Origin: Anaerolineales bacterium
GTDB lineage: Bacteria > Chloroflexota > Anaerolineae > Aggregatilineales > UBA2796
DNA length: 64,000 bases
Assembly: GCA_015075625.1 (NCBI GenBank)
Contig: JABTTZ010000002.1
Span: 310,001-374,000, forward strand
Direction of reading: 5' to 3'
A program made the position numbers and the translations under genes. The notes under the pieces were generated by a model, which saw nothing but the letters and a program-made list of their open reading frames with translations, ran no database searches and was not told the origin of the DNA. This document shows positions 1 through 64,000 of the stretch, in pieces. Positions within the stretch are counted from its first letter, which is position 1, and each line of letters starts with the position of its first letter.

Positions 1-119
1 GGCAGGCGGCGATAGACAGGGACGAGATCGCCTTGGCTGAAATGGTGGGCGACATCCTCAAAGGAAGGCGCATAAAGCGCTTGGGGCGTAGTACGAAAGG
101 CAACGGGAGAAGCCGTCAT
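1..119 (-). CDS. trpE: anthranilate synthase component I, N-terminus (partial)
   Basis: The first 39 or so codons of a minus-strand gene that runs off the left edge. The peptide begins MTASPVAF and contains FSQGDLVPVYRRL, matching the N-terminal 'LIPVYRE' segment where TrpE binds feedback tryptophan. TrpE makes anthranilate from chorismate, the first committed step of tryptophan synthesis. The ATG at 119 has a good ribosome site (AGAGGTG) 6 bases upstream. The identification rests on a short peptide but is strongly supported by the Trp-specific T-box leader directly upstream, which would induce it when tRNA-Trp is uncharged. Confidence 0.8.
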   Translation of the reverse strand, partial: MTASPVAFRTTPQALYAPSFEDVAHHFSQGDLVPVYRRL

Positions 120-153
120 GGGTCACACCTCTGGGTACAGGGTACAGGGTAAT

Positions 154-191
154 AAAAAATCCCACCGCCACAAAGGGACGAGATGGGATTT
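154..191 (-). terminator. T-box leader intrinsic terminator
   Basis: On the minus strand an 8-bp stem (AAATCCCA at 184-191 with TGGGATTT at 157-164) is followed by a run of T. It lies immediately after the conserved T-box sequence, as expected for the terminator that competes with the antiterminator in a T-box leader. Confidence 0.85.
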
Positions 192-455
192 CCCGTGGTG
201 CCACCCTCGTTACCCCGCCCGAAGGCGAGATCACTTGAAGCGGGTACGCGAGACGGCTTGTCATCGGATACCCTCAACCCTGATAACGGTGGTGTCTCCG
301 GCGGGGGCTACTAGGGGTATAACCCTGTTTGCGCCCGCGACTCCCCGATCCATTCGGCGCTTGCTTGCGTACCACCCTCACAGCCAGTGGGTGGCTCTCT
401 GAACACTGCTCCAGCGCGTACTCGTTCGGATCAACATCGTTGATATGTTCGATTG
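155..455 (-). promoter_or_regulatory. T-box riboswitch, tryptophan-specific (UGG specifier)
   Basis: Minus-strand leader of trpE. The universal T-box sequence AGGGTGGCACCACG is at 194-207. Upstream, the stem I region contains CAGAGAGCC...GGCTGTGAG (near 370-400), typical of T-box leaders. A GAATGGATC specifier loop places TGG (Trp) at 350-352. Uncharged tRNA-Trp should pair its anticodon with the specifier and its CCA end with the T-box bulge, stabilising the antiterminator. The specifier assignment is by motif reading; a covariance-model fold would settle it. Confidence 0.88.
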
Positions 456-461
456 TTGATC

Positions 462-491
462 AGGATAACGCGGGTGAGGGGCGCTTGTCAA
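462..491 (-). promoter_or_regulatory. sigma70-type promoter of the trp leader
   Basis: TTGACA (-35, 486-491) and TATCCT (-10, 462-467) are separated by 18 bp on the minus strand. This places the transcript start near 455, just before the T-box stem I region. Confidence 0.7.
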
Positions 492-574
492 GGGGAATTG
501 GGCGAGGCGCACAAGAAAAGACTCTCTCTTTACTCCCTGTGGCTGGATACCTGCTTGGCAAAACGGCAATGGGG

Positions 575-603
575 TTGTGTAGTTCCTTTTGCGGTCTTAT
601 AAT
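575..603 (+). promoter_or_regulatory. promoter of ftsQ, probably giving a leaderless mRNA
   Basis: A perfect TATAAT (598-603) has a weak -35 TTGTGT (575-580) 17 bp upstream. The ftsQ ATG at 612 is only 9 bases past the -10, where transcription should begin, and no Shine-Dalgarno sequence precedes it. Confidence 0.6.
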
Positions 604-611
604 TCCCCCTC

Positions 612-1535
612 ATGACGACGACAACGGATCAGCCCTCCCCGCCGCGCAAGCGAGGGCATGTGCGCCTGACGACTGCTGACGACTCGCCTATGCGCCTCGC
701 CGAACGTCGCCGTCTGCGTCGCCTTCAAAAGGCGTTGGGAAGTGACTCCCCGCCGCCTGCGGTCACCCCGCGTGACATGCCCTTCCAAATTTACATCAGC
801 ACCCGTTGGCTGAGCGCGTTTTTGGTGGTGGTGATGGTCGCCGTGCTGGGGATTTTTCTCAGCCGCGATGTGTTCTATGTCAACCTGATCTATGTCGGTG
901 GGACACGCTACCTGACGCCAGCAGAAATTTTTGGGCGAACAAAAATTGATCGTCGGCATATCTTCGCCGTCGATCCTGATGAGGTGGAGCGCATCCTCGA
1001 AGAAGACGCAACCATTGCCGACGCCGAAGTGCAGATGAGCCTTCCCGCCATTGTCGAAGTGATCATCACCGAGCGCGAACCCGCCCTTGTATGGGAACAG
1101 GCGGGCAAACGGGTGTGGGTCGATGTGGGCGGAAACGTCATGGAACAACGCGAAGACCTACCCGCTTTGATCCGTGTCATTGTCGAAAAGCCGAGTTCGT
1201 TTGCGGCACGGGGGGCGTGTCCACAGATGGGGATGGATTTGATCCTTGCCCCTGGAACGTGCATTGACCATCCGATGGTTGCCGGAGCGCTTCAATTCAA
1301 AGCGATGTACCCCAATGTGACGGAATTGGTCTTTGATCCGGCAAAGGGTTTGGGCTATCATCACGGCGGTGGGTGGGTCTTATGGTTTGGCGATGGGACG
1401 GACATCGGCTTGAAAATGGCGGTTAATGATAAAATTGTAAAGAGCCTCTTTGAGGGGCAGAAGAAACAGTTGGTTGAGGTAAATGTTGTTGACCCCGATG
1501 CGCCTTATGTGACGCTGGCGCCGGGCAGCCGCTAA
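612..1535 (+). CDS. ftsQ: cell division protein FtsQ/DivIB
   Basis: A 307-residue bitopic protein. The N-terminus is basic and cytoplasmic with a Pro-rich stretch, and one membrane helix lies at about 66-84 (WLSAFLVVVMVAVLGIFL). A POTRA domain follows (about 86-156, including VGGTRYLTPAEIF and ITEREPALVWEQ), then the extracytoplasmic beta domain. FtsQ connects early and late divisome proteins by binding FtsL/FtsB. It lies 26 bp upstream of ftsA, the classical order. Length and architecture fit the family. The start is supported by the adjacent -10 box, although it lacks a ribosome site and may be leaderless. Confidence 0.88.
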   Translation: MTTTTDQPSPPRKRGHVRLTTADDSPMRLAERRRLRRLQKALGSDSPPPAVTPRDMPFQIYISTRWLSAFLVVVMVAVLGIFLSRDVFYVNLIYVGGTRYLTPAEIFGRTKIDRRHIFAVDPDEVERILEEDATIADAEVQMSLPAIVEVIITEREPALVWEQAGKRVWVDVGGNVMEQREDLPALIRVIVEKPSSFAARGACPQMGMDLILAPGTCIDHPMVAGALQFKAMYPNVTELVFDPAKGLGYHHGGGWVLWFGDGTDIGLKMAVNDKIVKSLFEGQKKQLVEVNVVDPDAPYVTLAPGSR

Positions 1536-1561
1536 GTGTCACCTAGCCATGCCGGATAACC

Positions 1562-2863
1562 ATGTCGGATAACATTGTCGTAGGAATTGATGTTGGCACG
1601 ACGAAGGTTTGTACCCTTGTCGGGGAGGTGCGCGCTGATGCCATTCACATTATCGGCGTCGGAATCGAACCCTCGCGGGGGATGAAAAAAGGCGTCGTGA
1701 ACGATGTGAACACACTGACTCAAGCCGTCTCCGCCTCCATCCACAAAGCCGAACGCAGCAGCGGCTACCGCATTGGCAGCGCCTTTGTTAGCGTCGCCGG
1801 AGCGCACATCGACTCCCGCAACAGTCGCGGTGTGGTGGGCATCAACGGGACGCGGGGCGTTCAGCTTGCCGATCTGGAACGGGCGATGGAATCCGCCCGC
1901 GCCATCGCCCTCCCCCATAACCGCGAAGTCCTCCACATTATCCCGCGCAGCTACAGCCTTGATGGGCAAGATGGCATTCGCAGCCCGTTGGGGATGCACG
2001 GCTTCCGCTTGGAGGTTGAGGCGCATATTGTGACCGCCTCATCAAGCAGCCTGCAAAATGTGGAAAAGTGCATCAACGGGGCGGGCGTTTATGTGGATCG
2101 CTTCATCCTCAACCCCTTAGCTTCTGGCGAGGTCGTGCTGACTGACACCGAGCGGGAAATGGGGGTGATGGTCGTTGATATTGGCGGCGGCACCTCCGAT
2201 ATTGCCATTTTCATCGAAGGGACGGTCTGGCATACGGCGGTGATCCCCGTCGGCGGCTGGCATCTGACGAATGACATTGCCCAGGGGCTGCACCTTCCCT
2301 ATGAGATTGCCGAGGCACACAAGATTGAACACGGTCATGCCGACCCCCGTCAGGTAGACGAAAACGAAGTGTTTGTCGTCCAACCTTTTGGCGAGGAACA
2401 CATGAGCCGCGTCCAGCGCGTTGACCTTGCCCATATCGTCCAACCGCGTGTGGAAGAACTCTTTCAACTCGTCCTGCGGGAGGTGAAGTATAGCGGCTAC
2501 GATGGGCTGCTCTCAGCGGGGGTTGTCCTGACGGGCGGCACAGCAAACCTCACCGGCATCAAACATATTGCCGCCGACGTTCTGAAACTCCCCGTGCGCA
2601 TTGCCCGCCCGGAAAATATCACGGGCATGGCAGATCAACTGCGCCATCCTTCGTACAGCACAGGCGTTGGGCTGCTCCGTTTGGGGGTGATTATGAACCG
2701 CGAAGACGAACGGCGGGGGAAGTTCTCACGGGCAAATGGGGGCGGACGCCGCCGCGACGGGGAGTTCAAACCTGAGGATGAAGGCAAGAAGCGCGGGGCG
2801 GCGATTGGGAAATTTTTCAATACCATGATGAAACGCCTTCTTCCTGAGGACGACAACACCTAA
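1562..2863 (+). CDS. ftsA: cell division protein FtsA
   Basis: A 433-residue actin-like ATPase that tethers FtsZ filaments to the membrane. Phosphate-1 loop GIDVGTTKV is at 8-16 and phosphate-2 loop DIGGGTSD at 206-213; an adenosine-type motif (LTGGTANLTGI) lies further on. The tail ends in a basic, hydrophobic helix (GKFFNTMMKRLL) that fits the usual membrane-targeting sequence. The family usually has ftsZ immediately downstream. Here the next gene is tyrA, starting inside the ftsA stop codon, so ftsZ must lie elsewhere. The ribosome site is weak. Confidence 0.93.
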   Translation: MSDNIVVGIDVGTTKVCTLVGEVRADAIHIIGVGIEPSRGMKKGVVNDVNTLTQAVSASIHKAERSSGYRIGSAFVSVAGAHIDSRNSRGVVGINGTRGVQLADLERAMESARAIALPHNREVLHIIPRSYSLDGQDGIRSPLGMHGFRLEVEAHIVTASSSSLQNVEKCINGAGVYVDRFILNPLASGEVVLTDTEREMGVMVVDIGGGTSDIAIFIEGTVWHTAVIPVGGWHLTNDIAQGLHLPYEIAEAHKIEHGHADPRQVDENEVFVVQPFGEEHMSRVQRVDLAHIVQPRVEELFQLVLREVKYSGYDGLLSAGVVLTGGTANLTGIKHIAADVLKLPVRIARPENITGMADQLRHPSYSTGVGLLRLGVIMNREDERRGKFSRANGGGRRRDGEFKPEDEGKKRGAAIGKFFNTMMKRLLPEDDNT

Positions 2864-3744
2864 TGAAGGCGCTGCCGGACGCCGAGGTATGCATTGTTGG
2901 CACGGGACTTATGGGGACATCGCTGGCGAAGGCACTGCGCGGGTATGTGCGGCGTCTGGTGGGAAGCGATCTAAGCGCCGTCAATCGTGCTGCGGCTGCC
3001 CCATCTTTTGACGCGCTCTACACCGATCTCACCCCGCTTGCCAACGCCGATCTGATCGTCCTTGCCATCCCCGTGCGGGCAATCCTCAGTCTCTTGGGGA
3101 AACTACCTACCATTCCCGTAAAAGCCGGTGCGCTCATCCTCGATATTGGCGGGACAAAAACGGACATCACAGCGGCGATGAACCGCCTCCCCGAAACGGT
3201 GTTTGCCATTGGGGGGCATCCGATGTGTGGGAAAGAAACGAGCGGTCCGGGTGATGCCGATGGGGGTTTGTTTGTCGGATGTCCCTTTGTGCTTTGTCCC
3301 ACAGAGCGAACAACCTCCGACGCTCTGACTGTTGCGCGGGCGCTGGTGGAGGTCATTCGGGCGCGGGCGATCCTCCTAGACCCAACAACCCATGATCGTG
3401 CCATTGCCGCCATTAGCCATTTACCCTATTTAGTCAGCGCCTCCCTGGTGGGGGCGGTCATGGAACTTGCTGAGGAAACTCCGGCGGCGTGGGAGTTGGC
3501 GGCGTCTGGCTTTCGGGACACCTCGCGCTTGGCGGTCAGCGATGTGAAAATGAAGGGCGATGCGCTGCTCACGAACCGGACAGCGGTGATCGCAGCATTG
3601 AACGCACTGCGGACGGAGATTGATATGCTTCATGCCTTGCTGACGAGTAGCGACGATGTTGCACTACGCGAAAAAATGGAGAGTGTCCGTACAGCGCGGA
3701 ACACATGGGCAGAACGGGCAGAACGAACTGGAAAACAGCCCTAG
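2863..3744 (+). CDS. tyrA: prephenate dehydrogenase (TyrA family)
   Basis: A 293-residue NAD(P)-dependent enzyme converting prephenate to 4-hydroxyphenylpyruvate, towards tyrosine. An N-terminal Rossmann fold has GTGLMG (13-18). The catalytic-region signatures GGHPMCGKE and ISHLPYLVSASLV contain the two conserved histidines. There is no ACT or chorismate mutase domain. Its ATG overlaps the ftsA stop (TAATG), so it is translationally coupled to the division genes. Arogenate specificity cannot be excluded from sequence alone. Confidence 0.9.
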   Translation: MKALPDAEVCIVGTGLMGTSLAKALRGYVRRLVGSDLSAVNRAAAAPSFDALYTDLTPLANADLIVLAIPVRAILSLLGKLPTIPVKAGALILDIGGTKTDITAAMNRLPETVFAIGGHPMCGKETSGPGDADGGLFVGCPFVLCPTERTTSDALTVARALVEVIRARAILLDPTTHDRAIAAISHLPYLVSASLVGAVMELAEETPAAWELAASGFRDTSRLAVSDVKMKGDALLTNRTAVIAALNALRTEIDMLHALLTSSDDVALREKMESVRTARNTWAERAERTGKQP

Positions 3745-3772
3745 ATTCATCCGCCCTCCTCCCCCTAGTAGT

Positions 3773-3840
3773 CCACCACAGTGATTTCTAAAAAACCAAT
3801 CCCCCCGCCCCCTTCTCCTTGCAGAAGAAGGGGGAAAGAC
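3773..3840. repeat. family A palindromic element (partial copy)
   Basis: Begins CCACCACAGTGATTTCTAAA, close to the inverted end of the element at 42439-42560, and continues into a CCCCC-rich arm. A 9-bp hairpin CCCCCTTCT/AGAAGGGGG lies at 808-816 and 826-834 (add 3000). It lies between the convergent tyrA and leuB genes and could act as a terminator. Confidence 0.6.
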
Positions 3841-3861
3841 AAACGGCGTCTTTTGCCTTTT

Positions 3862-3912
3862 AAGCCCCGTAGGGGTGGTCATTCTTAGCCCGCTGCTTTA
3901 GCGGCGGGGGAC
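3862..3912. repeat. family B short tandem hairpins
   Basis: CCCCGTAGGGG (3865-3875) is followed by a CCCGCTG-CTTTAG-CGGCGGG hairpin. The same style of element recurs near 47.7, 53.5, 54.3 and 61.8 kb. Confidence 0.5.
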
Positions 3913-3959
3913 AGCGTAGTGCCTATCCTTTTTTGTATCTTCTTGATGAATCACGAAGC

Positions 3960-5021
3960 CTACAACGCCGCCAGCACCGCCTCGGTAAATTCGGTGGTGC
4001 TGAAGGCCTTTTCGCCTGCTCCAGCAATATCCTTTGTTCGTGCGCCAGCTTGGATTGCCCGATCTACCGCCGCCTCTAGCATCTGTGCCTCGTCCTCTAG
4101 ATTCAAACTGAAGCGAAGGAGCATTGCCGCACTGAGGATTGTCCCTGTTGGGTTGGCTATGCCCTGTCCGGCAATATCCGGCGCGGAGCCGTGAATCGGT
4201 TCGTAGACGCCGAACGTCCCCGCCCCTAAGGATGCGGAGGGGAGCATCCCCAACGATCCCGCCAAAACCGCCGATTCATCGGTGAGAATATCGCCAAACA
4301 TGTTCTCGGTGACGACGACATCGTAGCGGTTGGGGGTGCGCAGCATCTGCATGGCGAAGGCGTCTACCAGCATATGATCAAGGGTGACTTCTGGGTAATC
4401 GGCGCTCAGACGGGTGACCGCACGCTGCCAAAGGCGGGAGGTGGCGAGAATATTTGCCTTATCTACGCTGGTCAGTTTGCCGCGGCGCCGTCCCGCCGCC
4501 CGAAAGGCAACATGGGCAACGCGCTCCACCTCATCAACACTGTATTCGAGGGTATCAAAGGCGCTGCCGCTGTCGCCTTCTTCTTGGCGTACCCCAAAGT
4601 AAATCCCACCCGTCAGTTCACGGACAAACAGAATATCGACCCCCTCTAAAAGATCGGCACGGAGGGGGGCAAACTGGGCAAGGGCGGGGTAGGCGCGGAC
4701 AGGGCGCAGGTTGGCAAACAAGCCAAAGTGTTTCCGCAAGCGGAGCAGCCCTTGTTCGGGGCGCACCTTTGCCGAAGGACTCGACCAACGCGGTCCCCCT
4801 ACTGCACCAAGCAGCACCGCCGCCGCGTTTTCGCAGGCGCTCACCGTTTCTGGGGGAAAGGGATCGCCCATCGCATCAATGGCACAGCCACCGAAAAGGG
4901 CTTCCTGAAAGGTGAAGGCGTGTCCCTTCCGGTGGGCGATTTCCTTCAAAAGGGTGACGGCGGCATTGGTCACTTCTGGACCGATGCCGTCGCCAGCCAA
5001 CACTGTGATATTTGCACGCAT
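3960..5021 (-). CDS. leuB: 3-isopropylmalate dehydrogenase
   Basis: A 353-residue enzyme of leucine biosynthesis that oxidatively decarboxylates (2R,3S)-3-isopropylmalate with NAD. Visible family signatures are GDGIGPEVT at the N-terminus, LLGAVGGPRW, the metal-binding region NMFGDILTDESAVLAGSLG, and the cofactor loop EPIHGSAPDIAGQGIANP. The last distinguishes it from the more divergent homologue at 60656. The length is typical. It stands alone, convergent with tyrA. GGAGGGAA lies about 12 bases before the ATG. Confidence 0.95.
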   Translation of the reverse strand: MRANITVLAGDGIGPEVTNAAVTLLKEIAHRKGHAFTFQEALFGGCAIDAMGDPFPPETVSACENAAAVLLGAVGGPRWSSPSAKVRPEQGLLRLRKHFGLFANLRPVRAYPALAQFAPLRADLLEGVDILFVRELTGGIYFGVRQEEGDSGSAFDTLEYSVDEVERVAHVAFRAAGRRRGKLTSVDKANILATSRLWQRAVTRLSADYPEVTLDHMLVDAFAMQMLRTPNRYDVVVTENMFGDILTDESAVLAGSLGMLPSASLGAGTFGVYEPIHGSAPDIAGQGIANPTGTILSAAMLLRFSLNLEDEAQMLEAAVDRAIQAGARTKDIAGAGEKAFSTTEFTEAVLAAL

Positions 5022-5046
5022 AAGGTATGAGTATTCCCTCCGTAAA

Positions 5047-5075
5047 TTGCCGTACCTATTGGGCTGTTGTATTAT
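5047..5075 (+). promoter_or_regulatory. sigma70-type promoter of the VWA-FHA gene
   Basis: TTGCCG (5047-5052), a 17-bp spacer and TATTAT (5070-5075), lying about 48 bp before the start codon. Confidence 0.55.
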
Positions 5076-5122
5076 AGTAACCTAATCTAGCCATTGGGAT
5101 CGGCAGTCGAAGTGAGGCATTT

Positions 5123-7915
5123 ATGAATTTGCACAGGCGGTTGCTTCTTTTGGGGTGTCTAGTGATCGTGTTCATGTCATGGACGACCTTCACGTTTGTT
5201 CCCCATGTGAGCGCCCAATTTAACCCTTCTGATGTTCGCATCAACTTTACAACGACCAACGAAGTCAGCGATCATCCTGGAGAACTTCGCCTTCTTGTCT
5301 TTTTCACCCTAGTCGATTCAGTTGGACGTGCTGTTTTAGAGCCGAAACTGCGCACGGTGAAAGTTGCCATGCTTGATCCCAAGGATGGCGGGCCCTACCA
5401 AGCCGATGTCAAAAAAGCAGAAGGTCCTATTTTTATCTCGATTGTGTTAGATGGCAGTGGAAGCATGACCCGCTCGGCAGATGCCCTGCGGCAGAGCGCC
5501 TTAGCCCTGCTTCAAAATGGACCCCAGAATGCACGCTATTCGATTTATGCCTACAGCGATAGCGTTGCCCGCCTCACCGACTTCACCGATGACAAATTCC
5601 GCTTAGAAGGTGCGGTGAATGCGGTAAAACCGGTCAACCTTGCAGGGACATGCCTGATTGATGGAGCATTTAAAGCTGTGGCGGATATGGCGGCGGCGGT
5701 TGGTCCTACAGATCGCCGTGCCATTGTCATTTTGACTGACGCCAAAGCACGCAACGAGGACACATCGAAATGTTCACCGAAAACGGTGGATGATGTCCTT
5801 GCCATAGCAACAAACAAGAAATTTCGCATTCCCATCTATACCATTGGGCTGAAAAACACCCAAGAGGATGTTAACGAAGCGCCGCTGCGGACAATGGCGC
5901 TGACGACGGGCGGCGCTATTTCGATTGGATCAAACCTCCAATCGCTGTTCAAAGAAATCAACGACGCCTTGAACTCGCAGCTTATGGCGGAAGTCTTCGT
6001 GAAACCGCAGGCGGGCGAACGGACGGGAGCCCTTCAAGTAGAGTTGGATAACGGCTCAAACCTAACAGCGACGAGTTTCACATTTGAATCGCCCGCTGAT
6101 TTCACCTTTAAGACCCCAACCCCGACAGCGACAAATACACCCCTCCCGCCGGTCTTCTTTGAAGTGTCGCCCATGCGCTTTGATGAGGCATCGAAAGAAT
6201 TCCTCGTCACCGTGCGAAGCATTATCAGCCCGGAGCAGATTAAACAGTTCCGCTTCCAACTCGTCGATCAAAATGGTGTGGCAGCGGGGGCAGAAATTCT
6301 CCTCGGCGCACCCTTGACCGGTGAGGTGCGAGTCCCCGTGAAGGAAAGCTTGCCGAAACAACGGGTCAGTGTGATCGTCACTGCCGTTGATAACGGGGGA
6401 TTCCCGCTCTTTTCGGTGACAGCCCCCGGCGCATGGGGGCCTACCGAAACACCCACAGGCACCCTCGGACCAACTGACGAACCGGTTGGCGCTGTGGTGG
6501 ACTCGATTCAGTATGTCGATCCGGTGACAAAGACCGCCATTCGGGTCAAGTTGCGGTTGTTTACGCCGGCAAAGATCAACCGCCTGCGGGTGGCGCTGAT
6601 CGACGCGAACACGAATGTCCTTGCCCGTGATTTCCCCTCGGAAGCGGTTGCCCCAGAACTCGTCTTGAATTTGGATCGGACTGACGCGCAAGGGCAGCCT
6701 GTGCCAGCGGGAACATATGCGGTACGAGTGTTCTCTATTGCCGAAGATGGGCGTGAGCTGTTCGTGAACTCTCTAGAGTTCGTCCACACCCGCGTGGAAA
6801 CCCCCACCCCAACGGCAACCCTCACCGCCACGCCGGTGGTCTCTGCTGCCGTGCCGATCTCCGTCGAGACGGATTACGCACGGGGGAAGTTGATCTTCAA
6901 GATCGAAACCCTTAACCCACAACAAATCGCCGCCTATCGCTTTGAGTTCATCAATGCCAACACAGCAGGCAAGGTTGCCGAGCGCGAGGCAAAATCGCCA
7001 CCCTTTGATACCGCCGAGGTTGATTTTGCCGGAATCCCTGACGGGCAATACCTTGTGCGGATGCGTGCCTATGGCGCAAATGGCGAGCCAGTAACCGATT
7101 TTCAGGGGCTGCAATTTACCTTCCTTGGACCGACGCCTACAGCCACATCAACGCTGCTGCCAACGGCAACAGAGATTCCGGGCGATATCGTCACTCGTAT
7201 TCGGATGGCACTGGAAGACCCGAATCAGCGCGGGTTGGTCATAGGTGGGTTTGCCGTTTTGGTTGGTGGATTGTTGTTCACCATGTACTTGCTTCTGCGC
7301 CGCCCGAAGAAGGCGAGTACGGGGACGGGCTTCCTTGCTGAAATGACCGGCGCCATGAACATTGCCGAGATGCAAAAGGAACAGGAAAAAATGCAGCGGC
7401 AGCAAGGGGCAAAAACCGCCGCCGCACCGCCGCCGCCAGCACAACAGCCCTATCAACCCTCACAGTATCCGCAGCCCGCTGCGCCGCCCTACCAACCACC
7501 TGCCGCACCAATGGGTGGGATGGAGATGACGAACCCGATGCCGCAGATGTTGGCGCCGCAAGCCTTCCTGATGGTCGTTGGGTCACGCGATCCGGTCAAT
7601 GTGAATCGCTCCATCCCGGTGAGCCAACTTCCCTTTACGTTGGGACGCAAACAGCGCAACCTAAACTTTGATCAGGATGATAATGTTTCGCGGGCGCATG
7701 GCGAGATCATCTATGAGAACGGAGCGTTCTATATCGTTGACAACAACAGCACACATGGGACGTTTGTAGATAACGTTCAAGTGCCACCCGGACAGCGCCG
7801 CGCCCTCCCGAATGGCTGCGAACTGCGCTTGGGGACAACAACGGTCATGAAGTTCCAGTTTGGTGGTTCGGATGTGGACTCGACGAATCCCGTTATGCCC
7901 AGCTATCGGAATTAA
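5123..7915 (+). CDS. membrane-anchored VWA and FHA domain protein
   Basis: A 930-residue protein. Signal peptide about 1-32 (ends VSAQ). The von Willebrand A domain, about 103-290, has an intact MIDAS motif D110-G-S-G-S. Three beta-rich repeats follow, separated by Thr/Pro linkers (TPTPTATNTP-like). One membrane helix is at about 703-725. A Pro/Gln-rich cytoplasmic linker leads to a C-terminal FHA domain (about 835-905, with LGR and SRAHGEI and the Asn of NSTHGTFV). It would bind an extracellular partner outside and a phosphothreonine protein inside. The PP2C gene follows 12 bp later and a PknB-like kinase lies 5 kb on, so a shared phosphosignalling role is likely. The ligand is unknown. Confidence 0.87.
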   Translation: MNLHRRLLLLGCLVIVFMSWTTFTFVPHVSAQFNPSDVRINFTTTNEVSDHPGELRLLVFFTLVDSVGRAVLEPKLRTVKVAMLDPKDGGPYQADVKKAEGPIFISIVLDGSGSMTRSADALRQSALALLQNGPQNARYSIYAYSDSVARLTDFTDDKFRLEGAVNAVKPVNLAGTCLIDGAFKAVADMAAAVGPTDRRAIVILTDAKARNEDTSKCSPKTVDDVLAIATNKKFRIPIYTIGLKNTQEDVNEAPLRTMALTTGGAISIGSNLQSLFKEINDALNSQLMAEVFVKPQAGERTGALQVELDNGSNLTATSFTFESPADFTFKTPTPTATNTPLPPVFFEVSPMRFDEASKEFLVTVRSIISPEQIKQFRFQLVDQNGVAAGAEILLGAPLTGEVRVPVKESLPKQRVSVIVTAVDNGGFPLFSVTAPGAWGPTETPTGTLGPTDEPVGAVVDSIQYVDPVTKTAIRVKLRLFTPAKINRLRVALIDANTNVLARDFPSEAVAPELVLNLDRTDAQGQPVPAGTYAVRVFSIAEDGRELFVNSLEFVHTRVETPTPTATLTATPVVSAAVPISVETDYARGKLIFKIETLNPQQIAAYRFEFINANTAGKVAEREAKSPPFDTAEVDFAGIPDGQYLVRMRAYGANGEPVTDFQGLQFTFLGPTPTATSTLLPTATEIPGDIVTRIRMALEDPNQRGLVIGGFAVLVGGLLFTMYLLLRRPKKASTGTGFLAEMTGAMNIAEMQKEQEKMQRQQGAKTAAAPPPPAQQPYQPSQYPQPAAPPYQPPAAPMGGMEMTNPMPQMLAPQAFLMVVGSRDPVNVNRSIPVSQLPFTLGRKQRNLNFDQDDNVSRAHGEIIYENGAFYIVDNNSTHGTFVDNVQVPPGQRRALPNGCELRLGTTTVMKFQFGGSDVDSTNPVMPSYRN

Positions 7916-7927
7916 CGGACGGTAGTC

Positions 7928-9082
7928 ATGTCACAAGGGGGAACCGACTTACTTGGACAGATTGACGCCGCCGGATTGACCGATGTTGGCTCAAAACGGC
8001 AGCGTAATGAAGACTCCTACACGCTCCTCCTCCCCACGACAGGGACAAAGGAGCGTGGCTTAGGAGCATTTTTCATCGTCGCTGACGGCATGGGGGGCTT
8101 GGGTGGTGGCGATACTGCCAGCCAAGCCGCCATTGATCAAGCAGTTCGTGCGTTCTATAACCAGAACAATCAAGCGGGCGATCCTATCCAGCGCTTGGCA
8201 AACACGCTGGAATCAGCGAATGTCTTTGTCCGTGAGCAGGCGCAGCGAACGGGGCTGGCGCGGATCGGTTCAACGGCATCGGGGATGAGTGTTCGCCCCA
8301 ATGGGGAAGCACTCATCTTCAATGTGGGGGACTGCCGCGTCTACCGTCTACGTGATGGGCAAATGCAGCGTTTGAGCCGTGATCAAAGCGTGATGGAAAA
8401 CCAGATTGCCTCTGGCTTCGTCACGGAAAAAGAAGCCCGTGCCGCCCGTAACTCTATGGTCACCGCCTTTCTGGGACAACCCTTCCCTCTCACGGCAATC
8501 ATTGAACCGGCGCAGGTGCAGCCGGGCGATGTCTACTTGATGTGCAGCGATGGGCTGTGGAGTCTTGCCGAGGATGCCGAACTTGCGGCAATCTTGAAGG
8601 CGAATCCTGCTGCCATTGCCGTTCAAAAGTTCATCAAATTGGCGATTAGTCGGGGTGGAAACGACAACATCACGGCGATTGTCGTCCGCTTTGGAGCGCC
8701 ACCGGGTGCGGGGCGTTCGCCCTTAATCATGGCGGGGCTGGGGAGTGCGCTTGTCGTTGGTGCAACAGCGCTTCTAATGAGCCTTACAGGGAACGCGGCG
8801 CCTCCCCCACCAACCAGCACGCCAAGCCTAACGCCTACGCACACGGCAACGCTGACGGTTACGGCGAGCCGCACCGCTACGCACACGGCAACCGCCACAT
8901 GGACACCGACGGCGACAGTCACGTGGACGCCAAGCGCAGCGCCGACAACAGCCCCTACCAACACGGCAACCCAGACCCAGACGCTTGCCCCTAGCGCCAC
9001 CACGCCACCGACGGCAACAGTGACCATGACGCCGAGCGCTGCCCCAGATGTGGAGGCAACGCCAACAGCGAAAGACTTCTAA
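7928..9082 (+). CDS. PP2C-type Ser/Thr protein phosphatase, membrane anchored
   Basis: 384 residues. The PP2C domain, about 10-258, has all metal-binding motifs: [26 protein letters not shown] and [11 protein letters not shown] membrane helix follows at about 265-288. An extracytoplasmic tail of about 85 residues is almost entirely Thr, Pro, Ala and Ser in repeating TATxTxTP units. It is probably co-transcribed with the FHA protein upstream. The expected role is to reverse phosphorylation by kinases such as the one at 13024. The tail resembles linkers elsewhere in the window and may be glycosylated or attached to the cell surface. Confidence 0.92.
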
Positions 9083-9105
9083 GCGACGAAAGTGAGTCGT
9101 CCATT

Positions 9106-9166
9106 AAGACGATTTGGAGAAGCCCCCCTATCCCCCCTTTTCCTGCTTGCGGGGAAAGGGGGGAAT
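9106..9166. repeat. family A palindromic element
   Basis: A GATTTGGAGAAGCCCCCTAT start is followed by a long hairpin, CCCCCCTTTTCC (9132-9143) against GGGGAAAGGGGGG (9151-9163). It lies between convergent genes and may terminate the PP2C transcript. Confidence 0.6.
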
Positions 9167-9185
9167 GCGTCCCAGACGAAGAGGC

Positions 9186-9647
9186 TCATCGATTCTGAAT
9201 CGACCAATCAAAGGCGATGTCAGGATCATCAAAGGGGATGCGGTATTCGTCCGGGGCTTTGGGGTTATAGCTGTGCGTCACATGGTAAAACAGCAGGACG
9301 GGCTTCACCCCTAAGACTTGATAACCATGTGCTATGCCCTTCGGAATCAGGATGCTGAGGGCATTATCTTCCCCGGCATAGATCACTTGGGTTGTTTTAT
9401 GGGTGGGCGATTCAGGGCGGCGGTCATAGAGGACGACCCGCGCCATCCCATCAGCAACATACCAAATATCATCTTGCTCAGCGTGCCAATGAAATGCCTT
9501 GATCACACCCGGATACGTCTTGGTGATCGATGTCTGCCCAAATTGGCGCAGCAGGGAGTCATCATCACGCAAGATTTCCCGAAAATAGCCCCGATCATCG
9601 CTATGAGTGACCAACCGTTTGATCGTTACGTCGTGAATATGTCCCAT
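9186..9647 (-). CDS. dTDP-4-dehydrorhamnose 3,5-epimerase-like cupin
   Basis: A 153-residue single-domain cupin of the RmlC/RfbC family. It has the RGYFREI segment, the active-site stretch IKAFHWHAEQDDIWYVADG with the catalytic-type His, and LIPKGIAHGYQVL. It is somewhat shorter than classical RmlC (about 180) and may act on another nucleotide-sugar. No other rhamnose genes are adjacent. A small membrane-protein gene lies 10 bp upstream on the same strand. Confidence 0.8.
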   Translation of the reverse strand: MGHIHDVTIKRLVTHSDDRGYFREILRDDDSLLRQFGQTSITKTYPGVIKAFHWHAEQDDIWYVADGMARVVLYDRRPESPTHKTTQVIYAGEDNALSILIPKGIAHGYQVLGVKPVLLFYHVTHSYNPKAPDEYRIPFDDPDIAFDWSIQNR

Positions 9648-9657
9648 AAGGTGGCGG

Positions 9658-9948
9658 CTAGTCTGGGAGAATCTTCGTGCCGGTGAAGTAATCCAGCCAG
9701 ATGAGCAGGAAGAATGCCATCGGGATCATGCACAGCGGCAAGAGGGGAATTTCCACAAAGCTGATTGGCAACCGGGCATTCAACGGGATGAATGGTTTAC
9801 CAAAAATTGCGGGCAAAATGAAAAACATGCTTGCCGCCGCTGGCAGCGAAAGGGCAATCGACACCACCCAAATGAGGATGCGGCGGGCATTTAATGTCGT
9901 ATCTTGCTTTTCCGGTGTTTCGGCAGGCGTGTTGGGGGCGTCTGTCAT
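9658..9948 (-). CDS. small two-helix membrane protein, unknown function
   Basis: 96 residues. A hydrophilic N-terminus (PAETPEKQDTTLN) is followed by two hydrophobic helices, about 27-48 and 66-86. A ribosome site (GGAGATC) precedes the ATG. It probably shares a transcript with the epimerase-like gene downstream. I do not recognise a family. Confidence 0.65.
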   Translation of the reverse strand: MTDAPNTPAETPEKQDTTLNARRILIWVVSIALSLPAAASMFFILPAIFGKPFIPLNARLPISFVEIPLLPLCMIPMAFFLLIWLDYFTGTKILPD

Positions 9949-10085
9949 GGTGAACTGATCTCCTCGGCGGTGAACCGCCCACTCGCTTTATTGCTTCGTC
10001 AACCAAATCTTGTTTGTGCGAATTCTAACGAAGGACATCCCAGGCGTCAACGGCAGCATCCGGTTGGAAGTTATTTTGTTTAGAC

Positions 10086-10217
10086 GTTACGCAGTTGCCC
10101 TCATCCCCCTACCCCCTTCTCCCGGTGGGAGAAGGGGGTAGCGATTTTTTTGAGGGGGAAGTCCCCTCAAACGCCCCCTTTCGATGAGTATCAGGGTAAA
10201 CATATTCAACTGCGTAA
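10086..10217. mobile_element. MITE-like element with 11-bp inverted ends (family A core)
   Basis: TTACGCAGTTG (10086-10096) is repeated inverted as CAACTGCGTAA (10207-10217). Inside is a perfect 15-bp hairpin, CTACCCCCTTCTCCC against its complement (10109-10141), with a 3-base loop followed by a T run on the plus strand. There is no coding capacity and no clear target duplication. Confidence 0.55.
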
Positions 10218-10226
10218 GTTCTATTG

Positions 10227-10949
10227 TTATTCTCCCTGCCGCGCCCGCATTTTATCGCGCATGAAGTCGGCAACCATATTCACGGCGACGGCGTTTAGCC
10301 CGCCTTCAGGGATGATCACATGGGCGTGGCGCTTGCTTGGCTCAACAAAATCATTGTGCATCGGGCGCACAGACTCAAGGTATTGGGCAATGACTGAATC
10401 CAAACTGCGCCCGCGCTCGGCAATGTCCCGCTGTAAGCGACGGATGAACCGAATATCGGCATCGGTATCGACAAAAATCCGCACATCAATCATCTTGCGC
10501 AGTTCAGGCTCGGCAAAGATCAAAATCCCTTCAATCAGGATAACCGGATGCGGCTCAACGCGGGTGGTCTGCGTGCTGCGGCTGTGCGTTACAAAGTCAT
10601 AGACGGGAATATCCACCGCCCGCCCCGCTTGCAACTCGCCCAACTGGGTAATCAAAAGCGCCGTATCAAGCGAATCGGGATGATCGAAGTTGATGATCTC
10701 TCCGGCAGCACGCGGCATCTTTGCCAGACCGTGATAGTAGGAGTCATGTTGAATGTAGGCGATCTGCTCGCGTCCGATCAGTTCCACCAGACGGTGGGCA
10801 ACCGTCGTCTTGCCCGATCCTGTCCCGCCCGCCACGCCAATGGTGACTGGGCGCGTAATGTCTGCGAAGTCCACCGCTGACTCCTTCGGCTTGATCACCC
10901 TTTTGGTTTCTCTTGGGAAGGGGATTGTACCATCTTTTGCCGTTGGCAA
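10227..10949 (-). CDS. udk: uridine kinase
   Basis: 240 residues. P-loop GVAGGTGSGKTT lies near residues 38-49, followed by the uridine-binding HDSYYHG, the NFDHPDSLD segment and EGILIFAEPELR. It phosphorylates uridine and cytidine in pyrimidine salvage. The first 25 or so residues are an extension not needed by the fold; a start closer to VDFADITRPVTIG is possible. pyrD of de novo synthesis is 10 kb away but not linked. Confidence 0.92.
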   Translation of the reverse strand: MPTAKDGTIPFPRETKRVIKPKESAVDFADITRPVTIGVAGGTGSGKTTVAHRLVELIGREQIAYIQHDSYYHGLAKMPRAAGEIINFDHPDSLDTALLITQLGELQAGRAVDIPVYDFVTHSRSTQTTRVEPHPVILIEGILIFAEPELRKMIDVRIFVDTDADIRFIRRLQRDIAERGRSLDSVIAQYLESVRPMHNDFVEPSKRHAHVIIPEGGLNAVAVNMVADFMRDKMRARQGE

Positions 10950-10982
10950 TTTCCCCTTTCAAGGAGATTGACCCCTTAGTGG

Positions 10983-11010
10983 TTGACAGCCCCGCTTATC
11001 ACGATATATT
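10983..11010 (+). promoter_or_regulatory. promoter of the MBL-fold hydrolase
   Basis: Consensus TTGACA (10983-10988), a 16-bp spacer and TATATT (11005-11010), upstream of the gene starting at 11111. Confidence 0.65.
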
Positions 11011-11060
11011 TACCGATGGGCTAGGCGGTGGTGATCAAGGGGTAAACGAACGACGCCCGC

Positions 11061-11076
11061 CCTTCTTATAAGAAGG
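11061..11076. promoter_or_regulatory. perfect 16-bp palindrome in a 5' UTR
   Basis: CCTTCTTATAAGAAGG lies between the promoter and the start codon of the MBL-fold gene. It could be a repressor operator; it has no T run. Confidence 0.4.
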
Positions 11077-11110
11077 CTGGTTACAGCCCAACCCGTGAGG
11101 GTACTGCAAT

Positions 11111-11818
11111 ATGTTGAAACTTGCCGAGGGAATCTACCAACACACCATCGCCCAATTTGTGAATATTTATGTGATCGCCGGCACAGACGGAGTGGGGATC
11201 ATCGACACAGGGGTTTCCGGTGGGTTGGTGAACATCCTCCGACGCGAACTTCCCAAACTGGGGTTGGCGTTTGAGGACATTCGCCATATCCTTCTCACGC
11301 ACGCCCATTTCGACCACATTGGCGGGTTGAAGAAACTGCGAGCGGCGCTCCCCACTGCAAAACTCTATGCCGGAACGCGGGAAACGCCGATCCTCACCGG
11401 AGCGGAAAAATTACAGGTTGCCCCCCGTTCAGAACTACGTGGTTTGGCGTGGCTTACGTCCTTTGGGTTAGTGACGAAGGTAGACCCAACAACCGTAGAG
11501 GTGATGTTGAACGAGGGTGATAGGCTTGACCACCTGCGGGGGCTGGAGGTCGTCAATCTGCCCGGTCACAGCGTCGGACAGATCGGCTTTTATCTCCCCT
11601 CGGCGCGGCTGCTGATCGGCGGTGATGTGATGTTTTCCTTGCCCCTTTTGGGTGTGAAAATGCCGCTCCGTGCGGCATCGGCTGATTGGGCGCAAGCGAA
11701 GGAATCGATCCGCAAGGTGGCGGCGATGGACGTGGATATTCTGAGCGTGGGGCATGTGTCGGCGGTGGTTGGCGGGGCGGGGGCGAAGATCAAGGCACTG
11801 GCGGCGAGAATATCCTAA
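11111..11818 (+). CDS. MBL-fold metallohydrolase
   Basis: 235 residues with the metallo-beta-lactamase fold signature LLTHAHFDHIGG (HxHxDH), the downstream metal His in LPGHSVGQIGFYLP, Asp in GGDVMF and a final His in LSVGHVS. The substrate cannot be read from sequence; glyoxalase II-like or lactonase activity are possibilities. A luciferase-like oxidoreductase starts 12 bp downstream with its own strong ribosome site, so the two form an operon. Confidence 0.88.
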   Translation: MLKLAEGIYQHTIAQFVNIYVIAGTDGVGIIDTGVSGGLVNILRRELPKLGLAFEDIRHILLTHAHFDHIGGLKKLRAALPTAKLYAGTRETPILTGAEKLQVAPRSELRGLAWLTSFGLVTKVDPTTVEVMLNEGDRLDHLRGLEVVNLPGHSVGQIGFYLPSARLLIGGDVMFSLPLLGVKMPLRAASADWAQAKESIRKVAAMDVDILSVGHVSAVVGGAGAKIKALAARIS

Positions 11819-11830
11819 GGGAGCGGCGCT

Positions 11831-12688
11831 ATGAAGTATGGGTTTGTTCTTCCCTATGCCGATCCGCGCACGGCGGTTGAGCTCGCCTGCGAAGCAGAAG
11901 ACGCCGGATGGGATGGCTTTTTCACATGGGAGCCGGTCTGGGGCTGGGAGGCGTGGGTCGTCCTCGGTGCGGCGGCAGTCCGTACACAGCGGATCAAATT
12001 GGGGACGATGATCACCCCACTCTCGCGGATGCGCCCCTGGAAGCTCGCCGGAGAGACAGTGACGGTGGATCATCTCTCACAGGGGCGGGTGATCCTCAGT
12101 GTGGGCTTAGGGGCGGTGGATACTGGCTTTGCTGCGTTTGGGGAGGCGACAGATCGCAAGGTGCGTGCCGAACGCCTTGACGAGGGGCTGGCGATTTTGG
12201 CGGGCTTGTGGGGCGGGCAGCCCTTTCGCTATACAGGGAAGCACTATACCGTTCAGCCCGTTGATTTCTTCCCGCCTCCCTCGCCTGTTCAACAACCGCG
12301 CATTCCGATTTGGGTCGTGGGGGCGCTCGGTAGCCCGAAATCGATGGCACGGGCGCTGCGCTATGATGGGCTGATTCCTAGCATCGTGAGTGTTGGCAGC
12401 GATGGGCAAAAGGCGACCCGCCAAGTGACCCCCAATGAACTTCGGGAGGCTGTCGCCTATGTAAAGGGAGAGCGCACGGCGACTACACCCTTTGCCTTCG
12501 TCGTTGAGGGCGAAACGTTTGGCATGGCGCAGCCCGCAGCCGCAAAGGTCGTCGCGGAGTGGGCGGACGCCGGAGCAACGTGGTGGATGGAGACACTCTG
12601 GACAAAAGCCGCCGAGAGTGCCACACCAGCCGAAGGGATTGCGCTGCTCCGAGAGCGGATCAAGCAAGGCGCACCGAGGAAGAATTAG
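11831..12688 (+). CDS. LLM-class flavin/F420-dependent oxidoreductase
   Basis: 285 residues of luciferase-like TIM barrel. Features are GFVLPYADPRTAVELA at the start, the EDAGWDGFFTWEP segment, TMITPLSRMRPWKLA, SVGLGAV and PIWVVGALG. It is shorter than bacterial luciferases (about 330) but within the range of F420- or FMN-dependent family members. The substrate is unknown. GGGAGCGG precedes the ATG. It is coupled to the MBL hydrolase gene, suggesting a shared small-molecule pathway. Confidence 0.85.
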   Translation: MKYGFVLPYADPRTAVELACEAEDAGWDGFFTWEPVWGWEAWVVLGAAAVRTQRIKLGTMITPLSRMRPWKLAGETVTVDHLSQGRVILSVGLGAVDTGFAAFGEATDRKVRAERLDEGLAILAGLWGGQPFRYTGKHYTVQPVDFFPPPSPVQQPRIPIWVVGALGSPKSMARALRYDGLIPSIVSVGSDGQKATRQVTPNELREAVAYVKGERTATTPFAFVVEGETFGMAQPAAAKVVAEWADAGATWWMETLWTKAAESATPAEGIALLRERIKQGAPRKN

Positions 12689-12694
12689 CCGCTC

Positions 12695-12860
12695 ATTACG
12701 AAAATTTCTAAAGAACCCCTATCCCCCGGTTACTGCGCAGCAGTCGCCTTTCCCCGTAGACAGGGAAAGGGGAGAAATTCTGTGGGCGAGGGGGAAGCCC
12801 CCTCAAAACCTCTTTACTCCCTTCTCCCTCAGGGAGAAGGGGGCTATCTCTTTCTATAGT
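12695..12860. repeat. family A element, compound copy with three hairpins
   Basis: An ATTTCTAAAGAACCCCTAT lead is followed by hairpins CCTTTCCC/GGGAAAGG (12747-12770), GAGGGGG/CCCCCTC (12788-12804) and CCCTTCTCCCT/AGGGAGAAGGG (12819-12841). With the family C hairpin just after, it fills most of the 335-bp gap between the LLM gene and the kinase. Confidence 0.6.
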
Positions 12861-12909
12861 TACCTTCTTGACGGACTAATTAGCCCGTGTTGACCTTACA
12901 AACAGCCTA

Positions 12910-12931
12910 GGGCGACCCTGTGTGGTTGCCC
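12910..12931. repeat. family C hairpin
   Basis: GGGCGACC (12910-12917), a 6-base loop and GGTTGCCC (12924-12931). It is the same element type as at 23754-23775. The rest of the gap to 13023 shows no clear promoter. Confidence 0.5.
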
Positions 12932-13023
12932 GGACGACCCCCTCATCATTAGCGCCCACACAAAGCGATTGATGTTATAGTTGATGATATGCATCTGTCA
13001 GCTTGAGGGCAAAGCGGAACACC

Positions 13024-14838
13024 ATGTCGGAAACTTCCACGACGATTCTTCTCGGACGTTATAAACTTGGCGAACGACTTGGACGGGGCGGGACAGCAAC
13101 CGTCTACAAGGCACACGACAAGACGCTGGAACGCTCCGTTGCCGTGAAGATACTCCACGAACACCTTTCGGAAGATGCCGATTTTCGCGCCCGCTTTGAA
13201 CGTGAGGCAAAGCTGATTGCCGGACTGAACCACCCCAACATCGTCCAGATTTACGATTATGGGATGACCAAACGGGGCGATCAAGAGCAGTGTTATATGG
13301 TCATGAGCTATATTGATGGCGATTCGCTCCGCCGCCGGATGGAGCGGAAGGCAAACCTGAGCGCACGAATGACCATCAAGGAAGTGACTGATGTCATGCG
13401 CGGCGTGAGTGGCGCTCTGAGCTATGCCCACCAACGCGGCATGGTGCATCGGGATGTAACGCCGGGTAACATCTTGTTCACTGCCTCTGATCAGGTTGTT
13501 CTTGCCGATTTTGGGATTGCCAAGATGCTCGATGGGACGCGCTTCACCCAAACCGGCACAACCAGCGGCACACCCGTTTATATGTCGCCCGAACAAAGTA
13601 CTGGACAGCCCGCCGACCAACGCAGCGATGTCTATTCGTTGGGGGTGATTCTCTTTGAGATGTTAGCGGGAAAACCCCCTTACGATGGTGACAGCGCCTA
13701 TGCGATCCTCATGCAGCATGTGAACGCGCCGATCCCTTCGCTCTTGCAAAACAGCCCCAACTTGCCCGCCTTATTAGAGGGCGTGATCAAGAAGGCGCTC
13801 CAAAAACATCCAGAGGATCGCTACCCGACAGTTGACGCCTTCTTTGGTGATTTTGAACGGGCAGCGCAGGGGATGAGCCTTGCCACAGAGATCGCCATTC
13901 CTGATAAACCGATGGCAAACCCGCTCCTCACCACACACCTTCCGTTGACAACCTCTGATCTCGCTCAGCCCGCTGGCAGCCGTGAACGCACGCTACTTGC
14001 CTCTGTGTTGGTGGGAGCGCTTTTTGCTGTCATTGCGCTCAGCATTGTGATTGGCGCATTGCTTGCCACTCGTACCCTTCCCGCCGGACAAGCGACCAAT
14101 ACCGTCCGCAGCGATGTCGATGTCACGCTGGCGATTCCGCCCATCCCGACGAAAGGCTTTGCTCCCTCGATGGTCATGGAGACACGCCTTTTTGAGGATA
14201 CTTTTGAAGAAAAGCGCTCTGGTCTTTTTTGGCAAACCACCACCGACGACCCCAATTTGTACCGGAATATTGAGGATGGGGTGTATCGGCTTTGGCAAAC
14301 CTACCGCGCAACAGCGGTGACAAGCATCTTCGATGATAATAACCAATACCCGACGGGCTATGGCTACGAGGCGGATATTCTGATCACCCCTGAGAGTCAG
14401 GCGGATTCGGCAACAGGCATTGTCTTTCGCTACCACAATGACGATCAGTATTACGTCTTTGCCATTGATGGGCAGGGCAATGTCAGTTTGTGGCGGCGCT
14501 ATAACGGGGCATGGATGGAACTACGCAAGCTAGGCGGCGTGGAATGGACGCCAGCCGCCGAAGTAAACGGTATTGGGGAGATGAATCGCCTCAAAGTGAT
14601 CGATGGCGATCAAGAGATTACTGCCTTTGTCAACGACACCGAAGTGATCCGTGTGGCGACAGACAGCGCCATTCCAACCGGGGCAACGGGCGTTTACCTT
14701 GCCACGACGCGCTCTCGCCTAGAGGAATCGCCCCGCGCCGAGGTGCGCGTAGATCGCTTCCGTGTCACCTCAGTCCGCCCACCTACAGCAACACCCGCCG
14801 CCAGTGAGTCTCCAAAGGTGACAGCGACACCTTCCTGA
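13024..14838 (+). CDS. membrane Ser/Thr protein kinase (PknB-like) with extracellular beta-sandwich
   Basis: 604 residues from the ATG at 13024, preferred over an in-frame TTG at 13003. The kinase domain, about 10-285, has Gly loop GRGGTATVY (20-28), Lys42 in VAVKIL, catalytic MVHRDVTPGNILF (Asp144), DFG at 162-164 and activation-end MSPEQ. The common HRDLKPxN is HRDVTPGN here. One membrane helix is at about 324-347. An external domain of about 200 residues resembles a concanavalin/LamG-like sandwich (VFRYHNDDQYYVFAID, GVYLATTRSR), so it may sense a glycan. The tail is Thr/Pro rich. Likely targets include the FHA protein at 5123; PP2C at 7928 is a candidate antagonist. Confidence 0.92.
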   Translation: MSETSTTILLGRYKLGERLGRGGTATVYKAHDKTLERSVAVKILHEHLSEDADFRARFEREAKLIAGLNHPNIVQIYDYGMTKRGDQEQCYMVMSYIDGDSLRRRMERKANLSARMTIKEVTDVMRGVSGALSYAHQRGMVHRDVTPGNILFTASDQVVLADFGIAKMLDGTRFTQTGTTSGTPVYMSPEQSTGQPADQRSDVYSLGVILFEMLAGKPPYDGDSAYAILMQHVNAPIPSLLQNSPNLPALLEGVIKKALQKHPEDRYPTVDAFFGDFERAAQGMSLATEIAIPDKPMANPLLTTHLPLTTSDLAQPAGSRERTLLASVLVGALFAVIALSIVIGALLATRTLPAGQATNTVRSDVDVTLAIPPIPTKGFAPSMVMETRLFEDTFEEKRSGLFWQTTTDDPNLYRNIEDGVYRLWQTYRATAVTSIFDDNNQYPTGYGYEADILITPESQADSATGIVFRYHNDDQYYVFAIDGQGNVSLWRRYNGAWMELRKLGGVEWTPAAEVNGIGEMNRLKVIDGDQEITAFVNDTEVIRVATDSAIPTGATGVYLATTRSRLEESPRAEVRVDRFRVTSVRPPTATPAASESPKVTATPS

Positions 14839-14846
14839 TGGACAAC

Positions 14847-15857
14847 TTAACGGCGCAGCAGGCGCACCCGTACATCGCGCAGGAACAAGCGAAGGCGCAC
14901 CGGTATAAGCCCATGATAGAGCCGCCGAAGGATGTTCCGCTCCGGTTGGGGGACGCCCTCCGACACCCAACGAAACCAGCCGCGCTTTTCGGTGAGCGCG
15001 GCTGCCAGGGTGTCAAACCGTCCGCGAAATTCATTATCTGTCTGATGCAAAATGTCAAAGCTGTGGGCAAGGCTACCAAGCGCCGCGATCCCAAAGCGTC
15101 CCTCGCTTAATTCTTTGCGCAGCAGATGGTTTAGCAAGCGCACCCGCTGATAGGCGTGATCGTCCGATGCGCCGATCACCGAATTGCTCAGATCGCCCTC
15201 CCTCACTCCTACGCGATGATGGTAAAAGGCGAGGTGGATGGGGATGACATCAATGTCATACCGCGCCATGAACCGAAGGTTGAATTCCCAATCACCGAGG
15301 ACAGGGAGATCGGCGCGGTAGCCACCGATTTCCTCAAGGACGGCACGCTCATAGAGGAAAGAAATGGGCGGAAAGGTGTTCGACGCTGCCATACGGTAGA
15401 GTGATAGGTGACGCTGCCAACTGTTAAAGGACGACTCGCTGACGGGAATGATGTATTCGCCGTCCACCTGTTCGTGGATCACCATTGCCCAGGTGATCAC
15501 CCCGCGCACGCTTGGCACACGGCACGCCGCCAGATGATCAACACACCGTGCCAGAAAATCGGGATGCCACGAATCATCATCGTCGTGGATCACCACGTAG
15601 CGCCCCTCGCTCGCCTGTAAACCGAGGTTGGATGCCGCCTCCATGCCCACCGAGGTGGGGTTATGCACAAGGCGAAGGCGCTCTCCATAGCGGGTGCGGA
15701 AGGGGGCAATAACATCCTCTACAAGGGCGGGATCGCCACCGTCGTTGATAATCACCTGCGTCCAATCCTCAAAGGTCTGGGCAAGGACGCTCCGCAGCGC
15801 CCGACGGAGCAGCAGAGGGCGATTTTTTGTGCGGGTGATCACGCTAACGACGGACAA
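14847..15857 (-). CDS. family 2 glycosyltransferase
   Basis: GT-A fold enzyme, about 336 residues. It starts VVSVITRTKNRPLLLRRALR and has IINDGGDPALV, the DxD-like HDDDDSWHPDFLARCV, and YDIDVIPIHLAFYHHR later. It transfers a sugar from a nucleotide donor; the acceptor is unknown. I place the start at a TTG (15857) because AGGGAGGA lies 8 bases upstream. The longest reading frame (to 15995) would run through a TGnTATAAT promoter at 15897-15902 and almost into the divergent dtxR-like gene. Confidence 0.87.
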   Translation of the reverse strand: MSVVSVITRTKNRPLLLRRALRSVLAQTFEDWTQVIINDGGDPALVEDVIAPFRTRYGERLRLVHNPTSVGMEAASNLGLQASEGRYVVIHDDDDSWHPDFLARCVDHLAACRVPSVRGVITWAMVIHEQVDGEYIIPVSESSFNSWQRHLSLYRMAASNTFPPISFLYERAVLEEIGGYRADLPVLGDWEFNLRFMARYDIDVIPIHLAFYHHRVGVREGDLSNSVIGASDDHAYQRVRLLNHLLRKELSEGRFGIAALGSLAHSFDILHQTDNEFRGRFDTLAAALTEKRGWFRWVSEGVPQPERNILRRLYHGLIPVRLRLFLRDVRVRLLRR

Positions 15858-15896
15858 GGGCGATTCCTCCCTATGGATGGTCAATAGGTGGCGCTC

Positions 15897-15902
15897 ATTA
15901 TA
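15897..15902 (-). promoter_or_regulatory. extended -10 promoter of the GT2 gene
   Basis: Minus-strand TGCTATAAT is an extended -10 motif. It lies about 40 bases upstream of the TTG start, inside the longest open frame, and therefore argues for the shorter protein. Confidence 0.55.
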
Positions 15903-15964
15903 GCAACCCTTCCAATCGGACATTGCCAACGAGGGGGACTCGGCGTTATCATTAAAGAAATAAC

Positions 15965-15980
15965 TCAGGTGATCATCTGA
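15965..15980. promoter_or_regulatory. near-palindrome upstream of the DtxR-type gene
   Basis: TCAGGTGATCATCTGA has one asymmetric pair, 20 bp before the regulator's ATG and between the two divergent genes. It is a plausible autoregulatory operator but does not match the classical DtxR or MntR boxes I know. Confidence 0.35.
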
Positions 15981-16000
15981 AAAATTCGCAGTCACGCCCT

Positions 16001-16687
16001 ATGAGCTATAGTAGTCCACCCAGCACGGTGACGCCCGTACAACAAGAATACCTTGCCGAAACGTATCGGATGCTCCATTACAGCCCGGAGACACCTTACA
16101 TCACAACCTCTGCGCTTGCTGAGCGGATGGGTGTTTCCGCGCCGGCGGTTGCCGCCATTGTGGATCGTCTGAAGGATAATAAACTTGTTGATCATGAACC
16201 CTACAAAGGGATTCGTCTGACGAAACGGGGTGAGCATGAGGCGCTGATGAATATCCGCCGCCACCGTCTGGTAGAGGTGTTCCTCGTCAAAGTCATGAAG
16301 TTCGGTTGGCACGAGGTTCACGACGAAGCGGATGCACTAGGCACGGTGATCACCGATAAAATTGCCACCCGCATGGAGGCTATGGCGGACTATCCTACCC
16401 GCTGCCCCCACGGAGAGCCAATCCCCACGGCAGAGGGCGTCATGCCCCATATTGATGACGCGCCGCTAGGGATGGTAGAAGCCCCCGCTGAACTAGAGGT
16501 AAGCCGTGTGAACAGCCATGATCCCGATATTTTGAAATACCTGACGACTCTGAAGTTGACACCCGGACAGGCGATTACCCTCGTAAGCTGCGCTCCCTTT
16601 CATGGCCCCTTACGCTTGCGTATTGATGGCTATGAACAGGTTATTGGCTACGAACTTGCCCAAAAAATCCGCGTCTCGCGGCGCTGA
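16001..16687 (+). CDS. DtxR/MntR-family metal-dependent transcriptional regulator
   Basis: 228 residues. The N-terminal winged helix (about 10-75) has the recognition segment ITTSALAERMGVSAPAVAAI. The dimerisation and metal-binding domain (about 76-150) contains RRHRLVEVFLVKVM, HEVHDEAD and CPHGEPIP, where the family binds Fe or Mn. A C-terminal FeoA/SH3-like domain (about 160-226) is also present. Such proteins repress metal uptake when metal is plentiful. No metal transporter is adjacent. No clear ribosome site precedes the ATG. Confidence 0.92.
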   Translation: MSYSSPPSTVTPVQQEYLAETYRMLHYSPETPYITTSALAERMGVSAPAVAAIVDRLKDNKLVDHEPYKGIRLTKRGEHEALMNIRRHRLVEVFLVKVMKFGWHEVHDEADALGTVITDKIATRMEAMADYPTRCPHGEPIPTAEGVMPHIDDAPLGMVEAPAELEVSRVNSHDPDILKYLTTLKLTPGQAITLVSCAPFHGPLRLRIDGYEQVIGYELAQKIRVSRR

Positions 16688-16751
16688 TTTCTAGCCAATT
16701 TGTCCGTCCTTATTTTCCCTTGAGTCCCCTCGCTCAATAACGCCGGATGTC

Positions 16752-17681
16752 CTACAAAATACGTTTTCCTAGCAAACTTGCCACCAACTCAACGGCAAGC
16801 TCGGCGGTTTGGTTGCGTTGATCCAAAATCGGGTTGATCTCCACAATATCCATTGAGGTTACTACCCCCGCCTGTGAGAGCATCTCCATCAGCAAATGTG
16901 CCTCGCGGTAGGTTAAGCCGCCGGGGACCGGCGTCCCCACACCGGGGGCATGGTCGGGATCAAGCGAATCCAAATCTAAGCTGACGTGGATCGCCTCATG
17001 ACCGCCCAAAATGTCCAATGCCTGACGGGTGATCCCTGCCATGCCGTGCGTGTCTATGTCCGCCATAGTGAAGATGTGAATCCCGCTCGTCGTCAGGCGT
17101 GTCCGTTCGGCAGAATCAAGATCCCGAATCCCGATCATGACAAGCTGTTGGGGAGTCAGTTTAGCGCCTGGATAGCCAACATCAATCAAGGGTTGCGCCC
17201 CTTCACCAACGAGTGCCGAGACGGGCATCCCATGAATGTTTCCGCTGATCGTCGTTTCTGGTGTGTTGTAATCGCCGTGTGCATCAACCCAAATCACGCC
17301 GACATTACCCCGCCGCCGCATCGCCGCGACGCTCCCCACGCTGATGCTGTGATCGCCGCCTAAGAAAATGGCGAAATCATCCGCGCCGATATGTGTCTCG
17401 GCGGTGGTGTAGATTGCCTGACAAACATTGACGACGGTTGGCAAGTGACGGGCGCGGGCATTATCGTGTCCGTGTTCGTGTTCAACCACTTCCTCAACGA
17501 TGGGCATGGGGATGTTCCCATAATCGATGACCTCATAACCGAGGCGGCGGAGGCGATCCTGCAAGCCAGCATAGCGAACCGCGCTCGGTCCCATATCAAC
17601 GCCTCGGCGGGCTTGCCCATAATCCATCGGCGCACCGATGATGCGGATCGTTTTCTTCTGTTTCTGCATTGTATTTGCCAT
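16752..17681 (-). CDS. rocF: arginase
   Basis: About 309 residues from the ATG at 17681 (GGTGAT 5 bases upstream). The longer frame to 17780 adds 33 unconserved residues. The ureohydrolase Mn ligands are visible in [19 protein letters not shown] and [39 protein letters not shown] at the start and the SMDIVEINP segment near the end are typical of true arginases rather than agmatinases. It hydrolyses arginine to ornithine and urea. It is divergent from the secreted hydrolase gene. Confidence 0.94.
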
Positions 17682-17799
17682 AAAATCACCGTTTTTGTCT
17701 CTTGTTTGGCTTGAGGGAAGGTGTGCAACCACCATATCTATCACCAAACGAGAATAGCGCCGATGGACTCCGCCGCGCAAGGGGATCAGGGCAAAGCCA

Positions 17800-17828
17800 T
17801 TGGGAATGGCTCACCTTTTTCCTATAAT
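17800..17828 (+). promoter_or_regulatory. sigma70-type promoter of the secreted hydrolase
   Basis: TTGGGA (17800-17805), a 17-bp spacer and perfect TATAAT (17823-17828), 40 bp before the TTG start. Confidence 0.65.
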
Positions 17829-17868
17829 CTGAGTATGTACTAATGCCCCCTTTTAAGGAGATTTTGAG

Positions 17869-19080
17869 TTGCTTTCTCGCCGTGTAACCCCCTTTATTTT
17901 GATTGTTTTTGTTTTGATGCTGCTTCCCTCCCCACCAATGATCCGTGCCGAACGCCCCGACGCCCCTCCCTATGCCAAGCGCGGGGCGTTTCCAGTGGGT
18001 GTCCGCGAAGTGACCATTCCAGCGGGCGGCGCCCCATCGGATTACCCTCTTCAGGCGACGATCTGGTACCCGGCTGTGAAAGCGGCAGACGTAGAGGAAA
18101 CCTCCACCTACCGTTGGTTCTTGCTGGAAGGGGAAGGGCGTGCCATCGAAAATGCCCCACCAGAGGGGGGCGGCGCACCGTACCCGTTGATCGTCTTTTC
18201 GCACGGCTTAAGCGGCTTACGCTATCAATTGCCCTCGTACCTTGAGCATCTTGCTTCGTGGGGATTCGTTGTCATTGCCGCTGACCACCCAGGTAGCACC
18301 TTCACTGATGTGCAGTCGGGCGGGCGGGCGGGCATCCTGAACAGCTTTGCGCGGCGTCCGCTGGAAATTCAGCGCGAGATTGTCTTTATGGAGGGCGTCA
18401 ACGCGGAGGGGACACTGAAAGGCGTGATCGACATGGCGATGATTGGCGTCACCGGACATTCCTTCGGCGGCTACACAACACTCTCAGCGGGCGGGGGGCG
18501 GCTCGATTTTGGAGGGCTTCAGGAACAATGCGCAAAGGCGACACCTGAGAGAGAAACCGCCTGTACCTTTCTAGAGAGTCTTGATGAGATTGCTGCGGCG
18601 CGGGGTATCACGCCCCCCAACGATGGATTCTTCCCCGCCACCACCGATCCGCGTATTCGGGCAATCGTCCCCCTTGCCCCTTCCAGCGGGCAGATTTTCG
18701 GGGAACGCGGCGCGGCGCCGATCACCATCCCCATGATGATCATCGTCGGTTCGGCGGATCGCGCCACCATACCAGAGCGCGATTCATACCCTGTTTATCA
18801 GGCGGTGAGCAGCCCAGAGAAAGCGCTTGTCGTCTTGGAAAATGCCGGACATTATGTGTTTGTAGAGCGCTGCACGCCGTTGGTCATTCGTTTGGGGCTT
18901 TATGGGCAGTGTTCTGATCTCGTTTGGGATATGGATCGCGCCCACGATTTGACCTATCACTTTGCGACGGCGTTTTTCCTCACCACCCTGAAGGGAGATT
19001 CGGCGGCGCGGGCGGCGCTTGCCCCATCGGAAAACGTGTTCACCGGCGTTCGCTACGAAACAACGCTTAAAACGAACTAA
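17869..19080 (+). CDS. secreted alpha/beta hydrolase (PAF-acetylhydrolase/dienelactone-like)
   Basis: 403 residues. It starts at TTG with AAGGAG 8 bases upstream and just downstream of a good promoter. A signal peptide covers about 1-24 (FILIVFVLMLLPSPP). Hydrolase features are YPLIVFSHGLSGLRYQ (oxyanion region), nucleophile elbow GVTGHSFGGYTTL (GxSxG), Asp in MMIIVGSADRATIP and a late His in ENAGHYVF. The overall pattern fits secreted lipase/esterases related to platelet-activating factor acetylhydrolase. The substrate is not predictable. The next gene starts inside its stop codon. Confidence 0.88.
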   Translation: MLSRRVTPFILIVFVLMLLPSPPMIRAERPDAPPYAKRGAFPVGVREVTIPAGGAPSDYPLQATIWYPAVKAADVEETSTYRWFLLEGEGRAIENAPPEGGGAPYPLIVFSHGLSGLRYQLPSYLEHLASWGFVVIAADHPGSTFTDVQSGGRAGILNSFARRPLEIQREIVFMEGVNAEGTLKGVIDMAMIGVTGHSFGGYTTLSAGGGRLDFGGLQEQCAKATPERETACTFLESLDEIAAARGITPPNDGFFPATTDPRIRAIVPLAPSSGQIFGERGAAPITIPMMIIVGSADRATIPERDSYPVYQAVSSPEKALVVLENAGHYVFVERCTPLVIRLGLYGQCSDLVWDMDRAHDLTYHFATAFFLTTLKGDSAARAALAPSENVFTGVRYETTLKTN

Positions 19081-19571
19081 TGACCCTCCCGTCCTTCTCC
19101 ACGCTCCTTCGTCTTGCCCTTCTCGCCGTAATTGGCGGGGGGGTGGGGCTGGCGCTCCTCTTGGCGGCGGGCGCGGGCAGCCCTACGCCAACAGGGACAG
19201 CCGTTCCCCTGACATCCATTTCCATCGTGCCTATCGCCTTGCCCCCGCCGCCCTTCACCCTGAGCATGGAAGGCGTTTGGCGGGGTGAGCGCTTCGGGTG
19301 GTGGGGTGTTGATCTGGACACGATCTCCGTTTTGATTTCAGAGGATGGGTTCGTCCGTATTCCCCCCTTTCACCCTGATTCGGCGGCGTTTCCCCACCTT
19401 CATAGGGCGAGCGTGGCAAATACAATCACCATTCAGCTTGATGCGGTAGGCATCGCCATCATTCGCTTGAACCATGAGATCGTTTGGCGGGGTGACATCC
19501 CGCTCCCCAAGAGGGTACAAATCATCGGCGCGGAAGGTGTGAGCGGCTTAGCCGGAACGCTTTGGCAGTGA
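19080..19571 (+). CDS. secreted or membrane-anchored protein, unknown function
   Basis: 163 residues. An N-terminal helix (about 8-30, LALLAVIGGGVGLALLLAAG) is followed by a short Thr/Pro linker. The folded part, about 110 residues, is beta-rich and contains WRGERFGWWGVDL. Its ATG overlaps the hydrolase stop (TAATG), so the two are translationally coupled and probably function together outside the cell. No family is recognised. Confidence 0.65.
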   Translation: MTLPSFSTLLRLALLAVIGGGVGLALLLAAGAGSPTPTGTAVPLTSISIVPIALPPPPFTLSMEGVWRGERFGWWGVDLDTISVLISEDGFVRIPPFHPDSAAFPHLHRASVANTITIQLDAVGIAIIRLNHEIVWRGDIPLPKRVQIIGAEGVSGLAGTLWQ

Positions 19572-19576
19572 GCGTC

Positions 19577-20515
19577 TTAGGGAGGCGTTAGGGGTGTTTC
19601 ACGCCGCGCAAGAAAGACTATCCCACCCCCCAATGCCTGAATCAAGACGATCAAGCGCACCAACACTGCCACACCAAGCGCCACAGATTGCCCAACGCCG
19701 ATCAGCCCCAAAAAGAACACATAACTCCCTTCGCGGACACCAATCCCGTTCAGGGAAAAGGGAATCACATCAATGGCGGTGATGATGCTGAATGCGGCAG
19801 CAAAGGCAGAAAGTGGGGTGGGATCGCCAAATGCCCGCAAAAGGGCATAGACCGCCGCCAGCGTAAGGGTTAGGGTGACGAGCGATTGCCCCATAACAGC
19901 GCGAAGAACTGACCCTGCCCCCCTGACGGCGCGGAATTCTTCATGAAGGCGGATAATCTTTTGCCACACCCTGCGAAGGCGTGTGGGGGAACGCCTCTCT
20001 ACCCAACCCAACAACCGCCCCATCGCTGCTGACCAGAGGGCGGCAATCGCGATCAAACTGCCTAGGAAGAGTCCATGCGCCAACAGAATCACCCCCAAGG
20101 GAAGGTTGGGGACGAGGATCGCACCGAGGCTGCCCGCCGCAAACACAGCGATCATGCCGCTCCCCCGTTCAACAATGACCGCCGTCACCGATTGCGCCCT
20201 GCGCCCCGTGTGTCGTGCGGATTCATAGGCGCGGACGACATCCCCGCCTAGCCCAGAGGGGAGGAAATTGTTGAAGAACATACTCACGAAGTAGCTGGAG
20301 AGAAGATAACGAAAGGGAAGTGTCATCCCCTGCCACTGAAGGACAACCCCCCACCGCCACGCTTTTGAGGCAACACTGGCAGCAGAAAGGACAAGCGCAG
20401 CAATGACAAGGGGGACGTTTACTCCCGCAAGTGTCGCCCAAAACTGCGGTGCGGCAAAGAGCGGAATCAATAAGAGCAGCAGGGCGATACCAATGATCAG
20501 ACGGAGGCGTTTCAT
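19577..20515 (-). CDS. flippase-like integral membrane protein (UPF0104/YbhN type)
   Basis: 312 residues with about eight hydrophobic helices. It contains the YFVSMFFNNFLPSGLGGDVVRAYESAR motif characteristic of the lysylphosphatidylglycerol synthase membrane-region family, plus ALYALLRAF-like and PFSLNGIGVREGSYVFFLGL segments. Members move or modify lipid-linked compounds, often near glycosyltransferases. There is no synthase domain here. It is convergent with the small secreted gene. Confidence 0.87.
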   Translation of the reverse strand: MKRLRLIIGIALLLLLIPLFAAPQFWATLAGVNVPLVIAALVLSAASVASKAWRWGVVLQWQGMTLPFRYLLSSYFVSMFFNNFLPSGLGGDVVRAYESARHTGRRAQSVTAVIVERGSGMIAVFAAGSLGAILVPNLPLGVILLAHGLFLGSLIAIAALWSAAMGRLLGWVERRSPTRLRRVWQKIIRLHEEFRAVRGAGSVLRAVMGQSLVTLTLTLAAVYALLRAFGDPTPLSAFAAAFSIITAIDVIPFSLNGIGVREGSYVFFLGLIGVGQSVALGVAVLVRLIVLIQALGGGIVFLARRETPLTPP

Positions 20516-20602
20516 GCAGGATACTCAGCGTTAAGTGGGTCGGGACGTAGACGGTATAATGGCGAGTCTAACGCAGCTTGGCAAAACAGCAGCACAATAT
20601 TT

Positions 20603-21637
20603 ATGTATCCATTTCTTTATCGTCATCTTCTCTCCCGCCTAGACGCAGAAAGCGCCCATAATGCCGCCATTCGCTTTTTCCAAGCGATGGGAAGGATTCC
20701 GTTAGGGTGCGCCCTGCTGCGCCGCCTGTATGCGCCGCCGCCAACAGCACCGATCACAGCGTTTGGGCTGCGCTTTCCCCACCCGCTTGGGTTGGCAGGC
20801 GGGTTTGACAAACGGGCGGCGTGCCTGCCGGCGCTGGCAGCGCTTGGTTTTGGGCATATTGAGGTGGGGACGATCACCCCCCGCCCGCAGATGGGCAACC
20901 CTCGCCCGCGCCTCTTTCGCCTCCCCGCCGATGAGGGGTTAATCAACCGAATGGGCTTTCCAAGCCCTGGTATGGACGCCGCCGCCGCCAATTTAGAACG
21001 CTGGCAAGGGACAATCCCCATTTTCATCAGCGTGGGGAAAAACAAAGAAACACCCCTCGAAACAGCAGCCGATGATTACCGCGCTGTTCTGCGGCGGCTG
21101 CACCCTTATGGCGATGCCTTCACCGTAAACATCAGTTCGCCCAATACGCCCGAACTGCGCCGCTTGCAAACCCCCACTCACCTTGCCGCGCTGCTTTCAG
21201 CGCTGCGCGGCGACCTCACCCTTTTGGGCGATAAGCCACTCCTCGTCAAAATTGCCCCTGACCTAGCGCTTCCTGAGCTTGACACGGTGATCGATCTTGC
21301 TATACAGCATGGCGTGGCGGGGATTGTGGCAACGAATACGACGTTGAGTCGGGAAGGGCTGGTCAGCCCCTTAGCGGGGGAAACGGGCGGCGTTAGCGGG
21401 CGTCCGCTGCGGGCGCAATCGACGGCGATCATCCGTCATATTCACCGCACGGCGGGCGGGCGGCTGACGATCATCGGCGTGGGGGGGATTTTCACCGCCG
21501 ACGATGTGCGCGAAAAACTGGACGCCGGAGCGACTCTCGTTCAAGCGTACACTGGCTTCATTTATCGCGGGTTGGGGTTTGTGAAGAGTACATCGCTGCC
21601 CATCCCCTTTGATAAGACTTCAGATGGTAAAAAATAA
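20603..21637 (+). CDS. pyrD: dihydroorotate dehydrogenase (quinone), class 2
   Basis: 344 residues. It begins YPFLYRHLLSRLDAESAHNAAI, the membrane-binding helices of class 2 enzymes. GLRFPHPLGLAGGFDK follows, then FTVNISSPNTPELR (catalytic Ser in the SSPNT region) and the FMN-binding VGGIFTADDVREKLDAGA. It oxidises dihydroorotate to orotate with a quinone acceptor in pyrimidine synthesis. TATAAT at 20555-20560 lies about 43 bp upstream with a poor -35. It is convergent with the PD40 gene. Confidence 0.95.
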   Translation: MYPFLYRHLLSRLDAESAHNAAIRFFQAMGRIPLGCALLRRLYAPPPTAPITAFGLRFPHPLGLAGGFDKRAACLPALAALGFGHIEVGTITPRPQMGNPRPRLFRLPADEGLINRMGFPSPGMDAAAANLERWQGTIPIFISVGKNKETPLETAADDYRAVLRRLHPYGDAFTVNISSPNTPELRRLQTPTHLAALLSALRGDLTLLGDKPLLVKIAPDLALPELDTVIDLAIQHGVAGIVATNTTLSREGLVSPLAGETGGVSGRPLRAQSTAIIRHIHRTAGGRLTIIGVGGIFTADDVREKLDAGATLVQAYTGFIYRGLGFVKSTSLPIPFDKTSDGKK

Positions 21638-21653
21638 AGTCGAATTCCTTCAG

Positions 21654-23606
21654 TTAACGGCAGTTTGTCCATGCCAAGACGGAGCCGTACACGTTGGTAT
21701 CTGTCCGCTCCCAACGGCGAATGAAGCGCCCATCGGCATGATAGAGATCAACGACAGCGCTGGAATTATTCACATAGGATTCAACAGCAAAGCGCTGGCT
21801 ATCCGCCGCCCACACCCCAAAATTGCGGTTTGTTGTACTCGCCTCTGGCATGAGGAGGTTTGCCTCGCCGCCATCACCCGGGGTGAGCCACAACTGCGCC
21901 GCCTGCCCGCTTATCGTCCGCAAGAGGGCGTAGCGGGCATCTGGGGAAAGGCGTATCTCTGCCACTTCAGAACGACGGGGGACGCTGTAAGAGGCGATGC
22001 GCTGCCCATTGAAGGCAAAGCGATCAAAACCGGTACTCTCTGCACGCCGCCACCAAAAACTAATATGACCCGTTTTGGCATCAATTTGAAGGGTGTTCAC
22101 GCTTGTCAAATCCTGAGCGAGTGTCACGCGCTGGTTGGAGATAAGGGCGATCAACTCCACCCGAAAGCGCCCGTCCACTTCTCCAATGGCAATCACCAGT
22201 TCCTCGCCCAACTCTGGGGCGGCAACCAAACGTAAATCGCGGAGGGTGAGGTTGGTATCTTCCAAAATGATCGGCTCACCGCCATGCGCATATGCCCACG
22301 TAAGCCGATGAACAATCCGCGCCCCATCGACCCCGCGCCACTTGACCAAGACAATCTCGTAATCGTCTGACCAATCGATCACGTCAATGGCGCGTGCATC
22401 GCTCACCAACGGGACGCGATCCGTCCCATCAAGATTCATCAGATCAATGGCAAGCCCGCGTTTCGGATCGCGATAGGTGACGGCGATCCGCCGCTTGGGG
22501 TCTGTTCCGGTGGCACGCAAGGGATCGAGACTCTGCGAATTGAAATCGATATTTTCAAGCAGAATTGTCGTCTCACCTGTGCGCAGATCAAGGGCATTCA
22601 TCGTCCGTTCGTAGTCGTTATCTGCCGCTTGCGCCCAATAGATCAAATGACTCCCATCGGGTGACCACGCCCCGCTGCCAAGAAACAGTATCCGATCTCC
22701 GCGCTGGATTCTCCGAAAGGGAACTGCCTGTTCTTCCTCCACACGATAGACAATCAACTGTTGGTTCAGGGCGGTGTCGCTGTAGTTGACCAAAAGATGC
22801 GTCCCATCCGGCGACCAGAGCGCCTCTCCAAAGCCTCCGGCGGGAAGATCGAGGGGGAGATCGCGCACCTCGCTGGCGGAGGCGATCAGCCCTTTCAGTG
22901 TCCCAAATTGAACGGTGGTGATCACCGCGAGGCGGTGCCCGACGGGCGACCACCACACTTGGTAATTTTGCGCCTCCACCACCACAGTCCGCGTTGGGTG
23001 AAGATCATCCAGACGCCAGAGGGTAATAAAGACCTGCGGCGCCGCGTTGTAATTCACGGCGCTGGTGGCAACATAACGCCCATCGGCTGACCACCCCTCA
23101 AAGGTGCTGCTGGCATAGGCGGAAACGGTGAGGGGTTTTGTGGCAACGGCTGAGCCATCCACACGGGCGACGGTGAGCATCCGCGCCCCTCCTCCATCTA
23201 TCCAAAGCAAGAGCAGCCACTTTCCATCCGGTGACCAACGGGGCGGCTCAATCGTCTGCGCCGAATCGAGAAGGCGTGTCCATGTGGGGGGGGCGCCCTC
23301 CGATGATGTATTCGGGCGAATGCCGAGCGTCAGACTGCCATCCTCGTTTAGCCCCTGAGAGAGCATGTAAGCATTGTCCGGTGAAACACTGGGCGGAAAG
23401 AAAAAAACGCTTGCCCCACCACCGTCCCGACGGTCTGGAATGGCAACGCCGAGGGTCGCATCCAAAAGGATGGTCTCCCCTTCCATAACGCGAAAACAGG
23501 AGTCGCCCGCCGCAGAGGAACGCCCGGCTGCCACCGCCGCTCCTGCTGCGACGCCGCTGAGAAGGGTAAGGATTAGGATCAAGAGAAGAAAGGATCGTGT
23601 GCGCAT
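21654..23606 (-). CDS. secreted PD40/WD40-like beta-propeller protein
   Basis: 650 residues from the ATG at 23606. The longer frame to 23798 reads through palindromic repeats and lacks a signal. A signal peptide (MRTRSFLLLILILTLLSGVAAG) is followed by repeated TolB-like blades of the type WSPDGKWLLLLW, WSADGRYVATSA, WSPDGTHLLVNY and WSPDGSHLIYWA. These usually form a six- or seven-bladed propeller for protein or peptidoglycan-associated interactions. It lies downstream of the TIR-STAND gene on the same strand but is separated by three hairpins. Partner unknown. Confidence 0.82.
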   Translation of the reverse strand: MRTRSFLLLILILTLLSGVAAGAAVAAGRSSAAGDSCFRVMEGETILLDATLGVAIPDRRDGGGASVFFFPPSVSPDNAYMLSQGLNEDGSLTLGIRPNTSSEGAPPTWTRLLDSAQTIEPPRWSPDGKWLLLLWIDGGGARMLTVARVDGSAVATKPLTVSAYASSTFEGWSADGRYVATSAVNYNAAPQVFITLWRLDDLHPTRTVVVEAQNYQVWWSPVGHRLAVITTVQFGTLKGLIASASEVRDLPLDLPAGGFGEALWSPDGTHLLVNYSDTALNQQLIVYRVEEEQAVPFRRIQRGDRILFLGSGAWSPDGSHLIYWAQAADNDYERTMNALDLRTGETTILLENIDFNSQSLDPLRATGTDPKRRIAVTYRDPKRGLAIDLMNLDGTDRVPLVSDARAIDVIDWSDDYEIVLVKWRGVDGARIVHRLTWAYAHGGEPIILEDTNLTLRDLRLVAAPELGEELVIAIGEVDGRFRVELIALISNQRVTLAQDLTSVNTLQIDAKTGHISFWWRRAESTGFDRFAFNGQRIASYSVPRRSEVAEIRLSPDARYALLRTISGQAAQLWLTPGDGGEANLLMPEASTTNRNFGVWAADSQRFAVESYVNNSSAVVDLYHADGRFIRRWERTDTNVYGSVLAWTNCR

Positions 23607-23691
23607 AGGTCCTGTATAGTACACGTTCCCGTGAAATGAAACATTAAGTTCAAAAGAGAATTCGGGGTAAGGAAAAGACGGGCGGCATTCC

Positions 23692-23778
23692 GTAGAGACA
23701 CGGCGTGCCGTGTCCGTATGGGGATGTCCGTGCGGACGGACGGCAGGATGTCGGGGCGACCCCGCGTGGTCGCCCGCG
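23692..23778. repeat. family C cluster of three hairpins
   Basis: GTAGAGACACGGC...GCCGTGTC (stem 23697-23704/23707-23714), GTCCG/CGGAC (23726-23737) and GGGCGACC/GGTCGCCC (23754-23761/23768-23775), between two minus-strand genes. Confidence 0.6.
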
Positions 23779-23819
23779 ATGGCGGCAGACGTACACATGA
23801 GTACGCCCTACAAAATCCC

Positions 23820-26800
23820 CTATTTCCCCAAGTCCTTCCGAATGGTGCGCAGATCGTCCGACCGTTCGCGGATGCCCGCCGTCGCCTCCGGGGGATGTTG
23901 GGTGATGAGCGAGTCCACAATCTGTTCCAGCACATCGAGCAGTTCAATTGGCAGTTGAACCACCAATTGGCGCATCTGGTCGCTGGACTGCACGGTTTGG
24001 AAGGCGTTAAAAAGCTGCTGGAGCAGGGTGTTGGGGTCATCCCCCCCCATCAGTGTTTGGTATTCGCTTCGCCATCCATTTACAACTGAATGGTTGGCAA
24101 AAGCGGGGATCGATTCAGCGAGTTTAATGACTTCCTCGTAATAACGAGCGGCGGCATCTCGATTCCCTTGTGCTTTTTCCAACCGCGCTAGACCGATCAG
24201 CGTGTTCATGATCCCCACTGAATCGGGAATTACCCGAAAGAGCGCCATCGCTTCGGTATACCGCGCCCGCGCCTCGCCGTAGTGATCCTCCATCCGTTCC
24301 AGATCGCCCAACGCCTTCAGGGTGTTCGCCTGACCGAGCCGAGCCGGGATCGCTTCAAAGAGCCGCAGCGCCGCCTCGTACCGCGCCCGCGCCTCGCCGT
24401 AGTGAGCCTCCCGAACTTCCAGATCGCCCAACGCCTGAAGGGTGTTCGCCTGACCGAGCCGAGCCGGGATCGCTTCAAAGAGCCGCAGCGCCGCCTCGTA
24501 CCGCGCCCGCGCCTCGCCGTAGTGAGCCTCCCGAACTTCCAGATCGCCCAACGCCTTCAGGGTGTTCGCCTGACCGAGCCGATCCGGGATCGCTTCAAAG
24601 AGCCGCAGCGCCGCCTCGTACCGCGCCCGCGCCTCGCCGTAGTGATCCTCCCGAACTTCCAGATCGCCCAACGCCTTCAGGGTGTTCGCCTGACCGAGCC
24701 GATCCGGGATCGCTTCAAAGAGCCGCAGCGCCGCCTCGTACCGCGCCCGCGCCTCGCCGTAGTGATCCTCCCTCCGTTCCAGATCGCCCAACGCCTGAAG
24801 GGTGTTCGCCTGACCGAGCCGATCCGGGATCGCTTCAAAGAGCCGCAGCGCCGCCTCGTACCGCGCCCGCGCCTCGCCGTAGTGATCCTCCCTCCGTTCC
24901 AGATCGCCCAACGCCTGAAGGGTGTTCGCCTGACCGAGCCGATCCGGGATCGCTTCAAAGAGCCGCAGCGCCGCCTCGTACCGCGCCCGCGCCTCGCCGT
25001 GATCCTCCCTCCGTTCCAGATCGCCCAACGCCTGAAGGGTGTTCGCCTGACCGAGCCGATCCGGGATCGCTTCAAAGAGCCGCAGCGCCGCCTCGTACCG
25101 CGCCCGCGCCTCGCCGTAGTGATCCTCCCTGAACTTCCAGATCGCCCAACGCCTTAAGGGTGTTCGCCTGACCGAGCCGATCCGGGATCGCTTCAAAGAG
25201 CCGCAGCGCCGCCTCGTACCGCGCCCGCGCCTCGCCGTAGTGATCCTCCCTCCGTTCCAGATCGCCCAACGCCTGAAGGGTGTTCGCCTGACCGAGAGCG
25301 TACCCGCCCTTTTCCGCCCCCTCATAGCCAGCCGTCAACAACCCGCGCCGCACAACAGCCAACTGCCGAAACTGCATATAGCCATTGTCTAATGCCGTCA
25401 GGAGATCAACGGCAGGGACGGGAATGGTCTGGAAACCCCAGAGCAGCGCCGCCTGAAGATCGGGAAAATCACGATCTAGCGTGCCCAGTTGGGCGGTGAG
25501 TGCCATTGCCTCTTTCCCGCCATAAAGCGCGGCATAATGGGCAAAATGTCCCCCTTGCAGCGCCGCCCATTCGCCCTCTTTTTGCGCCAGCGCTTGCGCA
25601 TAGGCACGCAGCAGGGGATGGAGGCTGTAGCGCCCCTCTCCGGCGTCCGCCAACAGCCCCGCCCGCCGCAGGGCATCAATGCCATCATCGGCATCCGCTG
25701 CGTCACCATCTCCCCACACCGCGCCCAACGCGCCCGCACTGAACGTCCCCTCCGCGGCAAAGACGCTCACTGCCCGAAAGCGTCGTCTGGCGTCCGCCTT
25801 CATCTCGTCGTAACTTTCGAAAAGGGACATTTCCACATTCAGGTTCTTGTCCGTCTCGTCTATCGCCAAATCCTTGAACAGGCGGGGACTTTTCAGCCGC
25901 TCCAACAGGGTAGGGGCGAAGTCCGCGCCGCGTTCCTTCAGGCGCAGCGCGGCGATCTGCACGGCGAGCGTGTGGTAGTCAAGTGTCTGGAGGATCGCCC
26001 GTTCCGCTTCGGTATAGGGGCGGGTGTCATCTGGGGAGCGGTTTAGGTGAGCATCGATCAGGGCGAGTCCCTCCGCCTCGCTCAGCTTGTCCAGGGCGTG
26101 GACGCCCGCCCCGATCTTCGTCGTGATTCCGGGTTGGCGCGTCGTCAGCAAGACGCGGTTGGCGGCACCCAAAATAGCGAAGGGCGTCACCATCGTGTGA
26201 TCCCAGACATCATCAAGGACGACGAGCGCCCGCTTCCCGCTGCTAATCGCCTGCAAACGCTCTTGAGCAGTACTCTCGGTGTACTGCGTCGGATCGTCGC
26301 CCAAGCCCCTGCCCACCGCCGCCATGATTGTCGTTGGCTGCGCTGTTCGCCCCACCTCTACCCAGATGATCCCATCGGGAAAGCGGCGGCGGATACTGCA
26401 ATCGTGGCAGACGGCGTGGGCGAGCGTCGTTTTGCCAATGCCGCCCAACCCCGTCACCCCGACGATCTGTTTCGAGGTGATCGCCGTCATCTGCCTCCCG
26501 CCGTTCGTCCCGCAGACATCGGCAATGAGGGGGGTGAGGTACATCGAACGTTCGATGTAGGTACTCGGCAGGTGGGGAGGGATCGTCCCCTTCAACGCCC
26601 CTAAGGGGAGGGGGTGATCCCCCAGAAGGCGCAGCAGTTCTGCCAGCGTGTCCTCATAGGGGCGCTGTGTCCCGCCTTCGGGGGCGTGCAGCCCGCGCAG
26701 CGGTTCGGGCAGCCGTTCGGGGGTGATTCCCCGCAGAAGGGGGATGACCGCTTTGCAGTGGCTGAGGGCGTACTTCCACTCCATCCACACGTAGTCGGAA

Positions 26801-27264
26801 GTGAGGGCGTGTTCGCCAGCGACGAGGATCACCCGATCAACCCCCTCAATCGCCCGCTGAATCTCGTGATCGAAGGTTTCCCCCCGCGAGGGCATGGAGA
26901 GGCGATCATACCAGATAGAAATACCCCGTTTTGTCAGGTCGTCGTAGAGCTTTTGGACAAACGCCTCGTCGTCCTTGCGGGCGTAGCTGAGGAACACACG
27001 GGCGATAGGATCAACGGGCTTCAGGTGCTGCTTGGCATAGGCGATCACCTTCTCGTACTGCTCTGGAAAGCGGGCGTAGAGCGCAGCGAGGAAGTTTGTG
27101 GCGCACACCTGAGCATCCCCGCTGTAATCCGTCCCCAAGAGGAGGGCGTGATCATAGCCAAGCGCGGCGCGGATGAACGCCGGGCGGTCTACGGGCAGGA
27201 TAAAAAAAGGAGCGATCAGCGCTGTGTGGGCGCGGCTTTCCTCCGAGGTGTAGGTGGCGGTCAT
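23820..27264 (-). pseudogene. TIR-NB-ARC-TPR STAND protein, frameshifted in its TPR array
   Basis: The N-terminal 730-residue frame (27264-25072) has an uncharacterised region (1-85), a TIR domain (about 88-180, ARVFLSYARKDDE to WMEWKYALSH), an NB-ARC ATPase (Walker A GLGGIGKTT 272-280, Walker B ALVVLDDVW 346-354, LLTTRQ sensor) and a winged helix. TPRs begin near residue 670. A second frame (to 23820) carries the rest of the TPRs and a C-terminal helical tail. One extra T near 25130 separates them; removing it gives about 1147 residues. GGAGAGTG precedes the ATG. Such STAND proteins detect invaders and trigger TIR-mediated NAD depletion; this role is inferred. It may be a decayed gene, a phase-variable gene or an assembly error. 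Confidence 0.85.
24280..25319 (-). repeat. nine near-identical 120-bp tandem repeats encoding 40-residue TPR units
   Basis: The plus-strand marker AGATCGCCCAACGCC recurs at 24301, 24421, 24541, 24661, 24781, 24901, 25018, 25139 and 25259. The spacing is 120 bp except 117 (loss of AGT, in frame) and 121 (one extra T, frameshift). Two alternating subtypes differ at CTCCGTTCC versus CGAACTTCC. Each codes YGEARARYEAALRLFEAI plus a linker. The near-identity implies recent amplification or gene conversion. Confidence 0.95.
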
Positions 27265-27324
27265 GATTCACTCTCCGGTGCAGTAAGATGAGGGACAAGG
27301 AAAGAATACCATAAAAACGGAGCA

Positions 27325-27353
27325 GTAGGGACACGGTGTGCCATCTATCCGTA
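27325..27353. repeat. family C-like fragment
   Basis: GTAGGGACACGGTGTGCC resembles the element at 23692. It is followed by CTATCCGTA (27345-27353), which matches the first nine bases of the inverted end of the 145-bp element at 48364. It lies between the divergent TIR-STAND and SGNH hydrolase genes. Confidence 0.4.
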
Positions 27354-27450
27354 TAACGCCCATCGTCCGTAGGGAATTCACCCTCTACCGCCTTCTCCGA
27401 ATAGGCTACACTATGGGCGCATCGGTTCATTTTTTGGGGAGGGGATGCGT

Positions 27451-28725
27451 ATGGCGCGGGTGATCGTCATTTTGGGGGTTCTCATCGTAGGGGTAGGCAT
27501 GTTCATTGCCCCACAAGCGGCGGGGGCGGAGCGTGCCTCCACAGAGATAGTGCGTGATGCCGCCCAAGCAACGGCGACAGCGCGTTTTCTTTTCCCACCA
27601 ACGAATACCCCTCGTCCACGCGGCACACCCTTATCTACCCCCACCGGAACGCCTACGTTCACCTTCACGCCGGTTGCCCAAGCCCCTAGCGAGCCGATTC
27701 CCGGAGCGCTTTGCTTCGATTGCAACCGTCTGCGGGTGCGTGCCACACCCGGCACTGCCGGGGAGATTTTGCAGATCGTCAATGCGGAGGTGGTGTTCAC
27801 CATCATCGGGCGGACGGCGGACAATGTGTGGGTGCAGATCACGCTCACCGATGGCACGACGGGTTGGATTGCCGCCCGCTTTGCCCGCAACCGTGACCGG
27901 ACAGAGATCGATCCAGCCCGTCTTAGCGCCCTGCCCATCATGGGGGTGGCAGTAGAGGCAAGCCCCACACCAACCTCTGAATTTTTGGCAAGTGTCCCCT
28001 CGTGGCTGACGGGGATCAGCAGCAACGCCCGTCAAATTTACCTGCGCGGTCAGGCGATGGGCAACCGTCGCAACGCCTTCTCCAAAGTGGGGGATAGCAT
28101 CACGGCAACGGCAAATTTTCTCTATCCCTTTGGCTTTGGGCAGTATACCCTCGGAAACTATGGCGGCTACAGCGGGGCAATTAGTTTCTTTGGCGATTCG
28201 TTCGTCCGCGAGACCCGCGCCGCCGCCCCGGGCTGGACGGCAGTTCAACTGCTTACTCCTGGATCACCGTGTGGGGCGGTGACGCCCCTCGTCTGCGAGT
28301 ATCAGCAGCACAAGCCCGCCGTTGCTTTGATCATGATCGGGACGAACGATTCGGGCAGCGGTTCACCCGGTGTGTTTGCCGACCAACTGCGGCAGATCGT
28401 GCAGATCACGATTGATATGGGCATTGTCCCCGTCCTCAGCACCATCCCGCCGAAGGTGATGAACGCCGAACAGACCCAACGGGCGATTGACTTCAACCTT
28501 GTGATCACCCAGACCGCGCGGCAGTTCGATATTCCCTTATGGGATTACCATGCCAATATGGTGGGGTTGCCCAATCAGGGGATGAGCGGCGACGGACTGC
28601 ACCCTTCGGAATCGCCATCGGGATCGGGCGTTCTGACGGGCGAGAGCTTGCAATTTGGGTTCACTGTGCGCAACCGCGATGCGCTCATTGTGCTGGATTC
28701 GATGATTCGCTATGTTTTGTATTGA
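27451..28725 (+). CDS. secreted SGNH/GDSL hydrolase with SH3b domain
   Basis: About 424 residues. The second ATG (27451) is 8 bases after GGAGG, better placed than the one at 27445. A signal peptide is followed by a Thr/Pro linker and a bacterial SH3 domain (about 88-150, LRVRATPGTAGEILQIV to GWIAARFARN). The SGNH hydrolase has VGDSITAT (Ser block I), LIMIGTNDSG (block III) and DGLHPS (block V Asp-His). The role is probably de-esterification of a cell-wall or extracellular glycan, with SH3b binding the wall. It is divergent from the TIR-STAND gene. Confidence 0.87.
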   Translation: MARVIVILGVLIVGVGMFIAPQAAGAERASTEIVRDAAQATATARFLFPPTNTPRPRGTPLSTPTGTPTFTFTPVAQAPSEPIPGALCFDCNRLRVRATPGTAGEILQIVNAEVVFTIIGRTADNVWVQITLTDGTTGWIAARFARNRDRTEIDPARLSALPIMGVAVEASPTPTSEFLASVPSWLTGISSNARQIYLRGQAMGNRRNAFSKVGDSITATANFLYPFGFGQYTLGNYGGYSGAISFFGDSFVRETRAAAPGWTAVQLLTPGSPCGAVTPLVCEYQQHKPAVALIMIGTNDSGSGSPGVFADQLRQIVQITIDMGIVPVLSTIPPKVMNAEQTQRAIDFNLVITQTARQFDIPLWDYHANMVGLPNQGMSGDGLHPSESPSGSGVLTGESLQFGFTVRNRDALIVLDSMIRYVLY

Positions 28726-28748
28726 GCGGCTGTGAACGCTGCATTGCC

Positions 28749-28779
28749 CTTCCCTTCCTCCGCCAGCGGGGAAGGGAAG
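28749..28779. repeat. family A-like hairpin
   Basis: CTTCCCTTCC (28749-28758) against GGAAGGGAAG (28770-28779), between convergent genes. Probably a terminator-like element. Confidence 0.5.
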
Positions 28780-28786
28780 CCGCCCC

Positions 28787-29197
28787 TTAGGGCGTCGGCT
28801 GAGCGGTTGGCTGGCGCTGTGATTCCAGACGGAAAATCAAGGGTTTTGAATTGAGCGGGATCAGAACTTTGCCCTGATCTAACTTTGTGCAGCGAAAATC
28901 ATCTGGGGTGCGGGGAGCAGCGGTAAAATCCAAGATGTAATCGTAGTAGACGTTTGCTGTCACTTCAACTTCCACTTTTTCGCCCGCCGGAACACGCCCC
29001 TCAATCACCGCGCCGCTCTCGGTGTTGTCCAGACGGTATTTGATCCCATCACATTCGGAGACGTTATCCAAAACGATCAGCGCCCGCCATGGTTGGCAGG
29101 CGGTGAGGCACAAAACAGCGAGAGTAAAAAAGGTGAGCAACACCTTAATAGGACTGCTGCCCTTCTGGGAGGCATGTTTTGAATCGTCGTGGCGCAT
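28787..29197 (-). CDS. putative lipoprotein, unknown function
   Basis: About 136 residues. The ATG at 29197 is preferred because AGGAAGGA sits just upstream of it, inside the longer frame (29224). The signal sequence VLLTFFTLAVLCLTAC ends in a lipobox Cys. The mature part is about 95 residues, probably beta-rich (VLDNVSECDGIKYRLDN, PLNSKPLIFRLES) with two further Cys that could form a disulfide. It ends in a short TAQPTP tail. No family is recognised. Confidence 0.7.
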   Translation of the reverse strand: MRHDDSKHASQKGSSPIKVLLTFFTLAVLCLTACQPWRALIVLDNVSECDGIKYRLDNTESGAVIEGRVPAGEKVEVEVTANVYYDYILDFTAAPRTPDDFRCTKLDQGKVLIPLNSKPLIFRLESQRQPTAQPTP

Positions 29198-29284
29198 AAA
29201 GAAATCATCCTTCCTACCCGCCATTCTAACGGTCAGCCTTCCTCATGAAAAGGGCGGACGGCTTGCCCCTGTCCCTTGACCCCC

Positions 29285-30221
29285 TTAGCGCGGATAGAAC
29301 CATGTCCCCGTCTCACCGCGCAGCGCCCGCTCAATATGAGAAGGGCTGGTGATCAGCGCCGCCGACCGCCGCGCTCTAGGAAACGGATCACTGCCTCGAT
29401 TTTGGGGCGCATACTCCCCGCCGCAAATGCCCCCCTTCAAGGTACTACCGCGCCTCTTGGAGAGAAACACGCTCTAGCTCACGCTGGTCGGCTTTGTTAA
29501 AGTTGAGGGCGACGCGCTCAACGCCCGTTGAAATGAGGAGTAAATCAGCGTTCAACCCCGACGCAATCAAACTGCTGGCGCGATCTTTATCCACGACGGC
29601 GGGGACACCGCGCAGTTCACCAAGCGGGTTGCGAACAACGGGTATTCCGCCGCCCCCACAGGCAATCACAACGTTATCAGCGATCATCAAACGCTGAATT
29701 GTGTCTAGCTCAATGATCTCCAACGGTTCGGGCGAGGCGATCACTCGTCGCAAGCCGCGTCCGGCATCATCAACCACTGTCCAGCCCTCGGCGCGCAGAT
29801 GTTCTGCCTCCGCCACGTTGAGGTAGCCACCAATGGGCTTATCGGGGCGCTCGAAGCCGGGGTCATCGCCAGCAACAAGCGTCTGGGTGACCAGTGTCAC
29901 CACATGGCGCGAGATACCCATTGCCCGTAGGCTGTTGCGGAGCGCTTGCTGCACCATATAGCCAATGCTGCCTTGTGTGTCGGCAACGATCAGATCAAGC
30001 GGGACGGTGTGAACTTCTGAGGCGGCAATCTCAGCCCGCCGCAAGATGAACCCCACTTGCGGTCCATTTCCATGCGTGATCAGAACACGCCAATTCTCAC
30101 GCACCATAGTGGCAATGTGTTGGCAGGTCTCGCGGACAGCATCCCATTGATAGCGGACTTCACGTTTGTCTTTGTCGGTGATCAGGGAATTTCCCCCAAT
30201 GGCGACGACGGCAGTTTTCAT
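29285..30221 (-). pseudogene. arcC: carbamate kinase, C-terminus disrupted
   Basis: The first 258 codons encode a good carbamate kinase (VVAIGGNSLI, ITHGNGPQVG, PLDLIVADTQGSIGYM, VIACGGGGIPVV, VDKDRASSLIA). Translation then stops at a TAG after SLQEAR, where the family continues with a YLEEGHFAAGSM-like segment. The missing end (HFAAGSMRPKIEAVIRFLE, then ALITSPSHIERALRGETGT) is readable downstream only after two single-base losses are allowed for. An intact gene would give about 311 residues and make ATP from carbamoyl phosphate. Three lesions in about 110 bp point to gene decay, or to local sequence error. Arginase is 12 kb away; no other deiminase-pathway genes are seen. Confidence 0.85.
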
Positions 30222-30422
30222 AAAAGGCTATCCTTAAAGTGCTTTTTTATTCCGGTCTATCTTCCATTTTATAAGAAGTTTCTCTATTAAGGGTGGGGGA
30301 AGCACGAGGAATTTTATAGATAGACACTTCCAGAATCTTATACAATGGAGGGAACAAAGGTATGTTGCTCGCGGGGAACGCCCCCTTTTTCACGCCTCAG
30401 CAAAAAATATACTAGGGAAAGA

Positions 30423-31238
30423 ATGGGGTTAGGGATGTGGAGCATGCGCCGTATTCGCCGTACCGTAATGGCAGTGTTGTTGGTTATCAGCGCTGTGTGT
30501 GTTGTGTTTCTGCTGAACGTTACCGCGCCGAACCCCACCGGACGGCGCTATTCGAGCCTTGTCATGGGCTTGCCAGATGATCTGCGTCAAAAAGGGCAAG
30601 AGGGTGAGGATGCGCTCAGCACCGATCTTCGTTTGCTTACAAACAACCGCCCCCCAATACAGTGTATTTGTGGGGCAAACACAGCCCCAACCAGACAGCA
30701 GTGTACGGTGTGTTTCGCTCAGATTCCCTTGAGCGGTTCAGCCGCCTATCGCCGTCCCGATTTCGTCACCGAGCGCTATATCCTTGAGGTGAAGAACACC
30801 ATTAGGCTTGCCCCCAACACCCGCGACCATGAGGAACTTACCGATTACGCGGAAGCGGCACGCGCCAGTGGGCGGCAATTATGGATTTTCACCCGCGTAA
30901 ACACAGCCGTCCACCCCATTTTTGTTGATCTGGCACGTTCCACCGGTGGGGATGTCATTTACTATCTGGCGATTGCCGGATGGCACGATGTGACTGATGG
31001 GCGGGCGCGTCAAGGGCTGCTGCTTTCGGGGGTTGGTGTCTGCCTTTTGGCAATGGGCGAGCGCCGCGTGCGAGGGGCGATCTTCACCCGACATACACCA
31101 CGTCCGCCGCGCCGCACCGCACCAGAAACCGCCGCCGATTCCATAGATCGCGCCGAACAGCAGATCAAAACGATGCGGGATAAACTCAACGCCAAACTGG
31201 ATCGGATGGATGAATTGGATCAGACCGAGCAACTATGA
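30423..31238 (+). CDS. membrane protein with Cys4 cluster and PD-(D/E)xK-like nuclease core
   Basis: 271 residues from the ATG at 30423 (AGGGA upstream). An earlier ATG at 30345 lies on a -10-like TATACA. Order: basic N-terminus, helix 15-33 (VMAVLLVISAVCVVFLLNV), a CIC...CTVC four-Cys motif (81-97), then RRPDFVTERYILEVKN with Asp113, Glu122 and Lys124 spaced as in PD-(D/E)xK nucleases. LTDYAEAARASGRQLWIFTR follows, resembling restriction-fold toxin domains (Tox-REase). A second hydrophobic helix is at about 197-212, then a charged coiled-coil tail. The nuclease assignment is motif-based. It is coupled by ATGA overlap to the CPBP-like gene. Confidence 0.7.
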   Translation: MGLGMWSMRRIRRTVMAVLLVISAVCVVFLLNVTAPNPTGRRYSSLVMGLPDDLRQKGQEGEDALSTDLRLLTNNRPPIQCICGANTAPTRQQCTVCFAQIPLSGSAAYRRPDFVTERYILEVKNTIRLAPNTRDHEELTDYAEAARASGRQLWIFTRVNTAVHPIFVDLARSTGGDVIYYLAIAGWHDVTDGRARQGLLLSGVGVCLLAMGERRVRGAIFTRHTPRPPRRTAPETAADSIDRAEQQIKTMRDKLNAKLDRMDELDQTEQL

Positions 31239-32347
31239 CCGACAACTACCACAACGAATCGCCAGAACAACCGAAGAAGCCAACCTTCTCACTTCCCAAA
31301 CCACCGGCGTGGATGATTGGTGATGATGATTCCGATGCCCCACCAATGCCCCGTGCTGCCGATGCGTTGCGTGTCTTGCGCCCGATGGTCGATCCCTCTG
31401 ATGTACCTAGTAGGGATGCCGAAGCGCCATTACCTTCACCCGCTTCGGCAGAACCATCAGCGCCGCGCACCACTGAAACCCAAACTCCTGCTGCCCATGC
31501 TAGCCCGCTTCGCCCGCCTGCGCTGAAACCAGCCCAACCATCACCAGCGCCGCCAACCTCACCCCCTACTTCTACACCGCTCCCCTCTTTGTCGGCACAG
31601 CATCCCGCTGCTACCCCCTACTTTCCGCCAAGACGATCCACACCAGTTCCAGAAGTGATCCCGCCCCCGCCCCCTCTGGTGGAGGTTGCGAACCAAGATC
31701 AGCCCTTTGCAGATGTAAGCGATGACAGCGAGGATGATCCTTTCGCTGAGGATGTTCCCCTCCTCGTTGATCCCGCCCTTGCGTACATTGTTTTGGTCAT
31801 ACTTTCCGTCTTAGGGGCGGGGAGTCTTGCCCCCGATGTGCGTTATACCCTGCTTTGGTCGGGCATTGCCGTTGTCGGGGTGTGGGCAATCACCGCCGAC
31901 GACCTGCCTATTGAACGCCCCACCCTACGCGATATTCTTGTGGGGGTCGCCTATGGCTTGATTGTTGCCCTTCCGCTCTTAATCGTCGGCGGTGTACAGC
32001 TTAAACGCCTGTCATTGGAGGTATTCGGCACGGGCAGTGATGCCGGGGTGGTGCAAACGTTAGCTTTCGTTGTGCCAATGGCAGAGACCCTCTTTTTTCG
32101 GGGGGCGCTGCAAGCGGCACGGGGCGTTTTCGTCACGGGGGCGGCGGCGGGGGTATGGTCGCTGGCTTTGTTTCTACCGGTGCTGAATGTGATTCAATAT
32201 CCCCTTGTCGTAGTCGTTATGGGGGTTAGCTTCCTATTTTTGGGGTTTTTATACAGTTATTTGCGGGAACGGATCGGTTTTTTCACGGCGTGGGCGTGCC
32301 AAGTGGTTGTTAGCGTTTTGCTGCTTGGTGCGGCGCGGGTTTTATAA
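31235..32347 (+). CDS. CPBP-family intramembrane protein, apparently degenerate protease
   Basis: 370 residues. A disordered Pro/Ser-rich half (1-175) is followed by about six membrane helices. The family motif EExxxR appears as ETLFFRG (near residue 285), so the second Glu is replaced. The following helix, WSLALFLPVLNVIQY, lacks the usual catalytic His. It may therefore be a non-proteolytic relative (Abi/CAAX-like pseudoenzyme) acting as a membrane scaffold. Its ATG overlaps the stop of the nuclease-like gene, so the two products are probably partners. Confidence 0.75.
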   Translation: MTDNYHNESPEQPKKPTFSLPKPPAWMIGDDDSDAPPMPRAADALRVLRPMVDPSDVPSRDAEAPLPSPASAEPSAPRTTETQTPAAHASPLRPPALKPAQPSPAPPTSPPTSTPLPSLSAQHPAATPYFPPRRSTPVPEVIPPPPPLVEVANQDQPFADVSDDSEDDPFAEDVPLLVDPALAYIVLVILSVLGAGSLAPDVRYTLLWSGIAVVGVWAITADDLPIERPTLRDILVGVAYGLIVALPLLIVGGVQLKRLSLEVFGTGSDAGVVQTLAFVVPMAETLFFRGALQAARGVFVTGAAAGVWSLALFLPVLNVIQYPLVVVVMGVSFLFLGFLYSYLRERIGFFTAWACQVVVSVLLLGAARVL

Positions 32348-32372
32348 TGTCTTAGACGCAGCAGACTCGTCG

Positions 32373-33983
32373 CTAGGTATCCTCTCGGCTTAAGACATAA
32401 CGTCGCGTGAGGGTGGAAATCCAATAGGTTGCGGAGAGGTTCTCTGTCACATGGACAAGACAAGCGCTTGCCAATTCCAAAAGCGCAGCATTGAGCGCCT
32501 TGGGGGAAATAGGGTTGCGAGAACGCAGCCGCTCCCATGTAATGACCTCTGTGCCGGGTTTGGCAGGGAATGCGGCTAGTGATCGTAAGACTCCTTGTGC
32601 TGCCTCAGAGAGTGCCTCCCACGCTGGATCATAGACATGCTCGTAGAGTGGGCGGCTTAAATCGCCCGTCTCGCAGAAATCCTCATAGACTTGGGAGAGA
32701 GGAAGGGCGCTGAGGCGGTCTATGAGCAGCCGTATGGCGAGAGGATTTGCTCCCGCCGCCTCAATAATCTTAAGCAGTTCCTCTTGGCTTGCTTTTGCCA
32801 CACTTCCCACCCCACGCTCAGCAGCGTAATGTTTTGCCAAGAGAAGGGCATTGGCGCTGTCTAGCTCATTCAAATGGAGGGCGTAAGCATTTTGGTATTC
32901 ACTAAGGCGACGCCGGCTGGTGATGACGACCTTAGAACGCGAACTAGAAACCGCCTCGTGAAGGGCAGTCAATACAGCAGGAATATCGCGCACTGCCTCT
33001 AAGCCATCGAGGACAATCAACGTCCTTGCCGCCCATAAGCGCTCTAAGACAAGCTGAAATTTCGCTCGGAGTGATTCCTCTGGCGGATCATTGCGCGTCT
33101 GATGTTCATCAACAACGGTGAGAAATGCCTCGAACGTGGGAGTTTCATCCCCCTCAAGGCGCTCGACAAGCTCGCCAAAAGCATCGTCTGGTGTCCGCAG
33201 CGATTGATTCAATTGGGGGAGGAGTTGATCATAAACATCACCCAAACCGAGGGGGTGTTTGCGTGTTGGCTGGGGGCGACTCCATACCCATTGGGAAGTT
33301 TGGGCGCTGATCCACGCCAACGCCTCGAACGCGCCACTGCGCCACACATGGGCAACCGCTTCGCGGGCAACGGCAGTTTTTCCTAACCCACCTAAGCCAT
33401 CCAAGACAACGAGGGCGGGGGCATCAGCAGAGAGCAGCACATCCGCCAAGCGGTGCAGCGCCCAATCCACCCCAAAAAGACGGGCAGTTGTCGCCGGAGG
33501 GAGCATTGCCAAACGGCGGACAGAGGTCGTCCGCTGCTCATCACGGGCGCGGTGTTCCGCTTGAATCAGCCGTTCGGCAAGGGCATCCAGCGTATCGCCC
33601 CGCTCGCGGTAAAACTGTGCTTTGCTAATCAGAAGGGTGTTTGTATAGATTTCGCCGGGTTTTTCCCCTTGACGGTAAAGCCTATCGGCGATCACATAGC
33701 GACGTTGAGCGGGCGAGTCAGCGTTACCCGTGACCTGACGCAGGGAATCGATGATTTCATCCAAAACCGTCCGCACCGCTTGCCCAATTTTCGCCGTCGT
33801 TGGCGGGGGGAAAAGAGGAACATTCCCACGTACCACCTGCCACGAGACAAACAAAGACGTGGAGAGGGTGAGATCGTCGGCGTAGTGGGCAAGGCAGTGT
33901 TCTAGCAAGCGAATGATACCCTCCCGATCTTGGGTGGGGTCGCTAGGGGTAGCATCTGCCGCTGGATTACGGGAAGGAAACAT
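32373..33983 (-). CDS. NB-ARC (STAND) ATPase without sensor repeats
   Basis: 536 residues. The N-terminal region (about 15-150) is mostly helical and unassigned. NB-ARC follows: Walker A GLGGLGKT (196-203), Walker B TLIVLDGLEAV, sensor VVITSRRRL, then helical and winged-helix domains (NPLAIRLLIDRLSALP, AQGVLRSLAAFP). It ends without TPR, WD40 or LRR repeats, so any sensing must use the N-terminus or a partner. It starts only 7 bp after the rodA stop on the same strand, suggesting co-transcription with a cell-wall gene. It might be a regulator or a defence protein. Confidence 0.85.
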   Translation of the reverse strand: MFPSRNPAADATPSDPTQDREGIIRLLEHCLAHYADDLTLSTSLFVSWQVVRGNVPLFPPPTTAKIGQAVRTVLDEIIDSLRQVTGNADSPAQRRYVIADRLYRQGEKPGEIYTNTLLISKAQFYRERGDTLDALAERLIQAEHRARDEQRTTSVRRLAMLPPATTARLFGVDWALHRLADVLLSADAPALVVLDGLGGLGKTAVAREAVAHVWRSGAFEALAWISAQTSQWVWSRPQPTRKHPLGLGDVYDQLLPQLNQSLRTPDDAFGELVERLEGDETPTFEAFLTVVDEHQTRNDPPEESLRAKFQLVLERLWAARTLIVLDGLEAVRDIPAVLTALHEAVSSSRSKVVITSRRRLSEYQNAYALHLNELDSANALLLAKHYAAERGVGSVAKASQEELLKIIEAAGANPLAIRLLIDRLSALPLSQVYEDFCETGDLSRPLYEHVYDPAWEALSEAAQGVLRSLAAFPAKPGTEVITWERLRSRNPISPKALNAALLELASACLVHVTENLSATYWISTLTRRYVLSREDT

Positions 33984-33990
33984 TGTGGAT

Positions 33991-35100
33991 TTACCGCCGC
34001 TCTTGACGCATCACAACACTTTGAACCATGCCCAATCCAACCATCAAGGTGAGCAGCGAACTACCGCCAGAACTAATGAAGGGGAGGGTCAGCCCCGTCA
34101 CAGGCAAGATGTTCAAGTTCATACCGGTAGAGACTACCGTTTGAAAAAAGATGATGGCGGCAATACCATAACAGATGAGCGCCCCTAGCGGATCACGCGC
34201 CAAGCCCGCTGCCCGCAAAATCCGCCACAAGAGGATGCCAATGAGGACGAACACCGAAACCGCTCCGGCAAAACCCAATTCTTCAGCGATCACAGAAAAA
34301 ATAAAATCGGTGTGACGCACACGCAGAAAGCGCAGTTGGGACTGTGTGCCAGAGGCATAGCCTTTTCCCAACGCCCCGCCAGAGCCAATGCTGATCCGTG
34401 CCTGAAGGATGTTGTAGCAGTTGCCGCCGCGTGTTTCTTCGCTGACAGTGGTACAGCCGAAAAACGAGAAAATACGCGAGCGTTGGTAATCTTCCATCTG
34501 GGACCACAATAAGGGAAACGTGATAATTACGACTAGCACAGCAAGAGCGACATGACGCCCACGCAACCCCGCTGCCCAAATCATGACCGTCCAGGTGAAC
34601 ATGATCAGGATAGTGATGCCTAAACTAGGCTGAAGGAAGATGAAGGCGGCAGGCAGCCCAACATAACCAAAGGAGATAACCACTGTGCGCAGTTCGTTCA
34701 GTTTGGTGTATTGACGGTGAAGATGCTGCCCTAATGTTAAAACAAGGAGAACTTTCGCCAACTCCGAGGGCTGGACAGGCAGCCCAACCTCTAGCCAGCG
34801 CTGCGCTCCGGCCGCCCCGACCTGCCCCAAGACGGCAACCAACCCCAAAAGAAAGACGAGAAAACCGTAGATATAGGGTTGAAGCGCCCCTAAGATACGG
34901 TAATCGAGTGCAGAGATAGCAAAAAAAATGACGATCCCAATGATGGCGTATTGAATTTGTCGGGGGACGCGAGAGATAAGTTCCGTATCGACGGCGTTCA
35001 TCGTCGCGCTGCGGATCATCAAGACGCCATAGATGATCAGGATCAGCGTGACGCCGAACATCAGAAAGTCAAAATTGCGCCAAATGCGATTTGCCCGCAC
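33991..35100 (-). CDS. rodA: rod shape-determining SEDS glycosyltransferase RodA
   Basis: 369 residues with about ten membrane helices. SEDS signatures are AQRWLEVGLPVQPSELAKVLLVL, FIFLQPSLGITILIM, RISIGSGGALGKGYASGTQSQLRFLRVRHTDFIFSVIAEELG and the end LTLPFISSGGSSLLTLMVGLG. It polymerises lipid II during cell elongation together with a class B PBP. It starts at GTG with GAGGGG 7 bases upstream. No mreBCD or pbp2 is adjacent; downstream is an NB-ARC gene. Confidence 0.92.
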   Translation of the reverse strand: MRANRIWRNFDFLMFGVTLILIIYGVLMIRSATMNAVDTELISRVPRQIQYAIIGIVIFFAISALDYRILGALQPYIYGFLVFLLGLVAVLGQVGAAGAQRWLEVGLPVQPSELAKVLLVLTLGQHLHRQYTKLNELRTVVISFGYVGLPAAFIFLQPSLGITILIMFTWTVMIWAAGLRGRHVALAVLVVIITFPLLWSQMEDYQRSRIFSFFGCTTVSEETRGGNCYNILQARISIGSGGALGKGYASGTQSQLRFLRVRHTDFIFSVIAEELGFAGAVSVFVLIGILLWRILRAAGLARDPLGALICYGIAAIIFFQTVVSTGMNLNILPVTGLTLPFISSGGSSLLTLMVGLGMVQSVVMRQERR

Positions 35101-35185
35101 GGAAACCCCTCATCATGTCACTTTGAGGGATGATCATAGCACGACCAGAGAGAAATCGTCAGAAACAGTCCATGAGAAGAATGTA

Positions 35186-35278
35186 TTTCAAAAAAACTAA
35201 CCCCCTTTCCCCGCGTGCGGGGAAAGGGGGTGAACAACCCTCCGTTTACGGGGAGGGGCAAGGGGTGGGGGTTGAAAT
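35186..35278. repeat. family A element with long perfect hairpin
   Basis: CCCCCTTTCCCCGC (35201-35214) and its exact complement (35217-35230) with a 2-base loop, flanked by outer arms TTTCA...AACCCCC and GGGGGTTGAAA. It lies upstream of rodA. Confidence 0.65.
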
Positions 35279-35372
35279 GACTTGAAGTGAAGGTGGTCAT
35301 CTTAGCCCCTCTGCCTGCTACACAGAGGGGGTAAATACGTTTCTGCTTTCTTGGTGGGAAAGGGAAAACTGG

Positions 35373-36143
35373 TTAACTGTTTAGACGCAGATTAATTGCC
35401 CGTGCGGTGGGGGTGAGGTCTACCCCTTGCGGAGTGGCTGCTACGCCCACATCGACATAAAAGCGATCCAATAAAATTTCTGGCTCTGGTTGGTAAAGCC
35501 CACCCCCGCCGCCAAGTGCGGGCATCGTCGGTACATCAGGGATGATCTGTGCCACATCAATGTTGATGCGCATCGGCGTTCCCGGTTGGGCGGCGTTCAT
35601 GATCACACTGACCGGATCGGAAACCCGATTTTGGGGGACAGAGATCGTCACGCTATAGGTAGAAAGCGTTCCGCCGATAGCGCTCATTTTGAGCGTGATG
35701 CGTGCCGGGCGGGGCATCTGGGGTTCGTTTAGATTGGGGGCGCTCACGGCAATCATAAGTTGCCATGGTTGGGGATTAAGGGCATCCACCGCACGGATAA
35801 TGCGCGGAAAAACGACCTGCAAGCGGCGATTAAAAATCGTGGCGGGAGTCGTGTAATTGGGCGCTGTCTCGCCTCCTCCTGGATTATCTGGCGTTTTTTT
35901 GGCGTCAAAGTCGAGCAACTGCCGCGTGAGCAGTTTTCCATCGGTGGTCAGAACGTAATTACGCCCTTCACTATCTATCAGTCCATCGTTGATTAACCGA
36001 CGAATCGCCCGTAGAACAGCGCGATTGGAAAGCCCTGTGCCGTTTTCTAAGGCGGGGACAGTAGCGGCTTGTGTCTGGTAAAGGTAACGGAGAATGGTGA
36101 GTGCTTCCTCCGGCAGACGTTGAAGTTTGAATGGCAGAGTCAT
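35373..36143 (-). CDS. winged-helix DNA-binding protein with unknown C-terminal domain
   Basis: 256 residues. The N-terminal 70 or so residues look like a winged helix (LPEEALTILRYLYQTQAATVPALENGTGLSNRAVLRAIRRLINDGLI then YVLTTDGKLL). The C-terminal 160 residues form beta-rich sequence (LMIAVSAPNLNEPQMPRPARITLKM) with a Pro/Gly-rich loop and no recognisable family. It is divergent from the amino-acid binding protein gene and could regulate it; that is inference from position only. Confidence 0.65.
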   Translation of the reverse strand: MTLPFKLQRLPEEALTILRYLYQTQAATVPALENGTGLSNRAVLRAIRRLINDGLIDSEGRNYVLTTDGKLLTRQLLDFDAKKTPDNPGGGETAPNYTTPATIFNRRLQVVFPRIIRAVDALNPQPWQLMIAVSAPNLNEPQMPRPARITLKMSAIGGTLSTYSVTISVPQNRVSDPVSVIMNAAQPGTPMRINIDVAQIIPDVPTMPALGGGGGLYQPEPEILLDRFYVDVGVAATPQGVDLTPTARAINLRLNS

Positions 36144-36249
36144 GGTGCGTGTGCCCTCGGTACGGTTTGCCCTCGTCGTGGATCATCGATTGCTGATCGT
36201 CATGTAGTGTACCTTCAGGCAAAAATTGCCGCTACCGATAGGAATGGTG

Positions 36250-36278
36250 TTGCCTCTCGCTTCCAAACTTGCTATACT
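36250..36278 (+). promoter_or_regulatory. promoter of the amino-acid binding protein gene
   Basis: TTGCCT (36250-36255), a 17-bp spacer and TATACT (36273-36278), giving a 5' UTR of about 30 bases before the ATG at 36317. Confidence 0.65.
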
Positions 36279-36316
36279 TTCGAGGTCTTGAACAACTATT
36301 TATGTGAGGGGTTTTC

Positions 36317-37366
36317 ATGAACACAACAAAACGTGTTTCTCTCTTTTTGACTTTGGCGTTACTGGTCACACTGGCGCTTCCATTCGTCTCGGCAAAAGCG
36401 CAGGATGGCGGTCTGCTGGCGACGGTAAAAGCACGCGGAAAAGTGATCTGCGGAGTAAATCCCGGGATTCCCGGCTTTGGCTACCTCGATAGTGCGGATA
36501 ACACCTTTAAGGGTTTTGATCCATCCTTCTGTCGAGCATTGGCGGCGGCAATCTTCGGTGATACAGAAGCCGTTGAATGGCGTCCGATTGCCCGTGCAGC
36601 GGATCGTTTCCCCTCGCTGGCGTCTGGGGATATTGATGTCCTCATTCGTAACACAACCTTCACCGCCGGACGTGATACGGCAGAAGGTGCCGACTTTGCC
36701 CCAACAACCTTCTACGACGCCTCCACCGTCCTCGTTCGCACGGCGGACAGCTTGATGACATTGGAATCGCTGAAAGACCTGACCATTTGCGCCATTAAAG
36801 GGACGACCAACGAACGTGCCATTGGCGAGGCGATGGCAGCAGCGGGCGCAACCTTTACCCTTGTGACCTATGATGATATTGACGCCGTGTTGGATGCCTT
36901 TTCCGCCAACCGCTGTGACGCTGTAACCTCGGATCGTTCGCAGCTTGCTGGCAAGCGTTCAAGCAACGCGAACGGCGGCGATTGGACGATTTGGGATGCC
37001 AACCTGACAAAAGAGCCGCTCGGTCCGGTTGTGAAGGCGGGCGATTCGCAGTGGTTGGATGTCGTCCGTTGGACGGTCTATGCGACGATCATCGCTGAAG
37101 AAAAGGGAATCACCAGCACCAATATTGATGATGTATTGGCAACGACGAAAGACCCCGAAACGCTTCGTTTGTTCGGCAAAGATGGCGAACTCTACAAGGC
37201 ACTCGGTTTGGAAGCGAATTGGGCATATAACATCATCAAGAATGTTGGGAACTACGGCGAAATCTTCGACAGCACCGTTGGCGAAGGCTCACCACTTGGG
37301 CTGCCACGTGGTCTCAACGCGCTGTGGTTGAATGGTGGGCTGCAATACGCGCCGCCTTACCGTTAA
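36317..37366 (+). CDS. aapJ: polar amino-acid ABC transporter substrate-binding protein (AapJ-like)
   Basis: 349 residues. A signal peptide (LTLALLVTLALPFVSAKA) is followed by a cluster 3 solute-binding protein: VKARGKVICGVNPGIPGFGYLD, FKGFDPSFCRALAAAIF and LASGDIDVLIRNTTFTAGRDT. The C-terminal GEGSPLGLPRGLNALWLNGGLQYAPPYR is typical of general L-amino-acid binding proteins (AapJ/BztA). GAGGGG precedes the ATG. The permeases follow after an inserted PPOX gene, and a hairpin terminator sits between. Confidence 0.9.
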   Translation: MNTTKRVSLFLTLALLVTLALPFVSAKAQDGGLLATVKARGKVICGVNPGIPGFGYLDSADNTFKGFDPSFCRALAAAIFGDTEAVEWRPIARAADRFPSLASGDIDVLIRNTTFTAGRDTAEGADFAPTTFYDASTVLVRTADSLMTLESLKDLTICAIKGTTNERAIGEAMAAAGATFTLVTYDDIDAVLDAFSANRCDAVTSDRSQLAGKRSSNANGGDWTIWDANLTKEPLGPVVKAGDSQWLDVVRWTVYATIIAEEKGITSTNIDDVLATTKDPETLRLFGKDGELYKALGLEANWAYNIIKNVGNYGEIFDSTVGEGSPLGLPRGLNALWLNGGLQYAPPYR

Positions 37367-37462
37367 GCCCTCACCTCGTTAGCCCCCCTCCCCCAACAAA
37401 AGGGTGAGAGGCGCTTCGTTCTAAGCGCTGCCGCAAGGCACACGCTCCAAATGTGTTTATGC

Positions 37463-37489
37463 GGGCGATCTGTTGTGGGTCGCCCTTTT
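37463..37489 (+). terminator. intrinsic terminator after the binding-protein gene
   Basis: GGGCGA (37463-37468) pairs with TCGCCC (37480-37485), followed by TTTT. It is a short stem that may allow read-through so that binding protein exceeds permease. Confidence 0.55.
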
Positions 37490-37498
37490 CTATAGGTT

Positions 37499-37939
37499 AT
37501 GCCGACGGTGACTGTCACTATCCCTAACGAGTTTCTCGATCTGTTTCAAAAGCGGGCGTTTGCCCATTTCGCCACAATCATGGCGGACGGCACGCCGCAG
37601 ATTACGCCTGTGTGGGTCGATTATGACGCGCCCTACATCTTGGTCAATTCGAGGATGGGGCGCACGAAAAATGCCAATGTCCTTAAGCGTCCAGCGGTGG
37701 CGTTGGAAATTAGCGATCCCGATAATCCCTATCGCTATGTGATGATTCGAGGGACAGTAATAGAGATCGTCACCCTCACGGACACAAGCCATATCGACTC
37801 GCTGGCGCTGCGTTATATTGGGCTTGCCCGCTACCCTTGGGGCGCTCCCGATGAGGTGCGGCAGTTGTTCAAAATTCGCCCGGATCATGTCGTTGCCCGT
37901 GTCGTCGTTGCCGATCCAAACAATCCCTTAGGGCATTGA
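37499..37939 (+). CDS. PPOX-family FMN/F420-binding protein
   Basis: 146 residues of split-barrel fold. It shows FAHFATIMADGTPQITPVWVDYD, ILVNSRMGRTKNANVLKRPAVAL and YVMIRGTVIEI, typical of the pyridoxamine-5'-phosphate-oxidase-like group, many of which use F420. The actual substrate is unknown. It sits between the binding protein and permeases of an amino-acid transporter, an unusual place. Only a weak AGG precedes the ATG and a terminator hairpin lies 10 bases upstream, so it may be poorly translated or start differently. Confidence 0.82.
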   Translation: MPTVTVTIPNEFLDLFQKRAFAHFATIMADGTPQITPVWVDYDAPYILVNSRMGRTKNANVLKRPAVALEISDPDNPYRYVMIRGTVIEIVTLTDTSHIDSLALRYIGLARYPWGAPDEVRQLFKIRPDHVVARVVVADPNNPLGH

Positions 37940-38000
37940 GAGGGGCATTCCCTCACAGTGCGTTCGGCTTATTATCCATTAGTCATACCGAGGAGTCCTC

Positions 38001-39197
38001 ATGTCTGACGCCTCACCGCCCGCCACCCCGTCCGCTATGGATCGTTTGCGGGCAAGCCTGTTTGATATTCGGGTTATTCGCGTTCTTATTCAAATTATCT
38101 TCTTACTTGGTGTTCTTGTAGGGGGCGCGGCGCTGATCAGCAACACGCAGCGCGGCTTGGCGCGGCTTGGGCTTGTCCCCTCGTTTGGCTTTCTCAATGC
38201 ACCCTCCAACGTCCCCATCAGTGAAGGTCCGATCCCGCACACCGCCGCTGATACTTTTGGTCACGCCTTTGTGGTGGGTATCGTCAATACCCTTCGGGCA
38301 GTTGTGGTAGGGCTTATTGGGACGACGATTCTGGGTTTGATTGTTGGCGTGGCACGGCTTTCCTCCAACTGGCTAACGCGCACCCTCTCGCTGATCTTCA
38401 TCGAGATCATGCAGAACACACCGCTTCTGTTGCAGTTGATTTTCCTCTATGCGGGGGTCTTTTTGGCACTTCCTCCGGCACGGGAATCCATTCAATTGCC
38501 GGGACCCTCCTACCTGAGTGTGCGCGGCTTGGCAACCCCCGCTCTAATCCCAACGACGAACATCACTCTTTGGACGGTGATCGTCCTCGGCGCGGTAATC
38601 CTCGGTGTGACGCTCTATCGCCGTTTACGAAAACAGGGGTTGGAAAGCGGAGCGCGTACCTATGCCTTCGAGATCGGCTTGCTCATCCCCGTGATCACGC
38701 TTCTTGTGGCGACGGCACTTTTTGCCCCCTATACGGTGAGTTACCCAGAAATTATCGGTCCGCGTTACGCGCCGGGCGCGGGGAGCGTGGTTTCCCCAGA
38801 GTATGTGGCGATTGTCGTCGGGTTGATCCTCTACACAGGAGCATATACGGCAGAGGTTGTCCGTTCGGGGATTCAGAGCGTTTCACAAGGGCAGTGGGAG
38901 GCGGCACGGTCACAAGGCTTTAGTTATTTCCAAACCCTGCGCCTGATCATCCTCCCCCAAGCGCTGCGGGTGATGATTCCCCCTCTGACAAACCAATATC
39001 TGAACCTGATCAAAAACAGCAGTCTTGCTGGCGTGGTAGGCTTTGCCGATGTTTTTGGGGTGGGAAAAACAGCCCTCGAATCGGGGCAGACCGTTCCGGT
39101 GGTGATCATCGTCATGCTCATCTACTTGGTGATGGATTTGACCACCGCGTTCGTGATGAATATCCTCAACCAGCGCGTTCAGATCAAGGCACGGTGA
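38001..39197 (+). CDS. aapQ: polar amino-acid ABC transporter permease (AapQ-like)
   Basis: 398 residues with about eight membrane helices. It has the long periplasmic insertion typical of AapQ/BztB permeases. The EAA loop EAARSQGFSYFQTLRLIILPQALRVMIPP contacts the ATPase. NTPLLLQLIFLYAGVF is the conserved entry segment. It starts with GAGGAG 5 bases upstream and pairs with the permease 7 bp downstream. Confidence 0.9.
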   Translation: MSDASPPATPSAMDRLRASLFDIRVIRVLIQIIFLLGVLVGGAALISNTQRGLARLGLVPSFGFLNAPSNVPISEGPIPHTAADTFGHAFVVGIVNTLRAVVVGLIGTTILGLIVGVARLSSNWLTRTLSLIFIEIMQNTPLLLQLIFLYAGVFLALPPARESIQLPGPSYLSVRGLATPALIPTTNITLWTVIVLGAVILGVTLYRRLRKQGLESGARTYAFEIGLLIPVITLLVATALFAPYTVSYPEIIGPRYAPGAGSVVSPEYVAIVVGLILYTGAYTAEVVRSGIQSVSQGQWEAARSQGFSYFQTLRLIILPQALRVMIPPLTNQYLNLIKNSSLAGVVGFADVFGVGKTALESGQTVPVVIIVMLIYLVMDLTTAFVMNILNQRVQIKAR

Positions 39198-39204
39198 CGG
39201 CGCT

Positions 39205-40638
39205 ATGACAACTCCTACACATCCAAACATTTCGCCAAACAATCCCCCCTCGGTGGAAGTTCCTGTCTTTGTGCAGCGTCCGGTAACGCAAACGGGCATT
39301 TTAGGCTGGATACGAAAAAACCTATTCGGCTCATGGTATGACGCCGTTCTGACGCTCATCATTGCCTATATACTACTCAGTTTTGGGCGAAATTTCCTTG
39401 ATTGGGTTGTCAATCAGGCGCGGTGGAACGTTGTCACCGATAACCTGCGCTCGTTCATGACCGGCTTATACCCTATTGATCAGGGCTGGCGGGTGGCACT
39501 GGCAATGATCACCCTCGTGACATTGGCGGGGATCAGTTGGGGCGTTTGGGGGCGAATGGTTGCCAGCATCGTGGTGACACTCGTCATTGGCGTGGTGCTG
39601 CTCGTCTTACTGCCCATGTTGAATACGGGCGGCTCGTGGGCGGATGGAGAAGGTATTGGGCGTTTCCTCGGCGGGGACATCATCGCCCTTGTCCGTGTTT
39701 TACAAGCACCACTGCTGTTGATCATCCTCTTTTTGGCGGTTGGCTACGCGGTTGGGCGCTTCGGGGTGCGGCTCAACAAGCAGCCCATTGGGCGCATCGT
39801 TCTAATTGGATGGTTCGTGGCGATTCCGTTATCCTTCGTCTTGGTGCGGGGGTTAGGGGTTGGGACGCCCGTCTTGCCTTATGTCTCGCCCAATTCGTGG
39901 GGCGGGCTGCTGCTCACCTTTATGCTGGCGTTTGTGGCGATCACCGCCTGTTTCCCCCTGGGAATACTTTTAGCATTGGGGCGGGCATCGGGGTTGGGGG
40001 CGCGAAAACGCCCCTTTAAGGGTGGGCGCTGGTGGTGGTTAAATCCGCTGCAATGGGTGAACGCTTTGCGCGGATGGTGGTCATCGTTGGGGACGCTCCC
40101 CATCATCAAATTAGCCTGCACGGTATTCATTGAGTTCATGCGCGGTGTCCCATTAGTGACAGTTTTCTTCACCGCCAATGTCATTGTCCCCCTCGCGCTT
40201 GGGGGGGATATTCAGGTTGATAATGTCGTGCGGGCGATGGTTGCCCTAACGCTCTTTGAAGCGGCATATGTGGCGGAGATTGTACGCGGCGGGTTGCAGG
40301 CAGTCCCGCCAGGGCAGTTGGAGGCGGCGCGGGCAATCGGGCTGAATCCGATTCAGGCGACGCTGTTTATCATCCTTCCGCAAGCCATCCGCACGGTGAT
40401 CCCGACCCTTGTCGGGCAGTTTATCAGCCTTTTTAAAGACACCTCCTTAGCGGTGATTATTGGGCTGCTAGAATTGATTGGGACAGCGCAGAGTATTTAC
40501 GCTCGTCAAGAGTTCAACGCCCAACGCCGTGAGGTGCTGGTCTTTATTGCACTGGTCTACTTTGTGTTCAGTTACGGCATGTCCTACGCGGCGCGGCAGT
40601 TGGAGCGGCAGGGATCGGGAAAGGCAAAACGAACCTAA
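39205..40638 (+). CDS. aapM: polar amino-acid ABC transporter permease (AapM-like)
   Basis: 477 residues, longer than usual permeases. The extra N-terminal helices are those of AapM/BztC. It has FMRGVPLVTVFFTANVIVP and the EAA loop EAARAIGLNPIQATLFIILPQAIRTVIP. It forms a heterodimeric channel with the upstream permease. The ATPase (aapP/bztD), normally the next gene, is absent; downstream is a convergent ParB-like gene. The transporter must borrow an ATPase encoded elsewhere. Confidence 0.9.
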   Translation: MTTPTHPNISPNNPPSVEVPVFVQRPVTQTGILGWIRKNLFGSWYDAVLTLIIAYILLSFGRNFLDWVVNQARWNVVTDNLRSFMTGLYPIDQGWRVALAMITLVTLAGISWGVWGRMVASIVVTLVIGVVLLVLLPMLNTGGSWADGEGIGRFLGGDIIALVRVLQAPLLLIILFLAVGYAVGRFGVRLNKQPIGRIVLIGWFVAIPLSFVLVRGLGVGTPVLPYVSPNSWGGLLLTFMLAFVAITACFPLGILLALGRASGLGARKRPFKGGRWWWLNPLQWVNALRGWWSSLGTLPIIKLACTVFIEFMRGVPLVTVFFTANVIVPLALGGDIQVDNVVRAMVALTLFEAAYVAEIVRGGLQAVPPGQLEAARAIGLNPIQATLFIILPQAIRTVIPTLVGQFISLFKDTSLAVIIGLLELIGTAQSIYARQEFNAQRREVLVFIALVYFVFSYGMSYAARQLERQGSGKAKRT

Positions 40639-40641
40639 GCG

Positions 40642-40678
40642 CCTTCCCCCTCACCCTATTTTGGGCTGAGGGGAAAGG
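40642..40678. repeat. imperfect hairpin between convergent genes
   Basis: CCTTCCCCCTCACCC pairs imperfectly with GGGCTGAGGGGAAAGG. It is a likely bidirectional terminator or family A relative. Confidence 0.45.
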
Positions 40679-40717
40679 AATCACCATAGAATTTAATACC
40701 GAAGAGAAATTCACTTG

Positions 40718-41587
40718 TCACCCGCCGGATTTTTCTAATTTCGCCAGAAAATCCTCAACGGTTTCGTCGGGGGTGGCAAAATCACCACCATACTGCAAGC
40801 GCATTGCCTCTTGGTGTTTCACCAGCCACGCATACAAATCCGCTTCTGTTCGTCCAAGAAAGTGCATCAGCATATCATGTTCGCGGATGAGCGAAACAAG
40901 CGGCATGTAAACATGGTCGTACCAACTCCCTACCGCTTCTTCCCATGTCACCGGACGATTTTGGTTCAACCCCATAAAGTAGCGGTGAACGTCGATGTGT
41001 TCTAGAATCTGGCGGTAACGATTCGGCTCACTGAGGAGTACCTCGCTGCCGGGGCGCAGTTTATCGAGGTTCGTCTTTTGAAGGAATTCGGCATAGCCTT
41101 CCTTTTGGATGAGGTCTTCAACGGTGGTCGTTTCATCCAGCGGAATCGAGGTGGGAAGTTCGGTGACAAATGCTTCAATGGTTGCTGCGCCAAGCTGCCG
41201 CGCCACCGAAACACGGTGATTGCCATCTATGACGAAATAGACATCTCCCACCTTGTAAACCTCAATAGGGGGAAAGCCTTCCATCCCCCGCGCCATCGCA
41301 TCCAAGCGCTGCCAGCGAGACTTCACAGCATTGGTGCGGGGGAGAAACGAGCGGGTGAAGTCGTTGTAACGCCCAACGCTCCCCACAATTTTATCGACAG
41401 GGATTTCCCGTAAGCCGAGGTAGCGCTCATCGCGCAGCCGTAGCCGGTTTTTCACTTCTTCAAAGCGCAAGAGGTCGATTGATTTTCCCGTTAAAACACC
41501 CCACACTTGCGCCCAAAACGCGGCTGCCCGTGCTTTTTGAAAGTCGCGGGCGGCTTGCGCGGTTAGCATTGCTGAATCGGAATCCAT
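40718..41587 (-). CDS. ParB/sulfiredoxin-like domain protein
   Basis: 289 residues. The central region has the ParB N-terminal-like (ParB/Srx) signature: LREIPVDKIVGSVGRYNDF, FPPIEVYKVGDVYFVIDGNHRVSVARQLGAATIEAFV. The GNHR motif is the nucleotide-binding equivalent of the ParB/Srx GxHR box. The flanking helical regions (1-60, 190-289) have no helix-turn-helix that I recognise. It is not a chromosome-partition ParB, and I see no parA. Function unknown; it is followed by a phosphoesterase gene 14 bp away on the same strand's downstream side. Confidence 0.72.
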   Translation of the reverse strand: MDSDSAMLTAQAARDFQKARAAAFWAQVWGVLTGKSIDLLRFEEVKNRLRLRDERYLGLREIPVDKIVGSVGRYNDFTRSFLPRTNAVKSRWQRLDAMARGMEGFPPIEVYKVGDVYFVIDGNHRVSVARQLGAATIEAFVTELPTSIPLDETTTVEDLIQKEGYAEFLQKTNLDKLRPGSEVLLSEPNRYRQILEHIDVHRYFMGLNQNRPVTWEEAVGSWYDHVYMPLVSLIREHDMLMHFLGRTEADLYAWLVKHQEAMRLQYGGDFATPDETVEDFLAKLEKSGG

Positions 41588-41601
41588 CTCAGAGTCCTTA
41601 G

Positions 41602-42213
41602 TTATTCCAACGACAGATCGAGGAATTTCACTGGATTGACGTTGATCACCTCTGTGTTATAAACACGGGTGTGCGTTGGACGGCGCGAATCTTGGGTATC
41701 AATATGCCCATGCAACATATAACGTGGCTGAAACCAACGCACAGCCAAACGCAGCCCACGAAAGCCCTTATGGGCGTGGTCGTCTAAATCATGGACGCCG
41801 CGCATCGGTGAGTGCGTGACCAAGACATCTAAGCGGCGGCGGCGTATAAGCCGGTAGAGCATCACCGAAGGGAGCAGCTTCACCACAAAGGTGAGCATTT
41901 GTTTATTCGTGTATTGAATAGGATCGCGGTTGTAACGGATGCAGCCCTCCAAACCAACAAAACTGACCCCCTTGAATCGCACCAGCCGCCGATGAAGGTT
42001 TTCCCCCCCCGGATGATCCGCTGTGTATTGTGTGTCGTGGTTGCCCCGAACAAACAGGAGTGGCACATTTAACACTGAGGTGATGTAGTCAAGGTAACTT
42101 GCAGGCATATCCCCGCAACTTACAATGGCAGCGGCGCTGCCATAGTTGCGGAGCAGGTTGTCTCCATGCTCCATAGCTCCCATAACGTTATCACTAATTG
42201 TTAAAATTTTCAT
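41602..42213 (-). CDS. metallophosphoesterase
   Basis: About 203 residues from the ATG at 42213 (MKILTISDNVMG). The calcineurin-like motifs are SCGDMPASYL, VRGNHDTQ (GNHD), LVTHSPMRGVHD and YMLHGHIDTQ (GHxD-like). The first motif is TISDN rather than SDxH, so one metal ligand may be altered. Probably a nucleotide phosphodiesterase or related hydrolase; the substrate is unknown. Confidence 0.83.
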   Translation of the reverse strand: MKILTISDNVMGAMEHGDNLLRNYGSAAAIVSCGDMPASYLDYITSVLNVPLLFVRGNHDTQYTADHPGGENLHRRLVRFKGVSFVGLEGCIRYNRDPIQYTNKQMLTFVVKLLPSVMLYRLIRRRRLDVLVTHSPMRGVHDLDDHAHKGFRGLRLAVRWFQPRYMLHGHIDTQDSRRPTHTRVYNTEVINVNPVKFLDLSLE

Positions 42214-42740
42214 GAACAGCGTGTCCAAATTTGATGAAAGTATGTTGTGTTGTATTGCACAAAACGAGAATCCATAAAAATGAATGAATGGTTTATGGTG
42301 AAACAACGAACGATTCGTTTGTCAGATGAGTAAGGCTAAGCGAAATTATACCCACAACGAGGATTTAGAGAGGGTGAGGCTGTGCGCAGCAAATGCACCG
42401 CTGCGAGATGTACAGGAGGTTTGCCCCACCCAACTAGATCACCACACAGATAGATAGGGTTTCACCCCACCCCCTGCGATCCGCCTTCGGCGGGTACCCA
42501 CTCCTCGTAAACGGAAAGGGGGTGGGGGGATTGGGGTTCTTCTAGAAATCTCTGTGGTGACGTACTACTTTGTAGAGGTGACTCTACATCGTCGCCTGCC
42601 GACCACACTCTATTCCACTAGATTCTCATGCACGCCTTGTCTTTCGCCTGATTTCGCGCTACCTTTCGAGGTTGTCTCGTTGACAGGCGCGACCTTTTCT
42701 CGGTGATAGGTTTTAGGGCAAGGGAAAGTCCAACTCTTTT
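42214..42740. other. 527-bp intergenic region before the Clp-like gene
   Basis: It contains the MITE-like element (42439-42560) and little else that is clear. A TTGACA lies at 42680-42685, with TGATAG 18 bp later as a possible -10 for the Clp-type gene. No small gene is supported, and no CIRCE heat-shock operator is seen. Confidence 0.5.
42439..42560. mobile_element. 122-bp MITE-like family A element with 13-bp inverted ends
   Basis: TCACCACACAGAT (42439-42451) is inverted as ATCTCTGTGGTGA (42548-42560), 12 of 13 positions matching. Inside are a CACCCCACCCCC arm, a CCGCCTTCGGCGG hairpin (42481-42493) and a complementary GGGGGTGGGGGG arm. The right end (CACCACAGAGATTTCTAG reversed) matches the partial copy at 3773. 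Confidence 0.6.
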
Positions 42741-44945
42741 ATGGCAACGCTCAACCCCAAACTGCTCTCGAATGATACCAACGCGGTCTTGAATGCCGCC
42801 ATTGATATTGTCAAAAGTTACAGTCGCAGCACGATCTACCCCGAAGCGGTTTTGCTCGCACTCATCCGCAGTAAAGAGACCGCCGCCCGCCGTCTTTTGG
42901 ATTACTTCCACACGCAGCGCGGCTTGGACATGGATCGCCTGGAACGTTCGGTGCGGGCAGCGGTGGAACAGCGCCGCGATATGGATGGTGACCTGATCTA
43001 CCAAGCGGCAAACGGGACAAAACTCTCGCTCAGCCGCCAGATGATTATCGCCCTTGACGAGGCGCTGAGCATTGCCCAAGCGGGAAACGAAGTCTACATT
43101 GATACCGATCACCTCTTGGCGACACTCACCGAGAGCAAGATCAGCACCGGTGGACTGCTGCGCGGGTTCGGCATCACGCCAAAGGCAATGACCGACCTCA
43201 TGGCGGATCGCGTCGTCTCTAAGAAGGCGACAACAGCGGGCGATGTTGTGGAACAAGTGAAAAAGGGCGATGCGCGGGCGGTCTACTTTCGCAAGGCGCT
43301 CCTTGACGAAGTGATCAGCATGCTCTCGCAGCGCATCCGGCGCAATGTTCTGCTCATTGGCGCGGATGGCGTGGGGAAGCGCTCCCTTGTCTACAGTTTG
43401 GGGCTACTCATGGCAGAGGGGAAGGGTCCCGTTGGGCTGACGAAGTTGGTCACTGTTGAGGAAGGCGCGCTGCTCGATAACGCCTCCGGCGCAATCACCA
43501 GCGGAATTGCTCAAGCGAAGGGCGGGATTTTATTCATCCCCCGCATCGAACGCTTTTTTGGCGGTCCGGTGAAGGCGGAATTCCCAAAGGCAACGCCCCT
43601 AATTCAAAAAGCGATCCTCGGCAGCGATCCGGTGATCATTGGGACGGCGACACAGGCGGATTATGATGAGCGCCTTGTCAATGCCAGCGGGTTTGGCGAT
43701 CATGTCCAGTTTTTGCGCATCCCCGAACCAAGCGAGGACGAAGCGGCGGAAATTTTGAAGGTAATCGCCCCTCACATTGCCTCCGATTACAAAGTGGGCA
43801 TTATGGACGAGGCGATCAAGATGGCGGTGAAGCTGGCTAAGCGCTATATGAGTCCCGGTGTGCCGCTGCCCCGCAGCGCCGAGCATCTCCTCCATCGCGC
43901 CGCCGCGATGGTCAACGTCAGCCGTCACGGGGGGGAGGATGCGGGCGAGAAAAAAACCGCTGTCGATGGCGAAGATGTGACCCTTGCCGCCGCCCAGATC
44001 ACGGGGATTCCGGTGGCGAAGTTAGGGCAGGACGAACGCACTCGCTATGCCAGCATGGTCGAACACATTCACGAGCGGATCATCGGACAGGAAGAAGCCG
44101 TCCTCGCCGTCAGTCGGGCGGTCAAGACGGCGCGGGTGGGCTTGAAAGACCCTAAACGCCCGATTGGGTCGTTCATGTTTTTGGGACCAACGGGCGTGGG
44201 CAAAACGGAATTGGCAAAGGCGCTCTCCGAATTTATGTTCAACAGCGAGGACGCCTTGCTGGAAATTGACATGTCCGAATACATGGACGAGAGCGCGGTG
44301 AATAAGCTGATTGGTGCGCCGCCGGGCTATGTGGGCTTCGAGGGTGGCGGGCAGCTTACAGATCGCGTCCGCTTGCAGCCGTATACCGTCGTCCTCTTTG
44401 ACGAGGTGGAAAAGGCAAACCCGCGTGTCATGGATGTTCTCTTGCAGGTGATGGAGGCGGGGCGGCTAACGGACGGGCAGGGGCGTCCGGCAAATTTCAG
44501 TGAGACGGTGATTATCCTTACCAGCAACTTGGGACACGAGTATTTGCAGGATACGACGATCACCGAGGAAGACCGCGAGGGCGTCATGGAGGAAGTGCGC
44601 GGGTTCTTCCGCCCCGAATTCCTCAACCGTCTTGACGAGATTGTGATCTTCAGCCCGCTGAACGAGACGGAACTTCGCCAGATTCTTGATTTGATGCTGA
44701 AGAAAGAGATCAAGATGGCAGGCGAGCGCGGCTTGAAGTTGGAATTCACACCCACCTCGAAGGATTGGATGATGGCGCAGAACGATCACCCCGAATGGGG
44801 GGCGCGTCCGCTGCGCCGGATTATCGCCCGTTCTGTCCGCGAACCGCTGGCAGACTTTCTGCTGACGGGCAACAGCGGCGGCGGGACGACAATCACCATC
44901 GACGGGCAGCCCGGCGCGGAGAAACTGACCTTCAAGACGGGCTAA
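42741..44945 (+). CDS. Clp/Hsp100-type AAA+ protein with inactive first ATPase module
   Basis: 734 residues. Two Clp N-domain-like helical repeats (about 1-155) precede the AAA+ modules. In the first, Walker A is GADGVGKRS (207-215), with Arg for the needed Thr/Ser, and the Walker B region reads LFIPRIERF with no DE, so it should not hydrolyse ATP. The second is intact: GPTGVGKT (482-489), pore loop GYVGFEGG, VLFDEVEKA, Arg finger RPEFLNRLDE, sensor 2 GARPLRR. No IGF/VGF ClpP-binding loop is evident between TSNLG and RPEF, so it looks like a disaggregase or remodeller. A methyltransferase and a glycosyltransferase follow closely. Confidence 0.87.
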   Translation: MATLNPKLLSNDTNAVLNAAIDIVKSYSRSTIYPEAVLLALIRSKETAARRLLDYFHTQRGLDMDRLERSVRAAVEQRRDMDGDLIYQAANGTKLSLSRQMIIALDEALSIAQAGNEVYIDTDHLLATLTESKISTGGLLRGFGITPKAMTDLMADRVVSKKATTAGDVVEQVKKGDARAVYFRKALLDEVISMLSQRIRRNVLLIGADGVGKRSLVYSLGLLMAEGKGPVGLTKLVTVEEGALLDNASGAITSGIAQAKGGILFIPRIERFFGGPVKAEFPKATPLIQKAILGSDPVIIGTATQADYDERLVNASGFGDHVQFLRIPEPSEDEAAEILKVIAPHIASDYKVGIMDEAIKMAVKLAKRYMSPGVPLPRSAEHLLHRAAAMVNVSRHGGEDAGEKKTAVDGEDVTLAAAQITGIPVAKLGQDERTRYASMVEHIHERIIGQEEAVLAVSRAVKTARVGLKDPKRPIGSFMFLGPTGVGKTELAKALSEFMFNSEDALLEIDMSEYMDESAVNKLIGAPPGYVGFEGGGQLTDRVRLQPYTVVLFDEVEKANPRVMDVLLQVMEAGRLTDGQGRPANFSETVIILTSNLGHEYLQDTTITEEDREGVMEEVRGFFRPEFLNRLDEIVIFSPLNETELRQILDLMLKKEIKMAGERGLKLEFTPTSKDWMMAQNDHPEWGARPLRRIIARSVREPLADFLLTGNSGGGTTITIDGQPGAEKLTFKTG

Positions 44946-44965
44946 GGCAAGGCGAGAACGACCCT

Positions 44966-45727
44966 GTGAATTACGACGCGCTGACCATTCACCGGATGAT
45001 CGCCAGTTGCCCACGCTGGTATCACCGTATCGAACTAGCGCCGGGGATCATCACGCCCGGCGTTCAAGATTCCCCGCGCAACCTCTCTTTTTTAGACGAG
45101 GTGGGCTTGCCACAAGATTGCAGCGGGATGCGCGTTTTGGATGTGGGCTGCCGCGACGGGTATTTCGCCTTTGAGCTAGAACGGCGCGGGGCAACCGTTG
45201 TGGGGGTGGATAACATCCCCGCTGAGGAAACGGGCTTTCCCATCGCCAGTGCTATTTTGGGGAGCAAGGTCACCTACCACGTGGAAAACGTCCACAATGT
45301 GACACCGGAAAAGTACGGGACGTTTGATCTGATCCTCTTTTTGGGAATTCTCTATCACCTCCGTAACCCGCTGCGCGTGCTGGATGTCATGCACCGCCTG
45401 ATCGCCCCGCACGGCTTGTTTTTTGTGGAGACGGAGGTAATTGATAACCGCCTCTTTCTGCCCGATGGGACGATCACCCCCATGGAGACGCTCTCCCCGA
45501 CGCTGCTGGATGTCCCCCTTTTTCAGTTCTATCCGGGTGACACACTCAACCATGACCCTACAAACGTCTGGGCGCCAAACAGCGCCGGGCTGCGGGCGAT
45601 TCTTTACGAGGCAATGTTCCCTGTCCAGAAGATGGTCGTCTTTGGCTACCGAGGGTTCAGCATGAGCCGCGTCACCTACAACAAAACGACGGAATTCTAC
45701 CGAGATTTGGATACAGGCGTGTGGTGA
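44966..45727 (+). CDS. class I SAM-dependent methyltransferase, CmoB/DUF1698-like
   Basis: 253 residues from GTG at 44966, 20 bp after the Clp-like gene. The longer frame from 44765 overlaps that gene and is not credible. SAM-binding motif VLDVGCRDGYFAFELERRGA and acidic VVGVDNI are clear. FDLILFLGILYHLRNPLRVLDVM and the later GTITPMETLSPTLLDVP resemble tRNA-wobble-uridine CmoB-like enzymes, but related family members modify sugars and lipids. The position before a glycosyltransferase, overlapping by 4 bases, favours a glycan or lipid substrate. Confidence 0.83.
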   Translation: MNYDALTIHRMIASCPRWYHRIELAPGIITPGVQDSPRNLSFLDEVGLPQDCSGMRVLDVGCRDGYFAFELERRGATVVGVDNIPAEETGFPIASAILGSKVTYHVENVHNVTPEKYGTFDLILFLGILYHLRNPLRVLDVMHRLIAPHGLFFVETEVIDNRLFLPDGTITPMETLSPTLLDVPLFQFYPGDTLNHDPTNVWAPNSAGLRAILYEAMFPVQKMVVFGYRGFSMSRVTYNKTTEFYRDLDTGVW

Positions 45728-46692
45728 ACCTCCCCGCACTCTCCGTCGTGATCCCCGTCCACAACGAGGCGGACAACGTAGTCCCTCTCTGCGAACGATT
45801 GGATGCCGTCCTTGACGCCTACCAGCCGGATGCCGAGATCATCATTGTCGATGATGGTAGCACGGACGCCACCTTTGCCACCCTGAAGGGGCTTCGGGGG
45901 CGCTTTCCCCGTTTGCGGATCATTCGTTTCACCCGAAATTATGGACAGACTCCGGCGTTGGCGGCGGGCTTTGACCATGCCCGTGCGCCGGTGATCGTCG
46001 CCCTCGATGGCGATCTACAATTCCACCCGGAAGATTTGCCCCTCGTCGTGGACAAACTGGCAGAGGGTTATGATCTCGTTAACGGATGGCGGGATCGCAG
46101 CCACGATCCGGCGACGCGCAGCCTCCCTAGCCGCCTTGCCAACGCGATGATGCGCTATGTGACGGGCATTCCCATGCATGATTTCGGCTCAACCTTCAAG
46201 GCATACCGCCGCGATCTGCTGGAAAATCTTCACCTATATGGCGAACTGCACCGCTTTATTCCGGCGCTGGCAAGCCGTTATGGGGCGCGGATGGTCGAAG
46301 TCCCCGTGCGCTGGTCGCCCCGCCTTCATGGGAAAAGCCATTACGGGTTGGGGCGAACATGGCGCGTATTCCTCGATATGATCGCCGTGAAGTTCCTGAT
46401 CGCCTACAGTGCCAAGCCGCTGCGGGTGTTCGGCAGTTTGGGCATTGCCTGTCTGGGCTTGGGTGGCGTCTTGTGGCTGATCACACTGCTGATGAAACTT
46501 CCGGCACTCGGTGGCTATTCGATCACGGGCAATCCGCTGCTCTTTTTGGGGGTGATGCTCGTCTTGGCGGGCGTCCAGTTCATCACGAATGGGCTGCTGG
46601 CAGAGATGCTGACGCGCACCTATTACGAAGGGAGCAAGGTGCGCACGATTTACACAATCCGCGAGGTGGTGGAGGACGATTCGCTACCCTGA
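45724..46692 (+). CDS. polyprenyl-phosphate glycosyltransferase (GT2, ArnC/DPM1-like)
   Basis: 322 residues. The start is taken at the GTG of GTGA overlapping the methyltransferase stop; GTG 45721 is also possible. The GT2 catalytic part has LSVVIPVHNEADNV, IIIVDDGSTDATF, VIVALDGDLQFHPEDL (DxD) and NGWRDRSHDP. Two C-terminal membrane helices (about 235-260 and 270-295) anchor it. The enzyme likely moves a sugar or phospho-sugar to undecaprenyl phosphate. It is the last gene of the Clp-like/methyltransferase/GT operon. Confidence 0.88.
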   Translation: MNLPALSVVIPVHNEADNVVPLCERLDAVLDAYQPDAEIIIVDDGSTDATFATLKGLRGRFPRLRIIRFTRNYGQTPALAAGFDHARAPVIVALDGDLQFHPEDLPLVVDKLAEGYDLVNGWRDRSHDPATRSLPSRLANAMMRYVTGIPMHDFGSTFKAYRRDLLENLHLYGELHRFIPALASRYGARMVEVPVRWSPRLHGKSHYGLGRTWRVFLDMIAVKFLIAYSAKPLRVFGSLGIACLGLGGVLWLITLLMKLPALGGYSITGNPLLFLGVMLVLAGVQFITNGLLAEMLTRTYYEGSKVRTIYTIREVVEDDSLP

Positions 46693-46741
46693 GGGTGCGC
46701 CCCTGTGCGGAGAATTGCGTCATTGATTCCCCCGCAGTCCT

Positions 46742-46771
46742 TTGACCATTCCCCCCCCTTTGCGGCATACT
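46742..46771 (+). promoter_or_regulatory. candidate promoter of the SDR gene
   Basis: TTGACC (46742-46747), an 18-bp spacer and CATACT (46766-46771), immediately upstream of a perfect palindrome. Confidence 0.5.
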
Positions 46772-46778
46772 CTCATTC

Positions 46779-46794
46779 ATGAGCAATTGCTCAT
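46779..46794. promoter_or_regulatory. perfect 16-bp palindrome, TetR-type operator candidate
   Basis: ATGAGCAATTGCTCAT lies just after the predicted transcription start and 45 bp before the SDR start codon. Its TGAGCAATTGCTCA core resembles TetR-family operators. No TetR-type gene is in this window. Confidence 0.55.
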
Positions 46795-46839
46795 ATTTTT
46801 TGAGAGACGCGCCGTAAATTAGAAAAGGATCAAGACGCC

Positions 46840-47670
46840 ATGTCAGACTCGCCGCGAGGGGGAAACACCTCACAAAGACATCCATTAGCGGGAAAATGGG
46901 CGCTGGTGACGGGGGCATCCAGCGGGTTGGGGGCAGATTTTGCCCGTGACCTTGCCAAGCGCGGGGCAAACCTCATCCTCGTTGCCCGCCGTGCCGATAA
47001 GATGCACGAACTGGCGGCGGAGATCAAGGCGGCGCAGGGGACAACTGCCGTAGAGGTGATCCCGATGGATCTGGCGCAGCCGAACGCCCCCGACGAACTG
47101 CACGCGCAGGTGAAGGCAGGCGGATGGGCGGTAGAGGTGCTGGTGAACAATGCCGGGTTCGGGCTTTATGGGATGTTCACCGAGACGGCGTGGGAGCGCA
47201 TCGCCCAGATGATCCAAATTGACATTGTGACTCTCACGCACATGTCGCACCTTTTTGCCAAAGACATGGTGGCGCGGAAATCCGGCTATATCTTGCAGGT
47301 GGCGTCGATTGGTGCGTTCCAACCCTCGCCCACCTATGCGGCGTACTCCGCAGCAAAAAGTTACGTCCTGTTCTTTGGCGAGGCACTCAACCATGAATTG
47401 CGTCCGCACGGCGTCAAGGTAACTGTTCTTGCGCCGGGCGTGACCAAGACGGAATTCCTCGCCGTCAGTGGGCAGCGCCCGTCGTTGTATCAACGGTTGT
47501 TCATGATGCAAAGCCCAACGGTGGTTAGGGTAGGCGTCGATGCGTTGCTGCGCGGCAAGACGAGCATCGTCCCCGGTGTGGCAAATCGCTTTCTGGCGTG
47601 GTCAAATCGGCTGATGCCTCGGCGGATGGCGGCGATGCTTGCCCACCGGACGATGACCATGGGCAGTTGA
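46840..47670 (+). CDS. short-chain dehydrogenase/reductase
   Basis: 276 residues of classical SDR fold. It has TGASSGLGADFARDLAKRG (TGxxxGxG), VARRADK (NADP-type Arg), VNNAGFGLYG (NNAG), the Ser of ILQVASIGAF and catalytic YAAYSAAK (YxxxK). C-terminal residues about 225-270 form an extra helical tail. It resembles DltE/YqjQ-like NADP-dependent reductases. The substrate is not predictable. Likely controlled by the palindrome at 46779. Confidence 0.9.
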   Translation: MSDSPRGGNTSQRHPLAGKWALVTGASSGLGADFARDLAKRGANLILVARRADKMHELAAEIKAAQGTTAVEVIPMDLAQPNAPDELHAQVKAGGWAVEVLVNNAGFGLYGMFTETAWERIAQMIQIDIVTLTHMSHLFAKDMVARKSGYILQVASIGAFQPSPTYAAYSAAKSYVLFFGEALNHELRPHGVKVTVLAPGVTKTEFLAVSGQRPSLYQRLFMMQSPTVVRVGVDALLRGKTSIVPGVANRFLAWSNRLMPRRMAAMLAHRTMTMGS

Positions 47671-47679
47671 GTAGGTCAA

Positions 47680-47738
47680 GTGTGGGGCTATAAAGCCCAC
47701 ACGCTAGAAATAGTCACCCCGTCGGGGCTTAAAACAGA
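47680..47738. repeat. family B hairpins
   Basis: A GTGTGGGGCTATAAAGCCCACAC hairpin (47680-47702) is followed by CCCCGTCGGGG (about 47717-47727), downstream of the SDR gene. Confidence 0.5.
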
Positions 47739-47814
47739 AGACGCGCGGCGAGTGCGGACGCCTCTATATTATTAATGTAACCGTTCACTCCCTATGTTAA
47801 AGGATAACTACCTG

Positions 47815-48345
47815 ATGAGGATGTCGAATCGCTTACCCCACATTCTGCGGGCATGGGCAATGCTAGGGGGCGCACTTGCCTTGCTTCATGGGGCGTTGTT
47901 TGTGGCATGGAACGCCCTACAACCCTCTACCAAAACAAGCCGTGATATAGTGCCTATCGTTGGGTTGATGGTGATCTACACCCTTCTCTTTGGTGTCATT
48001 GTGCTGTGGTTTACCATTCGTCTGGGGAACGTCACCCAACCAAAGGCGTATCGAGACGCCCAGCGCAACGGGCAGCCCGCTCAGGCACGAGTGGATCGTA
48101 TTGAACGCACGCGGTGGCGTATAGAGCGAAACCGAAATCTTCGTTTACGCACACGTCCGCGCCGCACTGAATATGTTATGCGTATCTGGGTCATGTCTAC
48201 ACCCCCCTATGAGGCGGAGATCGCTGCTTTCTTATCGGCAGACCATGCGCCAGACGTGGGTGCGATCATTCCTGTCAAAATTCACCCAGAACAACCGTCT
48301 GTTATTGTCCTTGATGAGGCTCTGTTTCCCCCCACCAATCGCTGA
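47815..48345 (+). CDS. two-helix membrane protein, DUF3592-like, unknown function
   Basis: About 176 residues. The ATG at 47815 has AAGGA 10 bases upstream; an earlier in-frame ATG at 47794 has none. Two membrane helices (about 12-34 and 45-66) are followed by a basic, Arg-rich segment and a small beta domain (ARVDRIERTRWRIERNR, YVMRIWVMS, VPVKIHPEQP-like). This resembles DUF3592/YxeA-type membrane proteins. No function is known. Confidence 0.6.
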   Translation: MRMSNRLPHILRAWAMLGGALALLHGALFVAWNALQPSTKTSRDIVPIVGLMVIYTLLFGVIVLWFTIRLGNVTQPKAYRDAQRNGQPAQARVDRIERTRWRIERNRNLRLRTRPRRTEYVMRIWVMSTPPYEAEIAAFLSADHAPDVGAIIPVKIHPEQPSVIVLDEALFPPTNR

Positions 48346-48363
48346 GTCCTGTTCCCTTAGCAT

Positions 48364-48508
48364 CTATCCGTAAATTAAACAGGTGAACAGTAGGCACAAA
48401 CCCTCACAACCCTTTTGGTGATGGCATTCAGGGAAAGATGCGGGGTTTGCCAAAGGTATCTTTCTCAGCGCTGCCCTGATTACAATCCAAACCTGAATTT
48501 ACGGATAG
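48364..48508. mobile_element. 145-bp MITE-like element with 13-bp perfect inverted ends
   Basis: CTATCCGTAAATT (48364-48376) is repeated inverted as AATTTACGGATAG (48496-48508). CTTAG occurs three bases outside each end, a possible target duplication. It is non-coding and AT-richer than its surroundings. It occupies much of the 470-bp gap before atpA. Confidence 0.6.
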
Positions 48509-48589
48509 ACTCTTAGAAAATCTTGGGAGAGGGTTTCTTTCCTAAGGGGGACGCCCTCGCTGTCTGATCGTCGCCCCATATCTATGCTG

Positions 48590-48618
48590 TTGACAACTTA
48601 TTTCGTTTGTTCTAAAAT
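48590..48618 (+). promoter_or_regulatory. strong sigma70-type promoter of the ATP synthase genes
   Basis: Consensus TTGACA (48590-48595), a 17-bp spacer and TAAAAT (48613-48618). The implied 5' UTR is about 165 bases. Confidence 0.75.
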
Positions 48619-48790
48619 ACACAAACAGCTTTTTGTGGCATCCCTAGACTATTTTTCGTGCTTTTGCGCCCTGTTGGGTACACTGTGCCTCACAATCACA
48701 CGGTATCCTCGGCGCTTTGATCGTCGTTTCGGTAGGGTACGTCGTCAATCGGATAAACCCCACGTCCCCAATAAGGAAAAAGAGGACTCT

Positions 48791-50320
48791 ATGACAGCAC
48801 CACTTGATTTCGCAAAGGATTTTCTCAAACAGATCGAAGGGTGGTCGCCCACCATCCACGCCGTTGAGGTAGGGCATGTGACGGAGGTAGGCGATGGTAT
48901 CGCCCGCGTTACCGGCTTGCCCAATATTCGCTATTCCGAACTGGTGGAGTTCTCCACCGGGGCGCTCGGCTTGGCGTTCAACCTTGAGACGGATAGCGTC
49001 GGCGTGATCATCATGGGCGATTACCGCCACATCCGCGAAGGTGACGAAGTGCGCGGCACAGGGCGTATCTCCTCCGTCCCCGTTGGGATGGGTTTGGTCG
49101 GGCGCGTGGTGAACGCCCTCGGCACGCCGTTGGATGGCAAGGGTCCCATCGCTGCGACAGAATATTATAACGTAGAGCGGATCGCCCCCGGCGTCATTGA
49201 GCGCAAAGACGTGGATACGCCCATTCAGACAGGTATTCTCGCCATTGACGCCATGTTCCCTATCGGGCGCGGACAGCGACAGTTGATCATCGGTGACCGG
49301 CAGACGGGCAAGACCGCCCTCGCCCTCGATACGATCATCAACCAAAAAGGGCAGGATGTCTTCTGCATCTACGTCGCCATTGGGCAGAAAGAGGCACAGA
49401 TCGCCTCGGTGTTGGCGACATTGGAAAAGTACGGCGCGATGGACTACACGATCATCGTTGTCGCCTCGGCGGGCGACCCCGCCGCGCTTCAGTACATTGC
49501 TCCCTATGCTGGCGCCGCCATTGGCGAATGGTTCATGGAGAATGGCAAAGACGCTCTGATCGTTTATGACGACCTCTCCAAGCACGCCTGGGCATACCGT
49601 CAGGTGTCGCTCTTGCTGCGCCGTCCTCCTGGGCGTGAGGCATATCCGGGCGACGTGTTCTACCTACACAGCCGCCTGTTGGAACGTGCGGCACGGCTCT
49701 CTGATGAACGCGGCGGGGGCAGTCTGACGGCGCTCCCCGTCATTGAGACGCTGCTCGGTGACGTGTCGGCATACATCCCGACGAACGTGATCAGCATCAC
49801 CGATGGGCAGCTTTTCTTGGAATCCGACCTGTTCAACGCCGGGCAGCGCCCCGCCATGAATGTCGGTATCTCGGTCAGCCGCGTCGGTGGCGATGCGCAG
49901 CGGAAATCGATGAAAAAGGTTGCCGGACGGATGAAACTGGAACTTTCCCAGTTCCGCTCGTTGGCGGCGTTTGCCCAGTTTGGCGCGGACTTGGACAAAA
50001 ATACCCAGAATCAGCTTGAGCGCGGGATGCGCCTGACGGAACTGCTCAAGCAGCAGCAGTACCAACCGCTCCCATTGGACGAAGAAGTGATCCTCATCTT
50101 CGCCGGAACACGCGGATTCTTGGACACCATTCCGGTGGCAAAGTTGAAGCAGTGGCAGGGCGATTTTATCCGCTCGGTGAAGGCGCAGTATCCCCAAATT
50201 GGCAAGGGGATTCAAGACGCCGCGACGAAGTATGACCTGAGCGCAGAGAACGAAAAACTGCTGGAGCAGGCGCTCACCGATTTCAACCGCACATGGTTGC
50301 AGACGAACGCGGCGAAGTGA
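48791..50320 (+). CDS. atpA: F1Fo ATP synthase subunit alpha
   Basis: 509 residues from the ATG at 48791 (AGAGGA upstream). The longer open frame to 48584 begins before the predicted transcription start. It has the alpha-subunit beta-barrel start ([22 protein letters not shown]), P-loop [13 protein letters not shown] and the signature [17 protein letters not shown]. It forms the non-catalytic nucleotide sites of F1. It is first in an alpha-gamma-beta-epsilon cluster. The delta subunit gene, usually directly upstream, is missing. Confidence 0.96.
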
Positions 50321-50353
50321 TCGCGCCAAGCCACCCGCTGAGGGGGAACACCT

Positions 50354-51301
50354 ATGCCTAGTGTACGCGAAATCAAACGGCGCATTCGCAGCGTCAAAAA
50401 TATCCAACAAATCACGATGGCGCTGGAGGCGGTTTCCGCCTCCAAAGTCCGCCGTGCCACCAACCAAGCGCTGGCAGCCCGCGCCTATGCTGATCTTGCC
50501 ATTCGGGTGATGGGGCATATCTTCAAGGCGAGCAACTCCTCAACGCCGCTCCACCCGCTGTTGACGGCACGGGCGAATGTGGGGACGGTCACGGTGGCGT
50601 TGATCACCAGTGATCGGGGGCTTTCCGGTGCCTATAATACGAACGTTTTCCGCGTGGCGCGGCGCTTTGCCCAAGATGTGGGGAAGCCCGTCCGCTGGGT
50701 GGCGGTGGGGCGCAAAGGGCGCGATCTGCTTGCCCGCATGAAGGAAAATATCGTTGCCGATTTCACCGGTTTGCCGGCGTGGTGGTCGCTGGATGCCTCC
50801 CGCCCGATTGCCCGCACCCTAACGGAAGAATATCTGAACGGTTACAGCGATCAAGTCTATGTCGCCTATACCGAATTCATCAATACCCTGACGCAGCAGC
50901 CGCGTGTGCAGCCTGTCTTACCCATTGTCCCCGATCAAGAGGGGGCAATGATTCATTTGGATTACCTCAAACTCCGTCGGGAAGATGAGGTCAATGTGGG
51001 GGATTACATCTTCGAGCCGAACGCAACGGCGATCTTGGATGAGATTCTCCCCAAGTTCCACGAGAACATCATCCTAGAACTGCTCTTAGAAAGCGCCGCC
51101 AGCGAACACAGCGCCCGCATGGTCTCCATGCGCAACGCCTCGGAAAACGCCAAAGCGCTCTCGGCAGATTTGCAGTTGAGCTACAACAAGGCGCGGCAGG
51201 CAGCGATCACCAGCGAAATTTTGGACATCGTAGGTGGTGTGGAAGCGATGCGCGGCAGAAAAGCCCCCGCGCCCGCCGAGACGCCGCTGGCACAATCCTA
51301 A
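50354..51301 (+). CDS. atpG: F1Fo ATP synthase subunit gamma
   Basis: 315 residues. The N-terminal helix MPSVREIKRRIRSVKNIQQITMALEAVSASKVRRA and the C-terminal helix SEHSARMVSMRNASENAKAL form the rotor coiled coil. The central Rossmann-like part has ITSDRGLSGAYNTNVF. It couples Fo rotation to catalysis. It is 33 bp after atpA and 12 bp before atpD. Slightly longer than usual (about 290), with a C-terminal AP-rich tail. Confidence 0.95.
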   Translation: MPSVREIKRRIRSVKNIQQITMALEAVSASKVRRATNQALAARAYADLAIRVMGHIFKASNSSTPLHPLLTARANVGTVTVALITSDRGLSGAYNTNVFRVARRFAQDVGKPVRWVAVGRKGRDLLARMKENIVADFTGLPAWWSLDASRPIARTLTEEYLNGYSDQVYVAYTEFINTLTQQPRVQPVLPIVPDQEGAMIHLDYLKLRREDEVNVGDYIFEPNATAILDEILPKFHENIILELLLESAASEHSARMVSMRNASENAKALSADLQLSYNKARQAAITSEILDIVGGVEAMRGRKAPAPAETPLAQS

Positions 51302-52756
<1,455 letters not shown>

Positions 52757-52770
52757 AAAGCGGGCGTCAC

Positions 52771-53235
52771 ATGCCGATCAAAGTCGATATTGTCACCCAA
52801 GAGGGTCCGCTCTTTTCCGATCCGGCGGCGGATATGGTCGTCATTCCCGGCGTGGAGGGGCAAATGGGCATCCTTCCCCACCACGCCGCGCTGCTGACGA
52901 CGCTTGCCCATGGCGAGTTGATCGTGCGCAAGGGCGGCGCGGAAGAAAGTTTTATCGTGTATGGCGGGGTGGTTGAAGTGCGCCCCGACTCCGTGCTGAT
53001 CTTGGCAGATACGGCGGAAAGCACCTACGCAGTGGACATGGAAAAAGTCCGCCAAGCACGGGAGGATGCCGAACGGGTCAAGCGCGAGGGCGTCGCCCCT
53101 GATAAATCAATGGCGGTTGTCCAAGAACTGCGGCGGGCAGGTCTGCAAGAGAACATCTTGCGGAAGGTTAAGAGCCGTGCCAACACCGTGCGTATCGTGA
53201 ACCCTGAAGAAGAAAAGGCGAAAAAGAAGCCTTAA
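52771..53235 (+). CDS. atpC: F1Fo ATP synthase subunit epsilon
   Basis: 154 residues. The N-terminal beta sandwich MPIKVDIVTQEGPLFSDPAADMVVIPGVEGQMGILPHHAALLT is diagnostic. The C-terminal helical part (EKVRQAREDAERVKREG) is the regulatory arm, ending in a charged tail longer than usual. It is the central-stalk subunit and inhibits ATP hydrolysis. Last gene of the cluster, followed by a strong terminator. Confidence 0.92.
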   Translation: MPIKVDIVTQEGPLFSDPAADMVVIPGVEGQMGILPHHAALLTTLAHGELIVRKGGAEESFIVYGGVVEVRPDSVLILADTAESTYAVDMEKVRQAREDAERVKREGVAPDKSMAVVQELRRAGLQENILRKVKSRANTVRIVNPEEEKAKKKP

Positions 53236-53266
53236 AACAGGGAAAACGAATTCGGTGGGTTGTGAA

Positions 53267-53297
53267 GGACGCGGCATTCAACGCCGCGTCCTTTTTT
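53267..53297 (+). terminator. intrinsic terminator of the ATP synthase operon
   Basis: A perfect 9-bp stem GGACGCGGC (53267-53275) / GCCGCGTCC (53283-53291) is followed by six T. Confidence 0.92.
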
Positions 53298-53446
53298 GTT
53301 GGGGTGGGGGGGTTATAACACCCGCGCTAAGGCGGATCACCGACAACCTCACCCCCTATCCACACAGAGAGGTGGTGAGGTGTGCGGGCGCATGTGAAGC
53401 CCGCGTGCCGAGATCAGGGGGTTCACCTTTCCCTGTTTTCAGCCGC

Positions 53447-53502
53447 GCCCTTTAGGGCGGGGTGGTCAACCATAGCCCGACGGTAAACCATCGGGCTATG
53501 GC
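53447..53502. repeat. family B hairpin
   Basis: CATAGCCCGA (53471-53480) pairs perfectly with TCGGGCTATG (53491-53500), preceded by CGCCCTTTAGGGCG. With the terminator it fills the 337-bp gap between atpC and the LysE gene; no other feature is seen there. Confidence 0.55.
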
Positions 53503-53572
53503 GGACGCGCTGTAGTGCATCCCTATAAGGGTGATTCGTCATTGTCTCATTAGCCGTGGAGGGCATCTTACT

Positions 53573-54217
53573 ATGGATATCGGTATTTTTCTACGTGGAC
53601 TCATCTTTGGGCTTTCGATTGCCGCCCCCGTCGGACCTGTCGGAATCGTGTGCATCCGGCGGACGCTTGGAGAGGGCTTTTTCTATGGCGCGGCGGCGGG
53701 CTTGGGAGCGGCAACGGCTGACGTGTTTTTCGCTTCGGTGGGGGCGTTCGGTCTGACGGTCATCGCCAACGCCCTCGTCAGCCTTCAGGCGCCGCTGCGC
53801 TTCTTTGGGGGAGCGTTTCTGATCTACCTCGGCTGGACGTTTTTCCGCACCCCGCCCGTTGATACGAACGCGGCAGGCACATCATCACTGGCAGGGGAGG
53901 ATAACGCACGGCGGGGGCTGTTTGGGGCGTACAGCACAACCTTTTTCCTGACGATCACGAATCCGATCACGATCCTGATCTACACCGCAATGTTCGCCGG
54001 ATTTGGCAGCACGGGCGAGGGTGGTATCTGGGCAGCGCTGATGATGGTTGTCGGCGTAGCGATGGGGTCGGGGGGGTGGTATCTCGCGTTAGCGGGGATC
54101 GTCAGCCTTTTGAAAACGCGGATGAACCGCACGGTGCTGCTGTGGATCAACCGCCTCTCAGGGATCGCTATCGCGTTGTTTGGGATCGTTGTGCTGATCA
54201 GTGCGCTGCGGGGGTAG
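53573..54217 (+). CDS. LysE/RhtB-family exporter
   Basis: 214 residues from the ATG at 53573 (GGAGGG 9 bases upstream), with about six membrane helices. It has FGLSIAAPVGPVGIVCIRRTLGEGFFYGAAAGLGAATADVFF, typical of the LysE superfamily, and the TNPITILIYTAMFAGF segment. It exports an amino acid or a derivative. Substrate unknown. Confidence 0.9.
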   Translation: MDIGIFLRGLIFGLSIAAPVGPVGIVCIRRTLGEGFFYGAAAGLGAATADVFFASVGAFGLTVIANALVSLQAPLRFFGGAFLIYLGWTFFRTPPVDTNAAGTSSLAGEDNARRGLFGAYSTTFFLTITNPITILIYTAMFAGFGSTGEGGIWAALMMVVGVAMGSGGWYLALAGIVSLLKTRMNRTVLLWINRLSGIAIALFGIVVLISALRG

Positions 54218-54251
54218 GGGCGCACCCGTATGGGATCACGGAAAGACCCGC

Positions 54252-54303
54252 CCCCCGCGCTAAAGAACAAGGCTGAAGTCAGCGCGTCGGCTTTAGCTCC
54301 GCG
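54252..54303. repeat. family B nested hairpin
   Basis: GCTAAAG (54259-54265) against CTTTAGC (54291-54297) encloses a smaller CTGAAGTCAG hairpin, between convergent genes. Confidence 0.5.
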
Positions 54304-54322
54304 CCCTCTCTCCCGCACGCGC

Positions 54323-54952
54323 TTACTTTAGGGCAAGAAGGGCGCTGAGCGCCGCGTCAAGCTCTTTTTGCGTTTGGTAACCTTCCAAAATGCGGAAGGT
54401 TTTCCCTTCCTTATCCAGCAGCACCATGTAGGGGATGAATTGGACACGATACTTCTGCGAGAGTGCATCGGAGCCGATGTTATCAACATCAATATCCCAA
54501 AAGGTCACTGTTTCGCCGTATTTTTCCTTCATCTTCTTCAGTGCTGGACGCATTTCGCGGCACGGTCCACACCAATCGGCGTAGAACTCAACAAAGTGGG
54601 GCTTTCCTGTCAGACTGATCGCGGAGGGTCCGGGCGTTTCTGTCGGAATAGCGGCGTAGGTGGCGATCCACATTTGCCCTAGCGCCGTCAAGGTGAGGAC
54701 GGGCGCGGGCAAGTCTTCGGTGGCGGTGGGTGTGGGGCTTACCAATGCAGACCGCGCCCGCGTGGGTTCAACGCCTAGCGTCGTCAGGGGGGAGATGTCC
54801 AGCGTAGGTGGGCGGGTAGTTGTTGCCGTGAGTGTCGCCGCGCTTTGTGAGCGAGCGCGTCCTCCCGTTGGGAGGGCGAGGACGAGGGCAAGCCAAACGA
54901 CGATCAACGCTGCCGCGCTGAGAAATAATCCGAATAAGGGCTTACGACGCAT
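54323..54952 (-). CDS. membrane-anchored thioredoxin-fold protein
   Basis: 209 residues. An N-terminal membrane helix (LFLSAAALIVVWLALVLALP) is followed by a Thr/Pro linker and a thioredoxin fold with EFYADWCGPCREMRPALKKM (CGPC), TFWDIDVDNIGSD and cis-Pro in VQFIPYMVLLD. Likely an extracytoplasmic reductase. First described of three related genes in a row on the minus strand; nearest relative is the copy at 55544. Confidence 0.9.
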   Translation of the reverse strand: MRRKPLFGLFLSAAALIVVWLALVLALPTGGRARSQSAATLTATTTRPPTLDISPLTTLGVEPTRARSALVSPTPTATEDLPAPVLTLTALGQMWIATYAAIPTETPGPSAISLTGKPHFVEFYADWCGPCREMRPALKKMKEKYGETVTFWDIDVDNIGSDALSQKYRVQFIPYMVLLDKEGKTFRILEGYQTQKELDAALSALLALK

Positions 54953-54957
54953 GACAA

Positions 54958-55431
54958 CTAGCCTCCTACTGCCACCAAGCTATCCAACAAATCGGCAATT
55001 ATTTCATGGGGGTGCGCCCCCACCAGCCGTGCTACTTCGTTGCCCGTTGCGTCCAAGAATACAAGCGTCGGGCGCAGCCCTTGAAAGCGATAGGTTTCGC
55101 GGGCAGCAAGCGTTGCAGGGGAGTCAATATCAAGCTGAAGAAAATCGATCACCCCACTATATTCGCTTTTCAGATCTTCCATCACAGGGTGCATACTGCG
55201 GCACACGCTGCACCAATAGGCGAAAAACTCAACAAGCTGCGGACGCCCCGTTGTGCCAATCAGGGTCGGGTCGCTTGCCTTTAGTTGATCAAAAGGGATA
55301 ATCGCTTGCGTTGCGACGACGGGGAGCGCCGTTTGCGCAATAGATGTATTCAAGGGCGGGGTGGCGGTGGGGGTTGCTCCCCCGCAGGCGCTTAGGATGA
55401 GCAGCAGAACGAGCAAGGAAGAACGACGCAT
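54958..55431 (-). CDS. thioredoxin-fold lipoprotein
   Basis: 157 residues from the ATG at 55431. A signal with lipobox (LLVLLLILSAC) is followed by a short Thr/Pro linker and a thioredoxin fold whose active site is FFAYWCSVCRSMHP (CSVC, atypical), with LQLDIDSPATL and LRPTLVFLD. The unusual dipeptide between the cysteines should shift the redox potential. It lies 5 bp upstream of the gene at 54323 in the transcription sense. Confidence 0.87.
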   Translation of the reverse strand: MRRSSLLVLLLILSACGGATPTATPPLNTSIAQTALPVVATQAIIPFDQLKASDPTLIGTTGRPQLVEFFAYWCSVCRSMHPVMEDLKSEYSGVIDFLQLDIDSPATLAARETYRFQGLRPTLVFLDATGNEVARLVGAHPHEIIADLLDSLVAVGG

Positions 55432-55543
55432 AAGAGCAAAACCACCATCAACTAAATCGGTAGCTAGATTATACGTCAAGTGTGTTGCCCATCCACCCTC
55501 ATAATTATCCAGCGCTAACACATCGCCGAACAATCAACCTTCC

Positions 55544-55969
55544 CTATTGTGCGATGAGCAGTGTCGTTAGGACCTCCTCCAGCTTTTTTTGCGTTTGATA
55601 GCCAGGCAGCACGCGCATGGTTTCCCCCTCTTTATCGAGCAGCACCACGTAGGGGACAAAGTAAACACTATACTTTCGCGAGAGTGCCGCTGAATTGCTG
55701 CTGTCTATGTTGAGGTCCCAAAAAGTGACCGATGCGCCGTATTTTTCTTTCATCAGGTTCAGCGAGGGGCGCATTTTCTGACACCATCCGCACCAATCGG
55801 CGTAGAACATGATCAAGTGTGGCTTTCCCGTCAAGCTGATTGCCGCAGCGTTGGGACGGCTGGCAATCGATGCTTTCCCTAGCAGACTCAACGTGAGGAC
55901 GAAGATAACCCCAACGCCGAACAGCACGACCCCAATCAAAAATCGCTCAAACAACGATGTGCGATGCAT
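55544..55969 (-). CDS. membrane-anchored thioredoxin-fold protein
   Basis: 141 residues from the ATG at 55969; the open frame extends to 56230 but would overlap the divergent kinase start. One N-terminal helix is followed by a thioredoxin fold with MFYADWCGWCQKMRP (CGWC), TFWDLNIDSSNS and VYFVPYVVLLD. It is strongly similar to the 54323 product in its last 110 residues (GYQTQKKLEEVL versus GYQTQKELDAAL), so the two are duplicates. Confidence 0.87.
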   Translation of the reverse strand: MHRTSLFERFLIGVVLFGVGVIFVLTLSLLGKASIASRPNAAAISLTGKPHLIMFYADWCGWCQKMRPSLNLMKEKYGASVTFWDLNIDSSNSAALSRKYSVYFVPYVVLLDKEGETMRVLPGYQTQKKLEEVLTTLLIAQ

Positions 55970-56192
55970 GACAATCAGCCTCCTGTGGCTACCAAACCCC
56001 TTAGATAAATCAAAAGCGAATTGGCTAGCTATAGTATATGGGGTGCATCCGCCCATTAGTAGCCCCTCTTTATTTGGGGGTTTGTGCCAAGTAATAAATT
56101 CGCGGAAAGGATTGGCGGGTGGTTCTGTGCAGACTCCTATTTCGGGATACAATGATGCACAGACCAGTGCAAGGAAACACATTACCGTCCCT

Positions 56193-59100
56193 ATGCCCGA
56201 TTCAGCCCCCTCCACCCGATTTGAAGACACCCGTTTGCTGGATCACCTCTGTCAGGGGGCGCTCACCTTGCTTCCTTGTGATTTAGCGTGGTTGTTGATG
56301 GTGGAACAAGGGGCGCTGCGGGGACGCGCCATCGCCTGCGTCAAGGGCGAGAGCGCCGGCTTAGTCTTTCTGCGCCTTGTGGCGAACGGGGCGCTTGAAC
56401 AGCCGACGATCTCGCTGAACGAAAACCATCCCCTCGTCGTTTTGGCGCGGAGCGGCGAGCGGCGGATTAATGTGGCGGCGGAATCCTTCCGAGAAATGCC
56501 AGAGGGGGCGTTGCTCCACCGGGCGCTCAGCCAAATCCGTCTTAGCCATGCCCACATTCTACCGCTCACCCGCGAAGGGGAGGGGCTGTTGGGCGTTTTG
56601 ATGCTGGCGACGGCAACCCCCTATCCCACCTATGATCCTCGTGCCGGCAGCATTCTTCAGACCATCACTCAACAAGCAGTCGAAACGCTTGACCATGTGC
56701 GCCTCATGCGCGATCTTGCCCAGCGTGAGGTGGAGATGCGCACCGAGCAAGCATTCCGCAAGATGGTCATGGATTCGATGGGCGATAGCATGATCATCAT
56801 CGATGATGAGGCGCAGATCATTTACATGAACAACCGCCTTCTCGCCGTGACAGGCTACACCCGCCGTGAATTGCAGGGCGTCAGCGTCGGGGTTATTTTC
56901 ATCCCAGAGGGACGCCCTCGCCTTGTCGAAAACCTGAAACACGGCGGGCGGGGGACCGTTCACTTCATCCAAAATATGCTGACGAAAGGCGGGCGGGTGA
57001 TCCCCGTCCAATTGGCACGCAGCACCGCCCCCGTCGCCAATGGGGGTGTGAATACCATCCTTGTCCTCACCGATCTTACCGAGCAGAAAGCACGGGAGAC
57101 GGCGTTGGAACGCCAAAGCGAACGTCTTCGCGCCCTAAACAAAGGCGGGCAGCTTTTGGCAGGGGCGCTCAGTTTGGATGAGATTGCCGATCACCTCTTG
57201 GAGATTGCTCCATTCGTCGTTGAATGTTCCGATGTAGCGCTTTTTATGCCCGGCGTTGGGGATGATAACGATGTGTTCACCGTTGTTGCTGCACAGGGAG
57301 GACAGGCGGAGTCGATCATCGGCAAGACCGTCCGCATTGGGGACGGCATTGCCGGAAGGGTTGCTAGCGAACGCCGCCCGCTGGTGATCAGCAAAATTGA
57401 TGCCGGGGAGACCTTTGTTCGGGCGGGGAATTCAATCATGGCGGTACCCCTCGTCACAGGCGATCAAGTTGTCGGTGTTTTGGAGGTGATCAGCAAATCG
57501 GAGGGGACATTCAGCCAAGACGACATAGAAACGCTGGAAAATTTGGGTAGTGCGGCGGCGGTGGCAATTGATAAAGTTCGCCTGCTGAACGAAACACAAC
57601 GCCGCGTCAGCGAATTGCAGACGATCCTTGAAGCCAGTGGCGCGGTTTCATCCACCCTGGAACTGGACGGCGTGTTGGAGCGTATCACCCTCGATGTGCG
57701 CGATACGCTTGCCGTCAGCCGCTGCCAGATTGCCACCTGGGATAAAAAAGCAAACACCCTAACCATTGTTGCCGAGGCAAGTAACGCGGCATGGGGGCTA
57801 AACGCCGGACCAGACCGCCCATTAGCATCGCTTTTGTTTGGGACGGGGATGCTGCGCGGTGGAAAATCGCTGGTTGCCCGTACAAAAGACGCCGCCCTTA
57901 ACCCCAAACTGCGTGAGTATTTGATCCTGTTAGGGATGAGCAGCGTCGTGATTACCCCCATGCGTTTGGGGGCGAACGCCGTTGGCGTTATTGAACTTTA
58001 CAAGGCAAGTGACGACGATCCCTTTACCCAAGCGAACATCAAAGCGATTGAGGAGGCGATCAGCACATGGGAAACCTCCCCCCGCGACCCTACGACGGGG
58101 ATCAGCGCCCTAACCGCTGAGGAGTTCCTCACCCTTGCTGATGATTTGGTTCGCGTGGGGCGGGCGCATTGGTGCGTCATCTCCCTGTGGGATAGCAGCG
58201 CCCGTCGCGCCCGCGCCGTCCATGAATTGGGCTTTGCTGTGTGGGACGAGGAGCGTCCAGCATCCTTTACTTTGAAAGATCATCCCACGATGCAGAACAG
58301 CCTTCAACACGGGCTACCCATGACGCTTTACCCCTCCCTGCTGCGCGACGATCCAGTAGAGCGGGCGCTTCTGGCGCGGAGCGGCGCACAGACGGGTTTA
58401 ATCGCCCCTCTTATGGCGCGGGGCGAGGTGATTGGCGTCATTAAACTGTTGGACACCAACCCCGAACGCACCTTTGATTTGAGTGAAGTGTCCCTGATCC
58501 AGGGGATTGCCGGGGTGGTTGCCAATGCCCTTGAAAACGCCCGTCTCTACCGCTCTTTAGAACGCCGAGCCGCCGATCTGGAAGCCGCTTACGAGGAATT
58601 AAAAGTTAGCGACCGGATGAAAGATGCACTCTTTCAAAACATCAGCCACGAGATCAAAACCCCTCTCCATAAGATGCTTTTACAAATTGATCTGCTGGCG
58701 CAAGAGTATTTGGGGAGCGTCTCCCCCGAACAAAAACAAGGCTTGGCGCAACTGACCACGTGGGGAATGGAATTGGCAAAACTGGTCAACGATATGGTTG
58801 CCCTCCATGCCCTGAACATCGACAGCATGGCATTCGTCCCGCTGGAGATGGAAACCCTTTTGAAACATGCCGTAGAGCGCGTGCGCTATCGGGCAATGCA
58901 AGCGCGGGTGAACCTCTATCTGGATGTTCAACCCAACCTTCCCACCGTTCGTGGGGATATGCAAGCGATTTCCGATACACTGGATCGGCTTATTGATAAC
59001 GCCATTAAGTTCAGCCCAGACAGCAACCAAGTCGATATTTCGGCACGGCAAAACGGACATGGGATGTTGGAAGTCTCTGTGCGTGATTATGGCATTGGCA

Positions 59101-59321
59101 TTGAAGCGGGCGACCTCGATAAAATTTTCCAGCGTGGCTATCAGGTTGGCGGTGATTTGCTCAACCGCCCCTTTGGGGGCATGGGGTTGGGGCTTTCGCT
59201 GGCAAAACAGGTGGTCGAAGGGCATGGCGGGATCATTTGGGCAGAAAGCCAACAGGGGGTGGGGACAACCTTCCATTTCACGCTACCGACGACTCAAGAA
59301 ACCAAACTCCAATCAAACTGA
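56193..59321 (+). CDS. multi-GAF/PAS sensor histidine kinase
   Basis: 1042 residues from the ATG at 56193; the longest frame (55809) overlaps the thioredoxin gene. Order: GAF-like (about 10-170), PAS (about 190-300, SMGDSMIIIDDEAQIIYMNN), then three further GAF-type segments to about 790. HisKA follows with FQNISHEIKTPLHKM (His819), and HATPase with LIDNAIKFS, YGIGIEAGD and GGMGLGLSLAK. There is no membrane helix, so it is a cytoplasmic multi-signal sensor. A small membrane protein, a response regulator and an IDH-like enzyme follow. Confidence 0.92.
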   Translation: MPDSAPSTRFEDTRLLDHLCQGALTLLPCDLAWLLMVEQGALRGRAIACVKGESAGLVFLRLVANGALEQPTISLNENHPLVVLARSGERRINVAAESFREMPEGALLHRALSQIRLSHAHILPLTREGEGLLGVLMLATATPYPTYDPRAGSILQTITQQAVETLDHVRLMRDLAQREVEMRTEQAFRKMVMDSMGDSMIIIDDEAQIIYMNNRLLAVTGYTRRELQGVSVGVIFIPEGRPRLVENLKHGGRGTVHFIQNMLTKGGRVIPVQLARSTAPVANGGVNTILVLTDLTEQKARETALERQSERLRALNKGGQLLAGALSLDEIADHLLEIAPFVVECSDVALFMPGVGDDNDVFTVVAAQGGQAESIIGKTVRIGDGIAGRVASERRPLVISKIDAGETFVRAGNSIMAVPLVTGDQVVGVLEVISKSEGTFSQDDIETLENLGSAAAVAIDKVRLLNETQRRVSELQTILEASGAVSSTLELDGVLERITLDVRDTLAVSRCQIATWDKKANTLTIVAEASNAAWGLNAGPDRPLASLLFGTGMLRGGKSLVARTKDAALNPKLREYLILLGMSSVVITPMRLGANAVGVIELYKASDDDPFTQANIKAIEEAISTWETSPRDPTTGISALTAEEFLTLADDLVRVGRAHWCVISLWDSSARRARAVHELGFAVWDEERPASFTLKDHPTMQNSLQHGLPMTLYPSLLRDDPVERALLARSGAQTGLIAPLMARGEVIGVIKLLDTNPERTFDLSEVSLIQGIAGVVANALENARLYRSLERRAADLEAAYEELKVSDRMKDALFQNISHEIKTPLHKMLLQIDLLAQEYLGSVSPEQKQGLAQLTTWGMELAKLVNDMVALHALNIDSMAFVPLEMETLLKHAVERVRYRAMQARVNLYLDVQPNLPTVRGDMQAISDTLDRLIDNAIKFSPDSNQVDISARQNGHGMLEVSVRDYGIGIEAGDLDKIFQRGYQVGGDLLNRPFGGMGLGLSLAKQVVEGHGGIIWAESQQGVGTTFHFTLPTTQETKLQSN

Positions 59322-59402
59322 AACGCCTCTGATACGATTCCGTTCCGGTGCGGTGTTACAATCTTCCCCAATGGTTGCCGATCACAAGAATAGGATTCGT
59401 TC

Positions 59403-59810
59403 ATGAACCCAACGTTGGATACGCTTAGTGTGATCATCCTCACCGCGTATATCTTGTTTTCCTTCGCCCTCGGTATATGGGCGGGAGCAAATGCCGTTCG
59501 CGGGCAAGGGCTGGATGCTGCTTACTTTGGAGCGCTCTGGTTTTGCACCGCGTTGGGCGTGGGCAGCCTCATCTTGTGGCTGCTGCGCTCGCTTGCCGGA
59601 GAGCAGTTGCGTTGGGTATACGGCTTATATATGGCATATTTCATTGTTGTCTACCCGGGTACGTTTGCCCTGTTGCGAGGGCGAGATGATCGCACTGCCG
59701 CTTGGATTTTTGCTGGAATAGCCATTTTCACGGCATTCTCGGCAATCTCTGCCTCCGATCCAAGCCGGGGGGTGGTTGTGCTGCCCGTCCCATCGCCCGC
59801 TGCGCCCTAA
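59403..59810 (+). CDS. four-helix membrane protein, unknown function
   Basis: 135 residues with four hydrophobic helices (about 8-28, 38-58, 72-92 and 98-118). AGGA lies 7 bases before the ATG. It sits between a histidine kinase and its response regulator (12 bp before the latter), so it might be an accessory sensor or output. No family is recognised. Confidence 0.7.
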   Translation: MNPTLDTLSVIILTAYILFSFALGIWAGANAVRGQGLDAAYFGALWFCTALGVGSLILWLLRSLAGEQLRWVYGLYMAYFIVVYPGTFALLRGRDDRTAAWIFAGIAIFTAFSAISASDPSRGVVVLPVPSPAAP

Positions 59811-59822
59811 AGAGGTTGTTCC

Positions 59823-60653
59823 ATGACCATCCGTGTCCTGATTGTTGACGACGAACTCGATACCCTGAACCTATTGAAGGTTATCCTAGAACTGAGCGGC
59901 TACCACGCCGTAACCACCCTAAATTCGGTGGATGCCATTACCCTTGCTGAATTGGAACACCCCGACTGCGTGCTGTTGGATATTATGATGCCGCAGTTGG
60001 ATGGCTTTACGCTTTGCAAGATGATGCGCCTTCATCCGGCGACAGCGCACCTACCGATTGTCTTTGTCACGGCATATTCCGCCCTTGACCTTGAAGACCG
60101 CCGCAAAGACGCTGGCGCCGACATGGTGCTGCCCAAACCGATTGGCATGGATACCTTGATCAGCACCGTCGAGGAAGCTATCCAGCGGCGCGGCGGTGGC
60201 AAACCAAATGGCACAACTATAGGGGCATCCGCCATGCCCCACCCGCCCCTAGGCAGCATCCCGCCTGCGCCGGATGTGGCGAAACCGTCTGCCGCGCCGT
60301 CGCCCATACCTGAACCGGCACCGGTAACTTTCAGTACACCGCCCGCTCCCCCGCCGACACCAACCATCACGCCACCCACCCAAGAAATGCCAAAGGTGGC
60401 GAGCGATGGGCTGCCCAGTTTTGCCACGCCGAGTTTTGTCCCACCCACCTTCCCAACCCCAAGCACACCGCCAAGCGAGCCAGTGAAGGCGACCAGCCCA
60501 TCCTCTAGCCCCGCCGCGCCAAGCACACCGCTGCCTGCTGCCCCCCCACCCACCCAAGAAGCTGCGAAGGTGGTGAGCGACCCAACACCGCACGGCACGG
60601 CAAAACCGAATGATCTAGCCACCCCCATTCACACACCAAAAAAGGATAGCTGA
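59823..60653 (+). CDS. response regulator receiver with long Pro-rich tail
   Basis: 276 residues. The CheY-like receiver (1-122) has LIVDDELD acidic residues, phospho-acceptor Asp53 (VLLDIMMP), a Thr in FVTAYS and Lys in VLPKPIG. The remaining 150 residues are Pro/Thr/Ala/Ser-rich and low complexity, with a partly repeated PTQEMPKVASD / PTQEAAKVVSD unit. No DNA-binding or enzymatic output domain is present. The expected partner is the kinase at 56193. Confidence 0.9.
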   Translation: MTIRVLIVDDELDTLNLLKVILELSGYHAVTTLNSVDAITLAELEHPDCVLLDIMMPQLDGFTLCKMMRLHPATAHLPIVFVTAYSALDLEDRRKDAGADMVLPKPIGMDTLISTVEEAIQRRGGGKPNGTTIGASAMPHPPLGSIPPAPDVAKPSAAPSPIPEPAPVTFSTPPAPPPTPTITPPTQEMPKVASDGLPSFATPSFVPPTFPTPSTPPSEPVKATSPSSSPAAPSTPLPAAPPPTQEAAKVVSDPTPHGTAKPNDLATPIHTPKKDS

Positions 60654-60655
60654 CT

Positions 60656-61726
60656 GTGAGTAACCGAACCGTCGTCGTCATGAAAGGCGACCAAACCGGG
60701 CAAGAACTCCTCCTTGAGGGGCTGCGCGTCTTGAACGCCATCCGTTACCCCCTCGATTTCCTCACCTTTGATCTCTCTCTGACAAACCGCCGAGCGACGA
60801 ACAACAAGGTTGTTCACGAGGCGGCGGAGGCGGCAAGCAAATATGGCTTGGGGATCAAAGCGGCAACGATCACCCCCGAACAAAGCGGTGATGTAGGCAG
60901 CCCCAACGCCTTGCTGCGCGAGGCAATCGGCGGCGAGGTGATTCTTCGTACCGGACGGCGGATTCCCTCGGTGCGTCCCTTTGGTGGTGTCCATGCGCCA
61001 ATCACCGTTGTGCGTATGGCGGTGGGTGATGCCTACAACGCGAAGGAATGGCGTGAAGGCGAAGGGTTAGACGAATCGGCGTTCCGCACAGAAAAACTGA
61101 CCCGTCGGACGTGCCGTGCCGTCGCGGAATATGCCTTTCGCCACGCCCGTAAGGTGGGGGCAAAGGTCTTTGGCGGGCCAAAGTTCACCGTCAGCCCCGT
61201 CTACGAGGGGATGTTTAAGGAAGAATTAGACGCCGCCTCCACGCGCTATCCCGATGTCCGCTATGATCCGCAGTTGATCGACGCCACCTATGCCCTGCTC
61301 TTGGATGCCTCTGGGGAAGCACTGGTCATTCCCTGTCTGAACCGCGATGGCGACGTGATGAGCGACTTAGTGATCAAAATGTTTGGCTCAATCGCCGGCG
61401 CTGAATCGCAGATCTTGGGCTTTCACCCCGATGGCAGCGTCCGCGTTGCCGTGACCGAAGCCCCACACGGCACAGCGCCTACACTAGAGGGGAAGAATGT
61501 TGCCAACCCCATGGCGATGATTTTGGCGGCGGCAGCGTTGTTGAACCATATTGATGATCCCCGTGCCGCCCGCGCCAGTCGTGTGATCTACGAGGCGACA
61601 TTGGAGGCAGTCAAAGATGGGGTAAAGACAGCAGACCTCGGCGGACACGCAACCACGACGGAATTTACGGATGAGGTGATTCGGCGTGTTAGCACACGCT
61701 TGGAAGTCCTTGAACTGCTGCCCTAA
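60656..61726 (+). CDS. isocitrate/isopropylmalate dehydrogenase-family protein
   Basis: 356 residues starting at GTG, 2 bp after the response regulator. The beta-decarboxylating dehydrogenase fold is shown by GDQTGQELLLEGL, RPFGGVHAPITVVR, the metal-site segment LNRDGDVMSDLVIKMFGSIAGAES and TEAPHGTAPTLEGKNVANP. It is well diverged from the leuB product at 3960. Asp of DVMSD and the HGTAP cofactor loop fit isocitrate dehydrogenase more than LeuB, but the substrate is uncertain; homoisocitrate or tartrate are alternatives. Co-transcription with a two-component system is unusual. Confidence 0.83.
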   Translation: MSNRTVVVMKGDQTGQELLLEGLRVLNAIRYPLDFLTFDLSLTNRRATNNKVVHEAAEAASKYGLGIKAATITPEQSGDVGSPNALLREAIGGEVILRTGRRIPSVRPFGGVHAPITVVRMAVGDAYNAKEWREGEGLDESAFRTEKLTRRTCRAVAEYAFRHARKVGAKVFGGPKFTVSPVYEGMFKEELDAASTRYPDVRYDPQLIDATYALLLDASGEALVIPCLNRDGDVMSDLVIKMFGSIAGAESQILGFHPDGSVRVAVTEAPHGTAPTLEGKNVANPMAMILAAAALLNHIDDPRAARASRVIYEATLEAVKDGVKTADLGGHATTTEFTDEVIRRVSTRLEVLELLP

Positions 61727-61765
61727 TTGGGTGGGTCACCCCGATATGCGCCCGCCGCTAAAGGG

Positions 61766-61852
61766 GACGGGCTATAATTGACCGTCCCTGCGGGGCTTGA
61801 AAGCCCCAACGGGATGATCATCCCTAGCGCGGGTGTTTTAACCCCGCGTCCG
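61766..61852. repeat. family B hairpin cluster
   Basis: GACGGGCTATAATTGACCGTC, GGGGCTTGAAAGCCCC and GCGGGTGTTTTAACCCCGC follow one another between convergent genes. Confidence 0.55.
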
Positions 61853-61886
61853 CTTGGAAAGACGTCTTCACCCCCTTTCCCGCACC

Positions 61887-61911
61887 GTAGGGACGCCCCA
61901 TGGGCGTCCGC
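61887..61911. repeat. family C hairpin
   Basis: GTAGGGACGCCC with complement GGGCGTCC (stem 61891-61898/61902-61909). Same lead (GTAGRGAC) as the copies at 23692 and 27325. Confidence 0.5.
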
Positions 61912-61940
61912 GCCATGACCTCGCACCCTCCCCGCTGCCG

Positions 61941-64000
61941 CTAAAAGGGGAACGTCGTTGGGAAGCGGTCTTCCCATGTGAGGGCGGCTTCTTCTGTCCT
62001 CAGATAGGCTAAGATAAAGGGATCAATGCCTCCCTTCAGAACCGCTTTCACATCCCGCACACGGAGTCCGGTACGCAAATCCCGAATATACACCTCAGAG
62101 CGATCTAAGGCATAAACACGGATCACTGTGTATTTTTCCGGTGGGGGTGCATCCCGCCGCCCCGCCGCAATCTCGCCTAAAACCGCCTGATAGTCATGCA
62201 GCCAGATGGCGATTTTGGTGGTGTCGGGGATGGCATAGACTCGCGCATTGGCAAACTCGCTGTTCCCCCCGCCCCCTTCACGCCCGCCCATCCGGTGAAC
62301 GCCGCGTTCCCCCTTCAGAAAGCCAAAAGCGTTCGTCCCTCGGATCATGATGCCCACCTCCAACAGCGAGGGTGAGGTGGCAAAGGCGGTGAGTGTATCG
62401 TCAAACGTCCCCGCGCTGATCGGTTGAAAAACACCCCCCGCGCCTTCCGTTGGCGGGTGCATGACATACAAATCATGTTCATAGCCCTTGCGCTGCGCCC
62501 ACCGAAGATACATCTCGGCAAGGCGGCGCACCCATGCCTCCGCCCCGTTCGGTGTTCCGCCCAGTTGGGTGGCAAGCGGCGCGATCAACAGCATCGCTTG
62601 GTTGCGGTGGGGTAAATGCGCCGTCATCATCTCAATATCAAAGTAGCTCACCTGTTGATAGAGTGTCTCGTAATCACGGGCGAGTTCCGGTTGGTAATCC
62701 AGCGCCCGATCTCGGTTGACGAGGACGCTGAAATCCTCAAGGTATTCCGCCCGTTCCAAAAGCTGCGTCAGCCGCGCCAAGAGGCGATCTAGAAAGTAGG
62801 TGCGGCTCAGGGTTTCGCGGGCATCGTTTGTTTGCCGCCAGAAATCCGGCGTTTGCGTTTCGGCAATCAACTGCGTTTTCTCATCGCGCATTTCCTTCAC
62901 CGCATCGCTTGCTTCCCAATCGGCAAGTTTGCGCCGCAAGACGGCAAAGCCTTCCACCAGCGCCGCCGTATCCATCCGCTGTTTGGCGCTTTCGCCCTCT
63001 GCCCCAGAGATGGTCACTGCTTCCCCGCGATCCGCCTCCTCAATGGTGATCGGCTTGATCTGAATCATGCCGCCCTCTGCCGAAAGGCGCAGCATGTGTT
63101 GATCTTTTGTGGAACGATCTGCCAAGATGCGGGCGAGGGGGGCGACGACGAGCCGTTCGATCTCGCGCTTGAGCGGACGCGCCCCATAGATTGGGCTGTA
63201 GCCTGTGGCGAGGACGAGATCAATCACCCCCTCGTCAAGCTCCACAAGAATCCCCCGTCGGGTGATTCCATCACGGCTGAGGACGGCGTTCAACTCTCGC
63301 GAGGCGATCTTCTTTAGCGCCGAGGGGGCAAGGTGGCGGAAGGTGACGATCTGATCAATGCGGTTGACGAATTCGGGGCGGAAATAGCCCTCTACATGGG
63401 CGCGGTAGTGGTTGTCAGAGGCATCGCCCCCCCGTTCAGCATCGGCATCGGTGGCAAAGCCCACCTGCCGCAGCGCCCGTTGACCCGATCCCAAGTTGCT
63501 GGTCATGATCAGGAGCGCATTGTGAAAAAAGGTTGTCCGTCCGGCGGAGTCGGTCAGCCGTCCCTCGCCCAATACCTGCAAGAAAATATCATAGATGCGA
63601 GGGTCTGCTTTCTCAAATTCATCCAACAGGACGATGCAGAAGGGCTGCTCACGGACACGCTTGGTCAGTTCGCCCTCCCCACTGAATGCGCCGATCAAGC
63701 GTGCCAGTCCGTCCACGCCGCCATATTCGCTCATATCAAAGCGGATCAAGCGTCCTGTATCGCCAAAAAGGTAGCCCGCCAGCGTCTTTGCCATTTCCGT
63801 TTTGCCCACGCCTGTGGGTCCAATAAAAAGGAATGTGCCGAGCGGCTTTTTGGGGTCGTTCAAGCCCGCTTTTATCGTGGCAATGACGTTGACCATCGTC
63901 CCCACAGCATGATCCTGCCCAATAATGCGCTCCCGAAAATAGCCTTCAACGCGGCTCATCTCCATTCGCGCATCGTCCTTGACGATGAATTCGGGCAGCC
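61941..64000 (-). CDS. ClpC-like AAA+ ATPase fused to an RF2-like domain lacking GGQ (5' end outside window)
   Basis: At least 685 residues; the frame is open to 64000 (LPEFIVKDDAR precedes the first Met at 63965), so the N-terminus is missing. The AAA+ module has GPTGVGKTEMAK, LLDEFEKAD, TSNLG, VGF in RQVGFATD (63456-63464, resembling the ClpP-docking loop of ClpC), RPEFVNRID and GARPLKRE. Residues about 333-660 match class I release factor 2: TPDFWRQTNDAR, LAEMYLRWAQRKGY, IRGTNAFGFLKGERGVHRM and YIRDLRTGLRVRDVKAVLKGGIDPFI. The SPF stop-reading site is replaced by Gly-rich sequence. The whole GGQ domain is reduced to about 25 residues. A ribosome-directed unfoldase is inferred. Confidence 0.88.
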   Translation of the reverse strand, partial: LPEFIVKDDARMEMSRVEGYFRERIIGQDHAVGTMVNVIATIKAGLNDPKKPLGTFLFIGPTGVGKTEMAKTLAGYLFGDTGRLIRFDMSEYGGVDGLARLIGAFSGEGELTKRVREQPFCIVLLDEFEKADPRIYDIFLQVLGEGRLTDSAGRTTFFHNALLIMTSNLGSGQRALRQVGFATDADAERGGDASDNHYRAHVEGYFRPEFVNRIDQIVTFRHLAPSALKKIASRELNAVLSRDGITRRGILVELDEGVIDLVLATGYSPIYGARPLKREIERLVVAPLARILADRSTKDQHMLRLSAEGGMIQIKPITIEEADRGEAVTISGAEGESAKQRMDTAALVEGFAVLRRKLADWEASDAVKEMRDEKTQLIAETQTPDFWRQTNDARETLSRTYFLDRLLARLTQLLERAEYLEDFSVLVNRDRALDYQPELARDYETLYQQVSYFDIEMMTAHLPHRNQAMLLIAPLATQLGGTPNGAEAWVRRLAEMYLRWAQRKGYEHDLYVMHPPTEGAGGVFQPISAGTFDDTLTAFATSPSLLEVGIMIRGTNAFGFLKGERGVHRMGGREGGGGNSEFANARVYAIPDTTKIAIWLHDYQAVLGEIAAGRRDAPPPEKYTVIRVYALDRSEVYIRDLRTGLRVRDVKAVLKGGIDPFILAYLRTEEAALTWEDRFPTTFPF

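Follow-up and report, generated by a model that had tools for sequence, protein, structure and literature searches.

A probable EAD8-TIR-NB-ARC-TPR receptor gene, frame-broken in its repeat array, in a genome of the Anaerolineales

An Anaerolineales genome (G000; 4.68 Mb in five contigs) contains a gene that probably encodes an intracellular receptor of the STAND/NLR type, in which an EAD8 adaptor is followed by a TIR effector, an NB-ARC switch, and a TPR sensor. In the assembly, the reading frame of this gene is broken within the sensor array. The gene was analyzed in a stretch of 64,000 nucleotides (G000:C2:310001-374000), hereafter the window. The features of the gene are listed in Table 1, together with three other proteins of the same genome having an EAD8 domain above the Pfam cut-off.

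Table 1. Features of the receptor gene (window positions) and other EAD8 proteins of the source genome (contig:position)
Feature	Location	Strand	Description
ORF A	25072-27264	-	730 aa; EAD8-like domain, TIR, NB-ARC, winged-helix/helical region, TPR 1 and part of TPR 2, then about 20 out-of-frame residues
EAD8-like effector-associated domain	27070-27228	-	residues 13-65; C-terminal third of EAD8 short or missing
TIR domain	26641-26997	-	residues 90-208; Pfam TIR_2, E 6e-20
E162 codon	26779-26781	-	aligned with SARM1 glutamate E642
NB-ARC NTPase	26014-26475	-	residues 264-417; PF00931, E 4e-25; Walker A and B
ORF B	23820-25325	-	501 aa; remaining TPRs and C-terminal cap in the other frame; first ~65 residues are an out-of-frame reading of units 1-2
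Tandem array	24219-25296	-	nine 40-aa TPR units; 120-bp period, DNA 96% identical
Unit 2	25056-25176	-	121 bp; +1 frame break parting ORF A from ORF B
Unit 3	24939-25055	-	117 bp; one codon lost in frame
C-terminal cap	23820-24218	-	unique, 133 codons; first part homologous to the array end of intact single-ORF homologues
EAD8-TIR-NB-ARC-WD40	C5:80665		1324 aa
EAD8-CHAT	C5:84758		directly downstream of the C5:80665 gene
EAD8-TIR-STAND	C1:1023987		1690 aa

Gene structure, conserved domains, and neighborhood

In the preliminary description, a single gene was placed at 23820-27264 and its product was read as an intact TIR domain, a complete NB-ARC with Walker A and B motifs, and a TPR sensor, an architecture likened to that of bacterial NLR-like immune proteins. 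The coordinates proved correct, but the gene lies on the minus strand and is divided between two ORFs. As for the sensor, nine TPR units are encoded, but the frame breaks in the second of them; homologues including L054 and L111 have an unbroken frame. The TIR, the NB-ARC, and the NLR-like architecture were all supported, the last of these by Pfam domains, an AF2 model, and fold matches.

The frame of ORF B is open across the remaining array units and the C-terminal cap, the two other frames of the cap carry stops, and the codon-position GC of ORF B is coding-like. The start of the cap matches the continuation of the array in L111 (i-E 1e-14) and L054 (i-E 3e-12). Because the cap thus continues the array of intact single-ORF homologues, ORFs A and B are parts of one gene. 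The extreme C-terminal tail of ORF B gave no significant match to that of L054 (i-E 1.4). A plus-strand ORF over the array (24282-25157, 291 aa) was discarded as a gene, being a by-product of a repeat poor in stops.

For ORF A, structure prediction with AF2 yielded a model with mean pLDDT 82 and pTM 0.72. Residues 89-216 of this model match the TIR domains of SARM1 (Z 17.7, rmsd 1.8 Å over 122 residues), AbTir (Z 16.0), and SPARTA (Z about 18). In a profile alignment, E162 aligns with the glutamate of the SARM1 DWVHKE motif, E642 by numbering and the catalytic glutamate of SARM1; E162 is invariant in 16 homologues. A P-loop NTPase and a winged-helix region are present, as in STAND/NB-ARC receptors, and both nucleotide-binding motifs are kept in the 16 aligned homologues: G272, G275, G277, and K278 of Walker A (GLGGIGKTTL) and D351 of Walker B (LVVLDDVWD) are invariant. 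The best fold match for the NB-ARC part of the model was Apaf-1 (Z 29.7), and plant NLRs (NRC proteins) were matched too. Apaf-1 and plant NLRs were matched at the sequence level as well. In the profile search, the family was closest to Apaf-1 (E 1e-62), followed by AfsR.

The genes around the locus are ordinary, encoding an LPG_synthase_TM-family protein, PyrD, a PD40 protein, a GDSL lipase with SH3, and an amino-acid-kinase-family protein; a defence island was not found among the annotated neighbors. No relatives of the protein were found in the phage records searched, and comparison with the anti-phage systems of PADLOC-DB gave no full-length match, only partial TIR, NTPase, or TPR matches. 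In the only congeneric genome, the genes flanking the locus sit on different contigs, one of 3.5 kb.

This neighborhood and the AfsR match bear on the function of the protein, which might be a STAND regulator of metabolism or transcription, as AfsR is, and not part of immunity. Streptomyces AfsR can be aligned to the protein from the NB-ARC into the TPRs (E 1e-46), and no defence genes adjoin. However, where a regulator would have a DNA-binding domain as its output, this protein has a catalytic-looking TIR, and EAD8 is a domain of conflict systems (PMC7159879); a regulatory role of this kind is considered very improbable.

Two other ORFs of the window were recorded. A second NB-ARC protein (32373-33983, minus strand, 536 aa), having neither TIR nor EAD8, is encoded about 5 kb from the gene. 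The ORF at 30345-31238 (plus strand) has an N-terminal hydrophobic stretch and a weak, sub-cut-off match to the restriction-endonuclease-fold family PF15649 (E 6e-4).

The N-terminal domain and its relatives

EAD8 is a proposed homotypic adaptor. The first 85 residues of ORF A had been described as an unrecognized domain, possibly a separate adaptor that would give the protein a four-part layout. In a Pfam search these residues matched no family, and the EAD8 (PF19961) cut-off was not reached; the domain is therefore named here EAD8-like and not a member of Pfam EAD8. Nevertheless, an HMM built from six other EAD8 domains, with the domain of the window left out, scored 24.4 bits over residues 13-64 of this N-terminus, while none of 5000 shuffled sequences exceeded 11.3 bits. 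Among 154 genomes of the order, these residues matched one other protein in their own genome (on C5, E 6e-5) and one in G088, and their closest relative is the EAD8 of the TIR-NB-ARC-WD40 paralogue on C5. PF19961 itself matches the N-termini of the C5 and G088 proteins, of the C1 paralogue, and of two EAD8-TIR homologues, from G005 and G007 (E 4e-7 to 3e-18).

Pairwise comparison gave z-scores of 13.9 to the C5 EAD8 and 5.3 to the C1 EAD8, both from the same genome and both above the Pfam cut-off. Such comparisons showed no similarity to the CHAT-linked EAD8 (z 0.3), nor to the EAD8s of G005 and G007. The AF2 model of the domain is helical, at low confidence (pLDDT 35-70). EAD1 (PF19955), for which the genome search gave only sub-threshold matches, was dropped for EAD8. 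Judged by these comparisons, the N-terminus is a divergent, shortened EAD8 with its nearest kin in the same genome, in line with what Kaur et al. (2020, PMC7159879) describe for such adaptors. Thus, the domain set before the TIR does belong to a known kind of adaptor. The protein does have a four-part layout, but not a novel one, since EAD8-TIR-NB-ARC proteins are encoded by four further genomes of the family.

The closest homologues include those of these four genomes (G005, G007, G009, and G010), which have EAD8, and those of G027, G034, and L111, which lack it. The G005 homologue (L054) is a single ORF of 1306 aa that is intact through 11 TPRs. Phylogenetic analysis of the TIR-NB-ARC core placed the window protein in a 15-member clade of Chloroflexota-type sequences (100/100) with an unresolved base. 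The four EAD8-bearing homologues group together, and the other main clade contains the C5 paralogue. Given this distribution, either EAD8 came to stand before the TIR by gain or exchange on more than one occasion, or it was lost repeatedly. Between the window protein and the C5 protein, 17 of the 42 aligned N-terminal positions are identical, compared with 30% identity in the cores. Since the N-termini are at least as alike as the cores, exchange of EAD8 within the genome is the favored reading, although the comparison is suggestive only.

In total, ten TIR_2 matches and seven matches to CHAT, a caspase-like protease family, were found in the source genome. The adjacent EAD8-TIR-NB-ARC-WD40 and EAD8-CHAT genes (G000:C5:80665-85700; L048:6606-11700) form a ready-made EAD pair. 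The EAD8 seed profile also matches the N-terminus of a 790-aa protein (G000:C1:482900; L060; E 6e-8, local set), for which a hydrophobic stretch is predicted. In G016, of the same order, 22 EAD8 copies were found, far above its relatives.

The TPR array and its broken frame

Detection of the array with TRF gave 8.7 copies with 96% matches and a score of 1857, and the Pfam family TPR_12 was matched in both ORF A (E 5e-7) and ORF B (E 2e-61). In gene order, the units measure 120, 121, and 117 bp, followed by six of 120 bp. Units 1, 4, and 5 are identical at all 120 bases. With the degenerate last unit and the two units of aberrant length left aside, differences between units are confined to codons 7-8, 15-16, 18, and 39. 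At the protein level, positions 8, 15, 16, 18, and 39 vary, position 16 through the last unit only. Mean DNA identity among the full-length units of the window is 96%, versus 58-78% to homologous units elsewhere, and for this reason the array appears to have been recently homogenized or amplified.

The positions that vary among the window units are hypervariable in L111 as well, the nearest homologue to have a full array (mean entropy 2.14 versus 0.88 bits). The permutation p for L111 was 1e-4, which was the best result among four arrays taken one at a time; the same test over nine arrays together gave p 0.02. These positions were mapped by sequence only, and the array structure predicted from the single sequence had pLDDT 57. 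By the TPR consensus, array positions 8, 15, and 16 presumably correspond to the ligand-facing TPR positions 5, 12, and 13. The same repeat pattern has been described in fungal NLRs, where the variable TPR residues lie on the concave face (PMC4986451).

Beyond the break, ORF A continues for about 20 foreign residues to a stop. As assembled, the product is truncated and lacks most of the sensor, and a full receptor cannot be made in one frame. Three explanations of the break were considered. All concern the state of the gene, and each can be combined with its reading as a STAND receptor.

An error of assembly or polishing, given about an even chance here, would leave the natural gene intact, both length anomalies being consensus errors at a place where short reads cannot be positioned. 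The two anomalies are found in neighboring units, and the window has no other near-identical array. Such arrays are evidently hard to assemble, since similar ones in G007, G009, and G010 terminate contigs or contain Ns. On the other hand, the extra base lies outside any homopolymer.

Alternatively, the length change may be real, a product of unequal recombination between units, in which case the gene would be a pseudogene from which a truncated ORF A or nothing is made. The adjacency of two units of aberrant length fits this explanation too, and the junction in unit 2 reads like a hybrid between the two unit types that carries one extra base. Also, the ORFs of the window that were checked gave no sign of a further broken gene; a possible second frame break at 44.7 kb turned out to be two genes, one for ClpB and after it one for a methyltransferase, and not one split gene. 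However, the downstream units and the unique cap remain open in one frame with coding-like GC3, so any real break would be very recent. Inactivation is a possibility to be taken seriously, if a rather doubtful one.

A switchable gene is the third explanation, and a very unlikely one. Recombination or slippage in the array could toggle the sensor (phase variation), or programmed frameshifting could join the two ORFs. The identity of units 1, 4, and 5 would make unequal exchange easy, but a unit of 120 bp is divisible by three and gain or loss of whole units keeps the frame. Moreover, neither a slippery heptamer nor a homopolymer is found at the break, and no second allele was seen.

Proposed function and related systems

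For the STAND receptor, the following mode of action is proposed. The TPR superhelix would sense a ligand from an invader or from stress through its helix-A surface. The NB-ARC would then exchange ADP for ATP and oligomerize, and the clustered TIR domains would hydrolyze NAD+, so that the cell is arrested or killed. EAD8, through homotypic binding, would link this protein with further EAD8 proteins encoded in the genome; candidate partners are the TIR-NB-ARC-WD40 paralogue and possibly the adjoining caspase-like EAD8-CHAT protein. Judging from the family to which the protein belongs, a role in defence, or in cell suicide, is likely; we further infer an anti-phage function, with phage as the presumed trigger. 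A more elaborate arrangement is conceivable, though rather unlikely, and would amount to a dual-output inflammasome. In it, EAD8-tagged NLR-like sensors of the TPR and WD40 types, each with its own TIR NADase, would share one EAD8-CHAT protease in trans via EAD8-EAD8 contacts, and the TPR sensor would be renewed by unit-by-unit homogenization in which only the ligand-facing residues vary.

Proteins of this kind are already known as EAD-coupled conflict systems with TIR-STAND proteins. In these systems (Kaur et al., 2020, PMC7159879; Kaur et al., 2021, PMC8195603; PF19961), as in the window protein, a small helical adaptor is found at the N-terminus of effector or STAND proteins and several copies occur per genome; the source genome also has the EAD8-CHAT gene beside that for EAD8-TIR-NB-ARC-WD40. 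The EAD8 of the window differs in being short and under the Pfam threshold. Bacterial TIR-AP-ATPase (NB-ARC)-TPR conflict proteins (PMC7159879) have their three domains in the same order, to which the window protein adds EAD8 before the TIR; unlike in those systems, the annotated neighbors include no peptide-processing system.

Among more distant systems, the archaeal STAND protein PH0952 (PDB 6mfv; Z 21.5 over 403 residues) likewise carries a TPR sensor behind its STAND NTPase, but identity is 14% and the matched part includes no TIR or EAD. The NB-ARC/winged-helix fold is shared with Apaf-1 and with the plant TIR-NLRs RPP1 and Roq1, and the latter also carry the TIR before the NB-ARC. In contrast to these proteins, the sensor here is TPR and not WD40 or LRR, and EAD8 stands in place of CARD. 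Fungal NLRs whose internal repeats are highly conserved (Dyrka et al., 2014, PMC4986451) resemble the window protein in being NB-ARC/NACHT receptors whose TPR, ANK, or WD units are near-identical, with few variable residues; these lie on the binding face, as is presumed for the window protein. The window protein differs from them in being bacterial, with 40-aa units, a TIR effector, and a single known allele.

A repeat pattern of the fungal-NLR type, with near-identical units and few variable residues, is thus found in a bacterium. In addition, the previously unexplained N-terminus can now be read as an effector-associated, death-domain-like adaptor, which offers a testable wiring between this receptor and potential EAD8 partners of the same genome, one of them caspase-like.
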